Assembly (NCBI GenBank): GCA_947474365.1
Contig: CANJIU010000029.1
Location: 1-64,000, forward strand
Length of the DNA: 64,000 bases
Direction: 5' to 3'
Origin: Opitutia bacterium
GTDB taxonomy: Bacteria; Verrucomicrobiota; Verrucomicrobiia; Opitutales; Opitutaceae
The notes under the pieces: model-generated
What the model was told of the DNA's origin: nothing
The model's input: the letters and a program-made list of their open reading frames with translations, nothing else
The model's database searches: none
Shown here: positions 1-64,000 of the stretch, piece after piece
Layout of the letters: every line of letters starts with the position of its first letter
How positions within the stretch are numbered: the first letter of the stretch is position 1
Made by a program: the position numbers and the translations under genes

Positions 1-341
1 AAGTTGCTCGCTCGCGCTGGGTCGGCGAAATTGAGCTTTGGATTTTGCCATCGGCACCACCCAAACAAAAGCCGGGAAGAAAGTCCCGCGAAAAATAGCA
101 ATGCCCTCCGCGAGTGAAAATTACGGGGGTGAAGAAATCCGCCCTACCGCTCTCTCCGTGCGACTCCAGGCCTGCAAACAGAAGTCCGCCGGCGTTGGGT
201 CCCCGCTTCCTGGCCCTGCGCTTTAAACGGTCTGTCGTCCGGGCTGGTGCGGGATGCGGCGGCATTTGGGAACGGCCCACGGGATGGTTTCCCTCCAATT
301 GGCCTGTCCCCAAGGGTGAGTCTGCCGCAGGGCGGGGCGGG
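1..341. other. left edge, no supported gene
   Basis: This stretch precedes the stop of the first sulfatase. The only open frames are short and lack any family signal. In the third forward frame an open run from the window edge ends at a TAG near 108, so it could be the tail of a gene entering from the left, but its composition (rich in Arg, Lys, Pro) gives nothing to recognise. No strong hairpin followed by a T-run was seen for the sulfatase transcript. Confidence 0.4.
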
Positions 342-1817
342 CTATTTTTCCGGCGGACGCGGCGATTCGGGCTTTTTCTCGGGCGACTTCAGGCCGATGT
401 GGTCGGCAAGGTCTTTGCCGTTGAAAGCGTAGGTGGCGCTTTGCTCGATCAACGGAAGCATCGTGGCGTTCCAGTCGAACCACGCGCGCGCGAGGCGGCG
501 GTAGTCGTCCGTAAGCCGTTCCTTTAAATTCGCGCGCTCCATCGGATCGTTGGCCAGGTTGAAGAGAAACGTGTTATCGAGAATTTTCAGGTATTTGAGA
601 TCGCCGTCGCGCGCGGCTTGCTGGGCGTTGGCTTTGTAGCGCCAGAAGAGCTGGCGCGCGACGGGTGCAAGGTTTTGCGTGAGCTGCGGCAGCAGGTTGA
701 TCCCGTCGCTCGGGAATTTGGGATTGGGCGCAGTGCCGGCGGCGGCGAGCAGCGTTGGCAGCCAGTCCATGTGAATCATGACCTGCTCGCTTACGCGGCC
801 GGACGCGATGCGTGCAGGCCACGAAATCACGGCGGGCACGCGCAGGCCGCCTTCGAGCAATTCACTTTTCCGACCGGTGAAGGGCCACGTGTAGGAAAAG
901 CGCTCGCCGCCGTTGTCGCTCGTGAAGATCACGATCGTGTTTTCGGCGAGGCCGTTTTTCTCGAGCGCGGAGACGACGCGGCCGATCTGCCGGTCCATCG
1001 CCTCGATCATTTCCACGTAGGTTTTCTGTGAGCCGCCGTCATGGTGCATCAGGCCGGGGCCGCCGAGGCGCTTCGCTTCCGGCTCATCGCCTGGCCCTTC
1101 CCAGGGCCAGTGGGGCGCGCTGAAATGCAGGCTGATGAAAAACGTCTCGCGCGCCTTCGCGTAGGCGTCGATCGCATCGACGGCGCGCTGGCCGAGCAGA
1201 TCGGTGAGGTAGCCTTCCTGCTGGATCGGATTGTCGTCGACCCAGAAATCGGGCTTCCGGTCCGTGCCGCGGTGGAGAAAATAATCCACGCCTCCGCTGC
1301 GGAAGCCGTAAAAATGGTCGTAGCCGCTCAGCAACGGGCCGAACTGCGGCAGCGCGCCGAGGTGCCACTTGCCGATGAGCATCGTGCGGTAGCCAACGGC
1401 TTTCAGGAGCGACGGCAGGGTTGGGTGCTCCGGTGGCAACCCGATACCCGCGCTGCCCGTCGACGAGATCGGCTCCTCCAGACCGACGCGCAGCCGGTAT
1501 TGGTAGCGGCCGGTGATCAGGGCCGTGCGCGACGCGCTGCACACGCAACTGTTCGCATAGGCCTGCGTAAACTTCACGCCGCGCGCCGCGATCCGGTCGA
1601 TCGCGGGCGTGCGCACGTCCGGCCGACCGTAACACGACAAATCGCCATAGCCGAGATCGTCGGCGAGGATGAAGACGATGTTCGGCGGCGCGGCGGTGGC
1701 GGCGGTCGCCGCGGGTGCGGTGGGAGCGCCGAGCCACAGAAGCAATCCCAGCGCGGCGACGCGGGACGCGCACCTGAGGAAAGCCGCGCCGCGAGGCGCG
1801 GAACGCTCAACGCTCAC
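342..1817 (-). CDS. secreted type I sulfatase (formylglycine-dependent)
   Basis: Predicted 491-residue exported arylsulfatase-family enzyme that hydrolyses sulfate esters, probably on glycans. After a hydrophobic signal region (residues ~19-42) the alkaline-phosphatase-like fold starts with the metal-binding LADDLGYGDL motif (Asp53, Asp54). The sulfatase signature C-S-A-S-R is at Cys93-Arg97; Cys93 would be oxidised to formylglycine by a maturase not in this window. The motifs GKWHLG and SDNGG follow, as in the family. The start is a GTG inside a dispersed repeat shared with the upstream TIR gene, so the first ~17 residues (SVERSAPRG...) may be repeat-derived and the true start is uncertain. 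It lies 111 bp downstream of a TIR-TPR gene on the same strand. Substrate is unknown. Confidence 0.9.
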   Translation of the reverse strand: MSVERSAPRGAAFLRCASRVAALGLLLWLGAPTAPAATAATAAPPNIVFILADDLGYGDLSCYGRPDVRTPAIDRIAARGVKFTQAYANSCVCSASRTALITGRYQYRLRVGLEEPISSTGSAGIGLPPEHPTLPSLLKAVGYRTMLIGKWHLGALPQFGPLLSGYDHFYGFRSGGVDYFLHRGTDRKPDFWVDDNPIQQEGYLTDLLGQRAVDAIDAYAKARETFFISLHFSAPHWPWEGPGDEPEAKRLGGPGLMHHDGGSQKTYVEMIEAMDRQIGRVVSALEKNGLAENTIVIFTSDNGGERFSYTWPFTGRKSELLEGGLRVPAVISWPARIASGRVSEQVMIHMDWLPTLLAAAGTAPNPKFPSDGINLLPQLTQNLAPVARQLFWRYKANAQQAARDGDLKYLKILDNTFLFNLANDPMERANLKERLTDDYRRLARAWFDWNATMLPLIEQSATYAFNGKDLADHIGLKSPEKKPESPRPPEK

Positions 1818-1878
1818 GTTTCGGTCCTCCGGAATTTGAAGGTTGGTTTGGTCACTTGAGCGTTAAGAGTTGAGCGTT
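1774..1878. repeat. dispersed repeat, copy A (palindrome plus GAGCGTT units)
   Basis: About 105 bp that aligns with 4165-4297. It opens with a 7-bp palindrome (CCGCGCC-gcga-GGCGCGG, 1785-1802), passes through CAACGCTCA units and a shared CTCCGGAATTTGAA block, and ends in GAGCGTTAAGAGTTGAGCGTT. Its left part is read as the first codons of the sulfatase. Copy B has two extra CAACG-type units. Confidence 0.8.
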
Positions 1879-1928
1879 AAACATTCGGGTTCGGATCAGG
1901 GGTCCACAGGATCCGGCTGCGCCTTGGC

Positions 1929-4229
1929 CTACGCCTCCTGCTGCCGCATCAATTCCTGAAAGCGCGGGTCGTTCTGAATCGGCGCGAAATCGAGGTTGTA
2001 GCGGAGGCTTGCGGGCAACTGGAGACCGCTCGCCGCAAACTCGCGCAGCAGCTCAATCGCCTCATTCGCCTGGCCGAGCAGGGCGTAAACCGACGCGAGG
2101 TGCCACCCCCCGTACACGCGCTGATAGTTGTTTTGCACCAACTGATGTTCCCGCCGCCATTGCGCCAACGCAGCGACGGCTGCCTCGCGACGGCCAAGGA
2201 CGAATTCAGCCCGGATGAACAAGGTTTGCGGCGACCCCGCGCGATTGCCCCGTGCGAGTTCCTTCGCGGCTGTGGCGCTGATCTCTTCCGCCAGCCGACG
2301 GGCCGCTTCTTCGCGTCCGAGGGCGAGCAATCGGTTGAGAGCTGCGCCGTGGAACAGGCGAAGTGTTTCCAGCCCGTCAGTCGTAACGGGTATCAGGTCG
2401 CTCACCATTTCGGCGGCGAGTGTGCGAGCCTCCTGCGGGCGATTCATGGCCAGCAGCAAGTCGATGCGCAGCCTCTTTCCCTCCGTCGAATCGGCCGCCG
2501 TGCGGTCCAACAGCCTCAGCGCGGCCGCCGGTCCCCGCCAAATCAGGCGCAGCGTGACCCGATGGGGTGAATATCGTTCTTGGAGCGCCTCGAACCGGGC
2601 GAGCAGTCGATCCGCCTCGGCAAAGTCGCCTTTGCGCCAGAAAATGTCCGCCGCATGGCCCCTCATATAGTCGGCGTTGTTCGGATCGAGTTGCACCATC
2701 TCGCGCGAGAAACGAAACGCCTCGTCCCACTGCCCGAGGTCGCGCGCCACGAAGGCCTGAATATTGCGCAATTCCGCCGTGGCCGGCTGCAATGCTTCCG
2801 CGCGGGCGAGATCGCGCTGCGCCGCCGCGTAATCCGATTTGACGTGCCGCTCCCAGTTGGCCCGTTGGACGAGCGCCTCGGGCAGGTTGTGCTGCAGCTC
2901 CAGCGCCCGGTCGATCAGGTGGCGGGTTTCGGCGGCCAGCTCGGGATTGCGGTCGTTACCCGCAGCAAAGAAAATGAACTTCGCCTCCGCGAGTGACACC
3001 AAAGCCAGCGCGAAATCCGGATCGAGCGCCACCGCCTGCTCGAGCAGCTTGACGGCTCCGGGAACCGAGGCGAATCCCCGCGCCTGGAGGGCTCGTCCGC
3101 GGAGGTAGGCGTCGTACGCGGCGGAGTTCTTCGTGAGCACAGCCACCGGCGCCGTGGTCGTGCGGCGGGTGAGTTTCGCGACAACGGCGCGCGCGACCTT
3201 TTCCTGCAGCGCGAAGATGTCGGTGAGTTCCTCCGTGAACGTGCCGAGCTCCTCGCTGGAGTTGTCGGCGGGCCGCGCGAGCGTCACGCGGATGCGCACG
3301 CGGCTGCCGACGCGCTGCACGCTGCCCTCGACGAGGCGGGAAACGTTGAGCGCCTTCGCTATTTCCGCCGCGCCGGCATTCTTGCCCTTGAACGAAAAAC
3401 ACGAGGTGTTGCCCGGCACCGTCAGGTCGCGCTCGCGGCGCAGCGCGCCGAGCACCTCCTCGGTGAGACCGTCGGAAAAATATTCCTGCTCCTTGTCGCC
3501 ACTGAGATTTGCGAACGGCAGCACGGCGACGGATTTGGCTGATGCCAAATCCGAAGGTGGCTGCGCCGCGATCGGAGCAGACGGGGGAGGCGAGGACTTC
3601 GTCGGTGTCGGCGGAACGTTCCACGGCCGCCAGAACACGAGGGCAACGAGGGCGGCGACGGCGATGGTCGCGGGCGCGAGCCATCGGCGGGCGGGTGTTT
3701 TTATTGTAGCCGGCCTCGCTGAGGCCGGTTTCGCACCGGGGTCAGCGACCCCGGCTACACCAGGCACACCCAACAGCTGCTTCACGCGTTCGCCGAACGC
3801 GTTTAACGAATCGGCGGAGCAGATTCGGGTCCATTGCACGGTACGGAACTCCCCTGGCACGTCGGCATCGGCGTCCCGCGTCGCGTCGATCGCCACCGGC
3901 AGCAGGAACGCGGTGCGCTCCGACATCATGTGCGTGCGCTGCGCGGCGAGTTTCCACTCTAGCCGGAAATAGCCCTCCTTGCGCGCCTGCGTGTTGGCCG
4001 AAATCACCGGCACGAACAGCGCGCACGTCGCGATCTGCCCGCGGATCTTCGTGTCCCACGCATCGCCGCCGACGAGCTCACTCTGATCGAGCCACACTTC
4101 GACCCCAGCCGCCCGCAGCGCTTCGCAGATGCGCTTCGCCGCCTCCACGTCCTGCGACGCGTAGCTGAGGAAGACCGCGTCGCGAGGCGCGGAACGGTCA
4201 ACGTTCAACGCTGAACGTTCAACGCTCAA
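1929..4229 (-). CDS. TIR-TM-TolB-like-TPR protein 1
   Basis: A 766-residue multidomain protein. Residues ~18-155 are a TIR domain (FLSYASQDVEAAKR opening; YFRLEW motif with Glu91 where NADase TIRs carry the catalytic Glu). Residues ~155-180 are a linker encoded by a palindromic repeat. One transmembrane helix lies at ~184-201. Residues ~232-355 match the TolB-like/FlgO-like N-terminal domain common in signalling proteins (SVAVLPFANLSGD, YFSDGLTEEVL, LVEGSVQRVG). The rest, ~360-766, is a TPR superhelix. The start is a TTG in repeat DNA; the real start may be nearer Phe20. Its paralogue lies 85 bp upstream, so co-transcription is likely. With one helix after the TIR domain, the TIR would be cytoplasmic and the TolB/TPR part probably periplasmic; this is inference. 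NADase activity or a defence role is possible but unproven. Confidence 0.85.
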   Translation of the reverse strand: MSVERSALNVDRSAPRDAVFLSYASQDVEAAKRICEALRAAGVEVWLDQSELVGGDAWDTKIRGQIATCALFVPVISANTQARKEGYFRLEWKLAAQRTHMMSERTAFLLPVAIDATRDADADVPGEFRTVQWTRICSADSLNAFGERVKQLLGVPGVAGVADPGAKPASARPATIKTPARRWLAPATIAVAALVALVFWRPWNVPPTPTKSSPPPSAPIAAQPPSDLASAKSVAVLPFANLSGDKEQEYFSDGLTEEVLGALRRERDLTVPGNTSCFSFKGKNAGAAEIAKALNVSRLVEGSVQRVGSRVRIRVTLARPADNSSEELGTFTEELTDIFALQEKVARAVVAKLTRRTTTAPVAVLTKNSAAYDAYLRGRALQARGFASVPGAVKLLEQAVALDPDFALALVSLAEAKFIFFAAGNDRNPELAAETRHLIDRALELQHNLPEALVQRANWERHVKSDYAAAQRDLARAEALQPATAELRNIQAFVARDLGQWDEAFRFSREMVQLDPNNADYMRGHAADIFWRKGDFAEADRLLARFEALQERYSPHRVTLRLIWRGPAAALRLLDRTAADSTEGKRLRIDLLLAMNRPQEARTLAAEMVSDLIPVTTDGLETLRLFHGAALNRLLALGREEAARRLAEEISATAAKELARGNRAGSPQTLFIRAEFVLGRREAAVAALAQWRREHQLVQNNYQRVYGGWHLASVYALLGQANEAIELLREFAASGLQLPASLRYNLDFAPIQNDPRFQELMRQQEA
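3705..3759. repeat. REPIN-like double hairpin inside a coding sequence
   Basis: Two adjacent perfect hairpins: 3710-3728 (stem CCGGCCTC, loop GCT) and 3736-3754 (stem CCGGGGTC, loop AGC). The loops are reverse complements and the whole is framed by an outer inverted repeat TGTAGCCGG/CCGGCTACA (3705-3713 and 3751-3759). It is in frame in the TIR gene and encodes the linker ~155-173 between TIR domain and membrane helix. The paralogue at 4315-6675 has an unrelated Pro-rich linker here. Confidence 0.9.
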
Positions 4230-4297
4230 GGTGCGGGCCTCCGGAATTTGAACGTGGGTTGGGTCACTTCAGCGTTGGGCGCTAAGAGTTGAGCGTT
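4165..4297. repeat. dispersed repeat, copy B
   Basis: About 133 bp homologous to 1774-1878, spanning the 5' end of TIR gene 1 and the gap to TIR gene 2. The palindrome has one mismatch (CCGCGTC-gcga-GGCGCGG). It contains alternating AACGTTCAACGCT units, the shared CTCCGGAATTTGAA block and a terminal AAGAGTTGAGCGTT. Because it supplies the TTG start and first ~16 codons, the gene's N-terminus is repeat-encoded or the start is misplaced. Confidence 0.8.
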
Positions 4298-4314
4298 GCG
4301 CGTTCCGCTCTTCG

Positions 4315-6675
4315 TCAGAAGAGCGGTTGGTGGTACTTCGGATCCTTGAGCAGCGCTTCAAACCGGGGATGGCCGCGCAAGGGGGCGAACGCGGGATCGA
4401 ACGCGAGATCGTGGACGCTCCATTCGTAACCGAAGGGGATCCGGAGCAGACGCGCCAGTTCGTCTAGGGCGCGCTCCTTTTCCCCTGTCCACGCATAAAC
4501 CGCCGCCCGCTTCCGTTGCAGCCGCCGCGCTTCGACGATGTCCCGTGCCTCAGGAAGCAGTTCCACGGCCTTGGTGGCATCGCGCACCGCTTCGAGCTTC
4601 TGGCCGAGCACGGCTTCCATGAGGGCGAACTCCCCCAGTCCCTCCGCGCTGTTCGGGTTGGCTTCGAGCCGGGACTGGAGAGCTTGATGAGCCTTGGCCA
4701 ATCGCTGGCGCGCACCCGCCGGATCACCTTGAAGCGCGATGATCATCGCCGCCAGGGTGGCTGACTTGGCGGTCTCCCCTGCCACGGTTCCGTTGGCGTT
4801 CCGCACGGTGCCGCGCAGCACGTCCAGCCGGAGCCATTCCGTGTGGTCGCCCCGGATCTGCGCGAGCCACTTGCGCACCCCCAGGATCCGCGAAGACTCA
4901 ATCGTTCCGGGCGGCAACCCCGCCAGCCAGTCGTCGGCCACCTGGGTCGAACCCGTGGCGCTGAACATCGCTTCGGCAAAATAGGCGCGATCCTGAATCA
5001 GCATATCGACCTGCTCCACCGGACGCAGGGCATTCATGCGCTGCCGGACTTCACGCATGTCGTCCCACCGCCGGAAGGCCGCGAGCAGGAACGCGAAATC
5101 GATGGCGAGGTCCGCGCCCACCGGATCCAGCTGCAGCGCCCGCCGATGGTTGGCCAGGGATTCCTGCCAGCGGCCCTGCTGTTTCTGGACGGTGGCCAGG
5201 CCCCAAATGGCCCCGGCATTGCTCGGCTGGAGCTGGATGACTTTTTCGAACTCCCCCAGTGCTTGCGTGTAATCGCGGCGGGCCCGAAAAGTGAACCATC
5301 CCCGGGCCAGGTGCGTGCTCGGAGCATCGGGCGCCAGTTGAACGGCGCGGGCCAGGGCCTCTTCGCCCCCGCCTGCGGATTCGGTCGGGAGATTCCTCCA
5401 GGCGCGAGTGATGGCGAGCTCGCTCCACGCCAGGGCGAAATTGGGATCGTGTCCCACGGCCGAGAGCAACAACCGCTCCCGCGTGGCCCGGTGCACCTTG
5501 CTTCGCATCAACATGGCCCGTGCCTTCAGGTACAAATCGTAGGCGGCGACATTTTCGGTGGGCCGGTGCTCGAGCAGTTTCTGCTCGTCCGGCGATAGCA
5601 CCGTTTGCAGTTCGGCGGCGATGGCCTTGGCGATTTCGGCCTGGATGGTGAATACGTCGCTCAGGTCCCGCTCGAAAGGGGGCATCGCCCGCAGCACGGT
5701 GTCGGAGCGTGCGTCGTTGAGCTTGGCGGTCACGCGGACTTTGTTGCCCACCCGCTGCACGCTGCCTTCGAGGATGTAGGCGACGCCCAGTTCCAAGCCG
5801 ATTTCCTTCAGGCTTTTTTTCGTGCCGCGATACTGCTCGACCGACGTGCGCGACACGACGCGCAGCGCGCGGATGTTGAAGAGATTCGTCAGGATGTCCT
5901 CGTGCACCCCGTCGGTGAAGAATTCGTTTTCCTTGTCCGGGCTGCGGTTGGCGAACGGGAGGACTGCGATGGATTTGTTCGAGCCGGCGGATTTATCCAC
6001 CGGGGCCGACTTGTCGTTCACCACCGGAACGGGTGCGGCCAGGGGCTTGGGCTCGGCGACGGGAGGGGAGGCCGGAGCGGCGTCCCGGCCGGCCGGCCGG
6101 ATCACGATGAGGGCGACGAGACCGAGCACGACAACCCCCAACACCGCCCCCATCCAATGGGACAGGCCGGTTTTTGGGCCCGGACCCACCACCGGCACCG
6201 GCCGAGGCAGCGGTCCCGCAGGAGCGGACGGCGCGTCCCGCCCGCCCAGGAGCGTCTGCACGCGCGTCACGAACGCGGCGGTGGTTTCGCCGGCGGGGAG
6301 GCGCGTCCATTGCACACCGAGAAACGATTTCGGCACGAGCGCGTCGCGGTCCTTCGTGTCGTCGATGACCACCGGCAGAAGGAACGGGGTGCCCTCCGCC
6401 ATCAGGTGCGTGCGCTCATCCGCGAGTTTCCATTCCAGCCGGAAATAGCCTTCGCGCCGCGCCTGCGTGTTGGCGGAGACGATAGGTAAAAAAAGTACGC
6501 ACGTCGCAACCTGGCCCCGGATTTTCTGATCCCACGCGTCGCCGCCGGTGAGTTCACTCTGGTCGAGCCACACCTCCACCCCGGCCGTCCGCAGCGCCTC
6601 GGAAATACGCTTCGCCGCCTCCACGTCCTGTGACGCGTAGCTGAGGAAGACGGCTTGGCCGGCGGAATCGGACAT
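4315..6675 (-). CDS. TIR-TM-TolB-like-TPR protein 2
   Basis: Paralogue of the next gene, 786 residues from the ATG at 6675 (MSDSAGQAVFLSYAS), chosen because the TIR fold begins directly after it; the frame is open further upstream but without domain sequence. TIR domain ~8-145 with Glu81 in the YFRLEW motif; Pro-rich linker; transmembrane helix ~174-193; TolB-like domain ~233-356 (SIAVLPFANRS, FFTDGVHEDIL, LEGSVQRVGNKVRV); then about 430 residues of TPR-type helices. The TIR halves of the two paralogues are far more alike than the TPR halves, as expected if the TPRs read different partners. Probable first gene of a TIR2-TIR1-sulfatase transcript. Confidence 0.85.
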   Translation of the reverse strand: MSDSAGQAVFLSYASQDVEAAKRISEALRTAGVEVWLDQSELTGGDAWDQKIRGQVATCVLFLPIVSANTQARREGYFRLEWKLADERTHLMAEGTPFLLPVVIDDTKDRDALVPKSFLGVQWTRLPAGETTAAFVTRVQTLLGGRDAPSAPAGPLPRPVPVVGPGPKTGLSHWMGAVLGVVVLGLVALIVIRPAGRDAAPASPPVAEPKPLAAPVPVVNDKSAPVDKSAGSNKSIAVLPFANRSPDKENEFFTDGVHEDILTNLFNIRALRVVSRTSVEQYRGTKKSLKEIGLELGVAYILEGSVQRVGNKVRVTAKLNDARSDTVLRAMPPFERDLSDVFTIQAEIAKAIAAELQTVLSPDEQKLLEHRPTENVAAYDLYLKARAMLMRSKVHRATRERLLLSAVGHDPNFALAWSELAITRAWRNLPTESAGGGEEALARAVQLAPDAPSTHLARGWFTFRARRDYTQALGEFEKVIQLQPSNAGAIWGLATVQKQQGRWQESLANHRRALQLDPVGADLAIDFAFLLAAFRRWDDMREVRQRMNALRPVEQVDMLIQDRAYFAEAMFSATGSTQVADDWLAGLPPGTIESSRILGVRKWLAQIRGDHTEWLRLDVLRGTVRNANGTVAGETAKSATLAAMIIALQGDPAGARQRLAKAHQALQSRLEANPNSAEGLGEFALMEAVLGQKLEAVRDATKAVELLPEARDIVEARRLQRKRAAVYAWTGEKERALDELARLLRIPFGYEWSVHDLAFDPAFAPLRGHPRFEALLKDPKYHQPLF

Positions 6676-6739
6676 GAACAACGTGGGGGAGTGGGTGTGG
6701 GCCGGTACCCGGTCAAATTGGGAATACGGGGCCGACGCT

Positions 6740-6758
6740 GGCGAGGTAAAACCTCGCC
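6740..6758. repeat. small perfect hairpin
   Basis: GGCGAGGT-aaa-ACCTCGCC, an 8-bp perfect stem in the 249-bp gap between the TIR 2 start and the desaturase stop. No T-run follows on either strand, so it looks more like a REP-type palindrome than an intrinsic terminator. Nothing else was recognised in this gap. Confidence 0.6.
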
Positions 6759-6924
6759 CGATGCCGGACCATTTCGGAGCAAGCCTGCGCCACCGAGCGA
6801 GGATGATCTTTGCGGTTCTTGGCGCTCGTTTGTCGGGCAAATTGGTCGATGCTCCAACCGAAGGCACCGACGCATTCGGCTACGCGTAGAAAATCAGCTG
6901 AGCTCTTGACTGCTTGGTCGCGGC

Positions 6925-8022
6925 TCAGGTCGCCACTGGCATTCCCATGCGCCGCAGCCAGCGAAAATGAGAGGCGATGGCGCCCGCACAGGTTTTGTGG
7001 GCGGAGTAGTTCAACCCGAACTCGTGGCACGCGTCCTCGACGATCCGGGACAAGGCCGGGTAATGCAGATGACAGACGTGCGGCAGGAGATGGTGCTCGA
7101 TCTGAAAATTCAGTCCGCCGGTGAACCAGGTCGCCAGCCGGCTATCGCGGGCGAAATCAACCGTCGTTTGCACCTGGTGGGCGGCCCAGCGGCTCTCCAT
7201 TCTTCCCGTCTCCGCGTTCGGCATCGGAAACGACGCCTCCTCGACGCAGTGGGCCAGTTGGAAGACGACACTGAGCACGATACCGGTGACGAACGTCGCG
7301 GCGAGGTAGCACAACAGAACCGTGGCGACGGGGTGAAGCAGCATCGGCACGCCAAACGCCAAGGTGAAGAACACCACCTTGCCACCGATGAAAATCACCA
7401 GATCCCAGCCCTTGGGGCGGGCAAGCCGATGCCCGCCCAGGCGACCGACGAGTACATAGCGGAAGTCATCGATCAAGTGCCACTTTGCCGGCAGCAGGCC
7501 GTAGAGAAACCATAGATACACATGCTGTGCGCGGTGAAACGGCAGCCGACGCTGGTGGGGCGTGACCCGCGCCAACAGACCGAGCGAAATGTCGTCGTCG
7601 TGTCCCGTGATGTTGGAGTACGTGTGGTGAATCGCGTTGTGCTTCCGAGCCCAGACGAACGAACTGCCGCCGAGGAGATCCAAGGTCATCGCCATGAGTT
7701 TGTTGATCCAACGATGTTCCGAATAGGCGCCGTGCCCGCCGTCGTGTTGGATATTGAAACCGATCGCGGCCATCGAAACGCCCAGAGAAACGAGGGCCGG
7801 CAACACCAGCCACCACGTGCCCGGCCCGAACACCAACAGAGCATACGATGCCGCGCACCAACTCAAAATGAGCGCCGTTTTTACGTACATCCGCGGACAG
7901 TCGCGCGGGGTTAAGCCGGTCGTTTCGAAATACCGGTCGACCCGATGGCGAAGTTCACGGAGGAACACGTCGTTGGAATCAAATTTGATCTCCCCGGGGG
8001 CGGGTTTTGTATTTGCAGTCAT
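6925..8022 (-). CDS. membrane fatty acid desaturase
   Basis: A 365-residue membrane di-iron desaturase of the acyl-lipid/front-end type. The three histidine boxes are present: HDGGH (93-97), HNAIHH (128-133) and the QIEHH box (307-311), whose leading Gln is typical of front-end (delta-5/6-like) and linoleoyl-CoA desaturases. Hydrophobic segments lie at ~48-90, ~204-255. No cytochrome b5 domain is present, so an external electron donor is needed. The ATG at 8022 was chosen because the frame upstream lacks family sequence. It introduces a double bond in membrane acyl chains; regiospecificity cannot be read from the sequence. It is transcribed alone, with the topoisomerase gene diverging from it. 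Confidence 0.9.
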   Translation of the reverse strand: MTANTKPAPGEIKFDSNDVFLRELRHRVDRYFETTGLTPRDCPRMYVKTALILSWCAASYALLVFGPGTWWLVLPALVSLGVSMAAIGFNIQHDGGHGAYSEHRWINKLMAMTLDLLGGSSFVWARKHNAIHHTYSNITGHDDDISLGLLARVTPHQRRLPFHRAQHVYLWFLYGLLPAKWHLIDDFRYVLVGRLGGHRLARPKGWDLVIFIGGKVVFFTLAFGVPMLLHPVATVLLCYLAATFVTGIVLSVVFQLAHCVEEASFPMPNAETGRMESRWAAHQVQTTVDFARDSRLATWFTGGLNFQIEHHLLPHVCHLHYPALSRIVEDACHEFGLNYSAHKTCAGAIASHFRWLRRMGMPVAT

Positions 8023-8327
8023 GGTGCGGCAAGCCTTGGAAGGCGGGAACGAAGGAAGGCGGGGAGCGGATCCAAGACGGTGCAGATCTAGGTCAGGCGT
8101 TTTTGGCCGCAAGCGCCAAAGCGGGCCGGCAAACATCGGGGGTGCGTCGTAGTTTCGCGACACTTGGGACGCGACGTCGTCGTCGCGTGGCGCCGGCGCC
8201 GGGGGCGTCGCCGCTCCAGAAATCTCATGAATGTAGTCGATGGCACTTTCCGCCTCGGCAAAGGGGTCGGACGCCCCGTGGGATGTCGCGCTTGTCGTTG
8301 ATCCGCGTTCCTGGTTAGAAACGCCGG
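8023..8327. other. divergent intergenic region with dispersed repeat
   Basis: This 305-bp gap separates the divergent desaturase and topB genes and must hold both promoters. Positions ~8163-8290 form a dispersed repeat related to 21559-21688 (shared GTCGCCGCTC, AATCTCATG and TGTAGTCGATG blocks). Its left end holds a perfect 8-bp hairpin, ACGCGACG/CGTCGCGT, at 8169-8188, also seen at 32332-32351. No gene is supported. Confidence 0.7.
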
Positions 8328-10883
8328 ATGCCCAAAATTCTCCTCGTTGCCGAAAAACCCGCCGCTGGGCGGGACTTTGCGGCGGCGCTCACGGGCGGGA
8401 CGTTCAGCGGGCAGGGTCCGCATCGCGGTACGATGGCCGACGGCACGGAACTCACCGTGGTTTCGGCACGCGGGCATCTTTTCGAATTGGCAAAGCCGGA
8501 GACGTACGATCCGAAATTCGGCAACTGGAACGTCCACGATTTGCCGATCGTGCCGACCAAGCGCTGGGAGTTCGTCGAAGAACCGCGGGCCGACGGTGGC
8601 AGCCTGCTCGATGTGCTGCGACAGGAGGCGAAGGCGCACGCGGGCTGCGAGATCGTCAACGGCTGCGACGCCGAGCGGGAGGGCGAGGTGATTTTTCGCA
8701 AGGCGTTGCGCGGGGTGAACGCCCCGTCGGGCACGACGTATTCGCGGATGTGGGCGCAGACGATGACGGTGTCGGGGCTGCAGGAGGCGTTTGGGGCGCG
8801 CCAGCCGCTGAAGGATTACAATGGACTCGCGCAGGCGGGCTTCACGCGCGATCAGGCCGACTGGCTGGTCGGCATGAACGTTACCGTGCTCGCGACCAAG
8901 ACGCTGCCGCGCGGCCGGGGCGACTGGAAGGTCTGGTCGGTGGGCCGCGTGCAGACGCCTACCCTCGCCCTGATCGTGGCGCGCGATCTGTTGATCGAGA
9001 ATTTCGTGCCGCAGAAATTCTGGGAGGCCTACGGGACGTTTGGAGGCATCGAGGCGAAGGCGGAACTCGATGCGTTTGCGGCGTCCACCGATCGCGTGAA
9101 ATTGCTCGGGGCGCCCGCGGTGAGCAGCGAGCGGGACAAGAAGGTGTTTTGGGACCAGGCGAAGGGCGAGGCGTTCGGAGTGTCGGCCAAGACGCCGCCG
9201 ACCTATCGCGCGACGGAAAAGAAAACGACGCGCACGGAGAAGCCGCCGCTGCCGTTCGACCTGCAGGAGATGCAGAAGCTGATGTCGAAAAAATTCGGCA
9301 GCACCGCGACGGACACGCTCGCGATCCTGCAAAAACTCTACGATGCGAAGCTGATCAGTTATCCGCGCACTGACTGTCGCCACCTGCGCGAAGACATGAA
9401 GGACAAACTCTACGCGTCGCTCGTCGAGGTGCACGCGCACCTGAAGGCGATGCGGCCGACGCTGCATTTGTCGCAGCAGGAGTTGATGCCGAAGAAGGTC
9501 GCGGTGGCGTCGCGGGCGTTCGACGACAAGCAGGTCGAGGGCCACTACGGCCTGGTGCCGACGGGCGAGGTGAACGGGGTTTCGCAGCTCACCGGCAACG
9601 AGCTGTTCGCGTATCTGACCGTGGTGCAGACGACGTTGATGGCGCTCGACGAGGCGGCGAAATATCGGGGCGTCACGCGCCGCTACACGCAGGAAGGCGG
9701 TGCGGGTCCTTATGCGCCGGCGGTCTTCAAGGCGACGCGGGAGCAGATCGATTTTCCGGGCTTCAACCGCTGGGTGAAACGCGAGGCGAAGGCGACGGTC
9801 GCGCTGCCGCCGATTTCGGAGAGCCAGATCCTTGAGGCAGTGACCCTGAAGGAGCTGACGACGAAGCCGCCGGAGCATTTCACCGATGCGACGCTGCTCG
9901 ACGCGATGAAGTATGCGGGCGAGACGTTTGACGATGACACGCCGGAGGAGCAGCGCGAGGCGATGGTCGAGGTGATGAAGGACAAAGGCATCGGCACGGC
10001 GGCGACGCGGGCGAACATCATCGAGAAGATTTTGCTGCGCGGTTTTGTGGTGCGCGAGAAATCAAAGATTCTCTCGACGGAAAATGGCCGGTTGTTGTGC
10101 CGCGAGCTGGCATCGCGTGCGCCGAGCATGCTCTCGGCAAAGCTCACGGGCGAGTGGGAGTTGATCCTCAAGAAAATGGAACGTAACACCACGCCGATGA
10201 CGCGAGTGGAGTTTCTCGACGCGTTGCTCGCGAGCGTCGTCAGCATGAAGGAAGGTTTCATCAAGGGCAGCGCGCGGCCCGGGATCAACGAGCCGGTGAT
10301 TCCGGTGACGTCGGGCACGCCGGTGACGGATGCGATCTGCCCGAAATCGAAGGAGGCGCTGCTGGATCGCGGGCCGTTTTTCGAGGCGGCGGGCTGGCCG
10401 GGGGTGCGATTGTGGAAAAACGCGTTCGGGCGCGCGTGGACGGCGGGGGAGTTTGTCGCGTTGCTTGAGGCGCAGCTGGCCAAGAAACCGTATCACGCGA
10501 CCGGTTTGAAATCAGCAACCGCCAACCGTGACTACGAGGCCGACCTCGTGATCGATGAGGAAAAGAAGAAGCTGGTGATTTTCACGCCGGAGCCGGTGAA
10601 GGTGAAAGGCGTGAAGTGTCCGAAGTCGGGGAAGCTGATGTTGGACTGCGGCGGATTTTTCGAGGCGCCGGGCTGGCCGGGACTGAAGCTTTGGAAAAAC
10701 GCGTTTGGAAAACCATTCGCGGCCGAGGACTACGTGCCGATTTTGCAGGGATGGAAAGACGGCGCGCCGATCGAGGTGAAAGATCTCGTGTCAGCGAAGT
10801 CGGGCAAGACCTACGCGGCGAAGATTGTGTTCGATGAGAAGGCGGGAAAGTTGAAATTGGACTTCGGGACGGTGGCTGCGTGA
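8328..10883 (+). CDS. topB: DNA topoisomerase III (type IA)
   Basis: An 851-residue type IA topoisomerase that relaxes negative supercoils and decatenates DNA by single-strand passage. The TOPRIM domain begins at residue 1 (LLVAEKPAAGR with Glu9; acidic DAEREGE motif near residue 110). The active-site Tyr is Tyr345 in LISYPRTDCRHL. Helical and toroid domains follow to ~640. The C-terminus carries two tandem repeats of a topoisomerase C-terminal domain (~670-720 and ~765-815, both with WPG-LWKNAFG), each keeping only one or two of the cysteines of a zinc ribbon, then a short half repeat (SAKSGKTYAAKIVFDE). The length is greater than E. coli TopB (about 650) mainly because of this tail. ATG start at 8328 overlaps no other gene. 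Confidence 0.92.
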   Translation: MPKILLVAEKPAAGRDFAAALTGGTFSGQGPHRGTMADGTELTVVSARGHLFELAKPETYDPKFGNWNVHDLPIVPTKRWEFVEEPRADGGSLLDVLRQEAKAHAGCEIVNGCDAEREGEVIFRKALRGVNAPSGTTYSRMWAQTMTVSGLQEAFGARQPLKDYNGLAQAGFTRDQADWLVGMNVTVLATKTLPRGRGDWKVWSVGRVQTPTLALIVARDLLIENFVPQKFWEAYGTFGGIEAKAELDAFAASTDRVKLLGAPAVSSERDKKVFWDQAKGEAFGVSAKTPPTYRATEKKTTRTEKPPLPFDLQEMQKLMSKKFGSTATDTLAILQKLYDAKLISYPRTDCRHLREDMKDKLYASLVEVHAHLKAMRPTLHLSQQELMPKKVAVASRAFDDKQVEGHYGLVPTGEVNGVSQLTGNELFAYLTVVQTTLMALDEAAKYRGVTRRYTQEGGAGPYAPAVFKATREQIDFPGFNRWVKREAKATVALPPISESQILEAVTLKELTTKPPEHFTDATLLDAMKYAGETFDDDTPEEQREAMVEVMKDKGIGTAATRANIIEKILLRGFVVREKSKILSTENGRLLCRELASRAPSMLSAKLTGEWELILKKMERNTTPMTRVEFLDALLASVVSMKEGFIKGSARPGINEPVIPVTSGTPVTDAICPKSKEALLDRGPFFEAAGWPGVRLWKNAFGRAWTAGEFVALLEAQLAKKPYHATGLKSATANRDYEADLVIDEEKKKLVIFTPEPVKVKGVKCPKSGKLMLDCGGFFEAPGWPGLKLWKNAFGKPFAAEDYVPILQGWKDGAPIEVKDLVSAKSGKTYAAKIVFDEKAGKLKLDFGTVAA

Positions 10884-10949
10884 GCGGGCCAGAACGGATC
10901 GTGCGTTTTCACTCAAGGGGGCGCCACGACAGGTCGATATTGGCGGAGG

Positions 10950-11327
10950 ATGAGCTTCGATGTGGAAATTAGAGATGCGGTCCAGGTCCACGCGGCCTGG
11001 AAGCAACGCCTGAACACGGCGATCCGAACCGGACAGTCGGACCTGAGTGTAGCGGTGGTGTGCCGGGACGATCAATGTCGGCTGGGCCGGTGGCTTTATT
11101 CACTCGACGAGCCCATGCAGGCGTCGCACCGCTGGCAGTGCGTGCGGCGGAAGCACGCTGATTTTCATCGGCATGCGGCGAGGGTCCTGGAGCTGGCTCT
11201 CTCTGGAGACACGTCAGCCGCCAGAGCGGCGACTTCGTATTCCTCCGGTTTCGCCCAGACCTCCGCCCGGCTTATGGCGGATCTTATCGAGTGGCAGAAG
11301 GAAACGGTTTCGTTGGGTGCGGTGTAG
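10950..11327 (+). CDS. standalone CZB (chemoreceptor zinc-binding) domain protein
   Basis: A 125-residue soluble protein that is essentially one CZB domain. The zinc-ligand pattern is visible: His14 in the first helix, Cys43 in the C-R-L-G-R-W-L motif, and His69/His73 in H-A-D-F-H. CZB domains sense zinc, and in many systems reactive chlorine species, usually as the tail of a chemoreceptor or diguanylate cyclase; here it stands alone. It starts 66 bp after topB. The region just downstream may hold the remains of a chemoreceptor gene. No output domain is present, so any partner is unknown. Confidence 0.8.
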   Translation: MSFDVEIRDAVQVHAAWKQRLNTAIRTGQSDLSVAVVCRDDQCRLGRWLYSLDEPMQASHRWQCVRRKHADFHRHAARVLELALSGDTSAARAATSYSSGFAQTSARLMADLIEWQKETVSLGAV

Positions 11328-11824
11328 GCTGAAGAAACGGTTCCCGGGCTTCGCCCAATAAGTGAAATTCGTTCGCCGCGCGGACCTGACGCACCATCGA
11401 AGAGTTCGGCCGGAGTACGTCAGGAGGTGCACTGGCCCGACATCACACGATGGCAATGATGGGCTCCCTCATTGCTTCGTCCACGGAGGAGGAGATGGCG
11501 TGAGTGGTGGAGTAAAGACGAAGAACACCCACGTTATCGTCGAACGAATCGTCACCGACATCGACAGCATCGTGAAGCAAACGCGTTTCGTACGGATGAA
11601 GGCCACGGCAAAAGGAGAGGGCACGGTAAGCAGGCCCTTCCTCGCACATCCTTGAAATACACGCTGCACGCCGACCAAGAGCTTTGCGACAAGGCCTACG
11701 GCTAAATCAGGCAGGAGTACTGAGCCAAATCTTCCCGCTGCCGGGCGATAACACGAAAAGCAGACCAACCTGGAAACTGAAACTTGCGTGATTTCACCCA
11801 GCGGCCTCCCCCGCGGCCATGGGA
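11328..11824 (+). pseudogene. degenerate region, possible chemoreceptor relic
   Basis: Nearly 500 bp without an intact gene. Around 11537-11655 one frame reads IVTDIDSIVKQTRFV and a following KAT, which resembles the conserved hairpin tip of methyl-accepting chemotaxis proteins (pattern I-x-x-I-x-x-Q-T-x-x-x-x-x-x-A-T), then degenerates and stops. Stops break all frames upstream. Placement directly after a CZB gene makes a chemoreceptor relic plausible, but the similarity is short. A weak inverted repeat (CCTGACG/CGTCAGG) lies near 11387-11421. Confidence 0.3.
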
Positions 11825-12255
11825 TTACCGCAGGGCCTCCAGCACAATCCCGGGGGTGAGCAGCTTAGGCAGAATCACGGGCGCATCTTTGCCGGGTAGC
11901 CAGATGACATTGAAGGGGACGGCGCTGCGGTTGTACGCGGCAAGTTCGGCCGCGATGCGCGGATCCTGGTTGGTCCAGTCGCGCGGAGCGTGGCGATTTT
12001 CTTCGCGGCAAAGGTCCGCAGCAGCTCGTCGTTGTGAAACACGAGCTTCTTGTTCGCCTGGCAGGTGGCGCACCAGCGGGCGGTGAAGTCGACGTAGATG
12101 ATCCGCCCTTCGCCGCGCAGTTTCGCCACGGCCTCTCGGCTCCACGGTTCCCGCACGATTTCGGGCGCGCCGGACGCGCTCGCGGCGACAATCACGAGGC
12201 CGAAGAGCACGTTTTATAGGCCCTCCTCGGTGGTTTCGCCGGCGAGTCCCCACAC
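11825..12255 (-). pseudogene. truncated, decayed copy of the dsbD 3' end
   Basis: Strongly similar to the last third of the intact dsbD at 13706-15847, from VWxLAGxTTEEGL to the C-terminal stop. Lesions are visible: an in-frame TAA replaces the Gln codon just after the TTEEGL equivalent (near 12217); one in-frame deletion fuses LFG directly to LVIVAAS; a second removes the stretch between VAAS and SGAPE; and one base is lost at ~11981 (CAGTCGCGCGG against CAGTCGGCGCGG), shifting the frame. The thioredoxin motif WCATC is still present. The 5' break lies within about 10 bp of a MITE-like element. It cannot make DsbD. Confidence 0.9.
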
Positions 12256-12262
12256 GACGATT

Positions 12263-12403
12263 CGATCAGGGTCGGTCCTCTAGTCGCTAGTTTTTCAACT
12301 TCAGAATTCGGGCGCCAACCGGTCGGCCCATCAGCTGCGTCGTTCGTCCGCACCGATGTTTCTCGCGGGAAGTAGCGACTAGCGGCTTGACCCTCTTTGA
12401 TCG
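12263..12403. mobile_element. MITE-like element, copy 1
   Basis: A 141-bp non-coding element bounded by imperfect terminal inverted repeats of about 28 bp: the left end CGATCAGGGTCGG...CTAGTCGCTA (12263-12289) pairs with the right end TAGCGACTAG...GACCCTCTTTGATCG (12373-12403). The inner 10 bp (CTAGTCGCTA/TAGCGACTAG) is perfect. It is homologous over its length to 13288-13432, sharing the internal TTTTTCAACTTCAGAATTC block. It has no open frame and would need a transposase in trans. Confidence 0.8.
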
Positions 12404-12459
12404 GGCCCAGCGCCCGCCTGACCACCCCATGTCAACTTTGGATCGGTGGGGCGCGCGGC

Positions 12460-13185
12460 TTACATCGCCGGCGCCTTCACGTTCACCGCCGTGTCGGGGT
12501 AAAACGTCACCTTGCCCGTCGCGAGATTATACATCGCGCCCACGAGCCCGATCTGGCCGGCATCGAGCATTTCCTTCAGCACCGGGCTGCGCTCGCGGAT
12601 CTGCGCGACCGCGCCGCGCACGTTGGCCGCGGCCACCTTCTCTACGAACACCGAATTCTTCGAGCTGCGATCGCCGCTGTCCGGGACCGCGGCTACCGCC
12701 GGTTTGATCTTCGCCAGCGTGGCGGTGAGGTTGCCCAACTTCACGTCGTCGCACGCGCCCTTGACGGCGCCGCAGCTGCTGTGGCTCAGCACCACGATGA
12801 GCTTCGCGCCTGCCGCCTTATGGGCGAACTCGAGGCTGCCGAGGATGTCTTCGTTGACGAAGTTGCCCGCCACCCGCGCGGAAAACGCCTCGCCGAGCCC
12901 GAGATCGAACAGATACTCCGACGACGTCCGTGAATCCAGGCACGTGACGATCGACGCGGTGGGATACTGGCCTTGCGCCGTAACCTTGACCTGGGTCACC
13001 AAGTCGCGCGCCTGCGGCTTGCCCGAGGCGAAGCGCTGGTTGCCTTCCACGAGCCGGTCCAGTGCCTGCTGTGGCGTGGTCGCCTGCTGGGCGCTCTGGC
13101 GGGCCGTATCGGGCGTAGAGGCCGCCCAGGTCGTGGCACTGAGGGCGAGAAGCAGGAGTGAGCGGAGGGAGTGGGTGATTTGCAT
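12460..13185 (-). CDS. periplasmic beta-carbonic anhydrase
   Basis: A 241-residue beta-class carbonic anhydrase, interconverting CO2 and bicarbonate at a zinc centre. Ligands are Cys82 with the Asp84-Arg86 dyad (T-C-L-D-S-R), His135 and Cys138 (SHSSCGAVKGA). Start was placed at the ATG at 13185 because it opens a clear signal peptide (MQITHSLRSLLLLAL, cleavage near Ala22), so the enzyme is exported. The upstream extension in frame is Arg-rich and unlikely to be translated. The gene sits between two copies of a MITE-like element and between a decayed and an intact dsbD. Confidence 0.92.
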   Translation of the reverse strand: MQITHSLRSLLLLALSATTWAASTPDTARQSAQQATTPQQALDRLVEGNQRFASGKPQARDLVTQVKVTAQGQYPTASIVTCLDSRTSSEYLFDLGLGEAFSARVAGNFVNEDILGSLEFAHKAAGAKLIVVLSHSSCGAVKGACDDVKLGNLTATLAKIKPAVAAVPDSGDRSSKNSVFVEKVAAANVRGAVAQIRERSPVLKEMLDAGQIGLVGAMYNLATGKVTFYPDTAVNVKAPAM

Positions 13186-13287
13186 ACCCGGCAAACTTAC
13201 CAGCCGGCCCCTCCTCCACCTACTGGAATTTCGAGCCCGCGTTTCCACGTGCGCGGGCTGCAGGCGGGCGAGCCGAAAGTTTACTTG

Positions 13288-13432
13288 GGATCCGTCGGGG
13301 TCAGTCCGCTGGCCGTTAGTTTTTCAACTTCAGAATTCGGCGCCGCCTGACAAGTCAGTCAGCTGGGACGTTCGCCCGCATCGATGTTGCTCCCGCGAAG
13401 TAGCGACTAGCGGCCCGACCCTCTTGGATCGG
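13288..13432. mobile_element. MITE-like element, copy 2
   Basis: A 145-bp homologue of 12263-12403. The right arm (GAAGTAGCGACTAGCGG...GACCCTCTTGGATCGG) is well kept; the left arm (GGATCCGTCGGGGTCAGTCCGCTGGCCGTTAG) pairs with it with several mismatches. The internal TTTTTCAACTTCAGAATTCGG block is shared. It lies upstream of the carbonic anhydrase gene and could carry or alter its promoter. Confidence 0.75.
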
Positions 13433-13474
13433 TCACCCCTGTCCTCCTCGCGACGAAAGAAACGCCTCGGGTGA

Positions 13475-13658
13475 TTTTCAAAAACCGTTTTTTGAAAAAC
13501 TAACCTGATATTTGAAAACCTAGCCGGAGAAATTCAGTCGAGAGCGGAGAGCCGAGAGCTGAGAGCAAAACCAAACGGTGAACTTCGGTTTTGGCGTGCG
13601 GCGCGCGTGTCTGCTCTGGAGATTGGGCTCTCAGCTCTTCGCTCTGAGCTCTCGACTG
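13475..13658. repeat. inverted repeats downstream of dsbD
   Basis: Two structures in the gap after the dsbD stop. At 13475-13498 an AT-rich 10-bp perfect inverted repeat TTTTCAAAAA/TTTTTGAAAA surrounds CCGT. At 13535-13566 and 13627-13658 two 32-bp arms form an imperfect inverted repeat (CAGTCGAGAGC ends matching perfectly) built of GAGAGCTGAGAGC-type units, with a 60-bp loop that itself contains AAAACC/GGTTTT arms. The unit style resembles the GAGCGTTGAGAGTTG repeats at 1774, 4165 and 14950. No gene is seen between 13433 and 13705. Confidence 0.75.
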
Positions 13659-13705
13659 CATGGTCGCGTATCAGGTGATTTGATCCACCACACTTCAATC
13701 CCCTC

Positions 13706-15847
13706 CTACTTCAAAGCCTCCAGCACAATCCCGGGGGTGAGCAGCTCGGGCAGAATCACGGGCGCATCCTTGCCGGGCAGCCAGATGACATTGAAGGGGA
13801 CGGCGCTGCGGTTGTACGCGGCGAGTTCGGCCGTGATGCGCGGATCCTGGTTGGTCCAGTCGGCGCGGAGCGTGGCGATTTTCTTCGCGGCAAATGTTCG
13901 CAGCACCTCGTCGTTGTGAAACACGAGCTTCTTGTTCGCCTGGCAGGTGGCGCACCAGCGGGCGGTGAAGTCGACGTAGATAATCCGGCCCTCGGCACGG
14001 AGTTTCGAGACGGCCTCTCGGCTCCACGGTTCCCACGCGATTTCGGGCGCGCCGGACGCGGTCGCGGCGGCGCTGCGGGCGGCGGCGTTGTGCGGCCAGC
14101 CGAGCCAGAGGCCGCTCGCGGCGACAATCACCAGGCCGATCACCCCAAAACGTACGCGGCCCGCGGAGGCGCCCGGGGCGTTCCAGCGGCCATAGACCCA
14201 CACACCGAGCGCGACGAGTACGAGGCCGAAGAGCACGTTTTGCAGGCCCTCTTCGGTGGTCTGGCCGGCGAGCACCCACACGAGGTAGCCCACGGTCGCG
14301 TAGAGCGGAAACGCCATGAACTGCTTGAACGTTTCCATCCACGCCCCGGGCCGCGGCAGCACCTTCACGGCTTGGGGGAAAATCGAGAGGAGCAGGTACG
14401 GCGCGGCCAGGCCGATCGCAATCGCGGTGAAGATGGCGAACGACTCGATCGTCGAGAGTGCGAGCGCCGCACCGAGTGCTGGCGCGAGAAACGGTGCACT
14501 GCACGGGGTGGCGACCACGGTCGCGAGCACGCCGGTGAAGAACGAGCCAGCGTATCCGGACTTCATCTGCAGGTCGGAGCCGACGCCCGTCGCGCTCAGG
14601 CCGAACTCGAACACGCCGCTCATGTTCATCGCAAACACGAGCATCACGGCGGCGAGCGTGAACACGAAGGCGGGAGACTGAAGCTGGAAGCCCCAGCCGA
14701 TTTTGTCGCCGCCTGCGCGCAGGATCGCGAGCACGGTGGCGAGCGTCCAGAATGAGAGCAGCACCCCGAGCGCAAACACGAGGCCGTGCATCACGACCTT
14801 CTTTTTGTCGTGCCCGGCTTGGTTGACGAATCCGAGGATCTTGATCCCGAGCACGGGAAACACGCACGGCATCAGGTTGAGGATCAGACCACCGACCAGC
14901 GCGAGTAGGAGGGTGCCGAGGAGCGAGGTGGGGGCGGCGGGTGCCGTCGGTTGAGAGTTGAGCGTTGAGGGTTGGGAGCTGGAACCACTGGCGCTGAAGG
15001 CGGCGTCAACGCGCAGGCCACGCGCGGGGCCACCGGGGCCCCAGCCGTTTTCGGAGGTGACGACCCCGAGGAGGCGGGTCACGTCCGCCGGACCTGTCGC
15101 ATCGATCGGCACGGTGAGGACGAAACCGCCGTGTCCGTCTGACTGCACGGCCTGCGGCAGCTCATAGGCGGTGAATCCGTCTTCCGAGAAGAAGTGCAGG
15201 TCTTTCGGCACATGGCCGCCGGCGGCCGTGGGGGTGATGGCCAGCAGGACGTTTTTCGCGCCGCGCGCCGCGGTGATTTTCCACGCCGCGTCGGAGCGGG
15301 GCAGGGCGGCGACGGTCGCGCGGATTTTTTCCCCGGAGGTGGCGTCTGCCTGCGGAGCGGCGGCGGTCACGGGCAGGGTGAGAGTGAGTTTCGCGCTGCC
15401 GGGAATGCAGATGTCCTCGCACATCAGCCATTCGACACTGGCTTTGAGTTCCACGCTGGTACCGGGAGCGGCGTCGGCGGGAGCTGTGAGTGTGACGGGG
15501 AGAAACAGTTCCCCTTCGTAGCCGTTGCCGACGATGTTCTTCTTGCTGTCGAGCAGCACGCGCGGTGCTGGCCACTGGATGTCACCGGCGGTCCAACCGG
15601 CGGGGAGGGTCCACGTGATCTTGGTGGGCAAGCCGGTGCCGGGAAAAACCCAATACGTGTGCCAGTGTGGATCGTGGACCAAGCGCAGGGCGATGGTGAT
15701 CGGTCGGCCGGGTTGCACGGTGGTGTCGGCCGCGACGAGCGAGGCGGCGACGTGGCTTGGCTTTTCGGCGGCGACGCCGGGGCGCGGCAGCGAGGCGAGG
15801 GTGCAAAGGGCGAGCGAGAAGGCGAAAAGCAGTCGGCGGAGCAACAT
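13706..15847 (-). CDS. dsbD: thiol:disulfide interchange protein DsbD
   Basis: A 713-residue DsbD carrying cytoplasmic reducing power across the membrane to periplasmic thiol proteins. Signal peptide ~1-26; N-terminal periplasmic domain with its cysteine pair in MCEDIC (~142-146); a repeat-encoded linker (STLNSQ) near residue 295; eight-helix CcdA-like membrane domain with the paired cysteines in MPCVFP and TPCSAPFLAP; and a C-terminal thioredoxin domain with Cys632-Ala-Thr-Cys635. All three thiol pairs are present, so it should be functional. A decayed duplicate of its 3' third lies 1.5 kb away on the same strand. It diverges from the caspase-like lipoprotein gene, 115 bp apart. Confidence 0.95.
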   Translation of the reverse strand: MLLRRLLFAFSLALCTLASLPRPGVAAEKPSHVAASLVAADTTVQPGRPITIALRLVHDPHWHTYWVFPGTGLPTKITWTLPAGWTAGDIQWPAPRVLLDSKKNIVGNGYEGELFLPVTLTAPADAAPGTSVELKASVEWLMCEDICIPGSAKLTLTLPVTAAAPQADATSGEKIRATVAALPRSDAAWKITAARGAKNVLLAITPTAAGGHVPKDLHFFSEDGFTAYELPQAVQSDGHGGFVLTVPIDATGPADVTRLLGVVTSENGWGPGGPARGLRVDAAFSASGSSSQPSTLNSQPTAPAAPTSLLGTLLLALVGGLILNLMPCVFPVLGIKILGFVNQAGHDKKKVVMHGLVFALGVLLSFWTLATVLAILRAGGDKIGWGFQLQSPAFVFTLAAVMLVFAMNMSGVFEFGLSATGVGSDLQMKSGYAGSFFTGVLATVVATPCSAPFLAPALGAALALSTIESFAIFTAIAIGLAAPYLLLSIFPQAVKVLPRPGAWMETFKQFMAFPLYATVGYLVWVLAGQTTEEGLQNVLFGLVLVALGVWVYGRWNAPGASAGRVRFGVIGLVIVAASGLWLGWPHNAAARSAAATASGAPEIAWEPWSREAVSKLRAEGRIIYVDFTARWCATCQANKKLVFHNDEVLRTFAAKKIATLRADWTNQDPRITAELAAYNRSAVPFNVIWLPGKDAPVILPELLTPGIVLEALK
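14950..14980. repeat. GAGCGTTGAGAGTTG-type repeat inside dsbD
   Basis: TTGAGAGTTGAGCGTTGAGG and the following GTTGGGAGCT are the same kind of repeat as the intergenic copies at 1774-1878 and 4165-4297. Read on the minus strand it encodes SQPSTLNSQPT in the linker between the DsbD N-terminal domain and the membrane domain. Confidence 0.7.
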
Positions 15848-15962
15848 GGTCGGAAGAAACGGTGGTAGGTTTGGGTCCGAGGCGCAAACCCCGAGGTTTG
15901 TTCCCGTCCGTCAGACGCTTTCCGGTTTGCGCCCATGCCCGGGCTGGCGATACCAACGCGGC

Positions 15963-17807
15963 GTGTCGCGCTTCCCCTCTCTGCCTGTTGTACTCTGTGC
16001 CCTGATGGGCGCGCTGGTGTTCGGCGGCTGCGCTTCGGCCACGGATCCGGAGCCGCGCCCGCGGACCGTTTTGGCGCCTTCCACCACGCCGCGTGACGCC
16101 TACGTGCTGCTGTCGGGTGGTGGTACGCCGCTCAGCAACAACTACTCGCAGTACCTTCAGGCGCGGGCGTTGGCGGACTATTTCGGGCGTGAGCTGCCGG
16201 CCGAGTCGACCTGGGTTTTTTTCGGGGCCGGCAACCGCGATGACACCGCGCCGGTGCTCAGTGACGCGCGGCGGGAGATGAAGCAGGACGGCCTGATCGT
16301 GCAGTCGTGGTTGCCGGGAGCGCTGCCGCGGAACCGCCCGGCGACGAAAGAGAGTCTGTTGCGCGCGCTGCGCGACGAAATCCTCCCGACGGTGGCGGGA
16401 GGCGGGACGCTGCATTTGTTTGTCGGCGACCACGGTGAACTGGTTGGCAAGGACGAGAAGCGCGAAAGCGCGATCACGATGTGGCAGCTGAAACGCGGCC
16501 GGCGCCGTTCGACGGGTTGGTACACGGATGAAAAGGAAGTGCTCGGGGTCGCGGAGCTCCGGCAGGTGCTGGCGGCCGGGATCGGCAAGGGCCGGGTGGT
16601 CTTCTGCATGACGCAGTGCCATTCCGGGGGGTTTCACGAACTCGGCGTCGCGCGTGAGATGACGCCACCGCAGGCGTGGTTTTCAGCGCCGCCTTCCTGG
16701 GCGGGCGCGGGCGCACCCGGGTTGCGGCTGCGCGTCGCGGGCTTCACGGCGACGGACGAGGCCTCGATGGCTGCGGGCTGCGACGCGGATCCCGACCCGG
16801 AAAAATGGGCGGGTTACGAGCGATTTCTCCCGGAGAGCCTGATCGGGCTCGATCTCATGTCGGGTCAGCCCAAGGGCGTTGGCCGGCGTTCACTGGTGGA
16901 GGCGCACGAAGCCGCAGTGCTGGTCGACCACACGATCGACAAACCGCGGTCGACCTCGGAGCATTACTTGGAAAGCTGGGCGCGGCTGATCGAAACACGG
17001 CTCGCGACGACGTTGAGCGTGACGGCAAAGACGCAGCAGGCGGTCGCGGCGTTTCAACGCGCGGTCGACACCGGGCGGGTCGTCGCCCTCGACGACGCGT
17101 TGCGGGCGCGGGAGACGCAATTCGCAGGGTTCACCGCGCGGCTGGTCCGCGAGCTGCCGGAGGCGAGGCAGTTGCTCCAAGCCGGAAACCGGCAGCAGCT
17201 CGATGCCGTGATTCACGGCCGCGGCGAGCGCGGCGCGGGAGGAGCCGGCCCGGGTCGTGGCAACCGGCGCGCTGTGATGGCGGAGTTGCGCAAGACCTAC
17301 GCGGAGACGCTCCGTCCGGCGTGGAAGGCCGCGGTGCTCAGTGGGAGCGTGAGTGGCGTCAGCGGCGCGGTGCTGGCGTTCGAAAAGGACCTGATCGCAC
17401 TCGAGGAGGACGGGGAGGAGCTTCTCTTGCCGCGCGGGGGTAACGACACGCCTTTGCTCAACGAGATTTATTGGAGCTCCGGCCACGGCGAGCCGGCGAA
17501 ACTCGATCCGAAAAAAGCGGCCGCCCTGGCGCGCTGGGGAGCGGAACGTCGCCAGCGGATCGTGGCGTGGGGAAAAGCGTCCGCCGATCCGGCCGTGCGC
17601 GCGGCAGCGGAGAAGATTGGCCCCGGCCCGGTGTTTGAGGAAGAAGCGGCGAAACCGATCAGTCGGAAAACGGCGGCGGAACGCGTGCTGTTTTACCGCC
17701 GCGTGCTGGCCGCGTGGGATTTTCTGATTGCGATGGACGCGCAGCCGGCGCTGGCGGAATTGCGGACGTTGATCGAATTGGAGCAGACGCCGCTGCGGCG
17801 CGGCTGA
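15963..17807 (+). CDS. caspase-like (clan CD) peptidase lipoprotein
   Basis: About 614 residues from the GTG at 15963, chosen because it opens a lipoprotein signal peptide ending in the lipobox L-V-F-G-G-C; an ATG at 16005 is the alternative. Upstream in-frame sequence is antisense to dsbD. Residues ~40-300 resemble the caspase/legumain fold: a beta-strand YVLLSGGGTPLSNNYSQYL, the His157 motif LFVGDHGE, then VVFCMTQCHSGGF with Cys219 as candidate nucleophile, and GFTATDEAS after it. The His-then-Cys order after hydrophobic strands is the clan CD signature; subfamily (C13, C14) is not certain. The C-terminal ~300 residues are helical, without a recognised family. It would be anchored on the periplasmic face of a membrane. 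Divergent from dsbD; no partner gene is apparent. Confidence 0.65.
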   Translation: MSRFPSLPVVLCALMGALVFGGCASATDPEPRPRTVLAPSTTPRDAYVLLSGGGTPLSNNYSQYLQARALADYFGRELPAESTWVFFGAGNRDDTAPVLSDARREMKQDGLIVQSWLPGALPRNRPATKESLLRALRDEILPTVAGGGTLHLFVGDHGELVGKDEKRESAITMWQLKRGRRRSTGWYTDEKEVLGVAELRQVLAAGIGKGRVVFCMTQCHSGGFHELGVAREMTPPQAWFSAPPSWAGAGAPGLRLRVAGFTATDEASMAAGCDADPDPEKWAGYERFLPESLIGLDLMSGQPKGVGRRSLVEAHEAAVLVDHTIDKPRSTSEHYLESWARLIETRLATTLSVTAKTQQAVAAFQRAVDTGRVVALDDALRARETQFAGFTARLVRELPEARQLLQAGNRQQLDAVIHGRGERGAGGAGPGRGNRRAVMAELRKTYAETLRPAWKAAVLSGSVSGVSGAVLAFEKDLIALEEDGEELLLPRGGNDTPLLNEIYWSSGHGEPAKLDPKKAAALARWGAERRQRIVAWGKASADPAVRAAAEKIGPGPVFEEEAAKPISRKTAAERVLFYRRVLAAWDFLIAMDAQPALAELRTLIELEQTPLRRG

Positions 17808-17868
17808 TCCGCGCAACGGGGAGCACCGCGCTTGATTTGGGCGGAGGGGATCGGCACGTTCGGACGCA

Positions 17869-18861
17869 ATGAACACCCGTATCTTCGGCCGGACCGGCCG
17901 CAGCGTTGGCGAAGTGGGACTCGGCACCTGGCAGCTGGGCGCCGGGTGGGGCGACGTGAGCGAGGAGACGGCGATGGCGACCTTGCGCGCGGCGTGGGAT
18001 GCCGGCACGACGCTCTTCGACACGGCGGACGTCTACGGCATGGGGCGGGCGGAGACGCTCATCGGACGATTTCTGCGGGAGACGCCGGCGGCACGGAGCG
18101 GTGCCTATCTCGCGACGAAGCTTGGCCGATTCTCGCCTCCGGGCTGGCCGGCGAATTTCACCCGCGCTGGGATCCGCCAGCACACGGAGGCCTCGCTCCA
18201 GCGGCTTGGCGTCGAGGCCCTCGACCTCACCCAGCTGCATTGCGTGCCGTTCGATGTACTTAAGCAGGGCGAGGTGTTCGAGCACCTGCGCGAACTGAAG
18301 CGCGACGGGAAGATCCGCGACTTCGGCGTGAGCGTGGAGTCGATGGAGGAGGCGGACTTCTGCCTGCAACAGGACGGCGTTGCGGCGCTGCAGATCATCT
18401 TCAGCATTTTCCGGCAAAAACCGATTCACACGCTTTTCGCCGAGGCGAAGCGGCGGCAGGTGGCGCTGTTGGTGCGGCTGCCGCTCGCGAGCGGGCTGCT
18501 CGGGGGAAAGATGACCAAGGGCACGACGTTTCCGGCGAATGACCATCGCAACTTCAACCGCGACGGCGGGCAGTTCAACGTCGGCGAGACCTTTGCCGGC
18601 CTGCCCTTCGAAAAGGGAGTGGAACTCGCGGACGCGTTGAAACCGCTGGTGCCGGCCGGAGTCGCGATGAGCGATTTCGCGCTGCGCTGGTGCCTCGATT
18701 TCGACGCCGTGAGTGTAATCATCCCCGGGGCGAAAAATCCCGAGCAGGCGCGCGCCAATGCCCGCTCCTCCGCGCTTCCGCCGCTTGGGGCCGCGCTGCA
18801 CCGGCAACTCGCGGATTTCTACTCTCGCGAGGTCGCGGCGCACATCCGCGGGCCGTATTGA
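17869..18861 (+). CDS. aldo/keto reductase
   Basis: A 330-residue NADPH-dependent TIM-barrel oxidoreductase. The catalytic tetrad is visible: Asp51 and Tyr56 in FDTADVYGMGRAE, Lys84 in LATKLGRF, and His124 in TQLHCVPFD. The C-terminal coenzyme motif VIIPGAKNPEQARAN is present. There is no signal peptide, so it acts in the cytoplasm on an unknown carbonyl or sugar substrate. It begins 61 bp after the caspase-like gene on the same strand; a functional link is not evident. Confidence 0.9.
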   Translation: MNTRIFGRTGRSVGEVGLGTWQLGAGWGDVSEETAMATLRAAWDAGTTLFDTADVYGMGRAETLIGRFLRETPAARSGAYLATKLGRFSPPGWPANFTRAGIRQHTEASLQRLGVEALDLTQLHCVPFDVLKQGEVFEHLRELKRDGKIRDFGVSVESMEEADFCLQQDGVAALQIIFSIFRQKPIHTLFAEAKRRQVALLVRLPLASGLLGGKMTKGTTFPANDHRNFNRDGGQFNVGETFAGLPFEKGVELADALKPLVPAGVAMSDFALRWCLDFDAVSVIIPGAKNPEQARANARSSALPPLGAALHRQLADFYSREVAAHIRGPY

Positions 18862-18952
18862 GCGGTCGGGGACTCCCGGCAGTTTCGGTCCTGTCGTTTC
18901 GCGCCGTTGACACCTTTTCCGGCGTCTGAGCGTCTTGTGCGGTCTGTCCCAC

Positions 18953-21505
18953 ATGCTGCGCCTCCTCCGCTCCCTCACCCTTCTCGTCCTGCCCCTCGCG
19001 CCCCTCTGCGCCCAAAACGGCGACAAACGCGGTGAGGAGCAAAAACCGGTGCCGTCGCACATCCAGGTGCCGCCGGCTCCCGTGCTTACGCCGGCGCAGG
19101 AACTGGCGACGTTCAAGCTTGCGCCTGGATTTCACGCGGAGCTGGTCGCGGCCGATCCGTTGATCGGCGATCCCATTGCGCTGCAATTCGGGCCCGACGG
19201 CCGCGCCTGGGTGCTCGAGATGCGCGGCTACATGAACGACGCCGAGGGCAAGGGTGAGGACCAGCCCCTTTGTGCGATCGCCGTGCTGGAGGACACCGAT
19301 GGCGACGGACGTTACGACAAGCGCACCGTATTTGCCGACAAGCTGGTGATGCCGCGCGCGATCTCGCTCGTGGCGGACGGGCTGCTCGTGGGCGAACCGC
19401 CCCATCTCTGGTTCCTCCGCGACACCAATGGCGACGGCATCGCGGACGAAAAGACGGAGATCGCGTCCGACTACGGCAACACCACCAATCCCGAGCACAA
19501 CGCCAACGGCCTGATGTGGGCGATGGACAACTGGATCTACTCGGCGAACTTCACCAGCCGGTTTCACTACGAGGGCAACGGCAAGTTCACCCGCGAGCCG
19601 ACCGTCACGCGCGGGCAATGGGGCATCTCGCAGGACGACGCCGGCCGCATCTATTACAACAGCAACAGCGATCCGCTGCGGCATGACGCGCTGCCGACCG
19701 CCTACCTGAAACGTAACCCGGCGTTCACCGCCGCGGGCGCCAACGTTCCCATTGTGCCCAGCAATCTTCGCATCTGGCCGGGCCGCGTCACGCCCGGCGT
19801 CAATCGCGGCTACAAGACCCTCGACGAGCAGGGCAAGATCACCTCGATGACCGCGGCCTCGGGGCCGGTGGTGTATCGTGGCGCGCTCTTTCCAGCGGAA
19901 TTTCGCGGCGATGCCTTTGTGCCCGAGCCCTCGGCCAACCTGATCAAGCGGATCAAAATCACGGAGAAGGACGGCGTGCGCATCGGGGCCAACGCGTATG
20001 AGGGCACGGAGTTCTTCACCTCGACGGATGAGCGTTTCCGGCCGGTCAATCTCTTCAACGGGCCCGACGGCGCGCTCTACGTCGTCGATTTGTACCGTGG
20101 GATTCTGCAGCACCGGAAATACGTGACGTCGTTTCTGCGGCAGCAGATCGAGGAACGCGGACTCGCCAAGGGCATCGGCCTCGGGCGCATCTGGCGGATC
20201 GTGCCGGACGGAGCGCCGCGCGCGAATTTCAAGGACGTCGGTCTCGGGCGGGCGTCGGCGGTCGCGCTGGTGGAAAAACTGGGCGACGCCAATGGCTGGG
20301 TGCGCGACACGGCGCAACGGTTGCTGGTCGAGCGACGCGATCCGACGGCGACGCCGGCGTTGCGGGCGGCGGTGCTCAACGCGGCGAAACCGGCGGCGGC
20401 GCGGTTGCATGCGCTCTGGTCGCTCGACGGCATCGGTGGTGGCGCGCTCGATCCGGCGACACTGCTCGCGGCCCTCGGCGACAAGGACGGCCGCGTGGCG
20501 GCGACCGCCGTGCGGCTGAGCGAACGTTTTTTGCCAAAAGACCGCGAGGTCGCCACTCGGGTGGCCGCGCTCGTGAAGACGCGGAGCGAACCGGAGGTGC
20601 GGCTGCAATTGGCGCTCAGTCTTGGTGGAGCGGCGAATCCGGACGGAGATTCCGCTCTGCGCGATTTGGTCATCGTGGCGGGCCGTCAGCCGTATCTGGC
20701 CGACGCGGTGGTGAGCGGACTGGGCGGACGTGAAAACGGATTCGTTGAAATGCTCGTCGGAAGTCCCGCGGCCGCGGAGCGCAGCGGTGACACGCTGCGA
20801 TTTGCCACGAGTGCGATTCTCAAGTCGGGTGACGCGGAGAAAATCGAGCGGGTACTCGGCCTGGTCGGGGCGGACGCCACGCCTGATTGGGCGCGGGTGG
20901 CGATGCTGGAGGGGGTGCGGCACTTCTTGCCCAAGTCGCCCGATGGAAAGTCTTTTCCCGGCAAGCTGCCGTCGGAACCGAAAGCCCTGGTCGCGTTGGC
21001 GGCGAAAAAAGAGTCCGCCGCCGCGCCGGTGGCGACCCAGCTTCTCGGTCTTCTCTTATGGCCTGGTAAAGCCGGTGTGGTTGCCGCCGCGGTGCGTCCG
21101 CTCGCCAAACGTGAGCAAAAGCTGTTCGATCAGGGGAAGGCGCAGTTCGCGCTCGTGTGCGCGGCGTGTCACCAGCCGAATGGACAGGGGCTGGCGGGCC
21201 TTGCCCCTTCGCTGATTTATTCGAAGTGGGTGCTGGGCGATCCGCGGATTCTCGCCCGAATCGTACTGAATGGAAAAATCCGGGAAAACATGGTGATGCC
21301 GCCCTGGAAAGCCGCGTTTGATGACGAGAACATCGCTGCTGTGCTCACCTTTGTGCGCCGGTCCTGGGGTCATGAGGCGGAGCCGATCGACCCTGCCGTG
21401 GTGGCCGAAGCACGAAAGGATACCGCGACGCGGGATGAACCGTTCAGCGAGGCGGATTTGGCCGAACTGGCCCAGGAGCTTGGTCCGAGGCGGAAGCGGA
21501 AATAG
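18953..21505 (+). CDS. PVC-type membrane-bound dehydrogenase with HEAT repeats and cytochrome c domain
   Basis: An 850-residue exported protein of the family common in Planctomycetes/Verrucomicrobia. Start at the ATG at 18953 (signal peptide MLRLLRSLTLLVLPLAPLCA); a TTG six codons upstream is the alternative. Residues ~40-420 form the propeller-like dehydrogenase domain (ADPLIGDPIALQFGPDGRAWVLEM, EDTDGDG and DTNGDG acidic loops, FNGPDGALYVVDLYRG). A HEAT-like helical region covers ~430-700. The C-terminal cytochrome c domain has CAACH (~736-740) and a candidate distal Met in MVMPPW. It probably oxidises a sugar or alcohol and passes electrons to its haem; substrate unknown. A relative lies at 23270-26713. 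Confidence 0.88.
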   Translation: MLRLLRSLTLLVLPLAPLCAQNGDKRGEEQKPVPSHIQVPPAPVLTPAQELATFKLAPGFHAELVAADPLIGDPIALQFGPDGRAWVLEMRGYMNDAEGKGEDQPLCAIAVLEDTDGDGRYDKRTVFADKLVMPRAISLVADGLLVGEPPHLWFLRDTNGDGIADEKTEIASDYGNTTNPEHNANGLMWAMDNWIYSANFTSRFHYEGNGKFTREPTVTRGQWGISQDDAGRIYYNSNSDPLRHDALPTAYLKRNPAFTAAGANVPIVPSNLRIWPGRVTPGVNRGYKTLDEQGKITSMTAASGPVVYRGALFPAEFRGDAFVPEPSANLIKRIKITEKDGVRIGANAYEGTEFFTSTDERFRPVNLFNGPDGALYVVDLYRGILQHRKYVTSFLRQQIEERGLAKGIGLGRIWRIVPDGAPRANFKDVGLGRASAVALVEKLGDANGWVRDTAQRLLVERRDPTATPALRAAVLNAAKPAAARLHALWSLDGIGGGALDPATLLAALGDKDGRVAATAVRLSERFLPKDREVATRVAALVKTRSEPEVRLQLALSLGGAANPDGDSALRDLVIVAGRQPYLADAVVSGLGGRENGFVEMLVGSPAAAERSGDTLRFATSAILKSGDAEKIERVLGLVGADATPDWARVAMLEGVRHFLPKSPDGKSFPGKLPSEPKALVALAAKKESAAAPVATQLLGLLLWPGKAGVVAAAVRPLAKREQKLFDQGKAQFALVCAACHQPNGQGLAGLAPSLIYSKWVLGDPRILARIVLNGKIRENMVMPPWKAAFDDENIAAVLTFVRRSWGHEAEPIDPAVVAEARKDTATRDEPFSEADLAELAQELGPRRKRK

Positions 21506-21877
21506 GTTCACCGGAAGGCAGGCGTCTCGCGAAAGGTCTCGAAACTGGGTTTCTGGACACGGGAGACGTGACGTCCCCGTCGAGTTTCTCCGGCGACGCG
21601 GGGTGTCGCCGCTCTGGTAATCTCATGCTTGTAGTCGATGCCGTTTCCCGCATTTCCCAAGAGCGGGATGCGCCCCCACTGACGACCAAGGCTCTATCGG
21701 CTCGCCTTCCTGGGGTCGATACGTAGGACATGTGGGTCTACTCCGCATCAGACTACGCGACACCCGCAGTTGCAGTGTTTGGGCGGAAAAAGGCTAATTT
21801 ACTCCGTTTTGACCAAGCCACCGGCACAACATCCTTGGGCGAAGTACTATTCGGCGCGCGGCGTTGACCGGCCACCG
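21506..21877. other. intergenic region with dispersed repeat
   Basis: A 372-bp gap. Positions ~21559-21688 are related to 8163-8290 (shared GTCGCCGCTC, AATCTCATG and TGTAGTCGATG blocks; the hairpin of the other copy is degraded here). The rest shows no gene. The frame of the next gene stays open back to about 21770, so a longer N-terminus is possible but has no supporting signal. Confidence 0.65.
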
Positions 21878-23041
21878 ATGGCTGAACTCCCCACTCGGGC
21901 CCAGGCCCGGGCGCATGTGCGCAAGGCGGCGGCAGCGGCAGCGGCCAAGGTGCCGAAGGCCCCCGAGATGTCCGCGGATCTCGCCGCGGCTGTTGCGGCT
22001 GTCACAACCCACGTTGCGGTTCCAGGCAGCACGGCGGCGCCGTTCATCACCGCGACGCAGAAGGAGGCCGTCGCCCGGGAGCTCAAGCGCCGGGCCAAGG
22101 TTCGTCACGCAAAGCAGGTGTTGGTGGTGATCGCCGCCCTCGTCGTCTTGCAATTCGCGCTCGCCCGGCTGGTTTTCAACGCACCCACCGAGGTGGCGTT
22201 GCGCGAACACATCGCGAACCTGCCGGAGGAAGTCCTGCCGTTTTTCTCAAGCCTGCGGCAGCCACTTCAGACCGATGGCGTCGTCATCGCGCAGGCCGAT
22301 CAGATTGACGGCAATCACTATCGCTTTGTCGCCAGTGTCACGCTGCGGTTGCGCAAGCCGCTCTATGTGGCGGCGGCGACCAACGGCACGGTACAATACC
22401 GCCGGCTGCAGGACGCGCTGATTTCCGCCCGCGAACAGGACCTGCGCTTCAATCTTTTCTCCCAGGCCGATGCGATGGAGACGCCGGTTTTGCCGCTCCT
22501 TCTCCAGCAGTCACATCAGGCCGGGGAGGCAATTGTCGTTCGGGTGCCGTTCACCGCGCGGCGCTTCGGCTGGCAGTGGCGTTTGGATCCCGTGCAGATT
22601 GGGCTTCGCTCGGTGAACCGGGCCCTTGAGGGCGACAGTCTCGATCGTTACGACGACATTCCGTATCTCATTTACGGCGTGCCTTCGACCCTCGCGGACA
22701 TCCGTCAGCGGACGAGGCAGGCCAACCAATATGTGGTTGAGGTGACGAAGGCCATCCAGCGCCGCGCAAATGTTCAGGCAGTGGCGACGGTCCCGGCCAA
22801 ACCTCCGGTCGCGGAATCGGACGAGGCAACCGGCGATGCCAAGTCCGATGAGGATGAGGACGCTTCCCCGGTGGCCAAGCGACCGGTGCCCGACCCGAAT
22901 GCCCCGGCGATTGTGCGGCCCGCCTTCGATCCCAACGCCCCGGCGATTGTGCAACCGGCCTTTGATCCGAATGCCCCAGCCATCGTGGCACCAAGTTCGG
23001 GAAAATTATCCTTTAATCTGCCGTCGAGTTCCAAGCGCTGA
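21878..23041 (+). CDS. unknown single-pass membrane protein with C-terminal repeats
   Basis: A 387-residue protein from the ATG at 21878 (MAELPTRAQAR), chosen because the upstream frame overlaps repeat-containing intergenic DNA. Residues 1-75 are Ala/Lys-rich, one transmembrane helix lies at ~80-99, and ~100-300 form a folded, presumably periplasmic region with no family I recognise. The tail (~310-345) is acidic, followed by three 12-residue repeats D-P-N-A-P-A-I-V-x-P-x-x and a short end. The Ala-rich N-terminus and disordered tail suggest a structural or envelope role, but function is unknown. Confidence 0.75.
   Translation: MAELPTRAQARAHVRKAAAAAAAKVPKAPEMSADLAAAVAAVTTHVAVPGSTAAPFITATQKEAVARELKRRAKVRHAKQVLVVIAALVVLQFALARLVFNAPTEVALREHIANLPEEVLPFFSSLRQPLQTDGVVIAQADQIDGNHYRFVASVTLRLRKPLYVAAATNGTVQYRRLQDALISAREQDLRFNLFSQADAMETPVLPLLLQQSHQAGEAIVVRVPFTARRFGWQWRLDPVQIGLRSVNRALEGDSLDRYDDIPYLIYGVPSTLADIRQRTRQANQYVVEVTKAIQRRANVQAVATVPAKPPVAESDEATGDAKSDEDEDASPVAKRPVPDPNAPAIVRPAFDPNAPAIVQPAFDPNAPAIVAPSSGKLSFNLPSSSKR
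22892..22999 (+). repeat. 36-bp coding tandem repeat, three units
   Basis: Units 22892-22927, 22928-22963 and 22964-22999 each encode D-P-N-A-P-A-I-V-x-P-x-x. Third-position differences between units (GACCCGAAT, GATCCCAAC, GATCCGAAT) show they are not a very recent duplication. Confidence 0.9.
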
Positions 23042-23175
23042 GGGCGTCGGCGCTCTCCCCTGAGTTTTCCCCGGGAAGTACGAACGGCGGGGCCGGTGCA
23101 CCCGCGCGTTGTTCGGGCTTATCCGGATCAATTCATTCGAAGTGCGTTTCACCTCTGAAAAGAAATCCACTGAAT

Positions 23176-23250
23176 GGTGGAGCGAGTTGACCCCAACTCG
23201 CTTTGATCCGGTCGCTCTCGCAGAGCGGCTTGGGGTCAAGCCGCTCCACC
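23176..23250. repeat. REPIN-like double hairpin
   Basis: Two perfect 9-bp hairpins in inverted order: 23181-23202 (AGCGAGTTG-accc-CAACTCGCT) and 23224-23245 (AGCGGCTTG-gggt-CAAGCCGCT), framed by GGTGGAGCG/CGCTCCACC. Where the two hairpins differ, both sides of the stem have changed so that pairing is kept. It lies in the 228-bp gap between two convergent genes (23041 and 23270), where it could also act as a transcript end. Confidence 0.88.
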
Positions 23251-23269
23251 TCGACTGAATTCTTACGGG

Positions 23270-26200
23270 TTATTCCGCAGTCTTCGGGGCCGGCGGCAAT
23301 CCGCGGAGCGCACGAGGTTTGGTGTCGCTCTGAGATGCGTTTCCGTCCTTCAGACTGGCGATATACTCCACCACGTCGCGGAGCTGCGTCTTGGTGAGGA
23401 TCGTGCCGTAGATTTCGGGCATGCCCGAGGGAGCACCTTCCCGCTTCACAATGTCGGATTTTTTCACGTCGACGACCTTGTTGTCGGGGTTGCGGAGTGT
23501 GAGCGTGTCGCCGGTCTCCTTGGCGACGATTCCGGCGGCTACATCGCCGCTCCTGAGTGTGACGACAATCGTATCGAATCCCGGGGCGATTTTCGCGTTC
23601 GGCTTCACGACCGATTCGAGGAGATATTCGCGCGAATACTTGGCGCCGACTGCGGCAAGATTCGGGCCTGCATCGCCGCCCTCGCCGCCGGCGCGGTGAC
23701 ACCGGATGCAGGCGAGCACGGGCTGCGTCTCGAAGATGCGCTTGCCGCGCGCGGCGTCGCCGCCTGAGAGGGCGATGCGGTACGATGCGAGCGGATCGGT
23801 GCTGGCGGCGAGCGCGGCGTCGCGTTTTGCGATCAGGGCCTTGATCGCGGGTTCGTTGCGACGACCGGCGGCATTCAGCAATTCGAGCTGCACGGATTCC
23901 GGAATCTGGCCGGCATCGAGCGCGCGCATCTGTTCCAGCAGGAGCGCGCCGGCGCCCGGATGCCGGGAGACGCCGAGCGTGCGGTAGGCGGCCTTCTTTT
24001 CCTCGGTGTTGCCGTGGGCGACCAGATTGGCGACGACCGGCGCGGCGGTCTCGGGTGAGAGGCGCGAGGCGATTGGCAGAGCCGCGAGCCGCAGGGCGGA
24101 GGAGGACGAGGCGCCGGCGATTTTCACCGCCTCGGTGAGACGGGCATCCTTGATCTTGTCCAGCGTTGCGAGGGCGGAGGCGCGGGTGGCGCCGGATTGT
24201 TTTTCATCCTTCACCATGGCGAAAAGAGTGTCGGAAGCGCCCGCGACCTCGAGATCCTGCAGCGCGGTAAGCGCGGCCGCCTGCACCGCCGCGGGTGTGC
24301 CGGGAGCAAAGAGGGCTGGCGTTATCTTGGCGAGGGCGTTCACCGCGACGGAACGGTCGCGGGTCTTGGTGGCGGTCGGCCGGTAGATGCCGACGAGCCG
24401 GTCGCGTTGCAGCGGCTTCGGCCACTGGGCGAGCTGGGCGACCGACTCGGCGCGGGCTTTCGCGGGTGCATCCGGACGGGCCGCATAGGTGGCAAGCGCG
24501 GTGGCGTTGGCGGGCTGGCCGAGACGGAAATGGGCGTTGATCGCGCGGAACAACACCGGTTCGTCGGTGAGGTTGCGGTCGAGCAGCGCGGCGAGCGCGG
24601 GGAGGGCCTCGTTGATTGGGGCGTCGTTGATCGCGATCGCGGCCTCGCGGCTGATGTAGGAATCGGAGTCGCTGAGGAATCGCGCCACCTCCAGGCTTTT
24701 CAAACGCCGCAGTGCGAGGAGCACGCCGAGCCGCACGGCGGGCGACGAATCCGTGATCGCGGCCGTGAGCGCGGCGCGGTTTTCGCCACCCACCAAGCCC
24801 ATGACGAGCGCGTGGCGGAGAAAGGCGTCGTCGTTATTGTTGGCCGAAAGGGCGGCGAGCAGGGCGGGGGCGGCCGCGGAATGTTTCATTTTGGCGAGGC
24901 CCTGCGCGGCAAAGAATTTCACGCGGGTGCTCTCGTCCTTGAGTGCGGCGATAAACGCGGCGGCATCGCTGGCGACGTGGTGATCGCCGAGGACCTTCAC
25001 GGCCTGCGCGCGCACTTCGGCGTCGCTGTCCCGGAGCAGCGTGCGCACCGGCGCGAGCGCGTTCTTGTCTGTGCCGGCAAGTTGCCCGAGTCCCCAGATG
25101 GCGTGACGCCGGGCGAGGGCGGGGGAGCCGGCCTGCGTGGCGACGCCGGCGAAAACGCCCACGCTGTTGGCGCCGCGCTCGGCGAGGGTGAACTGCGCCT
25201 CGAGCCGCACGCGCCAGTCGGGATGCGCGAGGAGCCGCACGGTTTCCTCGGTGGACCGTTTCGTCCAGTCGCCGCCGATCAGCGCCTTCGTCTCCCAAAT
25301 GATCGCGTCATTCTGGTGCTTCGGATCGGAGATGGCGTAGATGCGGCCGCGCTTCGACTTCGGCCAGCCGTCGGCCCAGTCGGAGGTGTAGAGGCGCCCG
25401 TCCGGTCCGAACTTTACGTCGGTCGGAAGCGCAGAGGTGAGGAAGGGCTTGGCTTCGGCGATCTCGTAGGAGGCGCCCTTCGGCTTGACCTTGTAGGTGT
25501 AGACTCCGCTGCTGGAGATCGAGCCCTTGAAGTGCGTGACGAAAATCGAACCGGCGTAGGATGGGTTGAGGCCGGTGCCCGGGTAGTACTCGATGCCAGA
25601 GGGGCCGTCCTCGATGTTGCAGATCGGCGGGAGGAGGTATGCGGCCTGCCCGGGGTGGCGCTGATGCCAGAGGCGCTCGGTGTTCCACGGGCCGGCCTTG
25701 CCGAGCGGGGCGAATTGATAACCGATGCGCCAGCCGCTGTCGCCAAACTGGACGACGTGCACGAGGCGTTCCTCGTCGCCGTTGTCGCAGTCGTTGTCAC
25801 CGGTCAGCAGGTCGCCAAATTCGTTGAACACGAGCGACTGCGGATTGCGGAGGCCGGAGGCGAAGAGCTCCATCTGCGAGCCGTCGGGGTTGCAGCGGAA
25901 CACCGCGCCCGTGTCGGCGACGTCGATCACGCCGCCCTCCTTGGTCTTCACCGACGCGCCGCGGTCGCCGTTGCTGAAGTAGAGTTTGCCGTCGGGCCCG
26001 AAGACGAGGCCGTGCAGATCGTGGCCCGTGAAATTGAAACGCACGCCGTAACCGCGGCTGATCTCGGTGCGCGTCTCGGCCTTCTTGTCACCGGTGAACT
26101 GCCAGACGCTGGGAATGTTGGTGAAATACACCTTGCCGCGGCGGGCAAGGACGCCGGACGCGATGCCGTCGAGCGGTGAATTGAAGCCGTCGGCATAGAC

Positions 26201-26713
26201 GTAGCTCTGGTCGGCGACCCCGGTGCCTTTCGAGTCCTCGAGCAGTCGGACGACCTCGCCCTCGATCGAGAGCTCCTTTTCGCCGGCCTGGCCAAACGCC
26301 TTCTTGATCAGCGCTGCGCGGTCCTCGACGGTGCGGCACGCGAGCTCGTCCTCCAGCATCCACATGTAATCGCGGATATCGAGGACGCTGGAGCGGTAGC
26401 GGTAGGTTTCCGTGACGAAGATCCGGCCCTTTTCGTCGAAGTTGAAGGCGACGGGGTTGGCCAGCATCGGCTCGGCGGCCCAGAGTTTGATTTCAAGACC
26501 GTCGGGCACCTTCATGCGCTTGATTGCCTGTGCGGCCTCGTCTGACGGACCGGCAATATCGGGTGCCGCCTTGCGGGTGCCGGCGTCCTTGATTTTGCCG
26601 ACGATTGAGGGCTTGTCGTCGTTGTCGACCTCGGCCTCCGCGGCGCGAACCAACGGGAGCGTGAACAGGGCCGACGCAAGCAGGAGGGCAAGAAGGGCAG
26701 GGGGACGTTTCAT
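23270..26713 (-). CDS. large PVC-type dehydrogenase/HEAT/cytochrome c protein
   Basis: A 1147-residue exported protein; ATG at 26713 opens the signal peptide MKRPPALLALLLASALFTL. Residues ~50-460 are the membrane-bound dehydrogenase domain (LEIKLWAAEPMLANPVAFNFDEKGRIFV, NGDRGASV, LTGDNDCDNGDEERL). A long HEAT-repeat array covers ~470-960. The cytochrome c domain has CIRCH (~1000-1004) followed by a PVC haem-binding region (NLAAVGAKYSREYLLESVV, GDTLTLRN) to the end. The order matches the gene at 18953 but the HEAT part is longer. Likely periplasmic oxidation of sugars or polyols coupled to electron transport; substrate unknown. Convergent with the 387-residue gene. Confidence 0.9.
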   Translation of the reverse strand: MKRPPALLALLLASALFTLPLVRAAEAEVDNDDKPSIVGKIKDAGTRKAAPDIAGPSDEAAQAIKRMKVPDGLEIKLWAAEPMLANPVAFNFDEKGRIFVTETYRYRSSVLDIRDYMWMLEDELACRTVEDRAALIKKAFGQAGEKELSIEGEVVRLLEDSKGTGVADQSYVYADGFNSPLDGIASGVLARRGKVYFTNIPSVWQFTGDKKAETRTEISRGYGVRFNFTGHDLHGLVFGPDGKLYFSNGDRGASVKTKEGGVIDVADTGAVFRCNPDGSQMELFASGLRNPQSLVFNEFGDLLTGDNDCDNGDEERLVHVVQFGDSGWRIGYQFAPLGKAGPWNTERLWHQRHPGQAAYLLPPICNIEDGPSGIEYYPGTGLNPSYAGSIFVTHFKGSISSSGVYTYKVKPKGASYEIAEAKPFLTSALPTDVKFGPDGRLYTSDWADGWPKSKRGRIYAISDPKHQNDAIIWETKALIGGDWTKRSTEETVRLLAHPDWRVRLEAQFTLAERGANSVGVFAGVATQAGSPALARRHAIWGLGQLAGTDKNALAPVRTLLRDSDAEVRAQAVKVLGDHHVASDAAAFIAALKDESTRVKFFAAQGLAKMKHSAAAPALLAALSANNNDDAFLRHALVMGLVGGENRAALTAAITDSSPAVRLGVLLALRRLKSLEVARFLSDSDSYISREAAIAINDAPINEALPALAALLDRNLTDEPVLFRAINAHFRLGQPANATALATYAARPDAPAKARAESVAQLAQWPKPLQRDRLVGIYRPTATKTRDRSVAVNALAKITPALFAPGTPAAVQAAALTALQDLEVAGASDTLFAMVKDEKQSGATRASALATLDKIKDARLTEAVKIAGASSSSALRLAALPIASRLSPETAAPVVANLVAHGNTEEKKAAYRTLGVSRHPGAGALLLEQMRALDAGQIPESVQLELLNAAGRRNEPAIKALIAKRDAALAASTDPLASYRIALSGGDAARGKRIFETQPVLACIRCHRAGGEGGDAGPNLAAVGAKYSREYLLESVVKPNAKIAPGFDTIVVTLRSGDVAAGIVAKETGDTLTLRNPDNKVVDVKKSDIVKREGAPSGMPEIYGTILTKTQLRDVVEYIASLKDGNASQSDTKPRALRGLPPAPKTAE

Positions 26714-26816
26714 GTGGGCCGGGGAGCGTAGGAGGGGAGGAAGGCGAGGCAAGACGTGTGAACGGGGAAAAGGCGACCCGCGAGTAACGGGCCCCGGGAG
26801 AGCGGCGCGGAGCCGC

Positions 26817-27548
26817 CTAGCTCAGCGCGCGCCGCAGGTTGTCGCACACGATGGCGGCGGCGACGGCGGCGTTGAGCGACTCGGCGCCTCCGTGGCGCGG
26901 AATCGTTATTCGGCGCGTAATCTGCGCGGTCACAGCCGGCGACAGCCCGCGGCCTTCGCTGCCGATCACGACGATGGCGTCGCGCAGCGGCGGCAGTCGG
27001 TGCACATTTTCGCCGTCGAGATCGCAGCCGAGCACTGGCACGAGGGATTTGGCGGAGGCGAGCGCGGGCGCCAGCTCCGTCGTGTGAACCCGCATCCGAG
27101 CGAACGAGCCCATGCTGGCGTTGATTACCTTTTGATGGAACAGATCCGCGCAGTCCGGGGAGAGCACCACGCGGTCAAACGCGAACCAGTCGGCGATGCG
27201 CAACAGTGTCCCGACGTTCCCGGCGTCCTGCACGCCGTCGAGTGCGAGGGTCAGGCCGCGGGCCAGGTCGGCTGGTTCGAGCGGCAGCCGCGCAATCTTG
27301 CCCACGGCGAGCACGGTCGCGGGAGTGGGAAAGTGACTGGCCCGCGCCATCTCCTCGGGGGAGACGCGGATCGCCTCGCCCGCCGCTCCCTGCCAATCCG
27401 GGGTGGCGTAGATCTCAACGAAAGGAAATTGGGCGGCGAGCAGTTCGCCCACGACCTTTTCACCTTCGATGACGAACAACCCCAGCGTCTCCCGGTGTTT
27501 TTTTTCCCGCAGCGATCGCAGACGTTGAAGCTCGGCCTTGGTCAGCAC
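26817..27548 (-). CDS. TrmH-family (SpoU) RNA 2'-O-methyltransferase
   Basis: A 243-residue SPOUT-class methyltransferase using S-adenosylmethionine to methylate a ribose 2'-OH in rRNA or tRNA. All three SpoU motifs are visible: motif 1 DGVQDAGNVGTLLRIAD (~104-120), motif 2 VVIGSEGRGLSP (~193-205) and motif 3 ITIPRHGGAESLNAAVAAAI (~214-235). The N-terminal substrate-binding domain (residues 1-90, REKKHRETLGLFVIEGEK) is like RlmB and TsnR relatives. The start is a GTG. The exact target nucleotide cannot be read from sequence. Gap to the dehydrogenase gene downstream is about 100 bp. Confidence 0.9.
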   Translation of the reverse strand: MLTKAELQRLRSLREKKHRETLGLFVIEGEKVVGELLAAQFPFVEIYATPDWQGAAGEAIRVSPEEMARASHFPTPATVLAVGKIARLPLEPADLARGLTLALDGVQDAGNVGTLLRIADWFAFDRVVLSPDCADLFHQKVINASMGSFARMRVHTTELAPALASAKSLVPVLGCDLDGENVHRLPPLRDAIVVIGSEGRGLSPAVTAQITRRITIPRHGGAESLNAAVAAAIVCDNLRRALS

Positions 27549-27609
27549 TGCGCCAGCCCGCCATGCCCAGCGGCGCTTGGCAAGCCGCGCCTCCGCCGTT
27601 CCGCGACGC

Positions 27610-29358
27610 CTATTGCGCGGCTAAGACCGCGTGTTCGGCCCGGCCTTCAGGCGTCCCCAACTCCAGACGGTTCGCGGTCATCACAAACTCTGCCTTGCCC
27701 TCATCGACGATGAGCACACCGACGTCGAAATTTTCCGCGGGCAGCCGCGTCCGGTTGATTACTGCGCGGAATCCGGAATACCGCCACCTTGGTTCCTTGT
27801 ACGCCGCGGCGACATCGGTCCGTTGCAGCGTCGTGCTGGAGAAGATTAACCGGGATTTTTCCGACTGCAGCACCACATAGACCTGGCCGCGTCGCGACAA
27901 CCGGCCAGGCAGCATGGCCCAGCCCCCGATGGTGACGGCGCGCGCGCTGGCGAACAGCTCGTCCACATAGGTGATGAGGTGGGTGCTCCGGGTGGCGTCG
28001 GGAAAGTCGGCGGGGAGGGAAAATTCCGGCAGGTGGTAAACTCCGCGTTCCTCGGCTTTTTTCATCAGCACGTCCGCGTGTTTCTCCACCGGATGCATGC
28101 GCAGCCGGGTGACGTCCTTTCCGTCGGCACCGAATTGTTGAAATGAGGTCGCAACGCGATCGCGAACCTCGTTGAAGCTCTCGGCGGACGGGAAAAATTT
28201 GAGGTTGGCAGCGACATTGAACCCGGCGAGCACCGGCAGCAGCCACGCGAGGGCGCGAAATGGCCGGGCCGGATTGGCTTCGACCGCCAGCTCCAGCAGC
28301 ATGAAGAGAACGAGTGCCCAGGCCAGCGCACCGAGCACCAGATAACGGGAGTTGACCATGCCTCCCACGAGCGCGGCGCGGCCCAGGGCGACGAGCGCCA
28401 GGGCGCCGACTGCAAACACGGCGCTGAACAGGGCCACCGGTTGGCGTGTCGCCATTCCACGCGCCCCCAGGAATCCCAAGAGCGCCAGAAGCGCGAGCCC
28501 CGGCCAGGCCGCCAGCGTGGAGCTGCCGAGGGTCAAGGGCGCGCCGAGAAGGTTGAGCCAGTAGTGGGTAATCTGGGTGATCGAGTGGGGGGAAATCTCC
28601 GAGATCGGATCACCGGGGTTGAACTCGAATTTATACAGAAACGCGGCGACGGTCACGACGCCGCAACTGCTCCACGCGGCGAGTTCCCGCCAGCGCCGAC
28701 GGTGCGCCAGCAACAGCGCTCCCAGCGGCCAGACGACCGTGCCCTGAGCCAGCGTAAACGTCGCGAGCACGCCCATCCCCACGGCGACTCCCGCGGTCGC
28801 CTTGGTTCCGCGCACCAGTGCAGCCATCGCCAGCACAGCCAGCATCACGACTTGGAAGTGATCGATCGACGAGCCGGACCAGATGAAGCTCTCGAAGTGC
28901 TCAAGCTGGAACATCAGAAACGCCAGCACGATGCCCATCCGGATTCGCCGTTCCCAACCGGTCACGGCCAGAATCAGGGTGGCGCAGGTGCCCACGAGGA
29001 AGAGATTTCCGATGGCACCGATGACATGAAAGTTGATCGACCCCGTCAGCCAGTAACTCGTGGCATAGAGCAGCCGGCTCGTGACCATGCGGTGTTCATT
29101 GTCGATGGCGAAAAACAGCTTTACCACCTCCCGCCAGCCCGCCCCGGCATCGATCCGCAGAATGAGGGCGAGCGCGGTGTCAAATTCATCCCAGAAGATG
29201 ATGTTGCGGCTCGCCCGTGCGACCACGACGGCAATGTACGCGACCGGCAACGCTGCGATCAGCAGCCACACCGCGACCTGGAAGCGGCGTTGAAGCAGAA
29301 AAGGTTGAGCCGACGGAAGTGTGGACGGTTTCACGCTGCGGAGATCCTTAATGGCCAA
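27610..29358 (-). CDS. polytopic membrane protein, GT-C-like
   Basis: A 582-residue integral membrane protein with ~10 hydrophobic segments between residues 28 and 410 and a soluble C-terminal domain (~415-582). The first large loop has FWDEFDTALALI, an acidic loop-1 motif reminiscent of GT-C glycosyltransferases, but no family is certain. The soluble end contains DVGVLIVDEGKAEFV. The start is a TTG at 29358; a GTG at 29334 is an alternative. A lipid-linked sugar transferase role is possible. It diverges from the gene at 29608. Confidence 0.7.
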   Translation of the reverse strand: MAIKDLRSVKPSTLPSAQPFLLQRRFQVAVWLLIAALPVAYIAVVVARASRNIIFWDEFDTALALILRIDAGAGWREVVKLFFAIDNEHRMVTSRLLYATSYWLTGSINFHVIGAIGNLFLVGTCATLILAVTGWERRIRMGIVLAFLMFQLEHFESFIWSGSSIDHFQVVMLAVLAMAALVRGTKATAGVAVGMGVLATFTLAQGTVVWPLGALLLAHRRRWRELAAWSSCGVVTVAAFLYKFEFNPGDPISEISPHSITQITHYWLNLLGAPLTLGSSTLAAWPGLALLALLGFLGARGMATRQPVALFSAVFAVGALALVALGRAALVGGMVNSRYLVLGALAWALVLFMLLELAVEANPARPFRALAWLLPVLAGFNVAANLKFFPSAESFNEVRDRVATSFQQFGADGKDVTRLRMHPVEKHADVLMKKAEERGVYHLPEFSLPADFPDATRSTHLITYVDELFASARAVTIGGWAMLPGRLSRRGQVYVVLQSEKSRLIFSSTTLQRTDVAAAYKEPRWRYSGFRAVINRTRLPAENFDVGVLIVDEGKAEFVMTANRLELGTPEGRAEHAVLAAQ

Positions 29359-29454
29359 TCAAGATAGCGACGGACTCAGGCACGTCCCAAACCATAGGCA
29401 ACTGGAGCCGGGTAACATTTTGTTCAGGTGATTTTGCTGGGAGTGTCCTAATTG

Positions 29455-29490
29455 ACGCGCAACGGGGCCGAATGTTTCGGGGTTGCGCGT
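29455..29490. repeat. GC-rich hairpin in a divergent promoter region
   Basis: A 9-bp perfect stem ACGCGCAAC/GTTGCGCGT with a shorter inner stem CCGA/TCGG, in the 249-bp gap between divergent genes at 29358 and 29608. No T-run follows, so it is not a simple terminator; a REP-type palindrome or operator is possible. Confidence 0.5.
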
Positions 29491-29607
29491 GGGAAGGGTT
29501 CCGCAAACCTCCCCTTGCCGAGGTCATCCACCCGAAAATCCACCGGAGAATCTTGTGCCTGCCTCCCGAGGTCTCACTTAAACTATCCACGTGCCGCAAT
29601 TGTCGCC

Positions 29608-30831
29608 ATGAAACGTTATTTTCCCTTCGCTTGGTTGACCGTGTTCGCACTGGTCGTCGCGGTGCCGTTCGCGCTGGCCGCCACCGCCGCACCCGCTCCG
29701 TCCGCCAAGGACCGCTCGCCGGCCGCGCCCATCGCGACCGCGCTTTCCACCGTGACTGGCATTGCGATTTCTCCCCTGCTCGGGACGGGCGCCTATGGGT
29801 TTTACCAGTGGGTCCGGGCAGATGGCGATGCGGCCCGCGCCGCGCTGCCGTGGTACGCCCAGATGAATTTTTGGCTGCCGGCCCTGTTGATCGTGGGGGT
29901 CTGCGCCGCAAAGGACGCATTTGGTGCCGTGGTACCGCCCGGCATGAAGAAGCCGCTCGATGTGCTGGAGACGATGGAGAACAAGTTCAGCGGGCTGGTC
30001 GCCGCCGGTGCGGTCGTGCCGTTCGCGATGGACTCGATGGCGAAGATGATGTTTGCCGCCGACCCCGCGGCGGGATCGGCTCCCGCGCTGGTGCCAAGCG
30101 GCCTTGCCGCCATCCAAATCGGCGCGATTGATCTGACCTGGCTGCTCAATGTGCTGACTATTCCGTTTGGCATCGCGGTCTTCGCCGTAGTCTGGCTCGG
30201 CTCACATGCGATCAACGTGCTGATCCTCCTGAGCCCGTGGGGTGCAATCGACGCCGCCCTGAAATCGGCGCGCACCGTGCTCCTCGGGCTCGTCACGCTC
30301 GCGGCGACCATCAACCCGTGGGCGGGGGCCGTGCTCTCGCTCATCGTGGTCGTCGTGGCCTATTTTGTCGCCGGCTGGTCGTTTCGCCTGACCGTGTTCG
30401 GCTCGGTGTTTTGCTGGGATTTTCTCACCGGGAAGCGGAAGAGCTTTTCTCCGAAGGAAAATGACAACGAGATGTTTGCCGGCGCCGATCTTCCCGGAGT
30501 GCCGGTACGCACCTACGGGCGCCTCGTCCAGCGGACCCAGGGCGGACTGGAGTTTGTCTACCATCCGTGGCTCTGGCTCGCTCCGCGGGTCGCGAAGGTG
30601 CCGGTCGATCGGAAGGAACTCGCGGTGGGCGAGGGGCTGTTGTTTTCCGACGTGGTCACTGAGAGCGGCGCCACGATGTTTTCGCTGCCGCCCCGGTATC
30701 GCGGCCATGAGGACGTGGTCGCGCGGGCCTATCTGATGGGCGGTGGCGTGAAGCCGGCCGGGCTGCGCAAGGCCTGGAACGCCCTCGGCGGCATGATTGG
30801 CGGACGCGCGGCGCAGCCGGACCGGGGTTGA
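29608..30831 (+). CDS. exported multi-pass membrane protein, unknown
   Basis: A 407-residue protein from the ATG at 29608 with a signal peptide (MKRYFPFAWLTVFALVVAVPFALA) and further hydrophobic segments at ~50-70, ~90-110, ~165-200 and ~215-265. The remaining ~140 residues are soluble, with PKENDNEMFAGADLPG and a C-terminal LRKAWNALGGMIGG. I do not recognise the family. It is preceded by a hairpin and diverges from the GT-C-like gene. Confidence 0.75.
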   Translation: MKRYFPFAWLTVFALVVAVPFALAATAAPAPSAKDRSPAAPIATALSTVTGIAISPLLGTGAYGFYQWVRADGDAARAALPWYAQMNFWLPALLIVGVCAAKDAFGAVVPPGMKKPLDVLETMENKFSGLVAAGAVVPFAMDSMAKMMFAADPAAGSAPALVPSGLAAIQIGAIDLTWLLNVLTIPFGIAVFAVVWLGSHAINVLILLSPWGAIDAALKSARTVLLGLVTLAATINPWAGAVLSLIVVVVAYFVAGWSFRLTVFGSVFCWDFLTGKRKSFSPKENDNEMFAGADLPGVPVRTYGRLVQRTQGGLEFVYHPWLWLAPRVAKVPVDRKELAVGEGLLFSDVVTESGATMFSLPPRYRGHEDVVARAYLMGGGVKPAGLRKAWNALGGMIGGRAAQPDRG

Positions 30832-30932
30832 GGGGCCGGACCCGGCGCCGGCAAGGCGAAGCATGAAGAGACGGCTGGCGGTTCCTCGCGTTCACGTATC
30901 AACTGCGTGAGCCCTTGAACTCCCGTCCGATC

Positions 30933-32291
30933 ATGAACCGCCGCTCCTTCCTGCAAAGCTCGCTCGCTGCCGGCGCTCTCACGGCGCTTCCCTTCGGAAT
31001 TCGGGCCGCCGACAAGGCTGGCCGGAAATACCGGACGGCCCTGATCGGCGCCGGCTGGTTTGGGGGCAACATCGTCGGCGAAGCGATGGCCAGCGGTGAG
31101 TGCGAGATCATCGGAGTCTGCGATGTCGATCGCCGGGCCCTCGATCCGACGGTGGAAAGAATCACGAAGCTCAGCGGCGACCAGCCGCGGAAATACCGCG
31201 ACTACCGGGAGCTCCTCGCCAAGGAGAAACCCGAGATCGTGATCGTCGCGACGCCCGACCACTGGCACGCGCTGCCGACCATCGCCGCGGTGAAGGCCGG
31301 TGCACACGTGTATGTCGAAAAACCCACCGCCCACACCATCGGTGAAAGCCAGGCGATGGTGAAAGCCGCGCGCACCCACAATCGCGTCGTGCAGGTCGGC
31401 ACGCATCGTCGGCTTGCCCCCCATCTGATCCGCGCCCGCGATTTCATCCGCTCCGGCCAGGCCGGCCAGGTCGGGATGATCCGCTGCCACCTCAATCTCA
31501 CCGGCACCGGACCCGAGCAACCGCTCCCAACGCAGCCCGTGCCGCCCGAACTCGACTGGGACCTGTGGTGCGGCCCGGCGCCATTGCGGCCGTTCAACGG
31601 TGGCGATCCCCGCAACCCCGATCTCGGCGCCGGGAACCGCGGCATTCACCCGCGCGGGCACCGGATGTATCTCGATTACGCCAACGGCCATCTCGGCGAC
31701 ATCGGCGTCCATTGGTTCGATCAGGTGCTCTGGATCACCGGAGAGAAGGCGCCGCGCCGCGTGTTTTCCACCGGTGGGCGGCCGGTGAAGGGCCCGCCCG
31801 TGCTCACTCCGCAGGAGCAGACCGGCGATGCTCCCGACCACCAGGTCGCGCACTTTGTGTTCGAGCAGTTCACGATGACCTGGGAGTCGCGGCAATTTGG
31901 CGGCAACAATTCGGAAAAGGGCGAGGTCGCCGGCGCGTATTTTTACGGGACCAAGGGCACCGTGCACCTCGGCCACAAGGGCGGCTGGACGTTTTATCCG
32001 AGCGAAGGCGGCGACGCGATCCACGAGGACGCGAAGCTCAACCAGCCCGACGGTCAGAACATCCGCGAGCTGTGGGCCGACCTCCTCGATGCGATCAAGA
32101 CCGGTCGTCGGCCGATCTGCGACATCGAGGAAGGCCACCGCTCGACCGAGTGTTCCCTGCTCGGCATGATCAGCTACAAACTCGGCCGCAGCCTCGAGTG
32201 GGACGGCGCCAAGGAGCGCATCGTCGGTGACGACGCCGCAAACAAACTGCTCCGCCGCGACTACCGCAAGGGCTGGGAGTATCCAACCTAG
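30933..32291 (+). CDS. Tat-exported Gfo/Idh/MocA oxidoreductase
   Basis: A 452-residue NAD(P)-dependent sugar oxidoreductase-like protein. The ATG at 30933 opens a Tat signal (N-R-R-S-F-L-Q-S-S-L-A-A-G); a TTG six codons earlier is less likely. The Rossmann motif ALIGAGWFGGNIVGEA follows, then VIVATPDHWHALPTIAAVKAGAHVYVEKP with the family's EKP lysine. The C-terminal domain has the metal- or substrate-site-like HLGDIGVHWFDQV. Export by Tat implies folding with bound cofactor in the cytoplasm. Such secreted members abound in Verrucomicrobia/Planctomycetes. Same strand as, and 119 bp before, the Tat-exported propeller gene. Confidence 0.9.
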   Translation: MNRRSFLQSSLAAGALTALPFGIRAADKAGRKYRTALIGAGWFGGNIVGEAMASGECEIIGVCDVDRRALDPTVERITKLSGDQPRKYRDYRELLAKEKPEIVIVATPDHWHALPTIAAVKAGAHVYVEKPTAHTIGESQAMVKAARTHNRVVQVGTHRRLAPHLIRARDFIRSGQAGQVGMIRCHLNLTGTGPEQPLPTQPVPPELDWDLWCGPAPLRPFNGGDPRNPDLGAGNRGIHPRGHRMYLDYANGHLGDIGVHWFDQVLWITGEKAPRRVFSTGGRPVKGPPVLTPQEQTGDAPDHQVAHFVFEQFTMTWESRQFGGNNSEKGEVAGAYFYGTKGTVHLGHKGGWTFYPSEGGDAIHEDAKLNQPDGQNIRELWADLLDAIKTGRRPICDIEEGHRSTECSLLGMISYKLGRSLEWDGAKERIVGDDAANKLLRRDYRKGWEYPT

Positions 32292-32331
32292 ACTCACGAA
32301 CGCCTTCCACTGCCCCGGTATCATTCTGGGG

Positions 32332-32351
32332 ACGCGACGCCCTCGTCGCGT
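32332..32351. repeat. ACGCGACG/CGTCGCGT hairpin
   Basis: Perfect 8-bp stem with loop CCCT, preceded by GGGG, in the gap between the Gfo/Idh/MocA gene and the propeller gene. The same stem with loop TCGT occurs at 8169-8188, so this is a dispersed palindrome; it could also end or weaken the upstream transcript. Confidence 0.7.
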
Positions 32352-32410
32352 ATCTTCCATCAACCGCGACTCCAGCGCCCCGAGTGTTTTTCAACTTTCC
32401 TCTCCACCCC

Positions 32411-33553
32411 ATGAAATCAATCCCCTCCCAGTCCCGTCGTGACTTTCTCCGGACCGCGCTTGCCGCCACGGTGTGCGGCGAGAGCCTCGTGACCGCCGCT
32501 GGCGCGGCCACGGCCAACCGGGCCGCGAATGGCCGTTTCCTCTACGTCGCCGTTCCCGGCATCCGCAATTATCTCGAACGCGGCGGCCACGGCGTGCTCG
32601 TGTTTGACATCGACCGCGGTCACTCGTTCGTGCGGCGCATCCCGGCCCGCGGCCTCGCCGCCGACGGCAAGCCGCTCAACGTCAAGGGTGTCGTCGCCGC
32701 CGCCGCCACCCGCCGGCTCTATGTGAGCACACTGCAATTTGTCACGTGTTTCGATCTGCTCACCGACAAGATCCTCTGGGAAAAGGCCTACGAGGGCGGC
32801 TGCGACCGCATGGCGCTTTCTCCGGACGGCCAGGTGATGTACCTGCCGTCGCTGGAGAAGGACCACTGGCACGTCGTCAACGCGCCCACCGGCGACATCA
32901 TCAGGCGCATCGACATCAAGGCCGGCGCGCACAACACGCTCTACGGCCTCGATGGCAAACACGCCTATCTCGCGGGCCTGAAGTCGCCGCTCCTGCGTGT
33001 GGCCGACACTGCGACACACACCATCGGCAAGGAGGTTGGCCCGTTTGGCTCCGCGATCCGCCCGTTCACGATCAACGGTCGGCAGACGCTCGCGTTCTGC
33101 AATGTCAACGGCCTGCTCGGTTTTGAGATCGGCGACTTGGTATCAGGGAAGCTGTTGCACCGGGTGGAGGTGCAGGGATTCAAGCCGGGCGTGCCGAAAC
33201 GCCATGGCTGCCCGAGTCACGGCGTCGGGCTCACCCCTGACGAAAGGGAGGTCTGGGTGTGCGACGCCGCGAACCAGCGGATGCATGTCTTCGATGCGAC
33301 GGTGATGCCGCCGAAACAGATCGCGAGCATCGAGGTGCGAGACGACCCGGGTTGGATCACCTTCAGCCTCGACGGCAAGCTGGCCTATCCCTCCACCGGT
33401 GAGGTGATCGACGTGAAGACGCGCAAAATTATCACGGCGCTGAAAGATGAGACCGGCGCGGCGGTGCACAGCGAGAAGATCGTGGAGATCCATTTCGCCA
33501 ACGGCGTCCCAACGCGCCACGGGGATCAGTTCGGGATCGGCCGCGTGACGTGA
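32411..33553 (+). CDS. Tat-exported beta-propeller (YVTN-like) protein
   Basis: A 380-residue protein. The ATG at 32411 opens a Tat signal (S-R-R-D-F-L-R-T-A-L-A-A). The rest is a repeated beta-propeller: LYVAVPGIRNYLERGG, VFDIDRGHSFVRRIP, RLYVSTLQFVTCFDLLTDKILW, DRMALSPDGQVMYLPS, HVFDATVMPPKQIASIEV and others form about seven blades like YVTN/6-phosphogluconolactonase-type proteins. No catalytic residues are evident, so it may bind a substrate or partner. It follows the Gfo/Idh/MocA gene and may be co-expressed. Confidence 0.82.
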   Translation: MKSIPSQSRRDFLRTALAATVCGESLVTAAGAATANRAANGRFLYVAVPGIRNYLERGGHGVLVFDIDRGHSFVRRIPARGLAADGKPLNVKGVVAAAATRRLYVSTLQFVTCFDLLTDKILWEKAYEGGCDRMALSPDGQVMYLPSLEKDHWHVVNAPTGDIIRRIDIKAGAHNTLYGLDGKHAYLAGLKSPLLRVADTATHTIGKEVGPFGSAIRPFTINGRQTLAFCNVNGLLGFEIGDLVSGKLLHRVEVQGFKPGVPKRHGCPSHGVGLTPDEREVWVCDAANQRMHVFDATVMPPKQIASIEVRDDPGWITFSLDGKLAYPSTGEVIDVKTRKIITALKDETGAAVHSEKIVEIHFANGVPTRHGDQFGIGRVT

Positions 33554-33580
33554 GTGCCGGCGCGGGCCGGGCTCGACCGG

Positions 33581-33862
33581 CTATTTCGCGCCCTTCAGGA
33601 ATCGCTGCACGTCGTCGTGGTTTCCCATGAACTCGAATGACAGGCAGTCGTCGCATTCCCGGAAAATGATCCGGAGGGCCAATCCGGCGCGCACCTCGTA
33701 CCAGCGGCCTTTCAATTTTCTGATGCCGGCACCTGTATGGGCGTGCGGGGAATCGAACAACTCCTGCGTGGCGGCGATCGCCCCGCCAATCTCACGCCGT
33801 TCTGCGGCGGCGAGTTTGCGAACGGTCGCGAGCAGCCGCTGATCGATGCGGACTTCCTTCAT
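33581..33862 (-). CDS. RelE/ParE-superfamily toxin (HigB-like)
   Basis: A 93-residue basic protein with the RelE-superfamily pattern: an N-terminal helix pair with ERREIGGAIAATQELF, then strands GIRKLKGRWYEVRAGLALRIIFREC and the typical C-terminal FMGNHDDVQRFLKGA. It is probably an mRNA interferase. Its ATG overlaps the stop of the upstream antitoxin-like gene by 4 bp (ATGA), showing translational coupling in the antitoxin-first order. Confidence 0.85.
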   Translation of the reverse strand: MKEVRIDQRLLATVRKLAAAERREIGGAIAATQELFDSPHAHTGAGIRKLKGRWYEVRAGLALRIIFRECDDCLSFEFMGNHDDVQRFLKGAK

Positions 33863-34143
33863 GCAAGCGACTTCGGATCGAACTTACCCTTGAAGCGGGT
33901 ATACGCGCCGCGCTTTTCCTTCCGAGAGACTTCGGCGTCTGCGCCCGCGACGAATTTTTCCATTTCGTCGGACGTGACCCCGTATTCCTTGGCGACATAA
34001 GTGTCGTCCCACGCCACGACTTGCACCGGCTTGAGTTGGAAAATCTGATGGCCGCTGATGATGCCGACGACCTTTCCGCGGGCCGCGTCGTTACAGAGCT
34101 GACCGAGATTCTTTCGCGCCTGGGTAATCGTGAGCGTCTTCAT
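33859..34143 (-). CDS. Phd/YefM-type antitoxin
   Basis: A 94-residue protein. The ATG at 34143 gives MKTLTITQARKNLGQLCNDAARG, the Phd/YefM fold signature (T-x-x-x-A-R-x-x-L-x-x-L). The C-terminus (~50-94), with DEMEKFVAGADAEVSRKEKRG, would wrap the toxin. Probably neutralises the downstream RelE-like toxin and represses their shared promoter, which must lie between 34144 and 34287, where no other gene is seen. Confidence 0.85.
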   Translation of the reverse strand: MKTLTITQARKNLGQLCNDAARGKVVGIISGHQIFQLKPVQVVAWDDTYVAKEYGVTSDEMEKFVAGADAEVSRKEKRGAYTRFKGKFDPKSLA

Positions 34144-34287
34144 ACGCAGCGATAAAAGCCGCAATACGCAGCGAAGCAAGCGCCGACGCGTCGATGCTGG
34201 TGGTTCAGGCGGGTTCGGAAGCGAGGGGAAAAGAATTCAAAACCAGTCCGGAGATGGCGGCGGTACTCGCTGCTGGCGCGTTCCGCT

Positions 34288-35574
34288 TCATCGCCGCACA
34301 AACCAGGGGCTGGTGCCTTCGTTGGTTTTGAAGAAACCGAGCAGGAGCGCCGTCGTTTTCTTCGTGCCGGCGTCGCTCGGATGCAGCTGATCCGCGCGCA
34401 CGTCGTTCTGGGTCCACGTCAGGCCGTCGATCTTGCGCGGCGTGTTGCCCTGCGCCCACAGATACGGGCCCCAGAGGACGAGCGGGGATTTCACCAGGCC
34501 GCGCGCGGGATCGAAGTTGAGCAGGGCGTCGCCGTTGATCTGGCTCTGTACCACCCACCGCGTACCGAAGCCCGACTCGTAGGCGAAGGGTTCGGGACTG
34601 CCGCTGGCGCGGCCTGACCATCCGCCAAACGTGCGGCTCGAGACGTAGACCACGCGCAAATTCGGATAGTGGTGGCGCGCGATGTTCAGGATCGACGTGA
34701 TGTCGGCCTGCAGCGCCCGCGCGTGTCCGGGAAAATCGCCGAAGGGCTTGGGGTTCGCCTCGACTTGCTTCAGCCAGCAGGCCTGCACCTGCAGCGGCGA
34801 AAGTCCGGCCGACTCGATGCGCGTGGCGAGCGTGGGCCAGGTGTCCTTTTCCATCCCGGAACTCGCGCGCTTTCCCTTGGGCATGTGCACGACGTCCATC
34901 TGCCGATCGAGCCTCTCCTGCTCGGCCTTGGGCAACACGTCGGAGCCGTCCCAGGCCCACATGACCGCCGAGCGCCCGCCAATGCAGCCGTTGACGATGA
35001 CCACCTGCGGCGATTTCTGCGGGTCGGCGTCGGCGGTGCGTTTGAAGTCTTCCGACTCGATCGACGAATTTGAAAAACCGATCGTGATGAGACCGATCTT
35101 GCCCGAGGCGGACGGTTCTCCCTTGGCATCGAGCGGACGGATCTTGGCCGACTCCTTCAAGTGCGCAGCCCGATGCGCGGCGGGCGGCTCGTTTTTTCTG
35201 CCGCCATAAAGACCACCATCCTCGCCTTTGTACGGTGCAGTCATGTCGGTGATGGGGATCAGATTGACCCAATCGTTTGGGTTCACCGGTTCAGACGGCA
35301 CGGCGGACGCCGCCTTGCCGGCTTTCCCTTTGCCTGCGCCGCCCGGTTGCTTGCCCTGAGTGCGCTCGCGGATGACTTGCTTCACGCGCTCGAGGTACGC
35401 CTGCTCCTCGGGCGTGAGCGCATCGCCTCGGTTGGATTTTTCCATCAATTGCCGGCCGCGCACGGGGTCGATGGGCGGCTCAGCGCCGACAAGCTGGCCG
35501 GGGGACGAGAAAATCATGATCGCACCGAGCGCCGCGAGGACGCCCAGCGTGAGGAGCTTGGGACACGAATTCAT
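34288..35574 (-). CDS. secreted SGNH-like hydrolase
   Basis: A 428-residue exported protein (signal MNSCPKLLTLGVLAALGAIM; cleavage near Ala31). After a Lys/Gly-rich segment (~77-90) the SGNH-like fold is suggested by a block I variant GFSNSS (where GDSL families have G-D-S), NGCIGG, SSRTFGG and the C-terminal D-x-L-H-P-S-D-A-G, matching block V Asp-x-x-His. It is probably a carbohydrate esterase or similar hydrolase; substrate unknown. It starts 10 bp after the stop of the GH141-like gene, so the two are a likely operon. Confidence 0.75.
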   Translation of the reverse strand: MNSCPKLLTLGVLAALGAIMIFSSPGQLVGAEPPIDPVRGRQLMEKSNRGDALTPEEQAYLERVKQVIRERTQGKQPGGAGKGKAGKAASAVPSEPVNPNDWVNLIPITDMTAPYKGEDGGLYGGRKNEPPAAHRAAHLKESAKIRPLDAKGEPSASGKIGLITIGFSNSSIESEDFKRTADADPQKSPQVVIVNGCIGGRSAVMWAWDGSDVLPKAEQERLDRQMDVVHMPKGKRASSGMEKDTWPTLATRIESAGLSPLQVQACWLKQVEANPKPFGDFPGHARALQADITSILNIARHHYPNLRVVYVSSRTFGGWSGRASGSPEPFAYESGFGTRWVVQSQINGDALLNFDPARGLVKSPLVLWGPYLWAQGNTPRKIDGLTWTQNDVRADQLHPSDAGTKKTTALLLGFFKTNEGTSPWFVRR

Positions 35575-35584
35575 TCGGTTGGGG

Positions 35585-38356
35585 TCAGGGAAGGGGAAGC
35601 GTCGGCATGGCGATGGTCAGTGTCGCCTGATTGCGCCGCACGGTGAGACGGATGGGCGCGCCTTTGGATTCGCGCAGCACGGTCTCGAGGTCGGTCGTGT
35701 CGCGGAGCGGCCGACCGTTGGCGGCGCTGAGGACGTCCGATGCCTGCAATCCGGCTCGCGCCGCCGCCGAATCGGCCGGAGCCTCACGCACAAAGAGCCC
35801 GACGTCCTGCCCGCCGGTCGCGTCGATCAAATCGCCATCGCCTGTGATCGGCAGGAGCGTCGAACCGAGCCAGGAATGGGTGGTGGACTTTTTTGCAATC
35901 GCCGCCGCCGTCGAACCAGTGACGAGCGCCTGCAGCCAGCTCGGTTTCGGCACCGCTGCCGCCGGTTCGAAGCGGACACTCTCCGCGAAGCCCACCGGCA
36001 CCCCGTCGCGAAATGTCCGCGCCGTCACCGTGGTCGCGCGGACGACGCGCAGCGGCTTCTCGTATCGAGGAGACGTCGCCGACACCTCGCTCCCATCGAG
36101 CGTGTAGTGCACCTCGCCGCCGCGGGCGTCGGCCGTGAGCGTGACGGCGACGGAGTCGACGAATTCGCCACCGCGGGGCGTGATGCGCGTCATGAGGTGG
36201 CCGAAGCCGTCCATCGGAAAATTCTTAAAACCCAGCGCGAGGGCGGGCGAGGTCGCGCGCACGTGGAAGTTACCGCCGAGCGGGTCGACAAATTGCGGAT
36301 CGGCGAAAACGGAGTTGCGGTCGCTGCCGCGCGCCTGCCAGGCCGCCCAGTCGTCGCTCTCGACGCGGAACGTTCGCGTGTTGGCGTTCCAGTAGAGGTT
36401 GTGGTCGAAACCGCCGGCCCAGGTTTCGGACTTCATGCGAATGGGACGGATCATCGCTGCCTCCGCCTCGCGTTGACCGGGCCGGGCCCCCGCGACGACC
36501 GTGATGTTTTTAAAAAAACGATCGTCCGACTCAGCCGGCCACACGTGAAATCCGAGGGGTACGGCCGAGACAAAGATGTTGTTCCACACCTTCCGGAAGA
36601 ATCCGTCGCGCAGCTTCAACGTCGAACCGAGCGAGAGGTTGTCGGTGATTTCGTAGCGGCTCGCGCCGTCATCGAGGTCGATGGTCCAGTTTCCAGCGGA
36701 GATGCTCGGGCGGTAATTCGCGATGCGATTGTGGCGGATGATCGTCGCATCGAGCGCATCGAGCGCGACCAGTTCCTTGCGGAGGCCGCCCTCTTTGAGC
36801 CACATCCGGTCGCGGCCCCACGCATTGAACGGGCCGTGCTCGCCGGTCTCCCGGATCGTGTCCCAGATGTCGCAATCGGCGACGACGTGTCCTCCCCACG
36901 TGCCGTCGTTGAGGCAGATGCCGGCGCGCGCCGTCCCGTGAATCGTACACTGGCGCACGGTGATGCGGTGGCTCTTCGAGATGAAGACGCCCGCGACTTG
37001 TTTGCCGAATTCGCCGATCTCCGACATCGCGCAATTCTCCACCAGACAGTCGGCCGGATAATCCGATGTCAGCGGACCGGGCGTGTGATCGATTTTGGCG
37101 GGATCGGAAATCCACGGGCGCCTGTGCAAATCCGGATCGTCCCACGTTTGGTAGTTGCGGACCGCGGCGGGCGAGCCGACCAGCGCCACGGCGGAATCGC
37201 CGGTGTGGAAGAACCGGCTGCTACGGACTGCGACGCGACGGTTGTAGTTGCTCAGAAATACGGCGTTTCCTCCCACGTGGTCGAAGTCGCAATCCTCGAT
37301 CGCGACGTCCTCGGCGCCCTCGAGCAGAATCGCACCGCCCCGGTGGATCGCCCAGTCGCCGCGGCCCACCGGCTCGTACGGCTCCATGAAGGTCAACCCA
37401 GTCTGGGTGAATGTGAGGCCGCGGAAGACAACGTGCCGCACCGGTGACGCTGCCGAGCCACGGATCACGACGAGATCCTTGAGCACGACGGCCTCGAAGT
37501 GCGCGTTGGCAGGGTCGATGCCGGCCGGCGGCAGCCAATACAGTGTGCGACTTTGCGCGTCGTGAAACCATTCGCCGGGCGCGTCGAGTTCCTCGAGAAT
37601 GTTTTCGACATAGATCGGCGATGCCGCCTCGCGGGCACGCCCGAGACCCTGCGCGCGCTGCAATTGCCAGCCGCCCTCGCCGAGCAGCAGGCGGTTCTGC
37701 GCGGGATCGGTGCCGGCGATGCGATACTGCAGGTTGCCCCAATTGTGGCTCTGGAAACCGTGGACGATGCCCGTCGTGGGACTCTGCCACTCGCGCGGTG
37801 AAAACGTTGCGGGGTCGTAGGTGATCGAGCGGTCGGGCCGCTTGTTGGTGCCGTCGGCGATCGCCACATAGCTCGGACCGCCGCGGAGCGGGTTGGTCGG
37901 ATCAAGATTCGGAAACCTGGCGCGAACTTGTCGGGTGCCGTTCACGAACAACTGATCGAAGGCGAGGCCGTCCGGCACGGCGGACTGCAGGATGCCGTCG
38001 TGCCAGGGTTTCCACTGGGGGTGAAAGGCGACGCTTCCCGTCAGGCGCACGACGGCGCCGGGTGCGGCAGTCCAGGTCACCGGTGCATCGGGCCGGCCGG
38101 AATCTTCCGCCGTGAGCGTGAGGGTTTTCGCGAGCCGGTAAGTGCCCGCGGCAAGTTCGATCGTGATGGGGTCGGAAGAAATTCTTTTCAACTCGCGGAC
38201 GGCGGACTGCGCCCGAGCGAGGGAGGCAAAGGGGCGGGTCGGGGTTCCGTCAGCGTCGTCCTGGCCGTTGGGGGCAACGTGCACGATGGACGCGGCGGAG
38301 ACCGCCGGCAGAGCCGCCGAAAGAAAAAGTATGAGCCGGACAAGCGCGAGCCTCAT
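35585..38356 (-). CDS. GH141-like right-handed beta-helix protein with C-terminal PDZ domain
   Basis: A 923-residue exported protein. After the signal peptide (1-21) the opening HVAPNGQDDADGTPTRPFASL and the long beta-helix with repeated VVFRGLTF, EDCDFDHVGGNAVFLS and RSSRFFHTGDSAV turns match GH141-type (alpha-L-fucosidase/xylanase) or related polysaccharide enzymes. A chitobiase-C-like module (~720-775; GGEVHYTLDGSEVSATSPRY) follows, and the last ~110 residues contain a PDZ domain (GLFVREAPADSAAARAGLQASDVLSANG then LETVLRESKG). PDZ on a beta-helix glycosidase is unusual and may localise or oligomerise it. Operon with the SGNH gene. GH141 assignment is by pattern recognition, not alignment. 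Confidence 0.72.
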   Translation of the reverse strand: MRLALVRLILFLSAALPAVSAASIVHVAPNGQDDADGTPTRPFASLARAQSAVRELKRISSDPITIELAAGTYRLAKTLTLTAEDSGRPDAPVTWTAAPGAVVRLTGSVAFHPQWKPWHDGILQSAVPDGLAFDQLFVNGTRQVRARFPNLDPTNPLRGGPSYVAIADGTNKRPDRSITYDPATFSPREWQSPTTGIVHGFQSHNWGNLQYRIAGTDPAQNRLLLGEGGWQLQRAQGLGRAREAASPIYVENILEELDAPGEWFHDAQSRTLYWLPPAGIDPANAHFEAVVLKDLVVIRGSAASPVRHVVFRGLTFTQTGLTFMEPYEPVGRGDWAIHRGGAILLEGAEDVAIEDCDFDHVGGNAVFLSNYNRRVAVRSSRFFHTGDSAVALVGSPAAVRNYQTWDDPDLHRRPWISDPAKIDHTPGPLTSDYPADCLVENCAMSEIGEFGKQVAGVFISKSHRITVRQCTIHGTARAGICLNDGTWGGHVVADCDIWDTIRETGEHGPFNAWGRDRMWLKEGGLRKELVALDALDATIIRHNRIANYRPSISAGNWTIDLDDGASRYEITDNLSLGSTLKLRDGFFRKVWNNIFVSAVPLGFHVWPAESDDRFFKNITVVAGARPGQREAEAAMIRPIRMKSETWAGGFDHNLYWNANTRTFRVESDDWAAWQARGSDRNSVFADPQFVDPLGGNFHVRATSPALALGFKNFPMDGFGHLMTRITPRGGEFVDSVAVTLTADARGGEVHYTLDGSEVSATSPRYEKPLRVVRATTVTARTFRDGVPVGFAESVRFEPAAAVPKPSWLQALVTGSTAAAIAKKSTTHSWLGSTLLPITGDGDLIDATGGQDVGLFVREAPADSAAARAGLQASDVLSAANGRPLRDTTDLETVLRESKGAPIRLTVRRNQATLTIAMPTLPLP

Positions 38357-38457
38357 GCCCGCACGGTAGTGACGGCCGTCGGACAGGCAACAGAGACGCC
38401 AGCCGGGAAATTTCCCAATACGGCAACCGCAACCGAAGCACCTCGGGGCCCATAATA

Positions 38458-38599
38458 GGGTCAGGTTGGGGCAACGGATTTAAGCGCCGCCTACCATCGA
38501 TTCCTCTCCCGCCGATCTCAAAGGGAGGCGCTAATGTGGCGACGGGCGTAAGCAATCGTCCGAGCGATGGTTCTCATATTACGATTCTCAACCTGACCC
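38458..38599. mobile_element. MITE-like element upstream of a glycosidase-like gene
   Basis: A 142-bp stretch with terminal inverted repeats GGGTCAGGTTG/CAACCTGACCC (11 bp perfect; 38458-38468 and 38589-38599) and inner pairs ACCATCG/CGATGGT (38493-38499 and 38565-38571). It is in the 297-bp gap between the divergent genes at 38356 and 38654, ending 54 bp before the latter's start, so it overlaps its promoter. GGGTCAGG-type palindromes resemble those linked to REP-associated tyrosine transposases; that link is inference. Confidence 0.65.
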
Positions 38600-38653
38600 G
38601 TTCCGGTTTGCATAGGGCGGTGAGCCTAGGAATAACCGGGTCTCCTCCCCCCG

Positions 38654-40216
38654 ATGAATCGACGCACTTTTATCCAGTCGGCCGCCGGTGTCGGTGGCGC
38701 CGTTTTCTTTGGCGGCGCACCCACGTCCGGAATGGCGCAGACGCCGTCCACCCTCAAGGTGCCCGCCGATCGCGTCACCGCCATCGGAGGCCGTGCCCAG
38801 TTGTTCGTCGATCGCCATCTCGTCGACGACGCGCAGGGCATCCAATTCGTTGTCCACCCGGCTCGCAAGCATCCGCTCAATCCCCTCGTGGTGGCCGACC
38901 AGCCGTGGGAAGGCTGGTGGGTGCGCATGCTGGGCGGGTCCACGCTCTACGACGAGGAGGAACAGGTGTTCAAGATGTGGTACACGAGCGTGAGCAGGTG
39001 TTTTCCGAAGTTTGCCGTCCACTTCGCGAAAAGCCGCGATGGGGTGCACTGGGAGAAGCCGCTGGTCGGCACGCTCCAATGCCCGGGCCATCTGCGGCAC
39101 AATGCCGTGCTCACGAATGTGGAGACGCTCAGCGTTTATCTCGATTATTCCGAACCGAACCCGGCGCACCGCTACAAGATGATCGGCTTCGACAATCGCA
39201 TTACATCGGGAGGCGCGGCACAGGCGTTTGTCTCTCCCGATGGCCTCGTCTGGACGCCCCTGAGCGACCAGCCGGGTTTTGCCTCGAGCGACGTCATGAC
39301 GGCATTCTTCGATCGCGGGCGGAAAAATTACGTCGCCTTTCCCAAGGTGCCGACCGTCGTCAGGGGAGTGCGGCGGCGGTGCTTCGGCCAGACGACGAGT
39401 ACAGACCTCGTGCAGTGGGCGGAAACAAGGATGGCCTTTGTGCCCGATGAGCGTGACGACGAAGGCACGCTGGCGCGGCTCGAACCGGCGCGCCCGCTTC
39501 TCCGGTCACCGGTCGACCCGGCGCTGATGCGGACCGAGATTTACGGCATCAGCACGCATCAAACGGAGAGCCATGTGCTCGCGTTTCCGTGGATCTTCTC
39601 GGTCAGCGGCCATCCGCCGGGGTCGACGAAAGACGAGGGCGTTTGCGAGCTCCAACTCGCCAGTTCGCGCGACCTGCGCACCTGGGACCGGCCGTATCGC
39701 ACGGCGTTGGTGCCGCGGGGGCCGATCGGGGCGTGGGATTGTGCGTTTGTGACCGGATCCGCGCAGGCGTTTCGATACGGGGACGAAGTGCGGCTCTATT
39801 ATTCAGCCCAGAACTATCCGCATGCCCATCCCGCCTCCAAGACCGACCCCGGCCCGGGCAGCAAGCTGACTCGCGCCATCGGTCTCGCCACCTGGCCCGT
39901 CGACCGCTTCGTCTCGGCTGATGCCGCGCCGGAAGGTGGGAGGATCATCACGACGCCGGTTCGTTTCGCCGGCAACTGGCTTGAGTTGAACCTATGCTGC
40001 AAGAGCCAAGGCTACGCTCGCGTGCAGGTGCTCGATGCGTCCGGCAAAGCAATCGAGGGCCGGGGGCTTTCGGATCCGATCTCAGCGGATTCGCTGCGCC
40101 ACACTGTGACGTGGAATCGCGGAAACTCGGACGTGAGCGCGCTGCAGGGACGGCCGGTGCGGCTTCGGTTCGAGCTGAACCACACGGAACTCTATTCGTT
40201 CGGATTCCGTACCTGA
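38654..40216 (+). CDS. Tat-exported five-bladed-propeller glycosidase-like protein
   Basis: A 520-residue protein with a Tat signal (N-R-R-T-F-I-Q-S-A-A-G). The fold shows repeated blades with FVSPDGLVWTPLS, SRDLRTWDRPYRT and KSRDGVHWEKP, the D-G-x-x-W turns typical of GH32/GH43/GH130-like propellers. The first blade carries AQLFVDRHLVDDAQGIQF. The C-terminal ~100 residues form a separate beta-sandwich (LELNLCCKSQGYARVQVLDASG; VRLRFELNHTELYSF). Exact family and activity are uncertain; many Verrucomicrobia homologues are unannotated. MITE-like DNA lies just upstream. Confidence 0.72.
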   Translation: MNRRTFIQSAAGVGGAVFFGGAPTSGMAQTPSTLKVPADRVTAIGGRAQLFVDRHLVDDAQGIQFVVHPARKHPLNPLVVADQPWEGWWVRMLGGSTLYDEEEQVFKMWYTSVSRCFPKFAVHFAKSRDGVHWEKPLVGTLQCPGHLRHNAVLTNVETLSVYLDYSEPNPAHRYKMIGFDNRITSGGAAQAFVSPDGLVWTPLSDQPGFASSDVMTAFFDRGRKNYVAFPKVPTVVRGVRRRCFGQTTSTDLVQWAETRMAFVPDERDDEGTLARLEPARPLLRSPVDPALMRTEIYGISTHQTESHVLAFPWIFSVSGHPPGSTKDEGVCELQLASSRDLRTWDRPYRTALVPRGPIGAWDCAFVTGSAQAFRYGDEVRLYYSAQNYPHAHPASKTDPGPGSKLTRAIGLATWPVDRFVSADAAPEGGRIITTPVRFAGNWLELNLCCKSQGYARVQVLDASGKAIEGRGLSDPISADSLRHTVTWNRGNSDVSALQGRPVRLRFELNHTELYSFGFRT

Positions 40217-40271
40217 GGTGTGGCGGAAACGGTGCCAATCGGACCGTGGCGCGCCGCGCGGTGCCAATGAT

Positions 40272-43118
40272 TCAGTAGGTCACCGTCACACTCGTGATGA
40301 TCTGCCGCGGATCGGTCCAGCGCGTGTAGCGGTAGGCGGTGCCTTGATCGGTCGTCTTGTCGAACAGGTTGTTCACGTTGACCTGCGCGGTCCACGCGTA
40401 GCTGCGCCACTTGCTGCGGTAGCTCACGAACGGGCTCACGACGTACTGGTTGTCGGTGACTTTTTTCGGCAACACCTCCTGGCCGCCCACCGCGATCGCC
40501 GCCCAGTCTTTGCCGAAGATCCGCCGCACTGATCCGCCAACCGCCAGTCCGCGCAGTGGGCCTTGGACAAAACTGTAGCGCGTCGTCAGGTTGGCCGTCT
40601 TCCGCCCGGAGCTGGAGTCCGCCGCTTCCTGATCAGCGATGAATTGCTGCGTGACGGTGGTGGCGTTGTCCGCATTGAGCCCGCGCCGCGCCGCGGTCGC
40701 CTTTGCCTCGGAGAGCTTCGCGCGCAGCAGCGGATAAAAACGTGTGAACGAGATTTCGTTGCGGCCAAACGAGCCGCGCGCCGTCCAGTTGCGCGTCAGG
40801 TTCGTCACGAGCTCCACCTCAAATCCCTTGGTGCCGCGGTCGCGGTAATCGGTCGTGTTCACGAATGGAACCGCGAGCAAAGGGTTGAGCTCCGCACTGA
40901 CAGGGGCGCTGACCGCGCTGCTGATGTTCTCCGCGGTGTTCTGAAAATAGGTGAGGTTCAGGCTGACGCGCTGATCGAGCAGGTTGAACCGCACGCTGTA
41001 GTCGGTGCCCTCGCCGGTGTGCGGCGCGAGGGCGCGGCCGTTGAGATCGAGGCCGAAGTTGTCGCTGAAGAGCGTCGACTCGAAGTAGCCACCTGTGAGT
41101 GACACCCACGGTGTGACGTGCCAGACGACGCCGTAGGTCTGGTTGGTCACCCATTGATCGGAGAACGGCACGAGCGGAACGCCGACGTAGCCGGTGCCGT
41201 TGTTGGGGATCAGGTTACCCGCGAGATCGACGAAGCGCTGCTCGTTGGTCGCGGGGTCGTTGACGAGCGGCTTGAACGCGTCCTGCTGCCAGTGGTCGCG
41301 GCTCAGGCCGACGCTTGAGCGGACCCGGCCGCCGAAGTAGGAGCCGAGCACGTTGAGCGAACCGGAGGTGAGGCTCTGGTCGAAGCGCTGGCTGCCGCCG
41401 CCGTGGGTGAAGCGAAAGTCGGTGGTCACTCCCGGCTGCTGCGGATTGGCGAGCGCGGCCTCGCTGTTTCCGTCCTTCAGGTAGTGGTAATAATAAAACA
41501 GGTTGTTCGAGTAGAACGACGCGTTGCCCGTGTAGCCGCGGCGCAGGATCTCCTCGCGGGAGAGCGAGCGGGTGAACGTGTCCTTGTAGTAGCTTTCGTG
41601 CCGGTAGCCGCCGCTGAACACGAGGCGTTGCTCGATCGACCACGGGAGGTGCGCGTCGTAAACCGCCACGCCGCGGAAATTCTGGATGTCGTGGCCGTCG
41701 ATGATCGTGACGGGATTGTGGACCGAGTAGTATTGCTCGAAGCGTGGATTCGTGAGGAGCCGCGCGCGTGTCGGGTCGGTCGGATCCGGGAGATTCGGAT
41801 TCACGTCGATCATCAGGTCGCGGATGCCGACGCCGGCGACGTTGCCGTTGAAGACGTTGATGCGGCGCGTGTCGTCCTTCTGGCCATTGTTCGCGAACAA
41901 CACGCTGAAGCGATCGGTGAACGCGTGGCGGAATTCGAGGGTGTAGGCGTGGAATTTCGAGTTCAGCTTGTTGTCGGGTCCGCCCCAATCCTGGCCGCGC
42001 GGCACGATCTTCTCCGAAACGCCGACGATGGGGTAGCGCAGCGGATTCACCGGATCAGTGCCGGTCGCGACCGCGGCGCCGATCTGGACCATCGAGCTGC
42101 GGAACACCGCGGTCGGTGTCGATTGCAGACTGTAGATGCGGCCGTCGATCAGGCCGAAGAGATGATCGACGCCGGTGGCGGGACGAATCTGTTGCATGCC
42201 GACGCCGTTGGTCTGCACGCCGGCGCGAACCGGATCGGCGTCGAGGACGGTCGTGCCCGTGCCGCGGATGTAGGCGGCCGTCTGGTCGTCGAGGACGACG
42301 TGGCTAAAGCCCTCAAATTGATTGCCGTTTTCATAACTGAAATCGATCACCGTGCGGTGGTGCTTGAACGGCTCCCAGCGCACCGCGCCCGCGTAGCCGC
42401 GGAGGTCCGTGCCAGCGCGCTGCCGCGATGTTTCGTTCTCGGCGCGGATGGCGTTGAGCCGCACCGCTACACCTGTCGTGCCCAATGGCTGGTTCACGTC
42501 GAGCGAGGTGCGCTGGCTGCCCCAGTCGTCATAGCGGATTTGCGCGGTGACCTCGCGCTTCGCCTTGGCGCGCTTGGTCGTGATGTTGATGATGCCGCCG
42601 ACGTCGACGTCGCCGAAGGCGAGTCCGCCGGGGCCGCGGGAGAACTCGATCCGCTCGGTGTTGTAGATGTCCTGCGGCATGTACCACGGGAAGCCGTCGC
42701 GGAGCTGGCGAATCGACGCGAGTCCGCGGAAACTGATCTGGTTGCCCGAACGCGAGCCGATGGCGGCGCCGCGGGTGCCGGAGTCGTTGAAGAGGTTCTC
42801 GGCGTTGGTCGCGAATTCGACCGCATCGAGGAAATTGTTGACGGCGATGTCCTGGAGAAACTCCTGCGTCATCACCGAGATCGAGTTGGGCAGGTTTTCG
42901 AGTTTCTCGTTGGTGCGCGTGCCGGTCAGGGCGGATGCGGCGGAGTAGCCGAGATCTTTTTCCGCCGTGACCTCGAAGACCGACAATTGGACGGCGGCTT
43001 CGGCGCTGGGCTTGGCGGGTGGCGGGGGCGGGACGGTTTGAGCGGTCGCCGCTAGGGAGGTGGCGAGGAGGAGCGCGAGAATCGGGCGGTTACGCGCGGA
43101 AGTAGAGAAGGAGAGCAT
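40272..43118 (-). CDS. TonB-dependent outer membrane receptor 1
   Basis: A 948-residue outer membrane receptor from the ATG at 43118 (signal MLSFSTSARNRPILALLLATSLAA). The mature N-terminus has LSVFEVTAEKDLGY, the Opitutaceae-type TonB-box region, followed by the plug (NLPNSISVMTQEFLQDI; RIEFSRGPGGLAFGD, giving way to GGIINITTKRA) and the 22-strand barrel, ending in an aromatic-poor VTVTY. It imports ligands using TonB energy, here probably glycan fragments. It follows a sulfatase (61 bp), a PQQ-like and a DUF3604-like gene on the same strand, as the last gene of a probable operon. No SusD partner. Confidence 0.93.
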   Translation of the reverse strand: MLSFSTSARNRPILALLLATSLAATAQTVPPPPPAKPSAEAAVQLSVFEVTAEKDLGYSAASALTGTRTNEKLENLPNSISVMTQEFLQDIAVNNFLDAVEFATNAENLFNDSGTRGAAIGSRSGNQISFRGLASIRQLRDGFPWYMPQDIYNTERIEFSRGPGGLAFGDVDVGGIINITTKRAKAKREVTAQIRYDDWGSQRTSLDVNQPLGTTGVAVRLNAIRAENETSRQRAGTDLRGYAGAVRWEPFKHHRTVIDFSYENGNQFEGFSHVVLDDQTAAYIRGTGTTVLDADPVRAGVQTNGVGMQQIRPATGVDHLFGLIDGRIYSLQSTPTAVFRSSMVQIGAAVATGTDPVNPLRYPIVGVSEKIVPRGQDWGGPDNKLNSKFHAYTLEFRHAFTDRFSVLFANNGQKDDTRRINVFNGNVAGVGIRDLMIDVNPNLPDPTDPTRARLLTNPRFEQYYSVHNPVTIIDGHDIQNFRGVAVYDAHLPWSIEQRLVFSGGYRHESYYKDTFTRSLSREEILRRGYTGNASFYSNNLFYYYHYLKDGNSEAALANPQQPGVTTDFRFTHGGGSQRFDQSLTSGSLNVLGSYFGGRVRSSVGLSRDHWQQDAFKPLVNDPATNEQRFVDLAGNLIPNNGTGYVGVPLVPFSDQWVTNQTYGVVWHVTPWVSLTGGYFESTLFSDNFGLDLNGRALAPHTGEGTDYSVRFNLLDQRVSLNLTYFQNTAENISSAVSAPVSAELNPLLAVPFVNTTDYRDRGTKGFEVELVTNLTRNWTARGSFGRNEISFTRFYPLLRAKLSEAKATAARRGLNADNATTVTQQFIADQEAADSSSGRKTANLTTRYSFVQGPLRGLAVGGSVRRIFGKDWAAIAVGGQEVLPKKVTDNQYVVSPFVSYRSKWRSYAWTAQVNVNNLFDKTTDQGTAYRYTRWTDPRQIITSVTVTY

Positions 43119-43179
43119 GGAGCGAGGCGGGAGATGATGGGGTCGCGCGCTCACACGCGCGGCCGAGTCCGATTGGTCA

Positions 43180-44721
43180 TCAAAGATCCGCGGCCTTTTT
43201 CTTGTTCTTGCCGCCCTTCTTGGGCGCGGACTCGGTCTCTTCGCCCGCGGGAAGCAGCGCCGTCTTCCGCTCCCAGCCGACGGTCCGGCTGAACAGGACC
43301 GGATACCGCTCGTAGCCGTGGCCGCGCACGACTTCGCGTCCAATGCGGGCGACCTGTTCGTCGTAGAGCTTCCGCATTTCGGCCAGGGTGGCGGCGTGGC
43401 CGGGATCGGCGGCCGAGTTGGCCATCTCGAATCGATCCTGGCCGACGTGAAACAATTCCTCGGTCGGTTTCAGGCCGTTGCCGCCGTAATACCAATAGAT
43501 GTACTTCCACTCGGGCGTGACGATCGCCAGCGACTGCGCGGAGGCGATGCCCCAAAAATTGAACAAGGGCAGCCAATCGCGCACGCGGCCGGCTGGCTGG
43601 GTGAGGAGCGGCAGCAGGTTGCGTCCATCGATGCCGTTGGGGGCGGGCACGCCGGCGAGCGCAAAGATCGTGGCGGGCATGTCGACGTTGGCGGTGATCG
43701 CATCGCTCACGGTGCCGGCGTTCTTTCCGCGCAGCCGCGGATCATAGATGATCAGCGGGGACTTTGAGCCTTCCTCGTAGGGGATCACCTTGTCGCCGAA
43801 GCCGTGGGACCCGGAATTGTAGCCGTTGTCCGAAGTGAAGATGATGACGGTGTTGTCGGCCAGGCCTTCACGGGCGAGGCCCTCGCGGATCATGCCAACG
43901 GCCGCGTCGACGCCCGTGATGAGCGCGTAGTAGTTCGCGGCGGAGTTGTCGTAATCGTTGATCCATTCCCGATAATGGGTGGCGGCGCGGCTGGTCTTGA
44001 CCTGGGCCGAGAGATGCCGCGCGTTCTCCACGCCGTAATTGGGCGGACGGGTGAATTTTTTCCCCTCGTAGAGCTTCAGGTCGGCCGGGTCGGGCGAAAA
44101 CGGCAGGTGCGGCGCCTTGAAGCTGATCGACATGACGAACGGCTTGCCGCTCTGCTTCGCGCTCTTGAGAAAATCCAGCGCCCACGCGCCGTAGGCCCGC
44201 GAGCATTGCGGATACTGCGCGGCATATTTTGCGATGCCCTCGTTTTTCGCCGTCTCGTAAAAGGTCTGGCCGGGTCCGCCGGCCCATTGATCGAACAGCG
44301 GGGCGAGGGCCTCGAACTTTTCCCCCTGCAGCACGAAGCCAATCTTTCCCGCGAATCCCGTGTAGTAGCCCGCCTCGCGCAGGCGCGCCGGGTAGGAGTT
44401 CGCAAAAAAGCGCCGCTCCAGATCGCCATGGTCGAAGTTGCAGCCGTGCCGGTACTCGTAGAGCCCGGTCATCACGCAGCTGCGGCTGGCCATGCAAATC
44501 GACGTCGTGTTGTAGTGGTTGGTGAACCGCACGCCGTCGCGCGCCAGGCGGTCGAGATGGGGCGAGATCACATCCTTGTTGCCGTAGCAGCCCACCGCGC
44601 GCGCGGTTTGATCGTCGGAGAAGAGAAAGACGATGTTGGGTTTCGCCGCTGTTCCGGCGGCGGAGAGTGAGGAGGCGATGCCCGCCGCGAGCGCGGCAAG
44701 GACCGGGAGGAGTTGTTTCAT
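43180..44721 (-). CDS. secreted sulfatase, heparan N-sulfatase-like
   Basis: A 513-residue exported sulfatase from the ATG at 44721 (signal MKQLLPVLAALAAGIASSLSA). Metal motif FSDDQTARAVGCYG; formylglycine signature C76-M-A-S-R80 (TSICMASRSCVMTG); GGPGQTFYETAKNEG; SDNGYNSGSHGFGDK. The DDQ and NGY variants resemble SGSH/heparan N-sulfatase-like and S1_8-type members. It lies 43 bp from the PQQ-like gene and 61 bp from the TonB receptor, same strand. The C-terminus is lysine-rich (KKGGKNKKKA). Confidence 0.92.
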   Translation of the reverse strand: MKQLLPVLAALAAGIASSLSAAGTAAKPNIVFLFSDDQTARAVGCYGNKDVISPHLDRLARDGVRFTNHYNTTSICMASRSCVMTGLYEYRHGCNFDHGDLERRFFANSYPARLREAGYYTGFAGKIGFVLQGEKFEALAPLFDQWAGGPGQTFYETAKNEGIAKYAAQYPQCSRAYGAWALDFLKSAKQSGKPFVMSISFKAPHLPFSPDPADLKLYEGKKFTRPPNYGVENARHLSAQVKTSRAATHYREWINDYDNSAANYYALITGVDAAVGMIREGLAREGLADNTVIIFTSDNGYNSGSHGFGDKVIPYEEGSKSPLIIYDPRLRGKNAGTVSDAITANVDMPATIFALAGVPAPNGIDGRNLLPLLTQPAGRVRDWLPLFNFWGIASAQSLAIVTPEWKYIYWYYGGNGLKPTEELFHVGQDRFEMANSAADPGHAATLAEMRKLYDEQVARIGREVVRGHGYERYPVLFSRTVGWERKTALLPAGEETESAPKKGGKNKKKAADL

Positions 44722-44764
44722 TGGAAAGAGAGGCAGCGGAAAAGGTCGTTTTCGTTTTTCGTCC

Positions 44765-46348
44765 CTACCGGCGATCGCCGATGGCGATGATCTCGCGAAT
44801 CGTATGCGCGTAAAGCCGCCCGTCCGCGTACGACAGGCTGGCGCGGGTCCACGCGTCGCCCAACGGACCGAGGTCGTTGATCGCGACGAGGGCCTTTTCG
44901 TCCCACCGTTCGGCGCGCCAGCGGAGAACATAGACGAGACCGCTCATCGAGGTGACGTAGAGGTGGTCGCCGATGGCAATCGGCGAGGGTGACGCGATGT
45001 GGCCCCAACCGTTGCCCTGGGATCGATCGTCGCCCATCACGAGCAGGCCACGACTGTTGCGGATCTGGTTGTGGCGCAGCGCCCATTCGTGCAGGCCGAG
45101 CGGACTCGCTTTCTTGCCGGACTTGAACGACGGCAACGACCCCGTCGCGCCCCACAGGAAACGATCGTCCTTCCCCGGCTCGCGCAGCATCTGCACGGGT
45201 AGCATCAGGTACTCGACTTGTCCGGTGACCAGATTGACGCGGCCGAGATAGTTGCGCTGGTAGCTGCGGAAAAAACTGTAGTCGCCGACGACGAGGTTTG
45301 ACCCCTGGGTGATCTCGCGACCGGCTTTTCCCTCCTTGATGGTCACCGTCTCGTCGTACCATCCGCCATCGCGGTGCAGACGAGAACGCACCTGCTCAAG
45401 TATCGAGAATCGTTTGGTGATCGCTCCGGCCATCACGTCCACTTTCCAACATTCGGCGCCGTGGTAAACGATGACACTCCCTTGGTGCAGGCCGAAGCTC
45501 ATCGTGCTCATGAAGCCTTCGATTGGCAGCGACCACAGCTCGCGACCATCCGCGAGATCGATCAACGAAATGCCCTCGGGTGTCTCCGGTGGGCCGTGAC
45601 CGCCGCCGCGTCCCACCACCGTCACCGATTTTCCGTCGGCTCGTCGTAGCGGAAGTGACAGGCTGCCCATGTTGACGCCGCAGCGGCTGGTCCACGCGAC
45701 GTTGCCGGTCTTCAGATCGAGCGCCTCCAATTGAGTCCATTCCTCGCGCGGCGCGTGCGCGTGCTCATGGGTGAAGTTGCCGCTGGCGTCGGGCGGGTAG
45801 ACCTGCCGGAGGTAAACCACTCGCCCCTCGTGCACAAACGGGATGGTGCGACCCGCGACGAGAATCTCCCGCGACCAGCGCAAGTTTCCCTCAAAATCGA
45901 AACTGTCGATGGTGCCGGACGCGTTGATGAAGCACACGGTGTCGCCGACGGCCACGGCGGGAGGCGAACTGCTGTCACTGAAACAGCCCGAGAGGCGCAA
46001 ATCGAAACGCCCCGGAATTTCCCGCTGCCAGAGCAGCTTGCCGGTGGACGCGTCCGCACAGCACGCGATGACGTGCCGGCCGATCGTGGCGTCGGCCGTG
46101 AGCGGTTTCAGGTGGCTGTAGAAAACTCGGCCGCGGCTCACGGTCACCGGGCTCTGTCCGGTCTCGGGCAGCGTCAGCCGCCACGCGAGATTCTCCGCCC
46201 GGACGACGCTCCATTGCGTGGGCGCCGTCCTAGCGGGGAGGACGAAGTCCCCGGTAGGCCCGCCGCCCTGCGGCCAGTCGGTCGGGGCGCGTTCGGCGGC
46301 CGCGAGCGAGGCACAGAGCAGAGCAGCTACAATCAGGTGGATGAGCAT
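44765..46348 (-). CDS. exported PQQ-like beta-propeller protein
   Basis: A 527-residue exported protein (signal MLIHLIVAALLCASLAAAERA). WPQGGGPTGDF opens a PQQ-binding-like eight-bladed propeller with blades such as VIACCADASTGKLLWQREIP, GTIDSFDFEGNLRWSREIL and VEALDLKTGNVAWTSR-type W-docking motifs. No PQQ-ligand pattern can be confirmed by eye, so it may be structural. Second gene of the DUF3604-propeller-sulfatase-TonB operon, 43 bp before the sulfatase. Confidence 0.85.
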   Translation of the reverse strand: MLIHLIVAALLCASLAAAERAPTDWPQGGGPTGDFVLPARTAPTQWSVVRAENLAWRLTLPETGQSPVTVSRGRVFYSHLKPLTADATIGRHVIACCADASTGKLLWQREIPGRFDLRLSGCFSDSSSPPAVAVGDTVCFINASGTIDSFDFEGNLRWSREILVAGRTIPFVHEGRVVYLRQVYPPDASGNFTHEHAHAPREEWTQLEALDLKTGNVAWTSRCGVNMGSLSLPLRRADGKSVTVVGRGGGHGPPETPEGISLIDLADGRELWSLPIEGFMSTMSFGLHQGSVIVYHGAECWKVDVMAGAITKRFSILEQVRSRLHRDGGWYDETVTIKEGKAGREITQGSNLVVGDYSFFRSYQRNYLGRVNLVTGQVEYLMLPVQMLREPGKDDRFLWGATGSLPSFKSGKKASPLGLHEWALRHNQIRNSRGLLVMGDDRSQGNGWGHIASPSPIAIGDHLYVTSMSGLVYVLRWRAERWDEKALVAINDLGPLGDAWTRASLSYADGRLYAHTIREIIAIGDRR

Positions 46349-46447
46349 GAGGGCGAAACGGGGGCGTTGATCAGCCGTCGCGAGCGGGTCCGGTGTGCGA
46401 GATGGATTCAGTCCAAGTTGCGTTCGTCACCCGACCGGCCACTGGCT

Positions 46448-49057
46448 TCACTTCACCCGCGCCCACACCGGAGAACTCCACGCCATGTTGCCGTCGCCCT
46501 GCTCGACGCGCAGGTAATAGCGGTTCTCGCCCGCGACCGGTGCGTCATCGGTGAAGGATTTCTCGAACGTCTTGGCCCCGGGTTCCCATTGCCGGTAATT
46601 TTGCTCGTTGCGCACGAGCGTCACGCGGGTGATCGCGGCGGTGCCGTTGACCTTGATCGACATGACGGGCTTCCCGCTGACCTCGATCACGCTGCCGAGG
46701 AGCTGACCATTGCACTGGAACTCGACGAAGATCTTGTCGGTGGCGGCGATGGTGCGGCGGGCGTTGAGGCCTTCAATGATGCCCTCGCGAGTGAATTCCT
46801 TCACGTAGACGCCACCGTAGCTGGTGTGGGTGGAAATGTGATCGCTGTCCGCCCAGACGCCGAGTTTGTGGCCGAGAGAAAGCGCGTTCTGGTACAGACC
46901 GTTGTTCTTCACCGTGAAGCTGCTGATGGGCTGGCCGACGACGGGCGTGCCGTCCACGACTGAAGCGTGGTTGTATTCCTCTCCGACGCGCAGGCCGACG
47001 GTGGGCTGGGGCGCGTTGAGACCCTCGTAGCTGACGCGCGCGCCCTGAAAAATCTCGATCAGATTCTCCACGCGATTGTCGACGCGTTTGAAGACATTCC
47101 AGTCGGTGCCCATGTTGGTCGCGCCGGTGTGGCTGATGACGGAAACGCTCTTGCCGTAGCGATGCAGCACGTCCCACAGCTCTTCGGGCGCGATTTGCGC
47201 CTCACCGTCCGTCGCAAGTGGGAAGATCTTCTGCCACGGCGAGGCCGCGTAGTTGGCGCGCTGGATGTAGACGATGGGCCCGCCGCGTTGGGCAAAGATC
47301 ATGTTGCGATGTCCGTACGGCCATACCTGCTCGCGCTCGTAGGCGTACATGCTGACGAAGAAGCCGGGGGCATGGAACACATCGACCATCTTCTGGTTCA
47401 GCCACCACTCGTAGGGGTCGTAGATCTTGGCGATGTCAGTGTGGTCGCTGGTGCCGAGCGTGTCGAGCTTGCCCATGTCGAGCGCGTAGCGGAACTGCTC
47501 GAGCACGCAGCCGTCGTTGGCGGTGACGCAATTGGAGATGTCGGTGTGGCGATGGTAGTCGCCCCAATAAAGCTGATACGTGACGCCGTTGTTCGTCATC
47601 GTGTAGCGCTCGGCGCGATCGCGCTCAGGCGTTTCCGGATTGATGTAGGCGGGCGGCGACCGGAAGTCACGGGGGGCAGGTGCCTTCACCAGAGCTGGAA
47701 CGCCCTTCGGATCCAGCTTGGCGAGATGTACTTCGCTGGTCTGGTGCTCCTTGCTGGTGCGCCGGTCTGTGGACCACGCCAGCCAGAGGGCGCCGTCCTT
47801 GCCCAACGCCCAGCGGCTCTGTCGGTCCTCGGTGTAAAGGCTGTCGGGCAGGGCCCAGGGCTTGGTCCACTGCCGGGTCGCACGATCGAAACGCGCGAGG
47901 GCGACGCGCCACGTGTAGTCGCGATAGTAACGCACCGCGATCCACGGACGGCCTTCGGCGTCGAGGGTGACTTGCGGCAGGTTGGTCGCGCGGTCCATCG
48001 CGAGCACGGCGGCCTTCGCCTTCTGGGCCACCTTGGCCGCTGGGTCGACCTTTGCCTTGTTATTTGCTTTCTTGGCCGCGGTCTTCGGGGCCTGAGCCAC
48101 GTTCGATCGCCGCGTGAGGGGCGGCGGCCCGGGCAATTCCTCGAGCAGCATCTCGATGTCCGGCGCCTCCTCCACTTTGCCGGAAGGGATGTCCCAATAG
48201 GCGAGCACCATGTTCTTCTGCGCGTTCAGGCCGTCGAGATGGCCGTGAGCGCGGATGTCGAGGCCCCACTTCATCCGGCCGCGCTCGCACGCGATCCAGA
48301 TGCCTTTGCCGTCCGCGGTGCCGATCGCGCTGACGCGACCTTCGTAGCGCGGGGTGTTGAGGAGCGGCTTGGTCACGCCGACCGTGCCATCTAGGGAGAC
48401 GCGCGTGGCGTAGACGTTGAATTCGTTGCCGCGCGAGCTGTCGTAGCAAATCCACGCGCCTGCCTGGTCGTCAAAGGCGACGCAGGGCTCCCAATCGCCC
48501 GCGGGGTCGCTCGTCACCTGCACCTCCTTCGACCATTCGTTTTTCGCGGGATCGAAATACCGGCAAAACACATCGCTCAATCCGCCGCGCATGCCCTGCC
48601 ATGCAACCCACACTCGACCCGCGCGATCCGTCGCGGCTTTGGCGAAGGCGTTGCCGCCCTTTACCGAGGCGGCGAGCGTGGTGATCCCTCCATCCGGTTG
48701 GCCGTTGCGCACCCGCTGCGCCTTCAGGTCCATCAGATCCCTCTCGTTTACCTGGGACCAGACGACGACCAGGGCACCGCTGCCGTCGGTCGCGAGGGAT
48801 GGTTGGTGAATGATCCCCGGTTGTCCGATCGTCAGCGCTTGCGACAACGTGGACCCGGAGGCTTTCGCCAGCCGCAGCGTGTCCTGCTTCGCGTCCCAGG
48901 CAACGTAGGCGACCCACGGGGTGCCGGCGGCATCGAGGGCCAGCGCGGGAAAGTCCGACTGAACCCCCTCTTCGCGGAGGACGGCTGGCTTGGGGGTGAG
49001 GTCCTGCGCAAAGGCGATGGCGCCGAGCGCGAGGAAGAGTGCGACGGATCGAATCAT
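46448..49057 (-). CDS. secreted propeller plus DUF3604/PHP-like hydrolase
   Basis: An 869-residue exported protein from the ATG at 49057 (signal MIRSVALFLALGAIAFA). Residues ~30-500 contain repeated BNR/WD-type blades (SDFPALALDAAGTPWVAYV, SDVFCRYFDPAKNEW, LPQVTLDAEGRPWIAVRY). The C-terminal half (~515-870) matches the PHP-like DUF3604 fold: YWGDYHRHTDISNC (metal-binding His cluster), LGTSDHTDIAKIYDPYEW, VISHTGATNMGTDW and WADSDHIS. It is probably a metal-dependent hydrolase acting outside the cytoplasm. First gene of a four-gene operon ending in the TonB receptor. Confidence 0.82.
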   Translation of the reverse strand: MIRSVALFLALGAIAFAQDLTPKPAVLREEGVQSDFPALALDAAGTPWVAYVAWDAKQDTLRLAKASGSTLSQALTIGQPGIIHQPSLATDGSGALVVVWSQVNERDLMDLKAQRVRNGQPDGGITTLAASVKGGNAFAKAATDRAGRVWVAWQGMRGGLSDVFCRYFDPAKNEWSKEVQVTSDPAGDWEPCVAFDDQAGAWICYDSSRGNEFNVYATRVSLDGTVGVTKPLLNTPRYEGRVSAIGTADGKGIWIACERGRMKWGLDIRAHGHLDGLNAQKNMVLAYWDIPSGKVEEAPDIEMLLEELPGPPPLTRRSNVAQAPKTAAKKANNKAKVDPAAKVAQKAKAAVLAMDRATNLPQVTLDAEGRPWIAVRYYRDYTWRVALARFDRATRQWTKPWALPDSLYTEDRQSRWALGKDGALWLAWSTDRRTSKEHQTSEVHLAKLDPKGVPALVKAPAPRDFRSPPAYINPETPERDRAERYTMTNNGVTYQLYWGDYHRHTDISNCVTANDGCVLEQFRYALDMGKLDTLGTSDHTDIAKIYDPYEWWLNQKMVDVFHAPGFFVSMYAYEREQVWPYGHRNMIFAQRGGPIVYIQRANYAASPWQKIFPLATDGEAQIAPEELWDVLHRYGKSVSVISHTGATNMGTDWNVFKRVDNRVENLIEIFQGARVSYEGLNAPQPTVGLRVGEEYNHASVVDGTPVVGQPISSFTVKNNGLYQNALSLGHKLGVWADSDHISTHTSYGGVYVKEFTREGIIEGLNARRTIAATDKIFVEFQCNGQLLGSVIEVSGKPVMSIKVNGTAAITRVTLVRNEQNYRQWEPGAKTFEKSFTDDAPVAGENRYYLRVEQGDGNMAWSSPVWARVK

Positions 49058-49244
49058 AGGAGGAAGGGTACGGACTGCCCGACGAAGCGCGCAGGGCCGG
49101 AGTTGCGGACAATGATTCGAAGCGCGTTCCCGATACAAGCGCATATCCCGGCCGGGAAACGTTGGTGTCGGGTCGATCGTGCGCCTCCAAAGGGGGGATT
49201 TTCCGACTAGCCATTTCCCTTTTCCCAGTCTCGCTCGTAGTTGC

Positions 49245-51410
49245 ATGGGCCGATCCTCAGCAGGCAGTTCCGCTTCCCTTCGTGTCCTGGCACACCCCCT
49301 GGCCGCGTGGGTGTCCGCGGGCGTGATCGTGCTCGCGGTGTGGGTTTGTTACCGCACCACGCTTTCCGCTCCGTTTCTTTTCGACGATTTCGCCGCGATC
49401 AGCGGGAACCCGACCCTCCGCCATCTGACAGCGATTGGCGAGGTGCTGTCGCCGCCCAATGACGGCAGCGGCGTCACCGGACGGCCGATCGTCAACCTGT
49501 CGCTCGCAGTGAATTTTGCCCTCGGTGGGCTGGAGCCGAGGGGTTACCACTTCACCAATGCCTTGCTGCACGCGGCGGCGGGTCTCGCGCTCTTTGGGTT
49601 GGCGCGCCGGACCCTGCGGCTGCGGACGATGCGCGATCGTTTTGGGGCGATGGCGGATCCCTTGGCTCTCGCCATCGCGATGCTCTGGACCCTGCATCCG
49701 CTGCAGACCGAGTCAGTGACCTGTGTCATCCAACGAACCGAAGTGCTCGTGGGGCTGTGGTACCTGCTCACCTTGTATTGTTTCGCGCGCGGGCTCGAGG
49801 AAGGTGCTGCGGCGCTTTGGCATCCGCTCGCGTGCGGGTCGTGCCTTCTGGGGATGGCGAGCAAGGAGGTCATGGTCAGCGCGCCTTTGCTGGCTCTGCT
49901 CTATGACCGGACGTTTGCGGCGGGAACGTTTCGCGAGGCGATTCGCCTGCGGTGGAGAACCTATCTTGGCTTGGCGGCGACCTGGCTGCTCCTGGGCTTT
50001 CTGGTGATGCGCGGCGGCGGAAGTCGTGGGGCGGCGGCGGGCTTCGGGCTCGGGATTTCGTGGTGGTCCTATGCGTTGAAACAATGCGATGCCATCGTCC
50101 TGTATCTGCGCCTCGTATTCTGGCCTCACCCTCTCGTGCTCGACTATGGTACGAAGGTCGTCACCCGGCCGGCCGACATCTGGCCGCAGGCGGTCCTCCT
50201 GGTTGGATTGGTTTCCGCGGCGTTGATCTCCCTGCGGCGCCGACCGTCAGTTGGCTTCGCGGGAATGTGGTTCTTTGCCATCCTTGCTCCCAGTTCGAGC
50301 GTCGTACCGTTGGTCACCCAGACCGTGGCCGAACACCGGATGTATCTGCCTCTGGCCGCGGTACTCGCGCTCGTCGTGGTCGCCGGTTTTGCGTACGGCG
50401 GACCTCGCACGCTGCTGGTCTCGCTCGGAGTCGTGCCGCTGCTGGGCTGGAGCACGATCCGGCGCAACGGCGACTACGCTACGGCGGTGGGGATCTGGGC
50501 GGATTCGTTGGCCAAGGTTGGCGACAACAACCGCGCGCGGGTCAACCTCGCTGGAGCGCTGCGGGATGCCGGCCGTCTACCGGAAGCACTCGAGTTGTAC
50601 CGAAAGGCGGTTGAGGCCGAACCGAACAACGCGGAGATCTATGGTAACATCAGCGGGCTTTTCATCATCGCCGGCCGCTATCAGGAAGCGATCGCACCGG
50701 CGGAGAAAGCGGTGAAACTCAAGCCGAGCCTGGTCGAGGCCCACGTTAATCTGGGTTCGGCGCTCGGGTCGTTGGGGCGGCACCGGGAGGCAATCACCCA
50801 CCTCCGGGCCGCTCTCGCCCTTGATCCCCGGCTCGACTATGTGCGCGGAAACATCGCCCACGCCCTGATTCAGCTCGGCGAGTTTGAGGAGGCCATCGTG
50901 CATTGCCGGCTGGCGGTGCGGGAAAACCCCGACTCCGTTGCGGGTCATGCCGGTTGGGGCGAGGCGCTTCTGGGCCTGAAACGCCCAGCCGAAGCCATCG
51001 TCCACTGCCAGACCGCCGTGCGCTTGCAGCCCGAAAACATCGATGCGCATGTTAATCTTGCGACCGCGTACTTCGACGCGGGCCGCCCGACCGAGGCAAT
51101 CGAACATTACCGAACTGCGATTCGCCTCGCGCCCAACAATGCGGGCATCCGGTCAAATTTCGCTTTGGCGCTCTCCAATGTCGGGCGCATGGTGGAGGCG
51201 ATTGCGGAATACGAGGAACTGTTGCGCCGCGCCCCCGGATTCTTCGTCGCGCATCTCAACCTCGCCTACGTCTTGTCCCACCTGGGCCGAAACACCGAGG
51301 CGCTCGCGCACGCCGAGGCTGCGCTCCGGCTTCAACCTGATTCCCCCGATGCCCGTCGCGCGATCGATGCGTTTCGAAATCCGCCCAAGGGCCGCGCCGG
51401 CGCACCGTGA
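49245..51410 (+). CDS. TMTC-like membrane protein with TPR repeats
   Basis: A 721-residue protein from the ATG at 49245. Residues ~15-430 hold about ten transmembrane segments with the early loop FDDFAAISGNPTLRHL (acidic pair as in O-mannosyltransferases) and HTLQTESV-like LHPLQTESVTCVIQRTEVL, resembling metazoan TMTC and bacterial O-glycosyltransferase-type proteins. Residues ~440-710 are at least seven TPR units (for example AGRLPEALELYRKAVEAEPNNAE). It could glycosylate exported proteins or envelope polymers; not tested. It diverges from the DUF3604 gene. Confidence 0.8.
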   Translation: MGRSSAGSSASLRVLAHPLAAWVSAGVIVLAVWVCYRTTLSAPFLFDDFAAISGNPTLRHLTAIGEVLSPPNDGSGVTGRPIVNLSLAVNFALGGLEPRGYHFTNALLHAAAGLALFGLARRTLRLRTMRDRFGAMADPLALAIAMLWTLHPLQTESVTCVIQRTEVLVGLWYLLTLYCFARGLEEGAAALWHPLACGSCLLGMASKEVMVSAPLLALLYDRTFAAGTFREAIRLRWRTYLGLAATWLLLGFLVMRGGGSRGAAAGFGLGISWWSYALKQCDAIVLYLRLVFWPHPLVLDYGTKVVTRPADIWPQAVLLVGLVSAALISLRRRPSVGFAGMWFFAILAPSSSVVPLVTQTVAEHRMYLPLAAVLALVVVAGFAYGGPRTLLVSLGVVPLLGWSTIRRNGDYATAVGIWADSLAKVGDNNRARVNLAGALRDAGRLPEALELYRKAVEAEPNNAEIYGNISGLFIIAGRYQEAIAPAEKAVKLKPSLVEAHVNLGSALGSLGRHREAITHLRAALALDPRLDYVRGNIAHALIQLGEFEEAIVHCRLAVRENPDSVAGHAGWGEALLGLKRPAEAIVHCQTAVRLQPENIDAHVNLATAYFDAGRPTEAIEHYRTAIRLAPNNAGIRSNFALALSNVGRMVEAIAEYEELLRRAPGFFVAHLNLAYVLSHLGRNTEALAHAEAALRLQPDSPDARRAIDAFRNPPKGRAGAP

Positions 51411-51592
51411 TCGTGTCCGCCTGTCCCTTCATCGTGCGGATCACGACGTGCTCCCACTGTCCGGCGCGCCGGAACCTCGACCCATCCGGATTGCCGCTCT
51501 CCTCTGTGGCTGCCTGATCACCGGCCGCGTTCGCTACGCCCGTCTTTTCGTACGGCCGTTTTTGCGCCAACGTCGCCCTCCCACCGTTCACC

Positions 51593-53884
51593 ATGTACCG
51601 CAGGATTCTCCGCGACGCACTGCTCGTCACTTGGCTCTGCCTCGGGCCCGCCCACGCGGGGCAGCTCGTGAATCTTTCCTCGCGCGCGGTGGCCTACCCG
51701 GATGGCGATGCCCTTTTTGCCGGTTTCACGGTGTCGGGCAACCTCCCGAAAAAACTCCTGCTGCGCGCCGCGGGCCCGGCGCTGGGATCGTTTGGGGTGT
51801 CGGGAGCGCTGGCGGCGGTTCAACTCCGGCTGATCCGGGACGGAGTCTTGCTCGCGGAGAATTCCGGCTGGGACGCCGGCGGCACCGACGGGTCCGCCCT
51901 CGCGGCAGCGGCGCGAGCCGTGGGCGCCTTCGCGTTCGCGCCCGGCAGCAAGGATGCAGCCCTCACGGTTTCGCTTCCGCCTGGCGGTTACACCCTGGTC
52001 GTTTCTCCGGCGGCGTCCGCCGCGCCGGGCGTCGCCTTGGTCGAGCTCTACGATCTCGATCCGGCTGCCGCGTCGAGGCTCACCAACCTCTCCACGCGCG
52101 CCAAAGTCGGCACTGCCGGCGATATCCTCATCGCCGGCTTCAACGTCGCGGGCGCGGACGGCAGCTGGCTCCTCCTGCGCGCCACCGGCCCGGCGCTCAC
52201 GGCTTTCGGCGTGAATGGAGTGCTCCAGGATCCGAGGCTCGATCTCTACCAAGGTGGCACCGTCCTCGCGACCAACGATCAATGGCAGGCGGCCGCCACT
52301 GCGACGCTCGCCGCCAGCCTCGGCCAGGAGGTCGGCGCGTTTGCCCTCGCGCCCGGTAGTCCGGACGCGGCGCTCGTCGTCGAACAGGCGAGTGGCGGCT
52401 ACACCGCCCAGGTGCGGGGCGCGGATGGCGGCACCGGCGTGGCATTGCTTGAGGTTTACGACGCGCCCGCTCCGGTGGTCACCAGTTTTTCCGCTTACAA
52501 CCTGACCGGCTTCGCAACCGCCGGCGCGGGAACGACAGGCGGGGGCATCATTGCCGAGACCGATCCCGCCTACGCCAAGGTGACCACGCCGCTCGAGCTG
52601 GCGAACGCCCTCCTCGCGGCCAACAAGACCGCCGGCGCAATCAGGGTGATCGAAATCATGAATGACCTCGACCTCGGCTCGATCGAGGTGGGGGCGGCGG
52701 TACGGGCGTTGCCTTCCACTCCGTTTCGGGCGCACCAGGCGCCGAAGCTGCACCCGCGCCTCATCGTGACCGGTGTGAGCCTCATCGACATCACTCCCAG
52801 GGGTGGGCTCACGATTTTCTCGGCCAACGGGGCTGCGATCCGCCATGCGACCTTCAATATCAAGGGCACGTCCAACGTTGTGATCCGCAACCTGAAGTTC
52901 GACGAGCTCTGGGAGTGGGACGAGGCGACCAAGGGTGATTACGACGCGAACGACTGGGACTTCATCGATCTCGGCAATGGCGGCGCGACGAGCAACGTGT
53001 GGATCGATCACTGCACGTTTACCAAGACCTACGACGGCATTGTCGACTTCAAGGCCGGCACGCGGAACGTCACGCTCTCGTGGTGCCGCTATGTCGGTGA
53101 TGACGGCGCGACCAACGCGCGCAGCTTCGTGCGGCAGCAGATGGCCGCGCTCGAGGCAAACCGGGCGGCGTATCCGTTCTATAATTTTCTTCGGACCAAC
53201 GGATTCAGCGTGGAGGACATCGTCACCATCCACCAGGGGCACGACAAGACGCACCTGATGGGCGCGGGTTCGCTGGATCCGGAAAACGCGACGCTCACGG
53301 CGACGTTTCACCACCAATGGTTCACTCATTGCTGGGATCGCTGCGTGCCCCGCCTGCGCGCCGGCAACGTGCATAATTTCAATCTCTACATCGACGACAC
53401 CGGCGTGCTCGCTGCCCGGCGCCTGCGCGACACCCGCGCGGCCGCCCTGAGCAGTGCGCTGCAGAATACCCTCAACAACACCTACAGTTTCAGTCCCCCC
53501 ATCAACGGCAGCATCGCCACCGAGGGTGGTTCGGTGCTGGTTGAGCGGTCGGTCTACCTCGATTGCCTCTGGCCGCTGCGCAACAACCAGACCGACGTGT
53601 CCAATCCGGTTTACACCGGCAAGATCAAGGCGGTCGACACGGTCTATCAATTTCGCAATGCCAACGGCACGACGACCAGCGTCCGCGGCGACAGCACCGA
53701 TGCCGGTAGTCCGCTCGGGCCGTTTCAGGCGCCGGTCATCCCGTTTTCCTGGAATGGGTTTGTCACGCTGCCCTACGTCTATGTGGCGGACGATCCCACC
53801 ACGTTGCTGGCGCGCCTCCAAACCGGGGCCGGGGCGGGCGTCGTCGACTGGCCAAAGGCGAATTGGCTGAAGACGACGTATTGA
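51593..53884 (+). CDS. secreted pectate lyase family 1 protein
   Basis: A 763-residue exported polysaccharide lyase. After the signal peptide (1-22) two repeated N-terminal domains of about 125 residues share LxNLSxRA, LLLRAxGPAL and FGVxG (residues ~24-155 and ~160-290). The C-terminal parallel beta-helix (~335-745) has the PL1 signatures VWIDHCTFTKTYDG (~469-482) and CVPRLRAGNVHNFNLY (~582-597), the conserved Arg at the latter being catalytic in pectate lyases. It cleaves polygalacturonate-type chains by beta-elimination, usually with Ca2+. Same strand as the following sulfatase (65 bp gap). Confidence 0.9.
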   Translation: MYRRILRDALLVTWLCLGPAHAGQLVNLSSRAVAYPDGDALFAGFTVSGNLPKKLLLRAAGPALGSFGVSGALAAVQLRLIRDGVLLAENSGWDAGGTDGSALAAAARAVGAFAFAPGSKDAALTVSLPPGGYTLVVSPAASAAPGVALVELYDLDPAAASRLTNLSTRAKVGTAGDILIAGFNVAGADGSWLLLRATGPALTAFGVNGVLQDPRLDLYQGGTVLATNDQWQAAATATLAASLGQEVGAFALAPGSPDAALVVEQASGGYTAQVRGADGGTGVALLEVYDAPAPVVTSFSAYNLTGFATAGAGTTGGGIIAETDPAYAKVTTPLELANALLAANKTAGAIRVIEIMNDLDLGSIEVGAAVRALPSTPFRAHQAPKLHPRLIVTGVSLIDITPRGGLTIFSANGAAIRHATFNIKGTSNVVIRNLKFDELWEWDEATKGDYDANDWDFIDLGNGGATSNVWIDHCTFTKTYDGIVDFKAGTRNVTLSWCRYVGDDGATNARSFVRQQMAALEANRAAYPFYNFLRTNGFSVEDIVTIHQGHDKTHLMGAGSLDPENATLTATFHHQWFTHCWDRCVPRLRAGNVHNFNLYIDDTGVLAARRLRDTRAAALSSALQNTLNNTYSFSPPINGSIATEGGSVLVERSVYLDCLWPLRNNQTDVSNPVYTGKIKAVDTVYQFRNANGTTTSVRGDSTDAGSPLGPFQAPVIPFSWNGFVTLPYVYVADDPTTLLARLQTGAGAGVVDWPKANWLKTTY

Positions 53885-53948
53885 AGCGCTTACCGTGGGC
53901 TTGCGCCTTGCAGCCATCGCGGCTGGAGATGGTGCACCGCCCCCGACC

Positions 53949-55502
53949 ATGACGACCCACTGTTCCCTCGTCCGCTCGTTCACGCTCCCAAAGCTTGCCC
54001 ATTGCCCGCGGTCATTCGCACCGGGCGCTCTCGTGATGGCCTGTGCGTTGCTCCTGGCTGTCGTTCGCGCGCAGGCGGCGGATTTGCCCAACATCGTCCT
54101 GCTCATGGGCGACGATCACGGCTGGGACGAAACCGGCTACAACGGCCATCCTTACCTGAAGACACCAGTACTCGACCAGATGGCCGCCACGGGTCTGCGG
54201 CTCGATCACTTCTATTCGGGTGGCTCAAGCTGCTCGCCGACGCGGGGGACGGTGATCACCGGGCGGCACCACAACCGCTATGGGACGTTCAACCCAGGTT
54301 GCTCCATCCGGCCCGAGGAAATCAGCATCGCCCAACTCCTGAAACAGTCCGGCTACGCGTGCGGTCACTTTGGCAAATGGCACCTCGGACCCGTGAAGGC
54401 CGCGTCACCCACCAATCCGGGCGCGATGGGATTCGATACGTGGGTTTCGCACGACAATTTCTTCGAGCTGGATCCGTTTCTCTCCCGCAACGGCGGTCCA
54501 CCCGAACAGATTAAAGGGGAAAGCTCCGCCGTCGTGATGGCGGAGGCGGTTCGCTTCATCGATCAGGCGAAACGGGCGGGGCGGCCCTTCTTCGTCGTGA
54601 TTTGGTTTGGTTCCCCGCACGAGCCGTACAGCGGGCTGCCGGAAGATCTCGCGCTCTACGATCATCTCCCGGCGACGTTCGCGACTCGCAAAGTGAAATT
54701 GACGTCGAACGAGACGGGGCGCCCGGTGCAGCGGTTGCAGCGCGAGGTGCTGCGCGAGCGCTTTGCGGAAATCACCGCGATGGACCGCGCCATCGGCACG
54801 CTGCGTGAACACCTTGGCGGCGCGGGTCTGCGCCGTGACACGCTGCTCTGGTATTGCGGGGACAACGGCACGCCCCAGGAGGCGGTGGCGACCGTGCCAT
54901 TCCGGGCCCAAAAGGGCGCCGTGTACGAGGGCGGCATCCGTGTCCCGGGTGTGATCGAGTGGCCGGCGCGCATCACGCGCCCACGCGCCAGCGATGTGAA
55001 CACCGTGACCAGCGACATCCTGCCCACGCTCTGCGAACTCGTGGGCCGGCCGCTGCCGAAACGTCCGCTCGACGGTATCAGTCTGAAGCCGTTGCTCGAG
55101 GACAAGATGAAGGAGCGTCCGACGCCGATCGGTTTTTGGAACGGGCTGCCGCGCCCGGGAGACGGTGCGAAACCCTACATTGATCCAGAACTGCAAAAAG
55201 GCACATCGCCCCTGGTGAAGCTCGCGGAGGGCGGCGCCACGCGCAATTTTCTGAATTTCCACCATCCCGAAATTCGCGACCGAGACTACAACGGCGCGCG
55301 CGCGATGCTCGGCAATCGCTTTAAGCTGGTGATCGACGGTGAACGCGGATCGGGCAAGGAGCTCTTCGATCTCCGCGCTGACCCGGCTGAAAAAAACAAC
55401 GTCATCGCCTCGCATCCGGCGGAAGCCGCGAAACTCGAACAGCAACTCCGCGCCTGGCAGCAATCGGTGCTGCAGAGCCTCACCGGCGCCGATTACCGGT
55501 AG
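53949..55502 (+). CDS. secreted sulfatase
   Basis: A 517-residue sulfatase from the ATG at 53949; a GTG at 53895 is a weaker choice. The N-terminal 43 residues include a hydrophobic stretch (ALVMACALLLAVVRAQA) as signal. Metal motif LMGDDHGWDETGYNGH; formylglycine signature C95-S-P-T-R99; GKWHLGP; CGDNGTP instead of the usual SDNG. It follows a pectate lyase gene on the same strand, so joint breakdown of a sulfated, uronic-acid-rich glycan is possible. Confidence 0.92.
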   Translation: MTTHCSLVRSFTLPKLAHCPRSFAPGALVMACALLLAVVRAQAADLPNIVLLMGDDHGWDETGYNGHPYLKTPVLDQMAATGLRLDHFYSGGSSCSPTRGTVITGRHHNRYGTFNPGCSIRPEEISIAQLLKQSGYACGHFGKWHLGPVKAASPTNPGAMGFDTWVSHDNFFELDPFLSRNGGPPEQIKGESSAVVMAEAVRFIDQAKRAGRPFFVVIWFGSPHEPYSGLPEDLALYDHLPATFATRKVKLTSNETGRPVQRLQREVLRERFAEITAMDRAIGTLREHLGGAGLRRDTLLWYCGDNGTPQEAVATVPFRAQKGAVYEGGIRVPGVIEWPARITRPRASDVNTVTSDILPTLCELVGRPLPKRPLDGISLKPLLEDKMKERPTPIGFWNGLPRPGDGAKPYIDPELQKGTSPLVKLAEGGATRNFLNFHHPEIRDRDYNGARAMLGNRFKLVIDGERGSGKELFDLRADPAEKNNVIASHPAEAAKLEQQLRAWQQSVLQSLTGADYR

Positions 55503-55597
55503 GCGGCGTTCTGCGCGGTCTATTCCGCCGGCAATTGCCGCCGCAATTCTTCCGGAATCAGGAGACAGTGAGCATGTTGTCGGCAACCCACCATCTC

Positions 55598-55667
55598 GTG
55601 GCCGCGAGCGCCAGCGAGTGGAAGCTCGGTCGCGTATCCCGGTCCACTCGCTGGCGCTCGCGGCCAC
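55598..55667. repeat. 25-bp perfect inverted repeat between convergent genes
   Basis: Arms 55598-55622 (begins GTGGCCGCGAGCGCC) and 55643-55667 are exact reverse complements, with a 20-nt loop. It sits in the 246-bp gap between the convergent sulfatase (stop 55502) and TonB receptor (stop 55749). It would form a very stable hairpin in RNA from either strand, so it may end both transcripts, though no T-run follows; the shape also fits a palindromic mobile repeat. No other feature is seen in this gap. Confidence 0.9.
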
Positions 55668-55748
55668 GTGGAGATACGCCGGGACCCCTGTTGGTTGCCC
55701 ACCCGAATCGATGCCGCCGTCGGTCATCGAAGTCCGGCGCGATCCTGT

Positions 55749-58445
55749 TCAAAACGACAACGTCGTCGTCAGGCTGAACGATCGCGGCGCCTCGTAACGG
55801 GTCTGCGCCAGCCCGAGTTCCTCGTAGCGCTGGCGATCGAGGAGATTACGGACGTTGAGCTGGAGGCGGCCGCGGATCTTTTGGTTCACGCGGAAACTGT
55901 ACGCGGCCATCGCCTCATATTCGGTGATCACGGATCCTAGGATCGTGACGACGACGTGGTTCACCATCTGGCTGTTGAGCGCGGCGGGGCTGCGATAGTT
56001 CATGCCCCCTCCGATCGTGAGGCCCTTGAGCGGGCCTTCGCGGAAGCTATAACGGGTGAAGAGATTGACGGTGTCGCGGTTTGAGCGGCCGCGCACGAGG
56101 CCCGGCACGGCGTCGAGCAGGTAGTCGCGCACCGCGGCGATCTCGGCGTTGATCGATGCGGCCACCAGCGGGTTGGACGCGGCCAGGCGTTCCCATTCCG
56201 GCAGGTTGGCGTGCACGTAGCGGAGCGTGCCCACGTCGGTCTCGCCGACGCGGTTGATGTTATTGCCGTATCCGGCGGTTAACGACCAGGCCGGTGTCAG
56301 GTTGGCGAGTAATTCGATTTCATAGCCCGTGGCGTGCAACGTCTGGCTTTCGGTCGTGCCGCCGGTGAGAACCCGGTTGACGTAGGTGGGGTTGATGCCG
56401 TTGAGGACCGGATCGCTCCAGATGCCGTTGATGGCGGTGGCGACGGCGGCGACGCTGTGGTTCTGGCCGGTCTGGGTGATGTCGTACGCGCTTGTCGTGA
56501 GATAAAACCGTCCCTCCAGCAGCTCCAGCCGCAGGCCGGCCTCCTTACCCTCGCCTTGGCGTACCGTGACCGACTCGCCGAGGGGATTGGTGGCCGTGGT
56601 GCCGGGGGCGCGAAAGGTTTGCGCGAAGTTGCCGAAGAAGGTGAGCGGTGCGATCGGGCGGAATGTGCCGCCGACGGTGGGCGAGTACTTGTGCACCTGA
56701 TTGACATTCGTTCTCGCCGCCGTGAACGCCATCAGCCCGTTGACGGGGTTGCGCACGCCGGACTGGATGTCATTGCTGGCCGCATCGCGGCGGACGCCAA
56801 CATTGGTGCGCAGCAGGCCGTCCCAATAAGTGCCGGCGGCGGAAATTCCCTCGTAGGTGGACTCGCTCCACAGCCGGGCCTTGCCACCGGTGGGCATGAA
56901 CGCGGATGTGATGCCGGATGCGGAGTCGCTCGCCGGCACCCCCAGCCCGCTGTTCTTGGCGGTGTCGCCGGCCATGAAATACACCCGACGGCGAATGGTG
57001 CTTTGCGCCGCGTTGAAGTTGGCGCTGGTCGGATCGTTTGTCCGGACGAGGTTCGAGACCGCCGAGTTGTTGCGGCCGATTGTGGTGCCGGCGGTGGCGT
57101 AGAAGCGCTGGGCCATCCAGCGCAGCGGCTTCCAGTCAAACACCGCGTCGAGGCGCCCGTCGTAAATCAAGTCGTGGTTGCGCGTGTCGCTCCAGGTGAG
57201 CTCGACATAATGCCCGCCGAAATACGGGTTGGCGGTGCCGTCGGGGCGCGTCGGGTTGGGATCGCGGCGCACGACGGCGTTGGCGGGGCGGCGGAGATTC
57301 TCGGTGATGTTCTGGGCGTTGAATGACGCCAGGATCGAAAACGAGCGACCGAACCGGTGTTCAACCGCGCCGCCAAACGTGTGGAAATCGGTCACCTGGC
57401 TCTTGTCCGGCCCCGTGAACTGCGAGCCGCGCGGAATAATCGCGGGATTTTTCACGGGACGAGCGGGGCTCTGGATTGAACCGTTGGTCTGCCCGAAGCC
57501 GCGCCAGTTCTGGTATTTTCCGGAGAGATTGTCCCAGACAAGGTAGTCAACGCCGGTGGCCGAGCTGAGCCGGGCGGTGCCGGTGGGACCGGTGGCGGCG
57601 TTGAACACGAAGGGGGTCGTGCCGTTCCAGGTGGAATAGCTGTCGGTCGGCAGCGAGACAGTCTGCACGCGGTCGAATTTACCGATCTCAATGTCGGTCC
57701 GCACGGTAGTGTTTTTCCCTAGGTGATACGTGAGTGCCAGATCGACGGCCCGACGTTCGCTGCCCACCCAGTTTTCCCAGCTCTTGCGTACGTCGTCGAC
57801 GAGGTTGATTCGGGCGGCCCAGTTGTCGGAGAGGCGGCGGTTGACGTCGAGGCTCCCGCGATACTGGTCCCACGAGCCGGCCCGAAACCCCACCTCCGTT
57901 CGGTCGGTGAACTGGGCGCGCTTGGTGTTGAAATTGGCCACGCCACCCGGTTCCGAATTACCGAAGAGGAGGGCGTTCGGCCCCTTGGCGATGTCGATGC
58001 GCTCGATGTTGTAGGCGTCGGTCGGTGCCTGCCAGACGAAGAGATTGCGCGTCTGGTACTGGGAGCGGAAACCGCGAAACTGAAACGCCTGCTGGTCGTT
58101 GTCATCGGTCGGCATGCCACGGCCGCCGGTGGAGAAACGCGCCGCCTCCAGCAGATCAGTCGCGTCGATGTCGCGCAGAAATTCCTCCGTCAGCACGGAG
58201 ATCGGCATCGGCACATTCTTGAGGTCCTCGCCGGTGCGGGAGCCGGCGATCGACGAGAGCGCGCGATAGCCGATGTCCTTGTCGGAAGAGACCTCGAAGA
58301 CGGACATCTGCACGGGCGTGACGGCGGTGGCGTCGGTCTTCGCGACGGGGGCGGTTTGCGCCACAGCGGAGGCGACCGCGAACGCAAGCAACGCGAAAGA
58401 CGGTGCGATCGGGCGCAACGGGAGGCTGGGGGTGGAGTCGTTCAT
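55749..58445 (-). CDS. TonB-dependent outer membrane receptor 2
   Basis: An 898-residue receptor from the ATG at 58445 (signal MNDSTPSLPLRPIAPSFALLAFAV...). The TonB-box region has MSVFEVSSDKDIGYRALS; the plug has NVPMPISVLTEEFLRDI and IERIDIAKGPNALLFGNSEPGG; the barrel ends in SFSLTTTLSF with the terminal Phe of outer membrane proteins. Similar in type to receptor 1. It starts 64 bp after receptor 3 on the same strand and is probably co-transcribed with it and the upstream sulfatase. Confidence 0.93.
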   Translation of the reverse strand: MNDSTPSLPLRPIAPSFALLAFAVASAVAQTAPVAKTDATAVTPVQMSVFEVSSDKDIGYRALSSIAGSRTGEDLKNVPMPISVLTEEFLRDIDATDLLEAARFSTGGRGMPTDDNDQQAFQFRGFRSQYQTRNLFVWQAPTDAYNIERIDIAKGPNALLFGNSEPGGVANFNTKRAQFTDRTEVGFRAGSWDQYRGSLDVNRRLSDNWAARINLVDDVRKSWENWVGSERRAVDLALTYHLGKNTTVRTDIEIGKFDRVQTVSLPTDSYSTWNGTTPFVFNAATGPTGTARLSSATGVDYLVWDNLSGKYQNWRGFGQTNGSIQSPARPVKNPAIIPRGSQFTGPDKSQVTDFHTFGGAVEHRFGRSFSILASFNAQNITENLRRPANAVVRRDPNPTRPDGTANPYFGGHYVELTWSDTRNHDLIYDGRLDAVFDWKPLRWMAQRFYATAGTTIGRNNSAVSNLVRTNDPTSANFNAAQSTIRRRVYFMAGDTAKNSGLGVPASDSASGITSAFMPTGGKARLWSESTYEGISAAGTYWDGLLRTNVGVRRDAASNDIQSGVRNPVNGLMAFTAARTNVNQVHKYSPTVGGTFRPIAPLTFFGNFAQTFRAPGTTATNPLGESVTVRQGEGKEAGLRLELLEGRFYLTTSAYDITQTGQNHSVAAVATAINGIWSDPVLNGINPTYVNRVLTGGTTESQTLHATGYEIELLANLTPAWSLTAGYGNNINRVGETDVGTLRYVHANLPEWERLAASNPLVAASINAEIAAVRDYLLDAVPGLVRGRSNRDTVNLFTRYSFREGPLKGLTIGGGMNYRSPAALNSQMVNHVVVTILGSVITEYEAMAAYSFRVNQKIRGRLQLNVRNLLDRQRYEELGLAQTRYEAPRSFSLTTTLSF

Positions 58446-58509
58446 CGAGGGAAGTCGGTCACGGAAAAGTGGCAGGGCGAGCGGAAAGGCCGGGGCGGCG
58501 AGGAACGGC

Positions 58510-61500
58510 TCAGAACGTCCCCTTGATCCCGAATGTCCAGAGCGAGCCGAATTCGGCGCGTTGCCGGAACTGGGCAATCAGCGGGGTGTTGGGTCCGGCG
58601 ATCTTGGTGTCGTCGGTCGGGTCGTTGATGTTCCGGAGGTTTGCGAACAGCGCGAAATTCTTCCGAATCGAATACTCGCCCGTCAGATCGATGTAGGAGC
58701 GTTTCGCGCCCCACGTGTAGGTGTTGGGCTCGATGCTCCGGCCGTTGACGACACCGCGGCGCTGGCGGCCGAGGTAGTTCCAGTTCAGCCGCAGGTTGTA
58801 TTTCTCGCGGGAGAGACTGATGCCCCAGCTGCCCGTGCGCGGCACGTATCCGGCGAAGTTGTTCGCCGCCGGGCCGCTCGCGCGTTGCGCGCTGCCGTTG
58901 GCGAACACCTGCACGCCGCGCGCCCAGCGGGGAAGAAACGTCAGCGCCTGCTTGTAGTTGATGTCGAGTCCCTGCATCCGCACCGTGCTGTCGATGTTGT
59001 ACTGCGTGGCGACCAGGTACGGATCGTAGAGAGTTTGGTCCAAGCCGTACTGACTCAGAAACGCCGGCGTGGCGTCAAAGGTCGTGCTGCCGAAGAAGTT
59101 TTTGAAATCGCGCCGGAACGCGCCGACCGCGAACAGGCCAACCCGCTCGAAGTAGTATTCCAGCGTCACCTTCTCGGAGCGCGCGCTCCACGCCTTGATG
59201 CCGACGTTGTTGACCACGATCCGGTTCGTGTTGCTCGGCGCCGCCTCGACGTCGGGCAACGTGATTCCGCCGGAGTACTGGTTGAAATCCGGCCGGCCCA
59301 CCGAGGTGTAGAATGCGGCGCGCGCCACGAGGTTTTCGAGCAAATTGTAGCTGGCATTCACGCTCGGGAAGAGCCGGAGGTATTCCTTTTCGGCGTGCGC
59401 CCCGCGGTCGATCAGCGTGAGCTTGGAAACGGCGAGCGCGTCCGTCGCGATGACCGCCGGCCGGCCGGTGGCCGCGAGGATGACCTTGCCCGACGCGTCG
59501 CGCTGATAGTTGCGCGTGGGATCGTTGAGCGGTCCGCACGCCTCGACGTTGGTCTGCTCGGCCCGCAGGCCGCCGACGAGCTTCAGCCGGCGGTTGAAGA
59601 ACTGCGCGTCCGCCCGGAGATAGGTCGAGGAGATGGTTTCCTCGGAGAGCTTCGAGCTGTTCACCTCGGAGCGATACCGGGCGTTGTCGTCCGTCGTGAA
59701 GTAGCCCGGCTTGGCGTGAAACAGGTCCAGCACTGCTTCGTTGCTGACCCATTGCACCCGCGGGATGCCGTACAGCCCCGCGCGCTGGAAGAAATAGGGA
59801 TCGTAGACCGCGCCCGCGCCGTCATCGCTGCCGCCGGTCGGCGTGGTGGTCGCCCGGCCGTCGGAGCCGACGAAGTTCACCGTCGTCGTGCTGGTGCGGT
59901 TGTCGGTGCGGGACTGGCGGACGTCCACGCCAGCCTTGAGCGTCAGCGGCCAGCGCCAGTCAAAGTCGCGCCGGAGGTTGGCGAACGCGGTGCGGTAGAC
60001 GTTGCGCGAGGTCTGCGGGCTGGCGCCGGCGGTGCTGAGCGCGTACGTGTTGATGTCGTACGGATTCACCGGCGCTCCGGTCGCGCCATCGGTCACCGTG
60101 ATCACACCGGGTCGGAGGTAGAAATTATCGTCAAACGAGACCGTGACGCCCGTCCGCCGCGCGAGCGTCGAGGCGAAGCGGCCCTTGTCGAGGTTGCGGA
60201 ACTGGTTCTGTCCGTGGGAGGAGCCGAGTCCGGCCTCGGCCTTCCAGATCGCCCCGTCATAGCGGTAGGTCAGGCTCGGCATGTACGTCCGGCTATAGCG
60301 GTGGTTGCCGCCATTGGAGATGCGCACCTCGCCCGCACCCGCCGCGCCGTGGGTGAACGTCGGGGCGAAGTCCCCGGCACGCACCTGGTTCACGATGAAG
60401 GTGAGCGAGCGCTGGTTGTAGTCGGTGTGAAACGTCCCGTATTGGAACGAGAAGGACAGCCGCGCTGCGGGACCCAGCTTGTAGTCGGCGCTGGTGGCGA
60501 AGGAGGAGCGGTTGGCGATCTTCGACTCCGTGCGGACGAGGAAGTCGGACAGGTACGGCTTGTCCACGGTGGTGTCGGGCAGCGTCGTGCCGTTGGTGGC
60601 GGCCCCGGCGCCGCGCCAGGTGTCGGTGAGCAACGGGCCCTCCACGTACTGCGTGGAGCCGCCGCCGGAGACGGTGAAGCCGAAGCGCTTGTTCACCGGC
60701 ACGACCCAGGAGAATTCGAAACCGGGCCGGACCTTGTAGGTGGGATCCTTGGCCGGACCAGCCGAGCGATGAAACTGCTTCGTGCTGTCCCGCATCGCGA
60801 GGTAGACACTGCCGTTGAAGATTGGGCGGGCCCGCTCGAACGCGCTCCGGGGCACGAAGTTGATCGAGCCCGCGAGCGCCGAGCCGGGCGACTCCGGGGT
60901 GGGCGAGGAGACAGCTTCGATCCGGGAGAGATTGTTGATCGAGACCGCGTTGAGCTCGACGTTGCGTCCCGTGCCCGAGACCTCGGAGGTCGCGAGGCTG
61001 AAACCACCGATCGTGATCGGCACGGAATCCGATCCGACACCATTCATCGAGACCTCGCGCGGGTCGCCGCCGCGGTAGCTCATCGTGATCCCGGGGAGCA
61101 TTTTCAGGAATTCGCCGACGTTGCCGTCGGGCACGATCCCAAACTCGTCAGCCGAGACGACATTGACGATGTTGGGGGCAAAGCGCTGCTCGTTGATCGC
61201 GATGGCCGCTCCGTCCATCTCGCGCGAGGAGGATACGACGAGTGACTGGAGCTTCACGATCTCGGTGTCGTTGCGGAAACGCGAGCCGCCGGCGAGGCCG
61301 ATGTCGCGTTCCAGTGCGTCCATGCCCGCCAGGTTCACCGGAATCTGCTGGGCTTCCATGCCGGTGTAGAACACCTCAAGCACGGCCGGGCCGTGCGGTA
61401 CATGGGTGAGGCGGTAGAACCCGGATTCATCGGTGAACGCGACGAGGTCGGTGCCCTTGAGGGAGACGCGCGCGTTGTTCAGATACTGACCGGTTGCGAC

Positions 61501-61662
61501 GTTTTGCACGCGGCCGGAAATCGTGCCGGTGGCGGCGGTGCTGGTCGCGCTGGCCGATTGGGCGCGCAGCAGCGGACCGGAGGCTGATAGGGAGAGGCTG
61601 AAGACGAGGAGCGCGGTGGCGGGACGCACACCAACGATCAAGCGATGCAGGGGAATACTCAT
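58510..61662 (-). CDS. TonB-dependent outer membrane receptor 3, CarboxypepD_reg-like
   Basis: A 1050-residue receptor from the ATG at 61662. After the signal peptide comes a carboxypeptidase-regulatory-like N-terminal domain (GTISGRVQNVATGQYLNNAR, VAFTDESGFYRLTHVPHG), then the plug (EFLKMLPGITMSYRGGDPRE, LSRIEAVSSPTPESPGSALAGS) and the barrel, ending LWTFGIKGTF with terminal Phe. The plug's ERR-type linkage differs from receptors 1 and 2. It lies between the sulfatase (105 bp) and receptor 2 (64 bp) in a probable operon. Confidence 0.93.
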   Translation of the reverse strand: MSIPLHRLIVGVRPATALLVFSLSLSASGPLLRAQSASATSTAATGTISGRVQNVATGQYLNNARVSLKGTDLVAFTDESGFYRLTHVPHGPAVLEVFYTGMEAQQIPVNLAGMDALERDIGLAGGSRFRNDTEIVKLQSLVVSSSREMDGAAIAINEQRFAPNIVNVVSADEFGIVPDGNVGEFLKMLPGITMSYRGGDPREVSMNGVGSDSVPITIGGFSLATSEVSGTGRNVELNAVSINNLSRIEAVSSPTPESPGSALAGSINFVPRSAFERARPIFNGSVYLAMRDSTKQFHRSAGPAKDPTYKVRPGFEFSWVVPVNKRFGFTVSGGGSTQYVEGPLLTDTWRGAGAATNGTTLPDTTVDKPYLSDFLVRTESKIANRSSFATSADYKLGPAARLSFSFQYGTFHTDYNQRSLTFIVNQVRAGDFAPTFTHGAAGAGEVRISNGGNHRYSRTYMPSLTYRYDGAIWKAEAGLGSSHGQNQFRNLDKGRFASTLARRTGVTVSFDDNFYLRPGVITVTDGATGAPVNPYDINTYALSTAGASPQTSRNVYRTAFANLRRDFDWRWPLTLKAGVDVRQSRTDNRTSTTTVNFVGSDGRATTTPTGGSDDGAGAVYDPYFFQRAGLYGIPRVQWVSNEAVLDLFHAKPGYFTTDDNARYRSEVNSSKLSEETISSTYLRADAQFFNRRLKLVGGLRAEQTNVEACGPLNDPTRNYQRDASGKVILAATGRPAVIATDALAVSKLTLIDRGAHAEKEYLRLFPSVNASYNLLENLVARAAFYTSVGRPDFNQYSGGITLPDVEAAPSNTNRIVVNNVGIKAWSARSEKVTLEYYFERVGLFAVGAFRRDFKNFFGSTTFDATPAFLSQYGLDQTLYDPYLVATQYNIDSTVRMQGLDINYKQALTFLPRWARGVQVFANGSAQRASGPAANNFAGYVPRTGSWGISLSREKYNLRLNWNYLGRQRRGVVNGRSIEPNTYTWGAKRSYIDLTGEYSIRKNFALFANLRNINDPTDDTKIAGPNTPLIAQFRQRAEFGSLWTFGIKGTF

Positions 61663-61767
61663 GGGGAAAGGGGTCGGCCCGTCGGAATCGACGGGACATC
61701 CCATTAGAAACGAACGACGGCGCCCGCTGCAATGGGCTTTATTGTTTCCGCGCGCGAACGGCTGTCC

Positions 61768-63216
61768 TTACGATTTCGTTTTCTTTTTGGCTTTCGTACC
61801 GCCCGTGGGGGCGGTCTTCGCATTCGGGTCGAAATCCGGATTCGGCGTCGGCATGATGGCGCCCACCTCTGCCCGCCACGCGACGAGCTTTGCGCGCAGT
61901 TCCCGCACCTTTTCGGGCTGCTGCGCGGCGAGGTTGTTCTTCTCTCCGATGTCCGCGGGGACGTTGTAGAGCTCGAGCGCGCCATCTTCATACCATTCGA
62001 TCAGTTTCCAGTCGCCGTCGCGGATCGCCCCGTGGGGCGCACCACCCTGGTTGCCGTAGTGCGGATAGTGCCAGTAAAGCGGCCGGCCTCGGCTGGTCGC
62101 GGTGCCTTTGAGCAACGCCACCAGGCTGACGCCGTCGAGGTGTTGTTCCGGTTTTGCCGGCAGGCCTGCGAGTTCGAGCAAGGTTGGATAGTAGTCGGTG
62201 CTGATCACCGGCGCGTCGCACGTGCTGCCGGGCTTCGTGACTCCGGGTGCGCACACGATCCAGGGAACCCGGACGCCGCCCTCGTACGGCCAGCCCTTGC
62301 CGGCGCGCAGCGGAAGGTTCGACGTGGGATGTCCCTCGCTGGTCGAAAGCCCGCCGTTGTCCGACATGAAGACGACCACCGTCTTTTCGGTGAGGCCGTT
62401 TTTCTCCAGCGTGGCAAGCACGCGCCCGATGCCGGTGTCGAGCTGCTCCAGCATCGCGGCGTAAATGGCGTTGTTCTGCACGAGCCGCACCTGGCGTTCC
62501 CGCTCCTGACCCCAGGCTTCAGGGGGAAAAGAGGCCTTTTTATTTTCATATTTGGCGACGAGGTCGGCGCGGGCTCCGATCGGCGTGTGCACGGCAAGAA
62601 ACGGGAGGTAGGCGTAGAACGGCCGATCCTTGTGCGTGTCGATGAACTTCACCGCCTCGTTCACGATGCGCTCCGTCGTCTTTGGGTCGTCCTTGGGATT
62701 CGGGAGCGGCAGGTCGGATTTGGGGTAATAAAACTGAGCGGTGCCACCGAGGTCCGGCGGGAATCCCTGGGCGCCGGGGAAGAACTCCCCGTTGCCGAGG
62801 TGCCACTTGCCGGCAAAAAACGTCGCGTAGTCGCCGTCGCGGAGCGCTTCGGCAATCGTCGTCTCGGCGAGCGGAAGGTGATCAGCGTTCCGTGCCGACA
62901 GCAATTTTCCCGAACGCATCCCCGGGATGAAGTCCGTGATCCCGAAGCGCGGCGGATATTTTCCGGTCATGATGCTGCCGCGGGTGGGAGAGCACACGCA
63001 GCACGCGGAGTAGCCCTGCGTAAAACGGGTCCCGCGCCGGGCGAGCCGGTCGATGTTCGGCGTCTCGTAGAAGGTCTTCGGGTTGTTCGCCCCGATATCC
63101 GTGTAGCCGAGGTCGTCAGCGAGGATGAAGACGATGTTCGGCCTGGCCGGTGCACGTACGGCCGCGGACAACGTCGCGGCGAGGAGCAACGCCAGCGCGA
63201 GCGAAAGGCATTTCAT
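61768..63216 (-). CDS. secreted sulfatase
   Basis: A 482-residue exported sulfatase from the ATG at 63216 (signal MKCLSLALALLLAATLSAAV). Metal motif LADDLGYTDIG; formylglycine signature C75-S-P-T-R79; GKWHLG; SDNGGLSTSEGHPTSN; and the HYPHYGNQGGAPHGAIRDGDWK block of S1 sulfatases. The C-terminus is Lys/Thr-rich (TKAKKKTKS). It begins a probable operon with two TonB receptors. Its upstream in-frame extension lacks family sequence and was not used. Confidence 0.93.
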   Translation of the reverse strand: MKCLSLALALLLAATLSAAVRAPARPNIVFILADDLGYTDIGANNPKTFYETPNIDRLARRGTRFTQGYSACCVCSPTRGSIMTGKYPPRFGITDFIPGMRSGKLLSARNADHLPLAETTIAEALRDGDYATFFAGKWHLGNGEFFPGAQGFPPDLGGTAQFYYPKSDLPLPNPKDDPKTTERIVNEAVKFIDTHKDRPFYAYLPFLAVHTPIGARADLVAKYENKKASFPPEAWGQERERQVRLVQNNAIYAAMLEQLDTGIGRVLATLEKNGLTEKTVVVFMSDNGGLSTSEGHPTSNLPLRAGKGWPYEGGVRVPWIVCAPGVTKPGSTCDAPVISTDYYPTLLELAGLPAKPEQHLDGVSLVALLKGTATSRGRPLYWHYPHYGNQGGAPHGAIRDGDWKLIEWYEDGALELYNVPADIGEKNNLAAQQPEKVRELRAKLVAWRAEVGAIMPTPNPDFDPNAKTAPTGGTKAKKKTKS

Positions 63217-63421
63217 GGTTTTTTCGGGAAGGGCTGCAGCGCGCGATTGCCCGGGCCGGGGAGAGTCGCGCGTTTGCTGGAGCGAGAAAATAAGAACGGG
63301 TCGGATGTTGGCGGCGAGGACGAATCGGCGGTGGGCGTTCCGCGGGGCGACGTTCGGGTTGACGCGCTTTCCCGTTTCCTCCTCATCGGCTGACGCAATT
63401 CCCCGGCCGAATCGAACACCC

Positions 63422-63859
63422 ATGAAAACCATCCTGAGAAATTTCCTGGCGGTTATCGTCGGCTTCTTCGCGGGATCGGCGGTCAACATGGCGCTGATTC
63501 TCGCCAGCCCGCATGTGATTCCGCCGCCGCCCGGCGTCGATGCCTCCAATCTGGAGAGCATGAAGGCGGCGATGCATTTGTATCAGCCGAAGCACTTCCT
63601 CTTTCCGTTCCTCGCCCACGCGCTCGGTACGTTCGCGGGTGCTCTCGTCGCCTACCTCATCGCTGCCACCCGGCGGACCGCCCTGGTCGCTGCCATCGGC
63701 GTCCTGTTTCTCGCCGGTGGGATCGCGGCCTGCTTCATGATTCCGGCGCCGGCGTGGTTCATCGCCCTCGATCTGCTCGCCGCCTATCTGCCGATGGCCT
63801 GGCTCGCCCTTTGCCTCGGCCGGCGCCTGACCGGTCAGTGCCCCGGCAACGGTGGTTGA
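63422..63859 (+). CDS. small four-helix membrane protein, unknown
   Basis: A 145-residue protein from the ATG at 63422 with hydrophobic segments at ~8-28, ~60-82, ~88-107 and ~111-131. Between the first two, a loop has SPHVIPPPPGVDASNLESM. I do not recognise the family; it resembles small hypothetical membrane proteins often annotated only by length. Its 3' end overlaps the end of the convergent partial gene by 25 bp. Confidence 0.7.
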   Translation: MKTILRNFLAVIVGFFAGSAVNMALILASPHVIPPPPGVDASNLESMKAAMHLYQPKHFLFPFLAHALGTFAGALVAYLIAATRRTALVAAIGVLFLAGGIAACFMIPAPAWFIALDLLAAYLPMAWLALCLGRRLTGQCPGNGG

Positions 63860-64000
63860 TAGATCGCCAGCGTCTCAATGGTGGCGCCACCCGGGCCGAC
63901 CGGGATGAGTTCGAGCGTATGTTCCCCGTTCGGCAGCACCTGCGCCACGCGCACGGAAAGGCGCTCCCCGGCCGCGCCCTTGAAGCTGATTTCGGGCACC
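63835..64000 (-). CDS. partial gene, C-terminal end only
   Basis: An open minus-strand frame enters from the right edge and stops at 63835-63837, giving 54 residues: VPEISFKGAAGERLSVRVAQ, then VLPNGEHTLELIPVGPGG, then TIETLAIYQPP. The alternating hydrophobic, Gly-rich pattern looks like the last strands of a beta-sandwich such as a carbohydrate-binding or glycosidase accessory domain. It continues beyond the window; family not known. Confidence 0.6.
   Translation of the reverse strand, partial: VPEISFKGAAGERLSVRVAQVLPNGEHTLELIPVGPGGATIETLAIYQPPLPGH

Follow-up and report, generated by a model that had tools for sequence, protein, structure and literature searches.

A GTAG-type REPIN translated as most of the TIR-to-membrane linker of a verrucomicrobial protein, and the recurrence of several REP families at this linker

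A stretch of 64,000 nucleotides from an Opitutia bacterium (contig CANJIU010000029.1; hereafter the window) was found to contain a 55-bp REPIN, i.e., a GTAG-type REP doublet, which is read in frame as most of the segment that links the TIR domain to the putative membrane helix in a predicted protein, TIR1. This REPIN was probably inserted and is translated, and the permissive TIR linker was probably colonised many times by several REP families. According to this explanation, the 55-bp element would be a non-autonomous mobile doublet that inserted into the TIR-to-membrane linker, most of which it now encodes. The linker itself would have to be little more than flexible and about 34 residues long, which would let frame-keeping insertions survive, and many insertions of several REP families would have occurred across the TIR family in the genus of the window and in related Verrucomicrobia. 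We infer that movement is driven by RAYT, that the inserted residues are neutral and that selection acts on linker length and frame.

The GTAG-type REPIN occupies window positions 3705..3759, where its minus-strand frame corresponds to TIR1 residues 158-175, and its plus-strand letters are TGTAGCCGGCCTCGCTGAGGCCGG-TTTCGCA-CCGGGGTCAGCGACCCCGGCTACA. As the initial annotation had described, a pair of mutually inverted hairpins, with TGTAGCCGG/CCGGCTACA as the outer arms, lies wholly inside the TIR1 frame (ORF 1929-4229). In gene sense (minus strand), the first REP hairpin (3736..3759) reads TGTAG followed by CCGGGGTC GCT GACCCCGG, with its initial stem bases overlapping the tag region in the drawn ten-copy alignment, and the second (3705..3728) reads CCGGCCTC AGC GAGGCCGG followed by CTACA. 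The stems are 8 bp long in both hairpins (CCGGGGTC/GACCCCGG and CCGGCCTC/GAGGCCGG). The spacer between the hairpins (TGCGAAA; 3729..3735, minus strand) has 7 nt in the window copy, as compared to 1 nt in eight of the nine further aligned copies and 2 nt in the one on contig C35, and with it the element length of 55 stays in phase with the usual 49. The element ends are TGTAG/CTACA, and G-T-A-G is invariant across the ten aligned copies. The pattern GTAGCCGG-N4-20-CCGG matched twice in the window, both times at 3705-3759, while 100 shuffles gave a mean of 0.16 matches and reached two matches in 3 cases. The inverted-repeat arm score of the TIR1 linker was 13, a value reached by none of 100 codon shuffles.

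TIR1 is a 766-aa ORF on the minus strand (1929..4229) with a TIR_2 Pfam match at residues 19-140 and a TPR region whose weak match is below the Pfam cut-off. Its middle part after the predicted membrane helix is without a Pfam match and is taken by us to be FlgO/TolB-like. The linker (residues 155-182) is encoded at 3684..3767, and the hydrophobic stretch of residues 183-199, a putative membrane helix defined by the hydropathy maximum, at 3633..3683, both on the minus strand. The REPIN supplies 18 of the 28 linker residues. Residues 158-175, spelled VAGVADPGAKPASARPAT, are encoded by it in frame and fall between the final TIR helix and the hydrophobic stretch, which bears out the earlier claim that the palindrome encodes the linker; the site is presumably tolerant of insertion. 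An AlphaFold2 model from a six-sequence alignment (mean pLDDT 60, with the TIR part also poor) is without secondary structure from residue 153 to a helix at residue 187 (pLDDT 24-35), and is of little weight given the poor TIR part. The paralogue TIR2 (4315..6867, minus strand) has a Pro-rich linker that is unrelated to that of TIR1, as had been stated, and this linker is absent from the set of linkers with an arm score of at least 9.

Further repeats were observed in the window. An 89-nt repeat with 79% identity (1797-1885 and 4209-4297) spans the start regions of a sulfatase-like ORF (342-1817) and of TIR1, so that both predicted proteins start with MSVERSA; their true start codons may be further downstream. 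Perfect 26-bp arms (CGTGGCCGCGAGCGCCAGCGAGTGGA) form a palindrome at 55597-55668, which overlaps ORFs on both strands, and similar arms are present in genome G003 (L278, L291). At 11826-14283, repeated blocks about 1.0 to 2.0 kb apart (86-94% identity) suggest duplication.

The window element belongs to a dispersed family. In the window's own genome (G000; 10.35 Mb, 275 contigs, 7.4% contamination, so that single contigs may be from another organism), the genome-wide search called for by the initial annotation yielded nine further aligned two-hairpin copies (C2, C13, C25, C45, C59, C113, C204, C35 and C143). All genomes used were contig-level assemblies. A covariance model built from the ten aligned copies gave, at a threshold of E <= 0.01, 26 rows in G000, 89 in G001, 50 in G003 and 138 in G024, counted per strand, so that one place can yield two rows and places are fewer than rows. 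The view that a REPIN-like repeat has turned into coding sequence is supported. The residue string also proved usable as a searchable marker: the same or a related string was found in the TIR linkers of G001:C195 (VAGVADPGPASARPAT), G024:C13, G000:C232 (second half decayed) and G003:C334 (VAGFVEPGPASARPAT, read from the DNA by eye). Linker residues shared by distant relatives without the palindrome, which would mean coincidence of coding, were not seen among the linkers examined. The linker copy at G001:C195 and another copy at G001:C228 are identical over 49/49 nt, an indirect sign of mobility; the C228 copy is itself found a short distance upstream of an apparently broken TIR reading frame. 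Among the best 30 window-family loci of the four genomes, three were in a TIR linker and two just upstream of a TIR domain; the window copy is intragenic.

Besides the linker copies, window-type REPIN copies were observed just upstream of TIR domains at L304 (G000:C13) and L300 (G001:C228). In L033, L036, L037 and L038, copies near position 2000 are nested in an inverted repeat of greater size (GGTGCATCTCCGAGTTGTTGCC ... GGCGACAACTCGGAGATGCACC and variants), which may represent a larger compound element.

Y1_Tnp (PF01797) matches numbered 12 in G000, 7 in G001, 23 in G003 and 2 in G024. At one of the 42 PF01797 loci examined (G001:C269), a full-length 49-mer of the window family immediately precedes the RAYT reading frame, and a window-family copy was found within the examined flanks of 0 of the 12 loci in G000.

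A full-length TIR1 search of 38 genomes gave strong relatives in ten of them including G000, all from the genus of the window, to which G003 also belongs. With residues 1-353 of TIR1 as the query, 75 matches were obtained in G000; by hand count, 18 comprise the tail part only and 57 include the TIR head, so that the TIR repertoire is large for one genome. The TIR sample consisted of 120 TIR hits from the genomes with strong relatives and from named MAGs. After linkers without a clear hydrophobic stretch or with fewer than 15 residues had been dropped, 106 remained for the first arm-score count and 102 for later counts. The recurrent linker peptide types were VAGVADPG..ASARPAT (window type), ARVSRPV..TGQETRAT, VGRVSDPP..AGHRPALP, GRDASPRRP..GRLGETSLP and EPGRPRP..RDEGVASP. 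Twelve labels in total were assigned by eye after inspection, so that label counts are descriptive; labelled rows made up 19/49 in G000, 13/21 in G003 and 0/13 among the proteobacterial proteins.

Beyond the window type, four REP families found in TIR linkers are dispersed or RAYT-associated, namely ARVSRPV, RVSDPP, GRDAS and EPGRPRP. The patterns of the first three gave 18, 37 and 51 matches in three, three and two genomes, respectively, and each reversed-pattern control gave 0. RVSDPP-type REPs were present on both sides of a Y1 match at G000:C116, EPGRPRP-like 20-mers with 2-3 mismatches on both sides of one at C25:4813, and GRDAS-type REPs on one side of one at C219, all three flanks being read without a chance control. 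Thus, four family types including that of the window occur beside RAYT genes. The seven remaining linker labels are suspected to be REP families as well, judging from shared peptides and palindromes. TIR ORFs hold 3/7 of the G003 places of GRDAS and 1/2 of those of RVSDPP, and in G000 and G017 the copies of these two families with an examinable locus are mostly outside TIR genes. The initial annotation had presented the TIR1 linker as one case. The window REPIN is real, but the one-case scope is an underestimate, since REPs of several families occur in many linkers of these TIR proteins and shuffled domains are joined at the same site.

Strong palindromes (arm score of at least 12) were found in 8/43 G000 linkers and 22/63 other linkers, as compared to 0/204 control segments in G000 and 4/303 in the others, one of these four (the post60 segment of L094.47) being a linker mistaken for a control because its TIR hit ended too early. 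After duplicate removal, 31/89 verrucomicrobial and 0/13 proteobacterial linkers reached this score (Fisher p 0.009), with 8/40 in G000, 10/19 in G003 and none among the TIR controls. The eight strong G000 linkers include L195, which is not a recognised REP, and three of one family. The idea that REP-free linkers are worn-out REPs was not supported, as their mean arm scores of 6.9 (21 linkers in G000) and 6.8 (6 in G003) were near those of the TIR controls (6.1 and 6.3).

TIR heads and tails are shuffled, and the linker is the joint. The two closest full-length homologues of TIR1, at G000:C115 and G003:C75, match it with 80% and 77% identity along 400 residues of the tail and with 70% and 74% identity in the head, and, in the homologue comparison that had been proposed, both were found to carry linkers different from that of TIR1. 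At G003:C223, a tail 79% identical to that of TIR1 is fused to another TIR protein. In the second frame of L253 (G003:C223:29500-37000), one long ORF was observed to comprise a TIR-linker-TPR protein and a second FlgO/TPR module, the latter 79% identical to TIR1 residues 212-766; this ORF is a fused product of module shuffling. The head-tail comparison was confined to proteins with a FlgO-like tail (53/102, and 50, 44 and 48 after length cuts). For 38 verrucomicrobial proteins, TIR identity was nearly uncorrelated with C-terminal identity (r 0.11, Mantel p 0.01), and the nearest neighbour was the same for 2/38. In block correlations of 37 proteins, TIR versus C blocks gave r 0-0.17 and C blocks among themselves 0.47-0.73. 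In 38 of the 49 pairs with a TIR identity of at least 0.75, C identity was below 0.45. In 7/8 pairs chosen by hand for having similar heads but unrelated tails, DNA identity dropped to 42-67% at the linker.

This near-absence of correlation and the collapse of identity at the linker would be expected if the REPs acted as recombination joints, with short repeats or palindrome breakage swapping TIR heads between receptor tails and so diversifying the family. Two of the eight pairs share a REP type: L082/L083 (EPG type; heads 90% identical in nt; neighbours on C19) and L078/L073 (GRDAS type; linker 74% nt identity; both on C18). However, no REP is shared in the other six (L259/L060, L106/L115, L264/L090, L062/L094, L117/L062 and L063/L099), and in L063/L099 neither linker has a REP. 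Moreover, the TIR-tail correlation is also weak in the proteobacterial homologues, whose linkers are not palindromic (r 0.29, n 10, p 0.07), and the two TIR halves correlate weakly with each other (r 0.39), so exchange extends beyond the linker. The evidence for REPs driving head-tail shuffling is mixed and mostly negative; recombination through the REPs is an unlikely explanation, and the REPs at the joint are more likely passengers than its cause. A broader version, in which REPINs home to the linker as their dedicated place of docking and exchange and, together with a hypervariable stretch around it, form the joint for head-tail swaps in a TIR receptor repertoire, turning a selfish repeat into a diversifier of an immune-like family, appears doubtful to nearly the same degree.

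The reading of a permissive linker is itself challenged by palindrome density. With genes called mechanically as the longest ORF, background density was 0.34 per kb intergenic and 0.028 per kb genic in G000 (856 kb sample), and 0.64 and 0.07 per kb in G003 (276 kb sample). Linker density was 1.85 per kb in G000 (Poisson p 1.5e-4 against intergenic) and 4.47 per kb in G003 (p 2.8e-6), linkers being taken as independent in both tests. Since mere tolerance would cap linker density at intergenic density, the higher value speaks against our favoured explanation and is not explained by tolerance alone, unless it is inflated by gene duplication. The 5-7-fold excess over intergenic DNA in both genomes, together with the location of 7/9 G003 places of the ARVSRPV family in TIR genes, may instead indicate a true hot spot, at which the REP/RAYT machinery favours linker DNA or existing REPs. 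Such targeting is improbable, as several families with unlike sequences and different neighbouring RAYTs all use the linker site and as the counts are inflated by gene duplication and gene conversion.

Insertion and descent were compared for the ARVSRPV family, for which a whole-genome search of G003 (at most 2 mismatches) gave nine places, seven of them in TIR ORFs just past the TIR domain. In these seven genes, mean pairwise identity was 88% in the REP, 59% in the 50 nt before it and 62% just after it, individual pairs reaching 76% and 80% adjoining the REP; the upstream TIR part showed 68-75% identity, and beyond the 3' flank the values were 53% and then 46%. The REP is thus a discrete unit between diverged flanks. 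One frame is common to all seven copies, though all three are open (read from one copy). On a quick TIR tree, each REP family is scattered: the rows and changes were 4/4 for the window type, 9/8 for ARV, 6/6 for RVS, 7/7 for GRD and 12/11 for EPG, in a tree that had no label shuffles, takes in rows picked for bearing a REP and lacks the G003:C334 copy, which the motif missed. No orthologous empty-site allele was found among the genomes examined. Linker length was the same with a REP motif (median 34 aa, n=43) and without one (33.5 aa, n=30) in seven genomes, which a simple added insertion does not predict; insertions would thus replace old residues, get trimmed or persist only in short linkers.

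Copies within one family may in part have arisen by gene duplication or conversion. Contig C18 bears three of the four GRDAS-type linkers of G000, two ARVSRPV genes on G003:C280 lie side by side and have similar flanks, and L082/L083 and L078/L073 share both head and REP type. That old REP-bearing linkers spread entirely in this manner, without insertion, is very improbable in view of the several unrelated REP families, the contrast between a REP at 88% identity and its flanks at 59% and 62%, the occurrence of one REP in genes whose tails are unrelated, and the family members outside TIR genes. Chance palindromy of a Pro/Ala/Gly-rich linker in GC-rich DNA is a negligible alternative: a loose BLAST against the 856-kb G000 sample hit at least one background place with 17/43 linkers versus 14/41 TIR segments, and a loose genome pattern gave 82 matches versus 53 for its reversed control, but it is refuted by the dispersed copies, with near-identical 49-mers elsewhere, reversed-pattern controls of 0 for three families and low control arm scores. 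At a cut-off of at least three places, the loose BLAST separated linkers (5/43) only weakly from TIR segments (1/41); because both loose searches discriminated poorly, arm scores and family searches were relied on.

If insertion into a permissive linker is the correct reading, the TIR family is a naturally replicated experiment in the conversion of mobile DNA into protein, with one linker, many proteins, several repeat families and paralogue controls. It lets the needs of an interdomain linker (length, frame and composition) and the seeding of domain shuffling by mobile palindromes be tested. Peptides such as VAGVADPG..ASARPAT and ARVSRPV..TGQETRAT in these bacteria are to be read as translated repeats and not as conserved motifs.

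In-frame GTAG REPs as such are known, while their recurrence at one site of one TIR family appears to be new. Di Nocera et al. (2013, PMC3733652) described in-frame GTAG REPs inside ORFs of Opitutus terrae, where REP dimers and groups encode 20-30 residues, and considered such insertions possibly neutral in flexible linkers or loops. Like the window element, these REPs are GTAG-tagged, verrucomicrobial and located inside ORFs. They are reported there from varied genes (uvrA, ligase, RNA helicases), at sites that differ within each functional category except for recB of two Xanthomonas, whereas in the window's TIR family several REP families recur at one linker of one large family. A search of open-access literature listings found no report of REPs at TIR linkers; O. 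terrae TIR genes may be in the supplementary list of intragenic REPs of PMC3733652.

The classical precedent for in-frame palindromic repeats is provided by the Rickettsia palindromic elements (Ogata 2000, 2002), which, according to a review (PMC10969869), are about 150 bp long and occur in unrelated genes. They share with the window REPIN that a palindromic repeat is translated in frame within a protein. In contrast, the REPs of the TIR linkers are GTAG-tagged, measure about 50-85 bp and cluster at a single site within one protein family. R. conorii RPE sequences are described as terminating in CGTC (PMC3733652), a tag that the window element lacks, as it ends with TGTAG/CTACA. With the Pseudomonas REPIN-RAYT system (Bertels and Rainey 2011, PMC3116915), the window element has in common the inverted REP doublet, the hairpins, the dispersal and the position of family members beside RAYT genes. 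The Pseudomonas REPINs are described there as elements of extragenic space, whereas the window REPIN is part of a protein.
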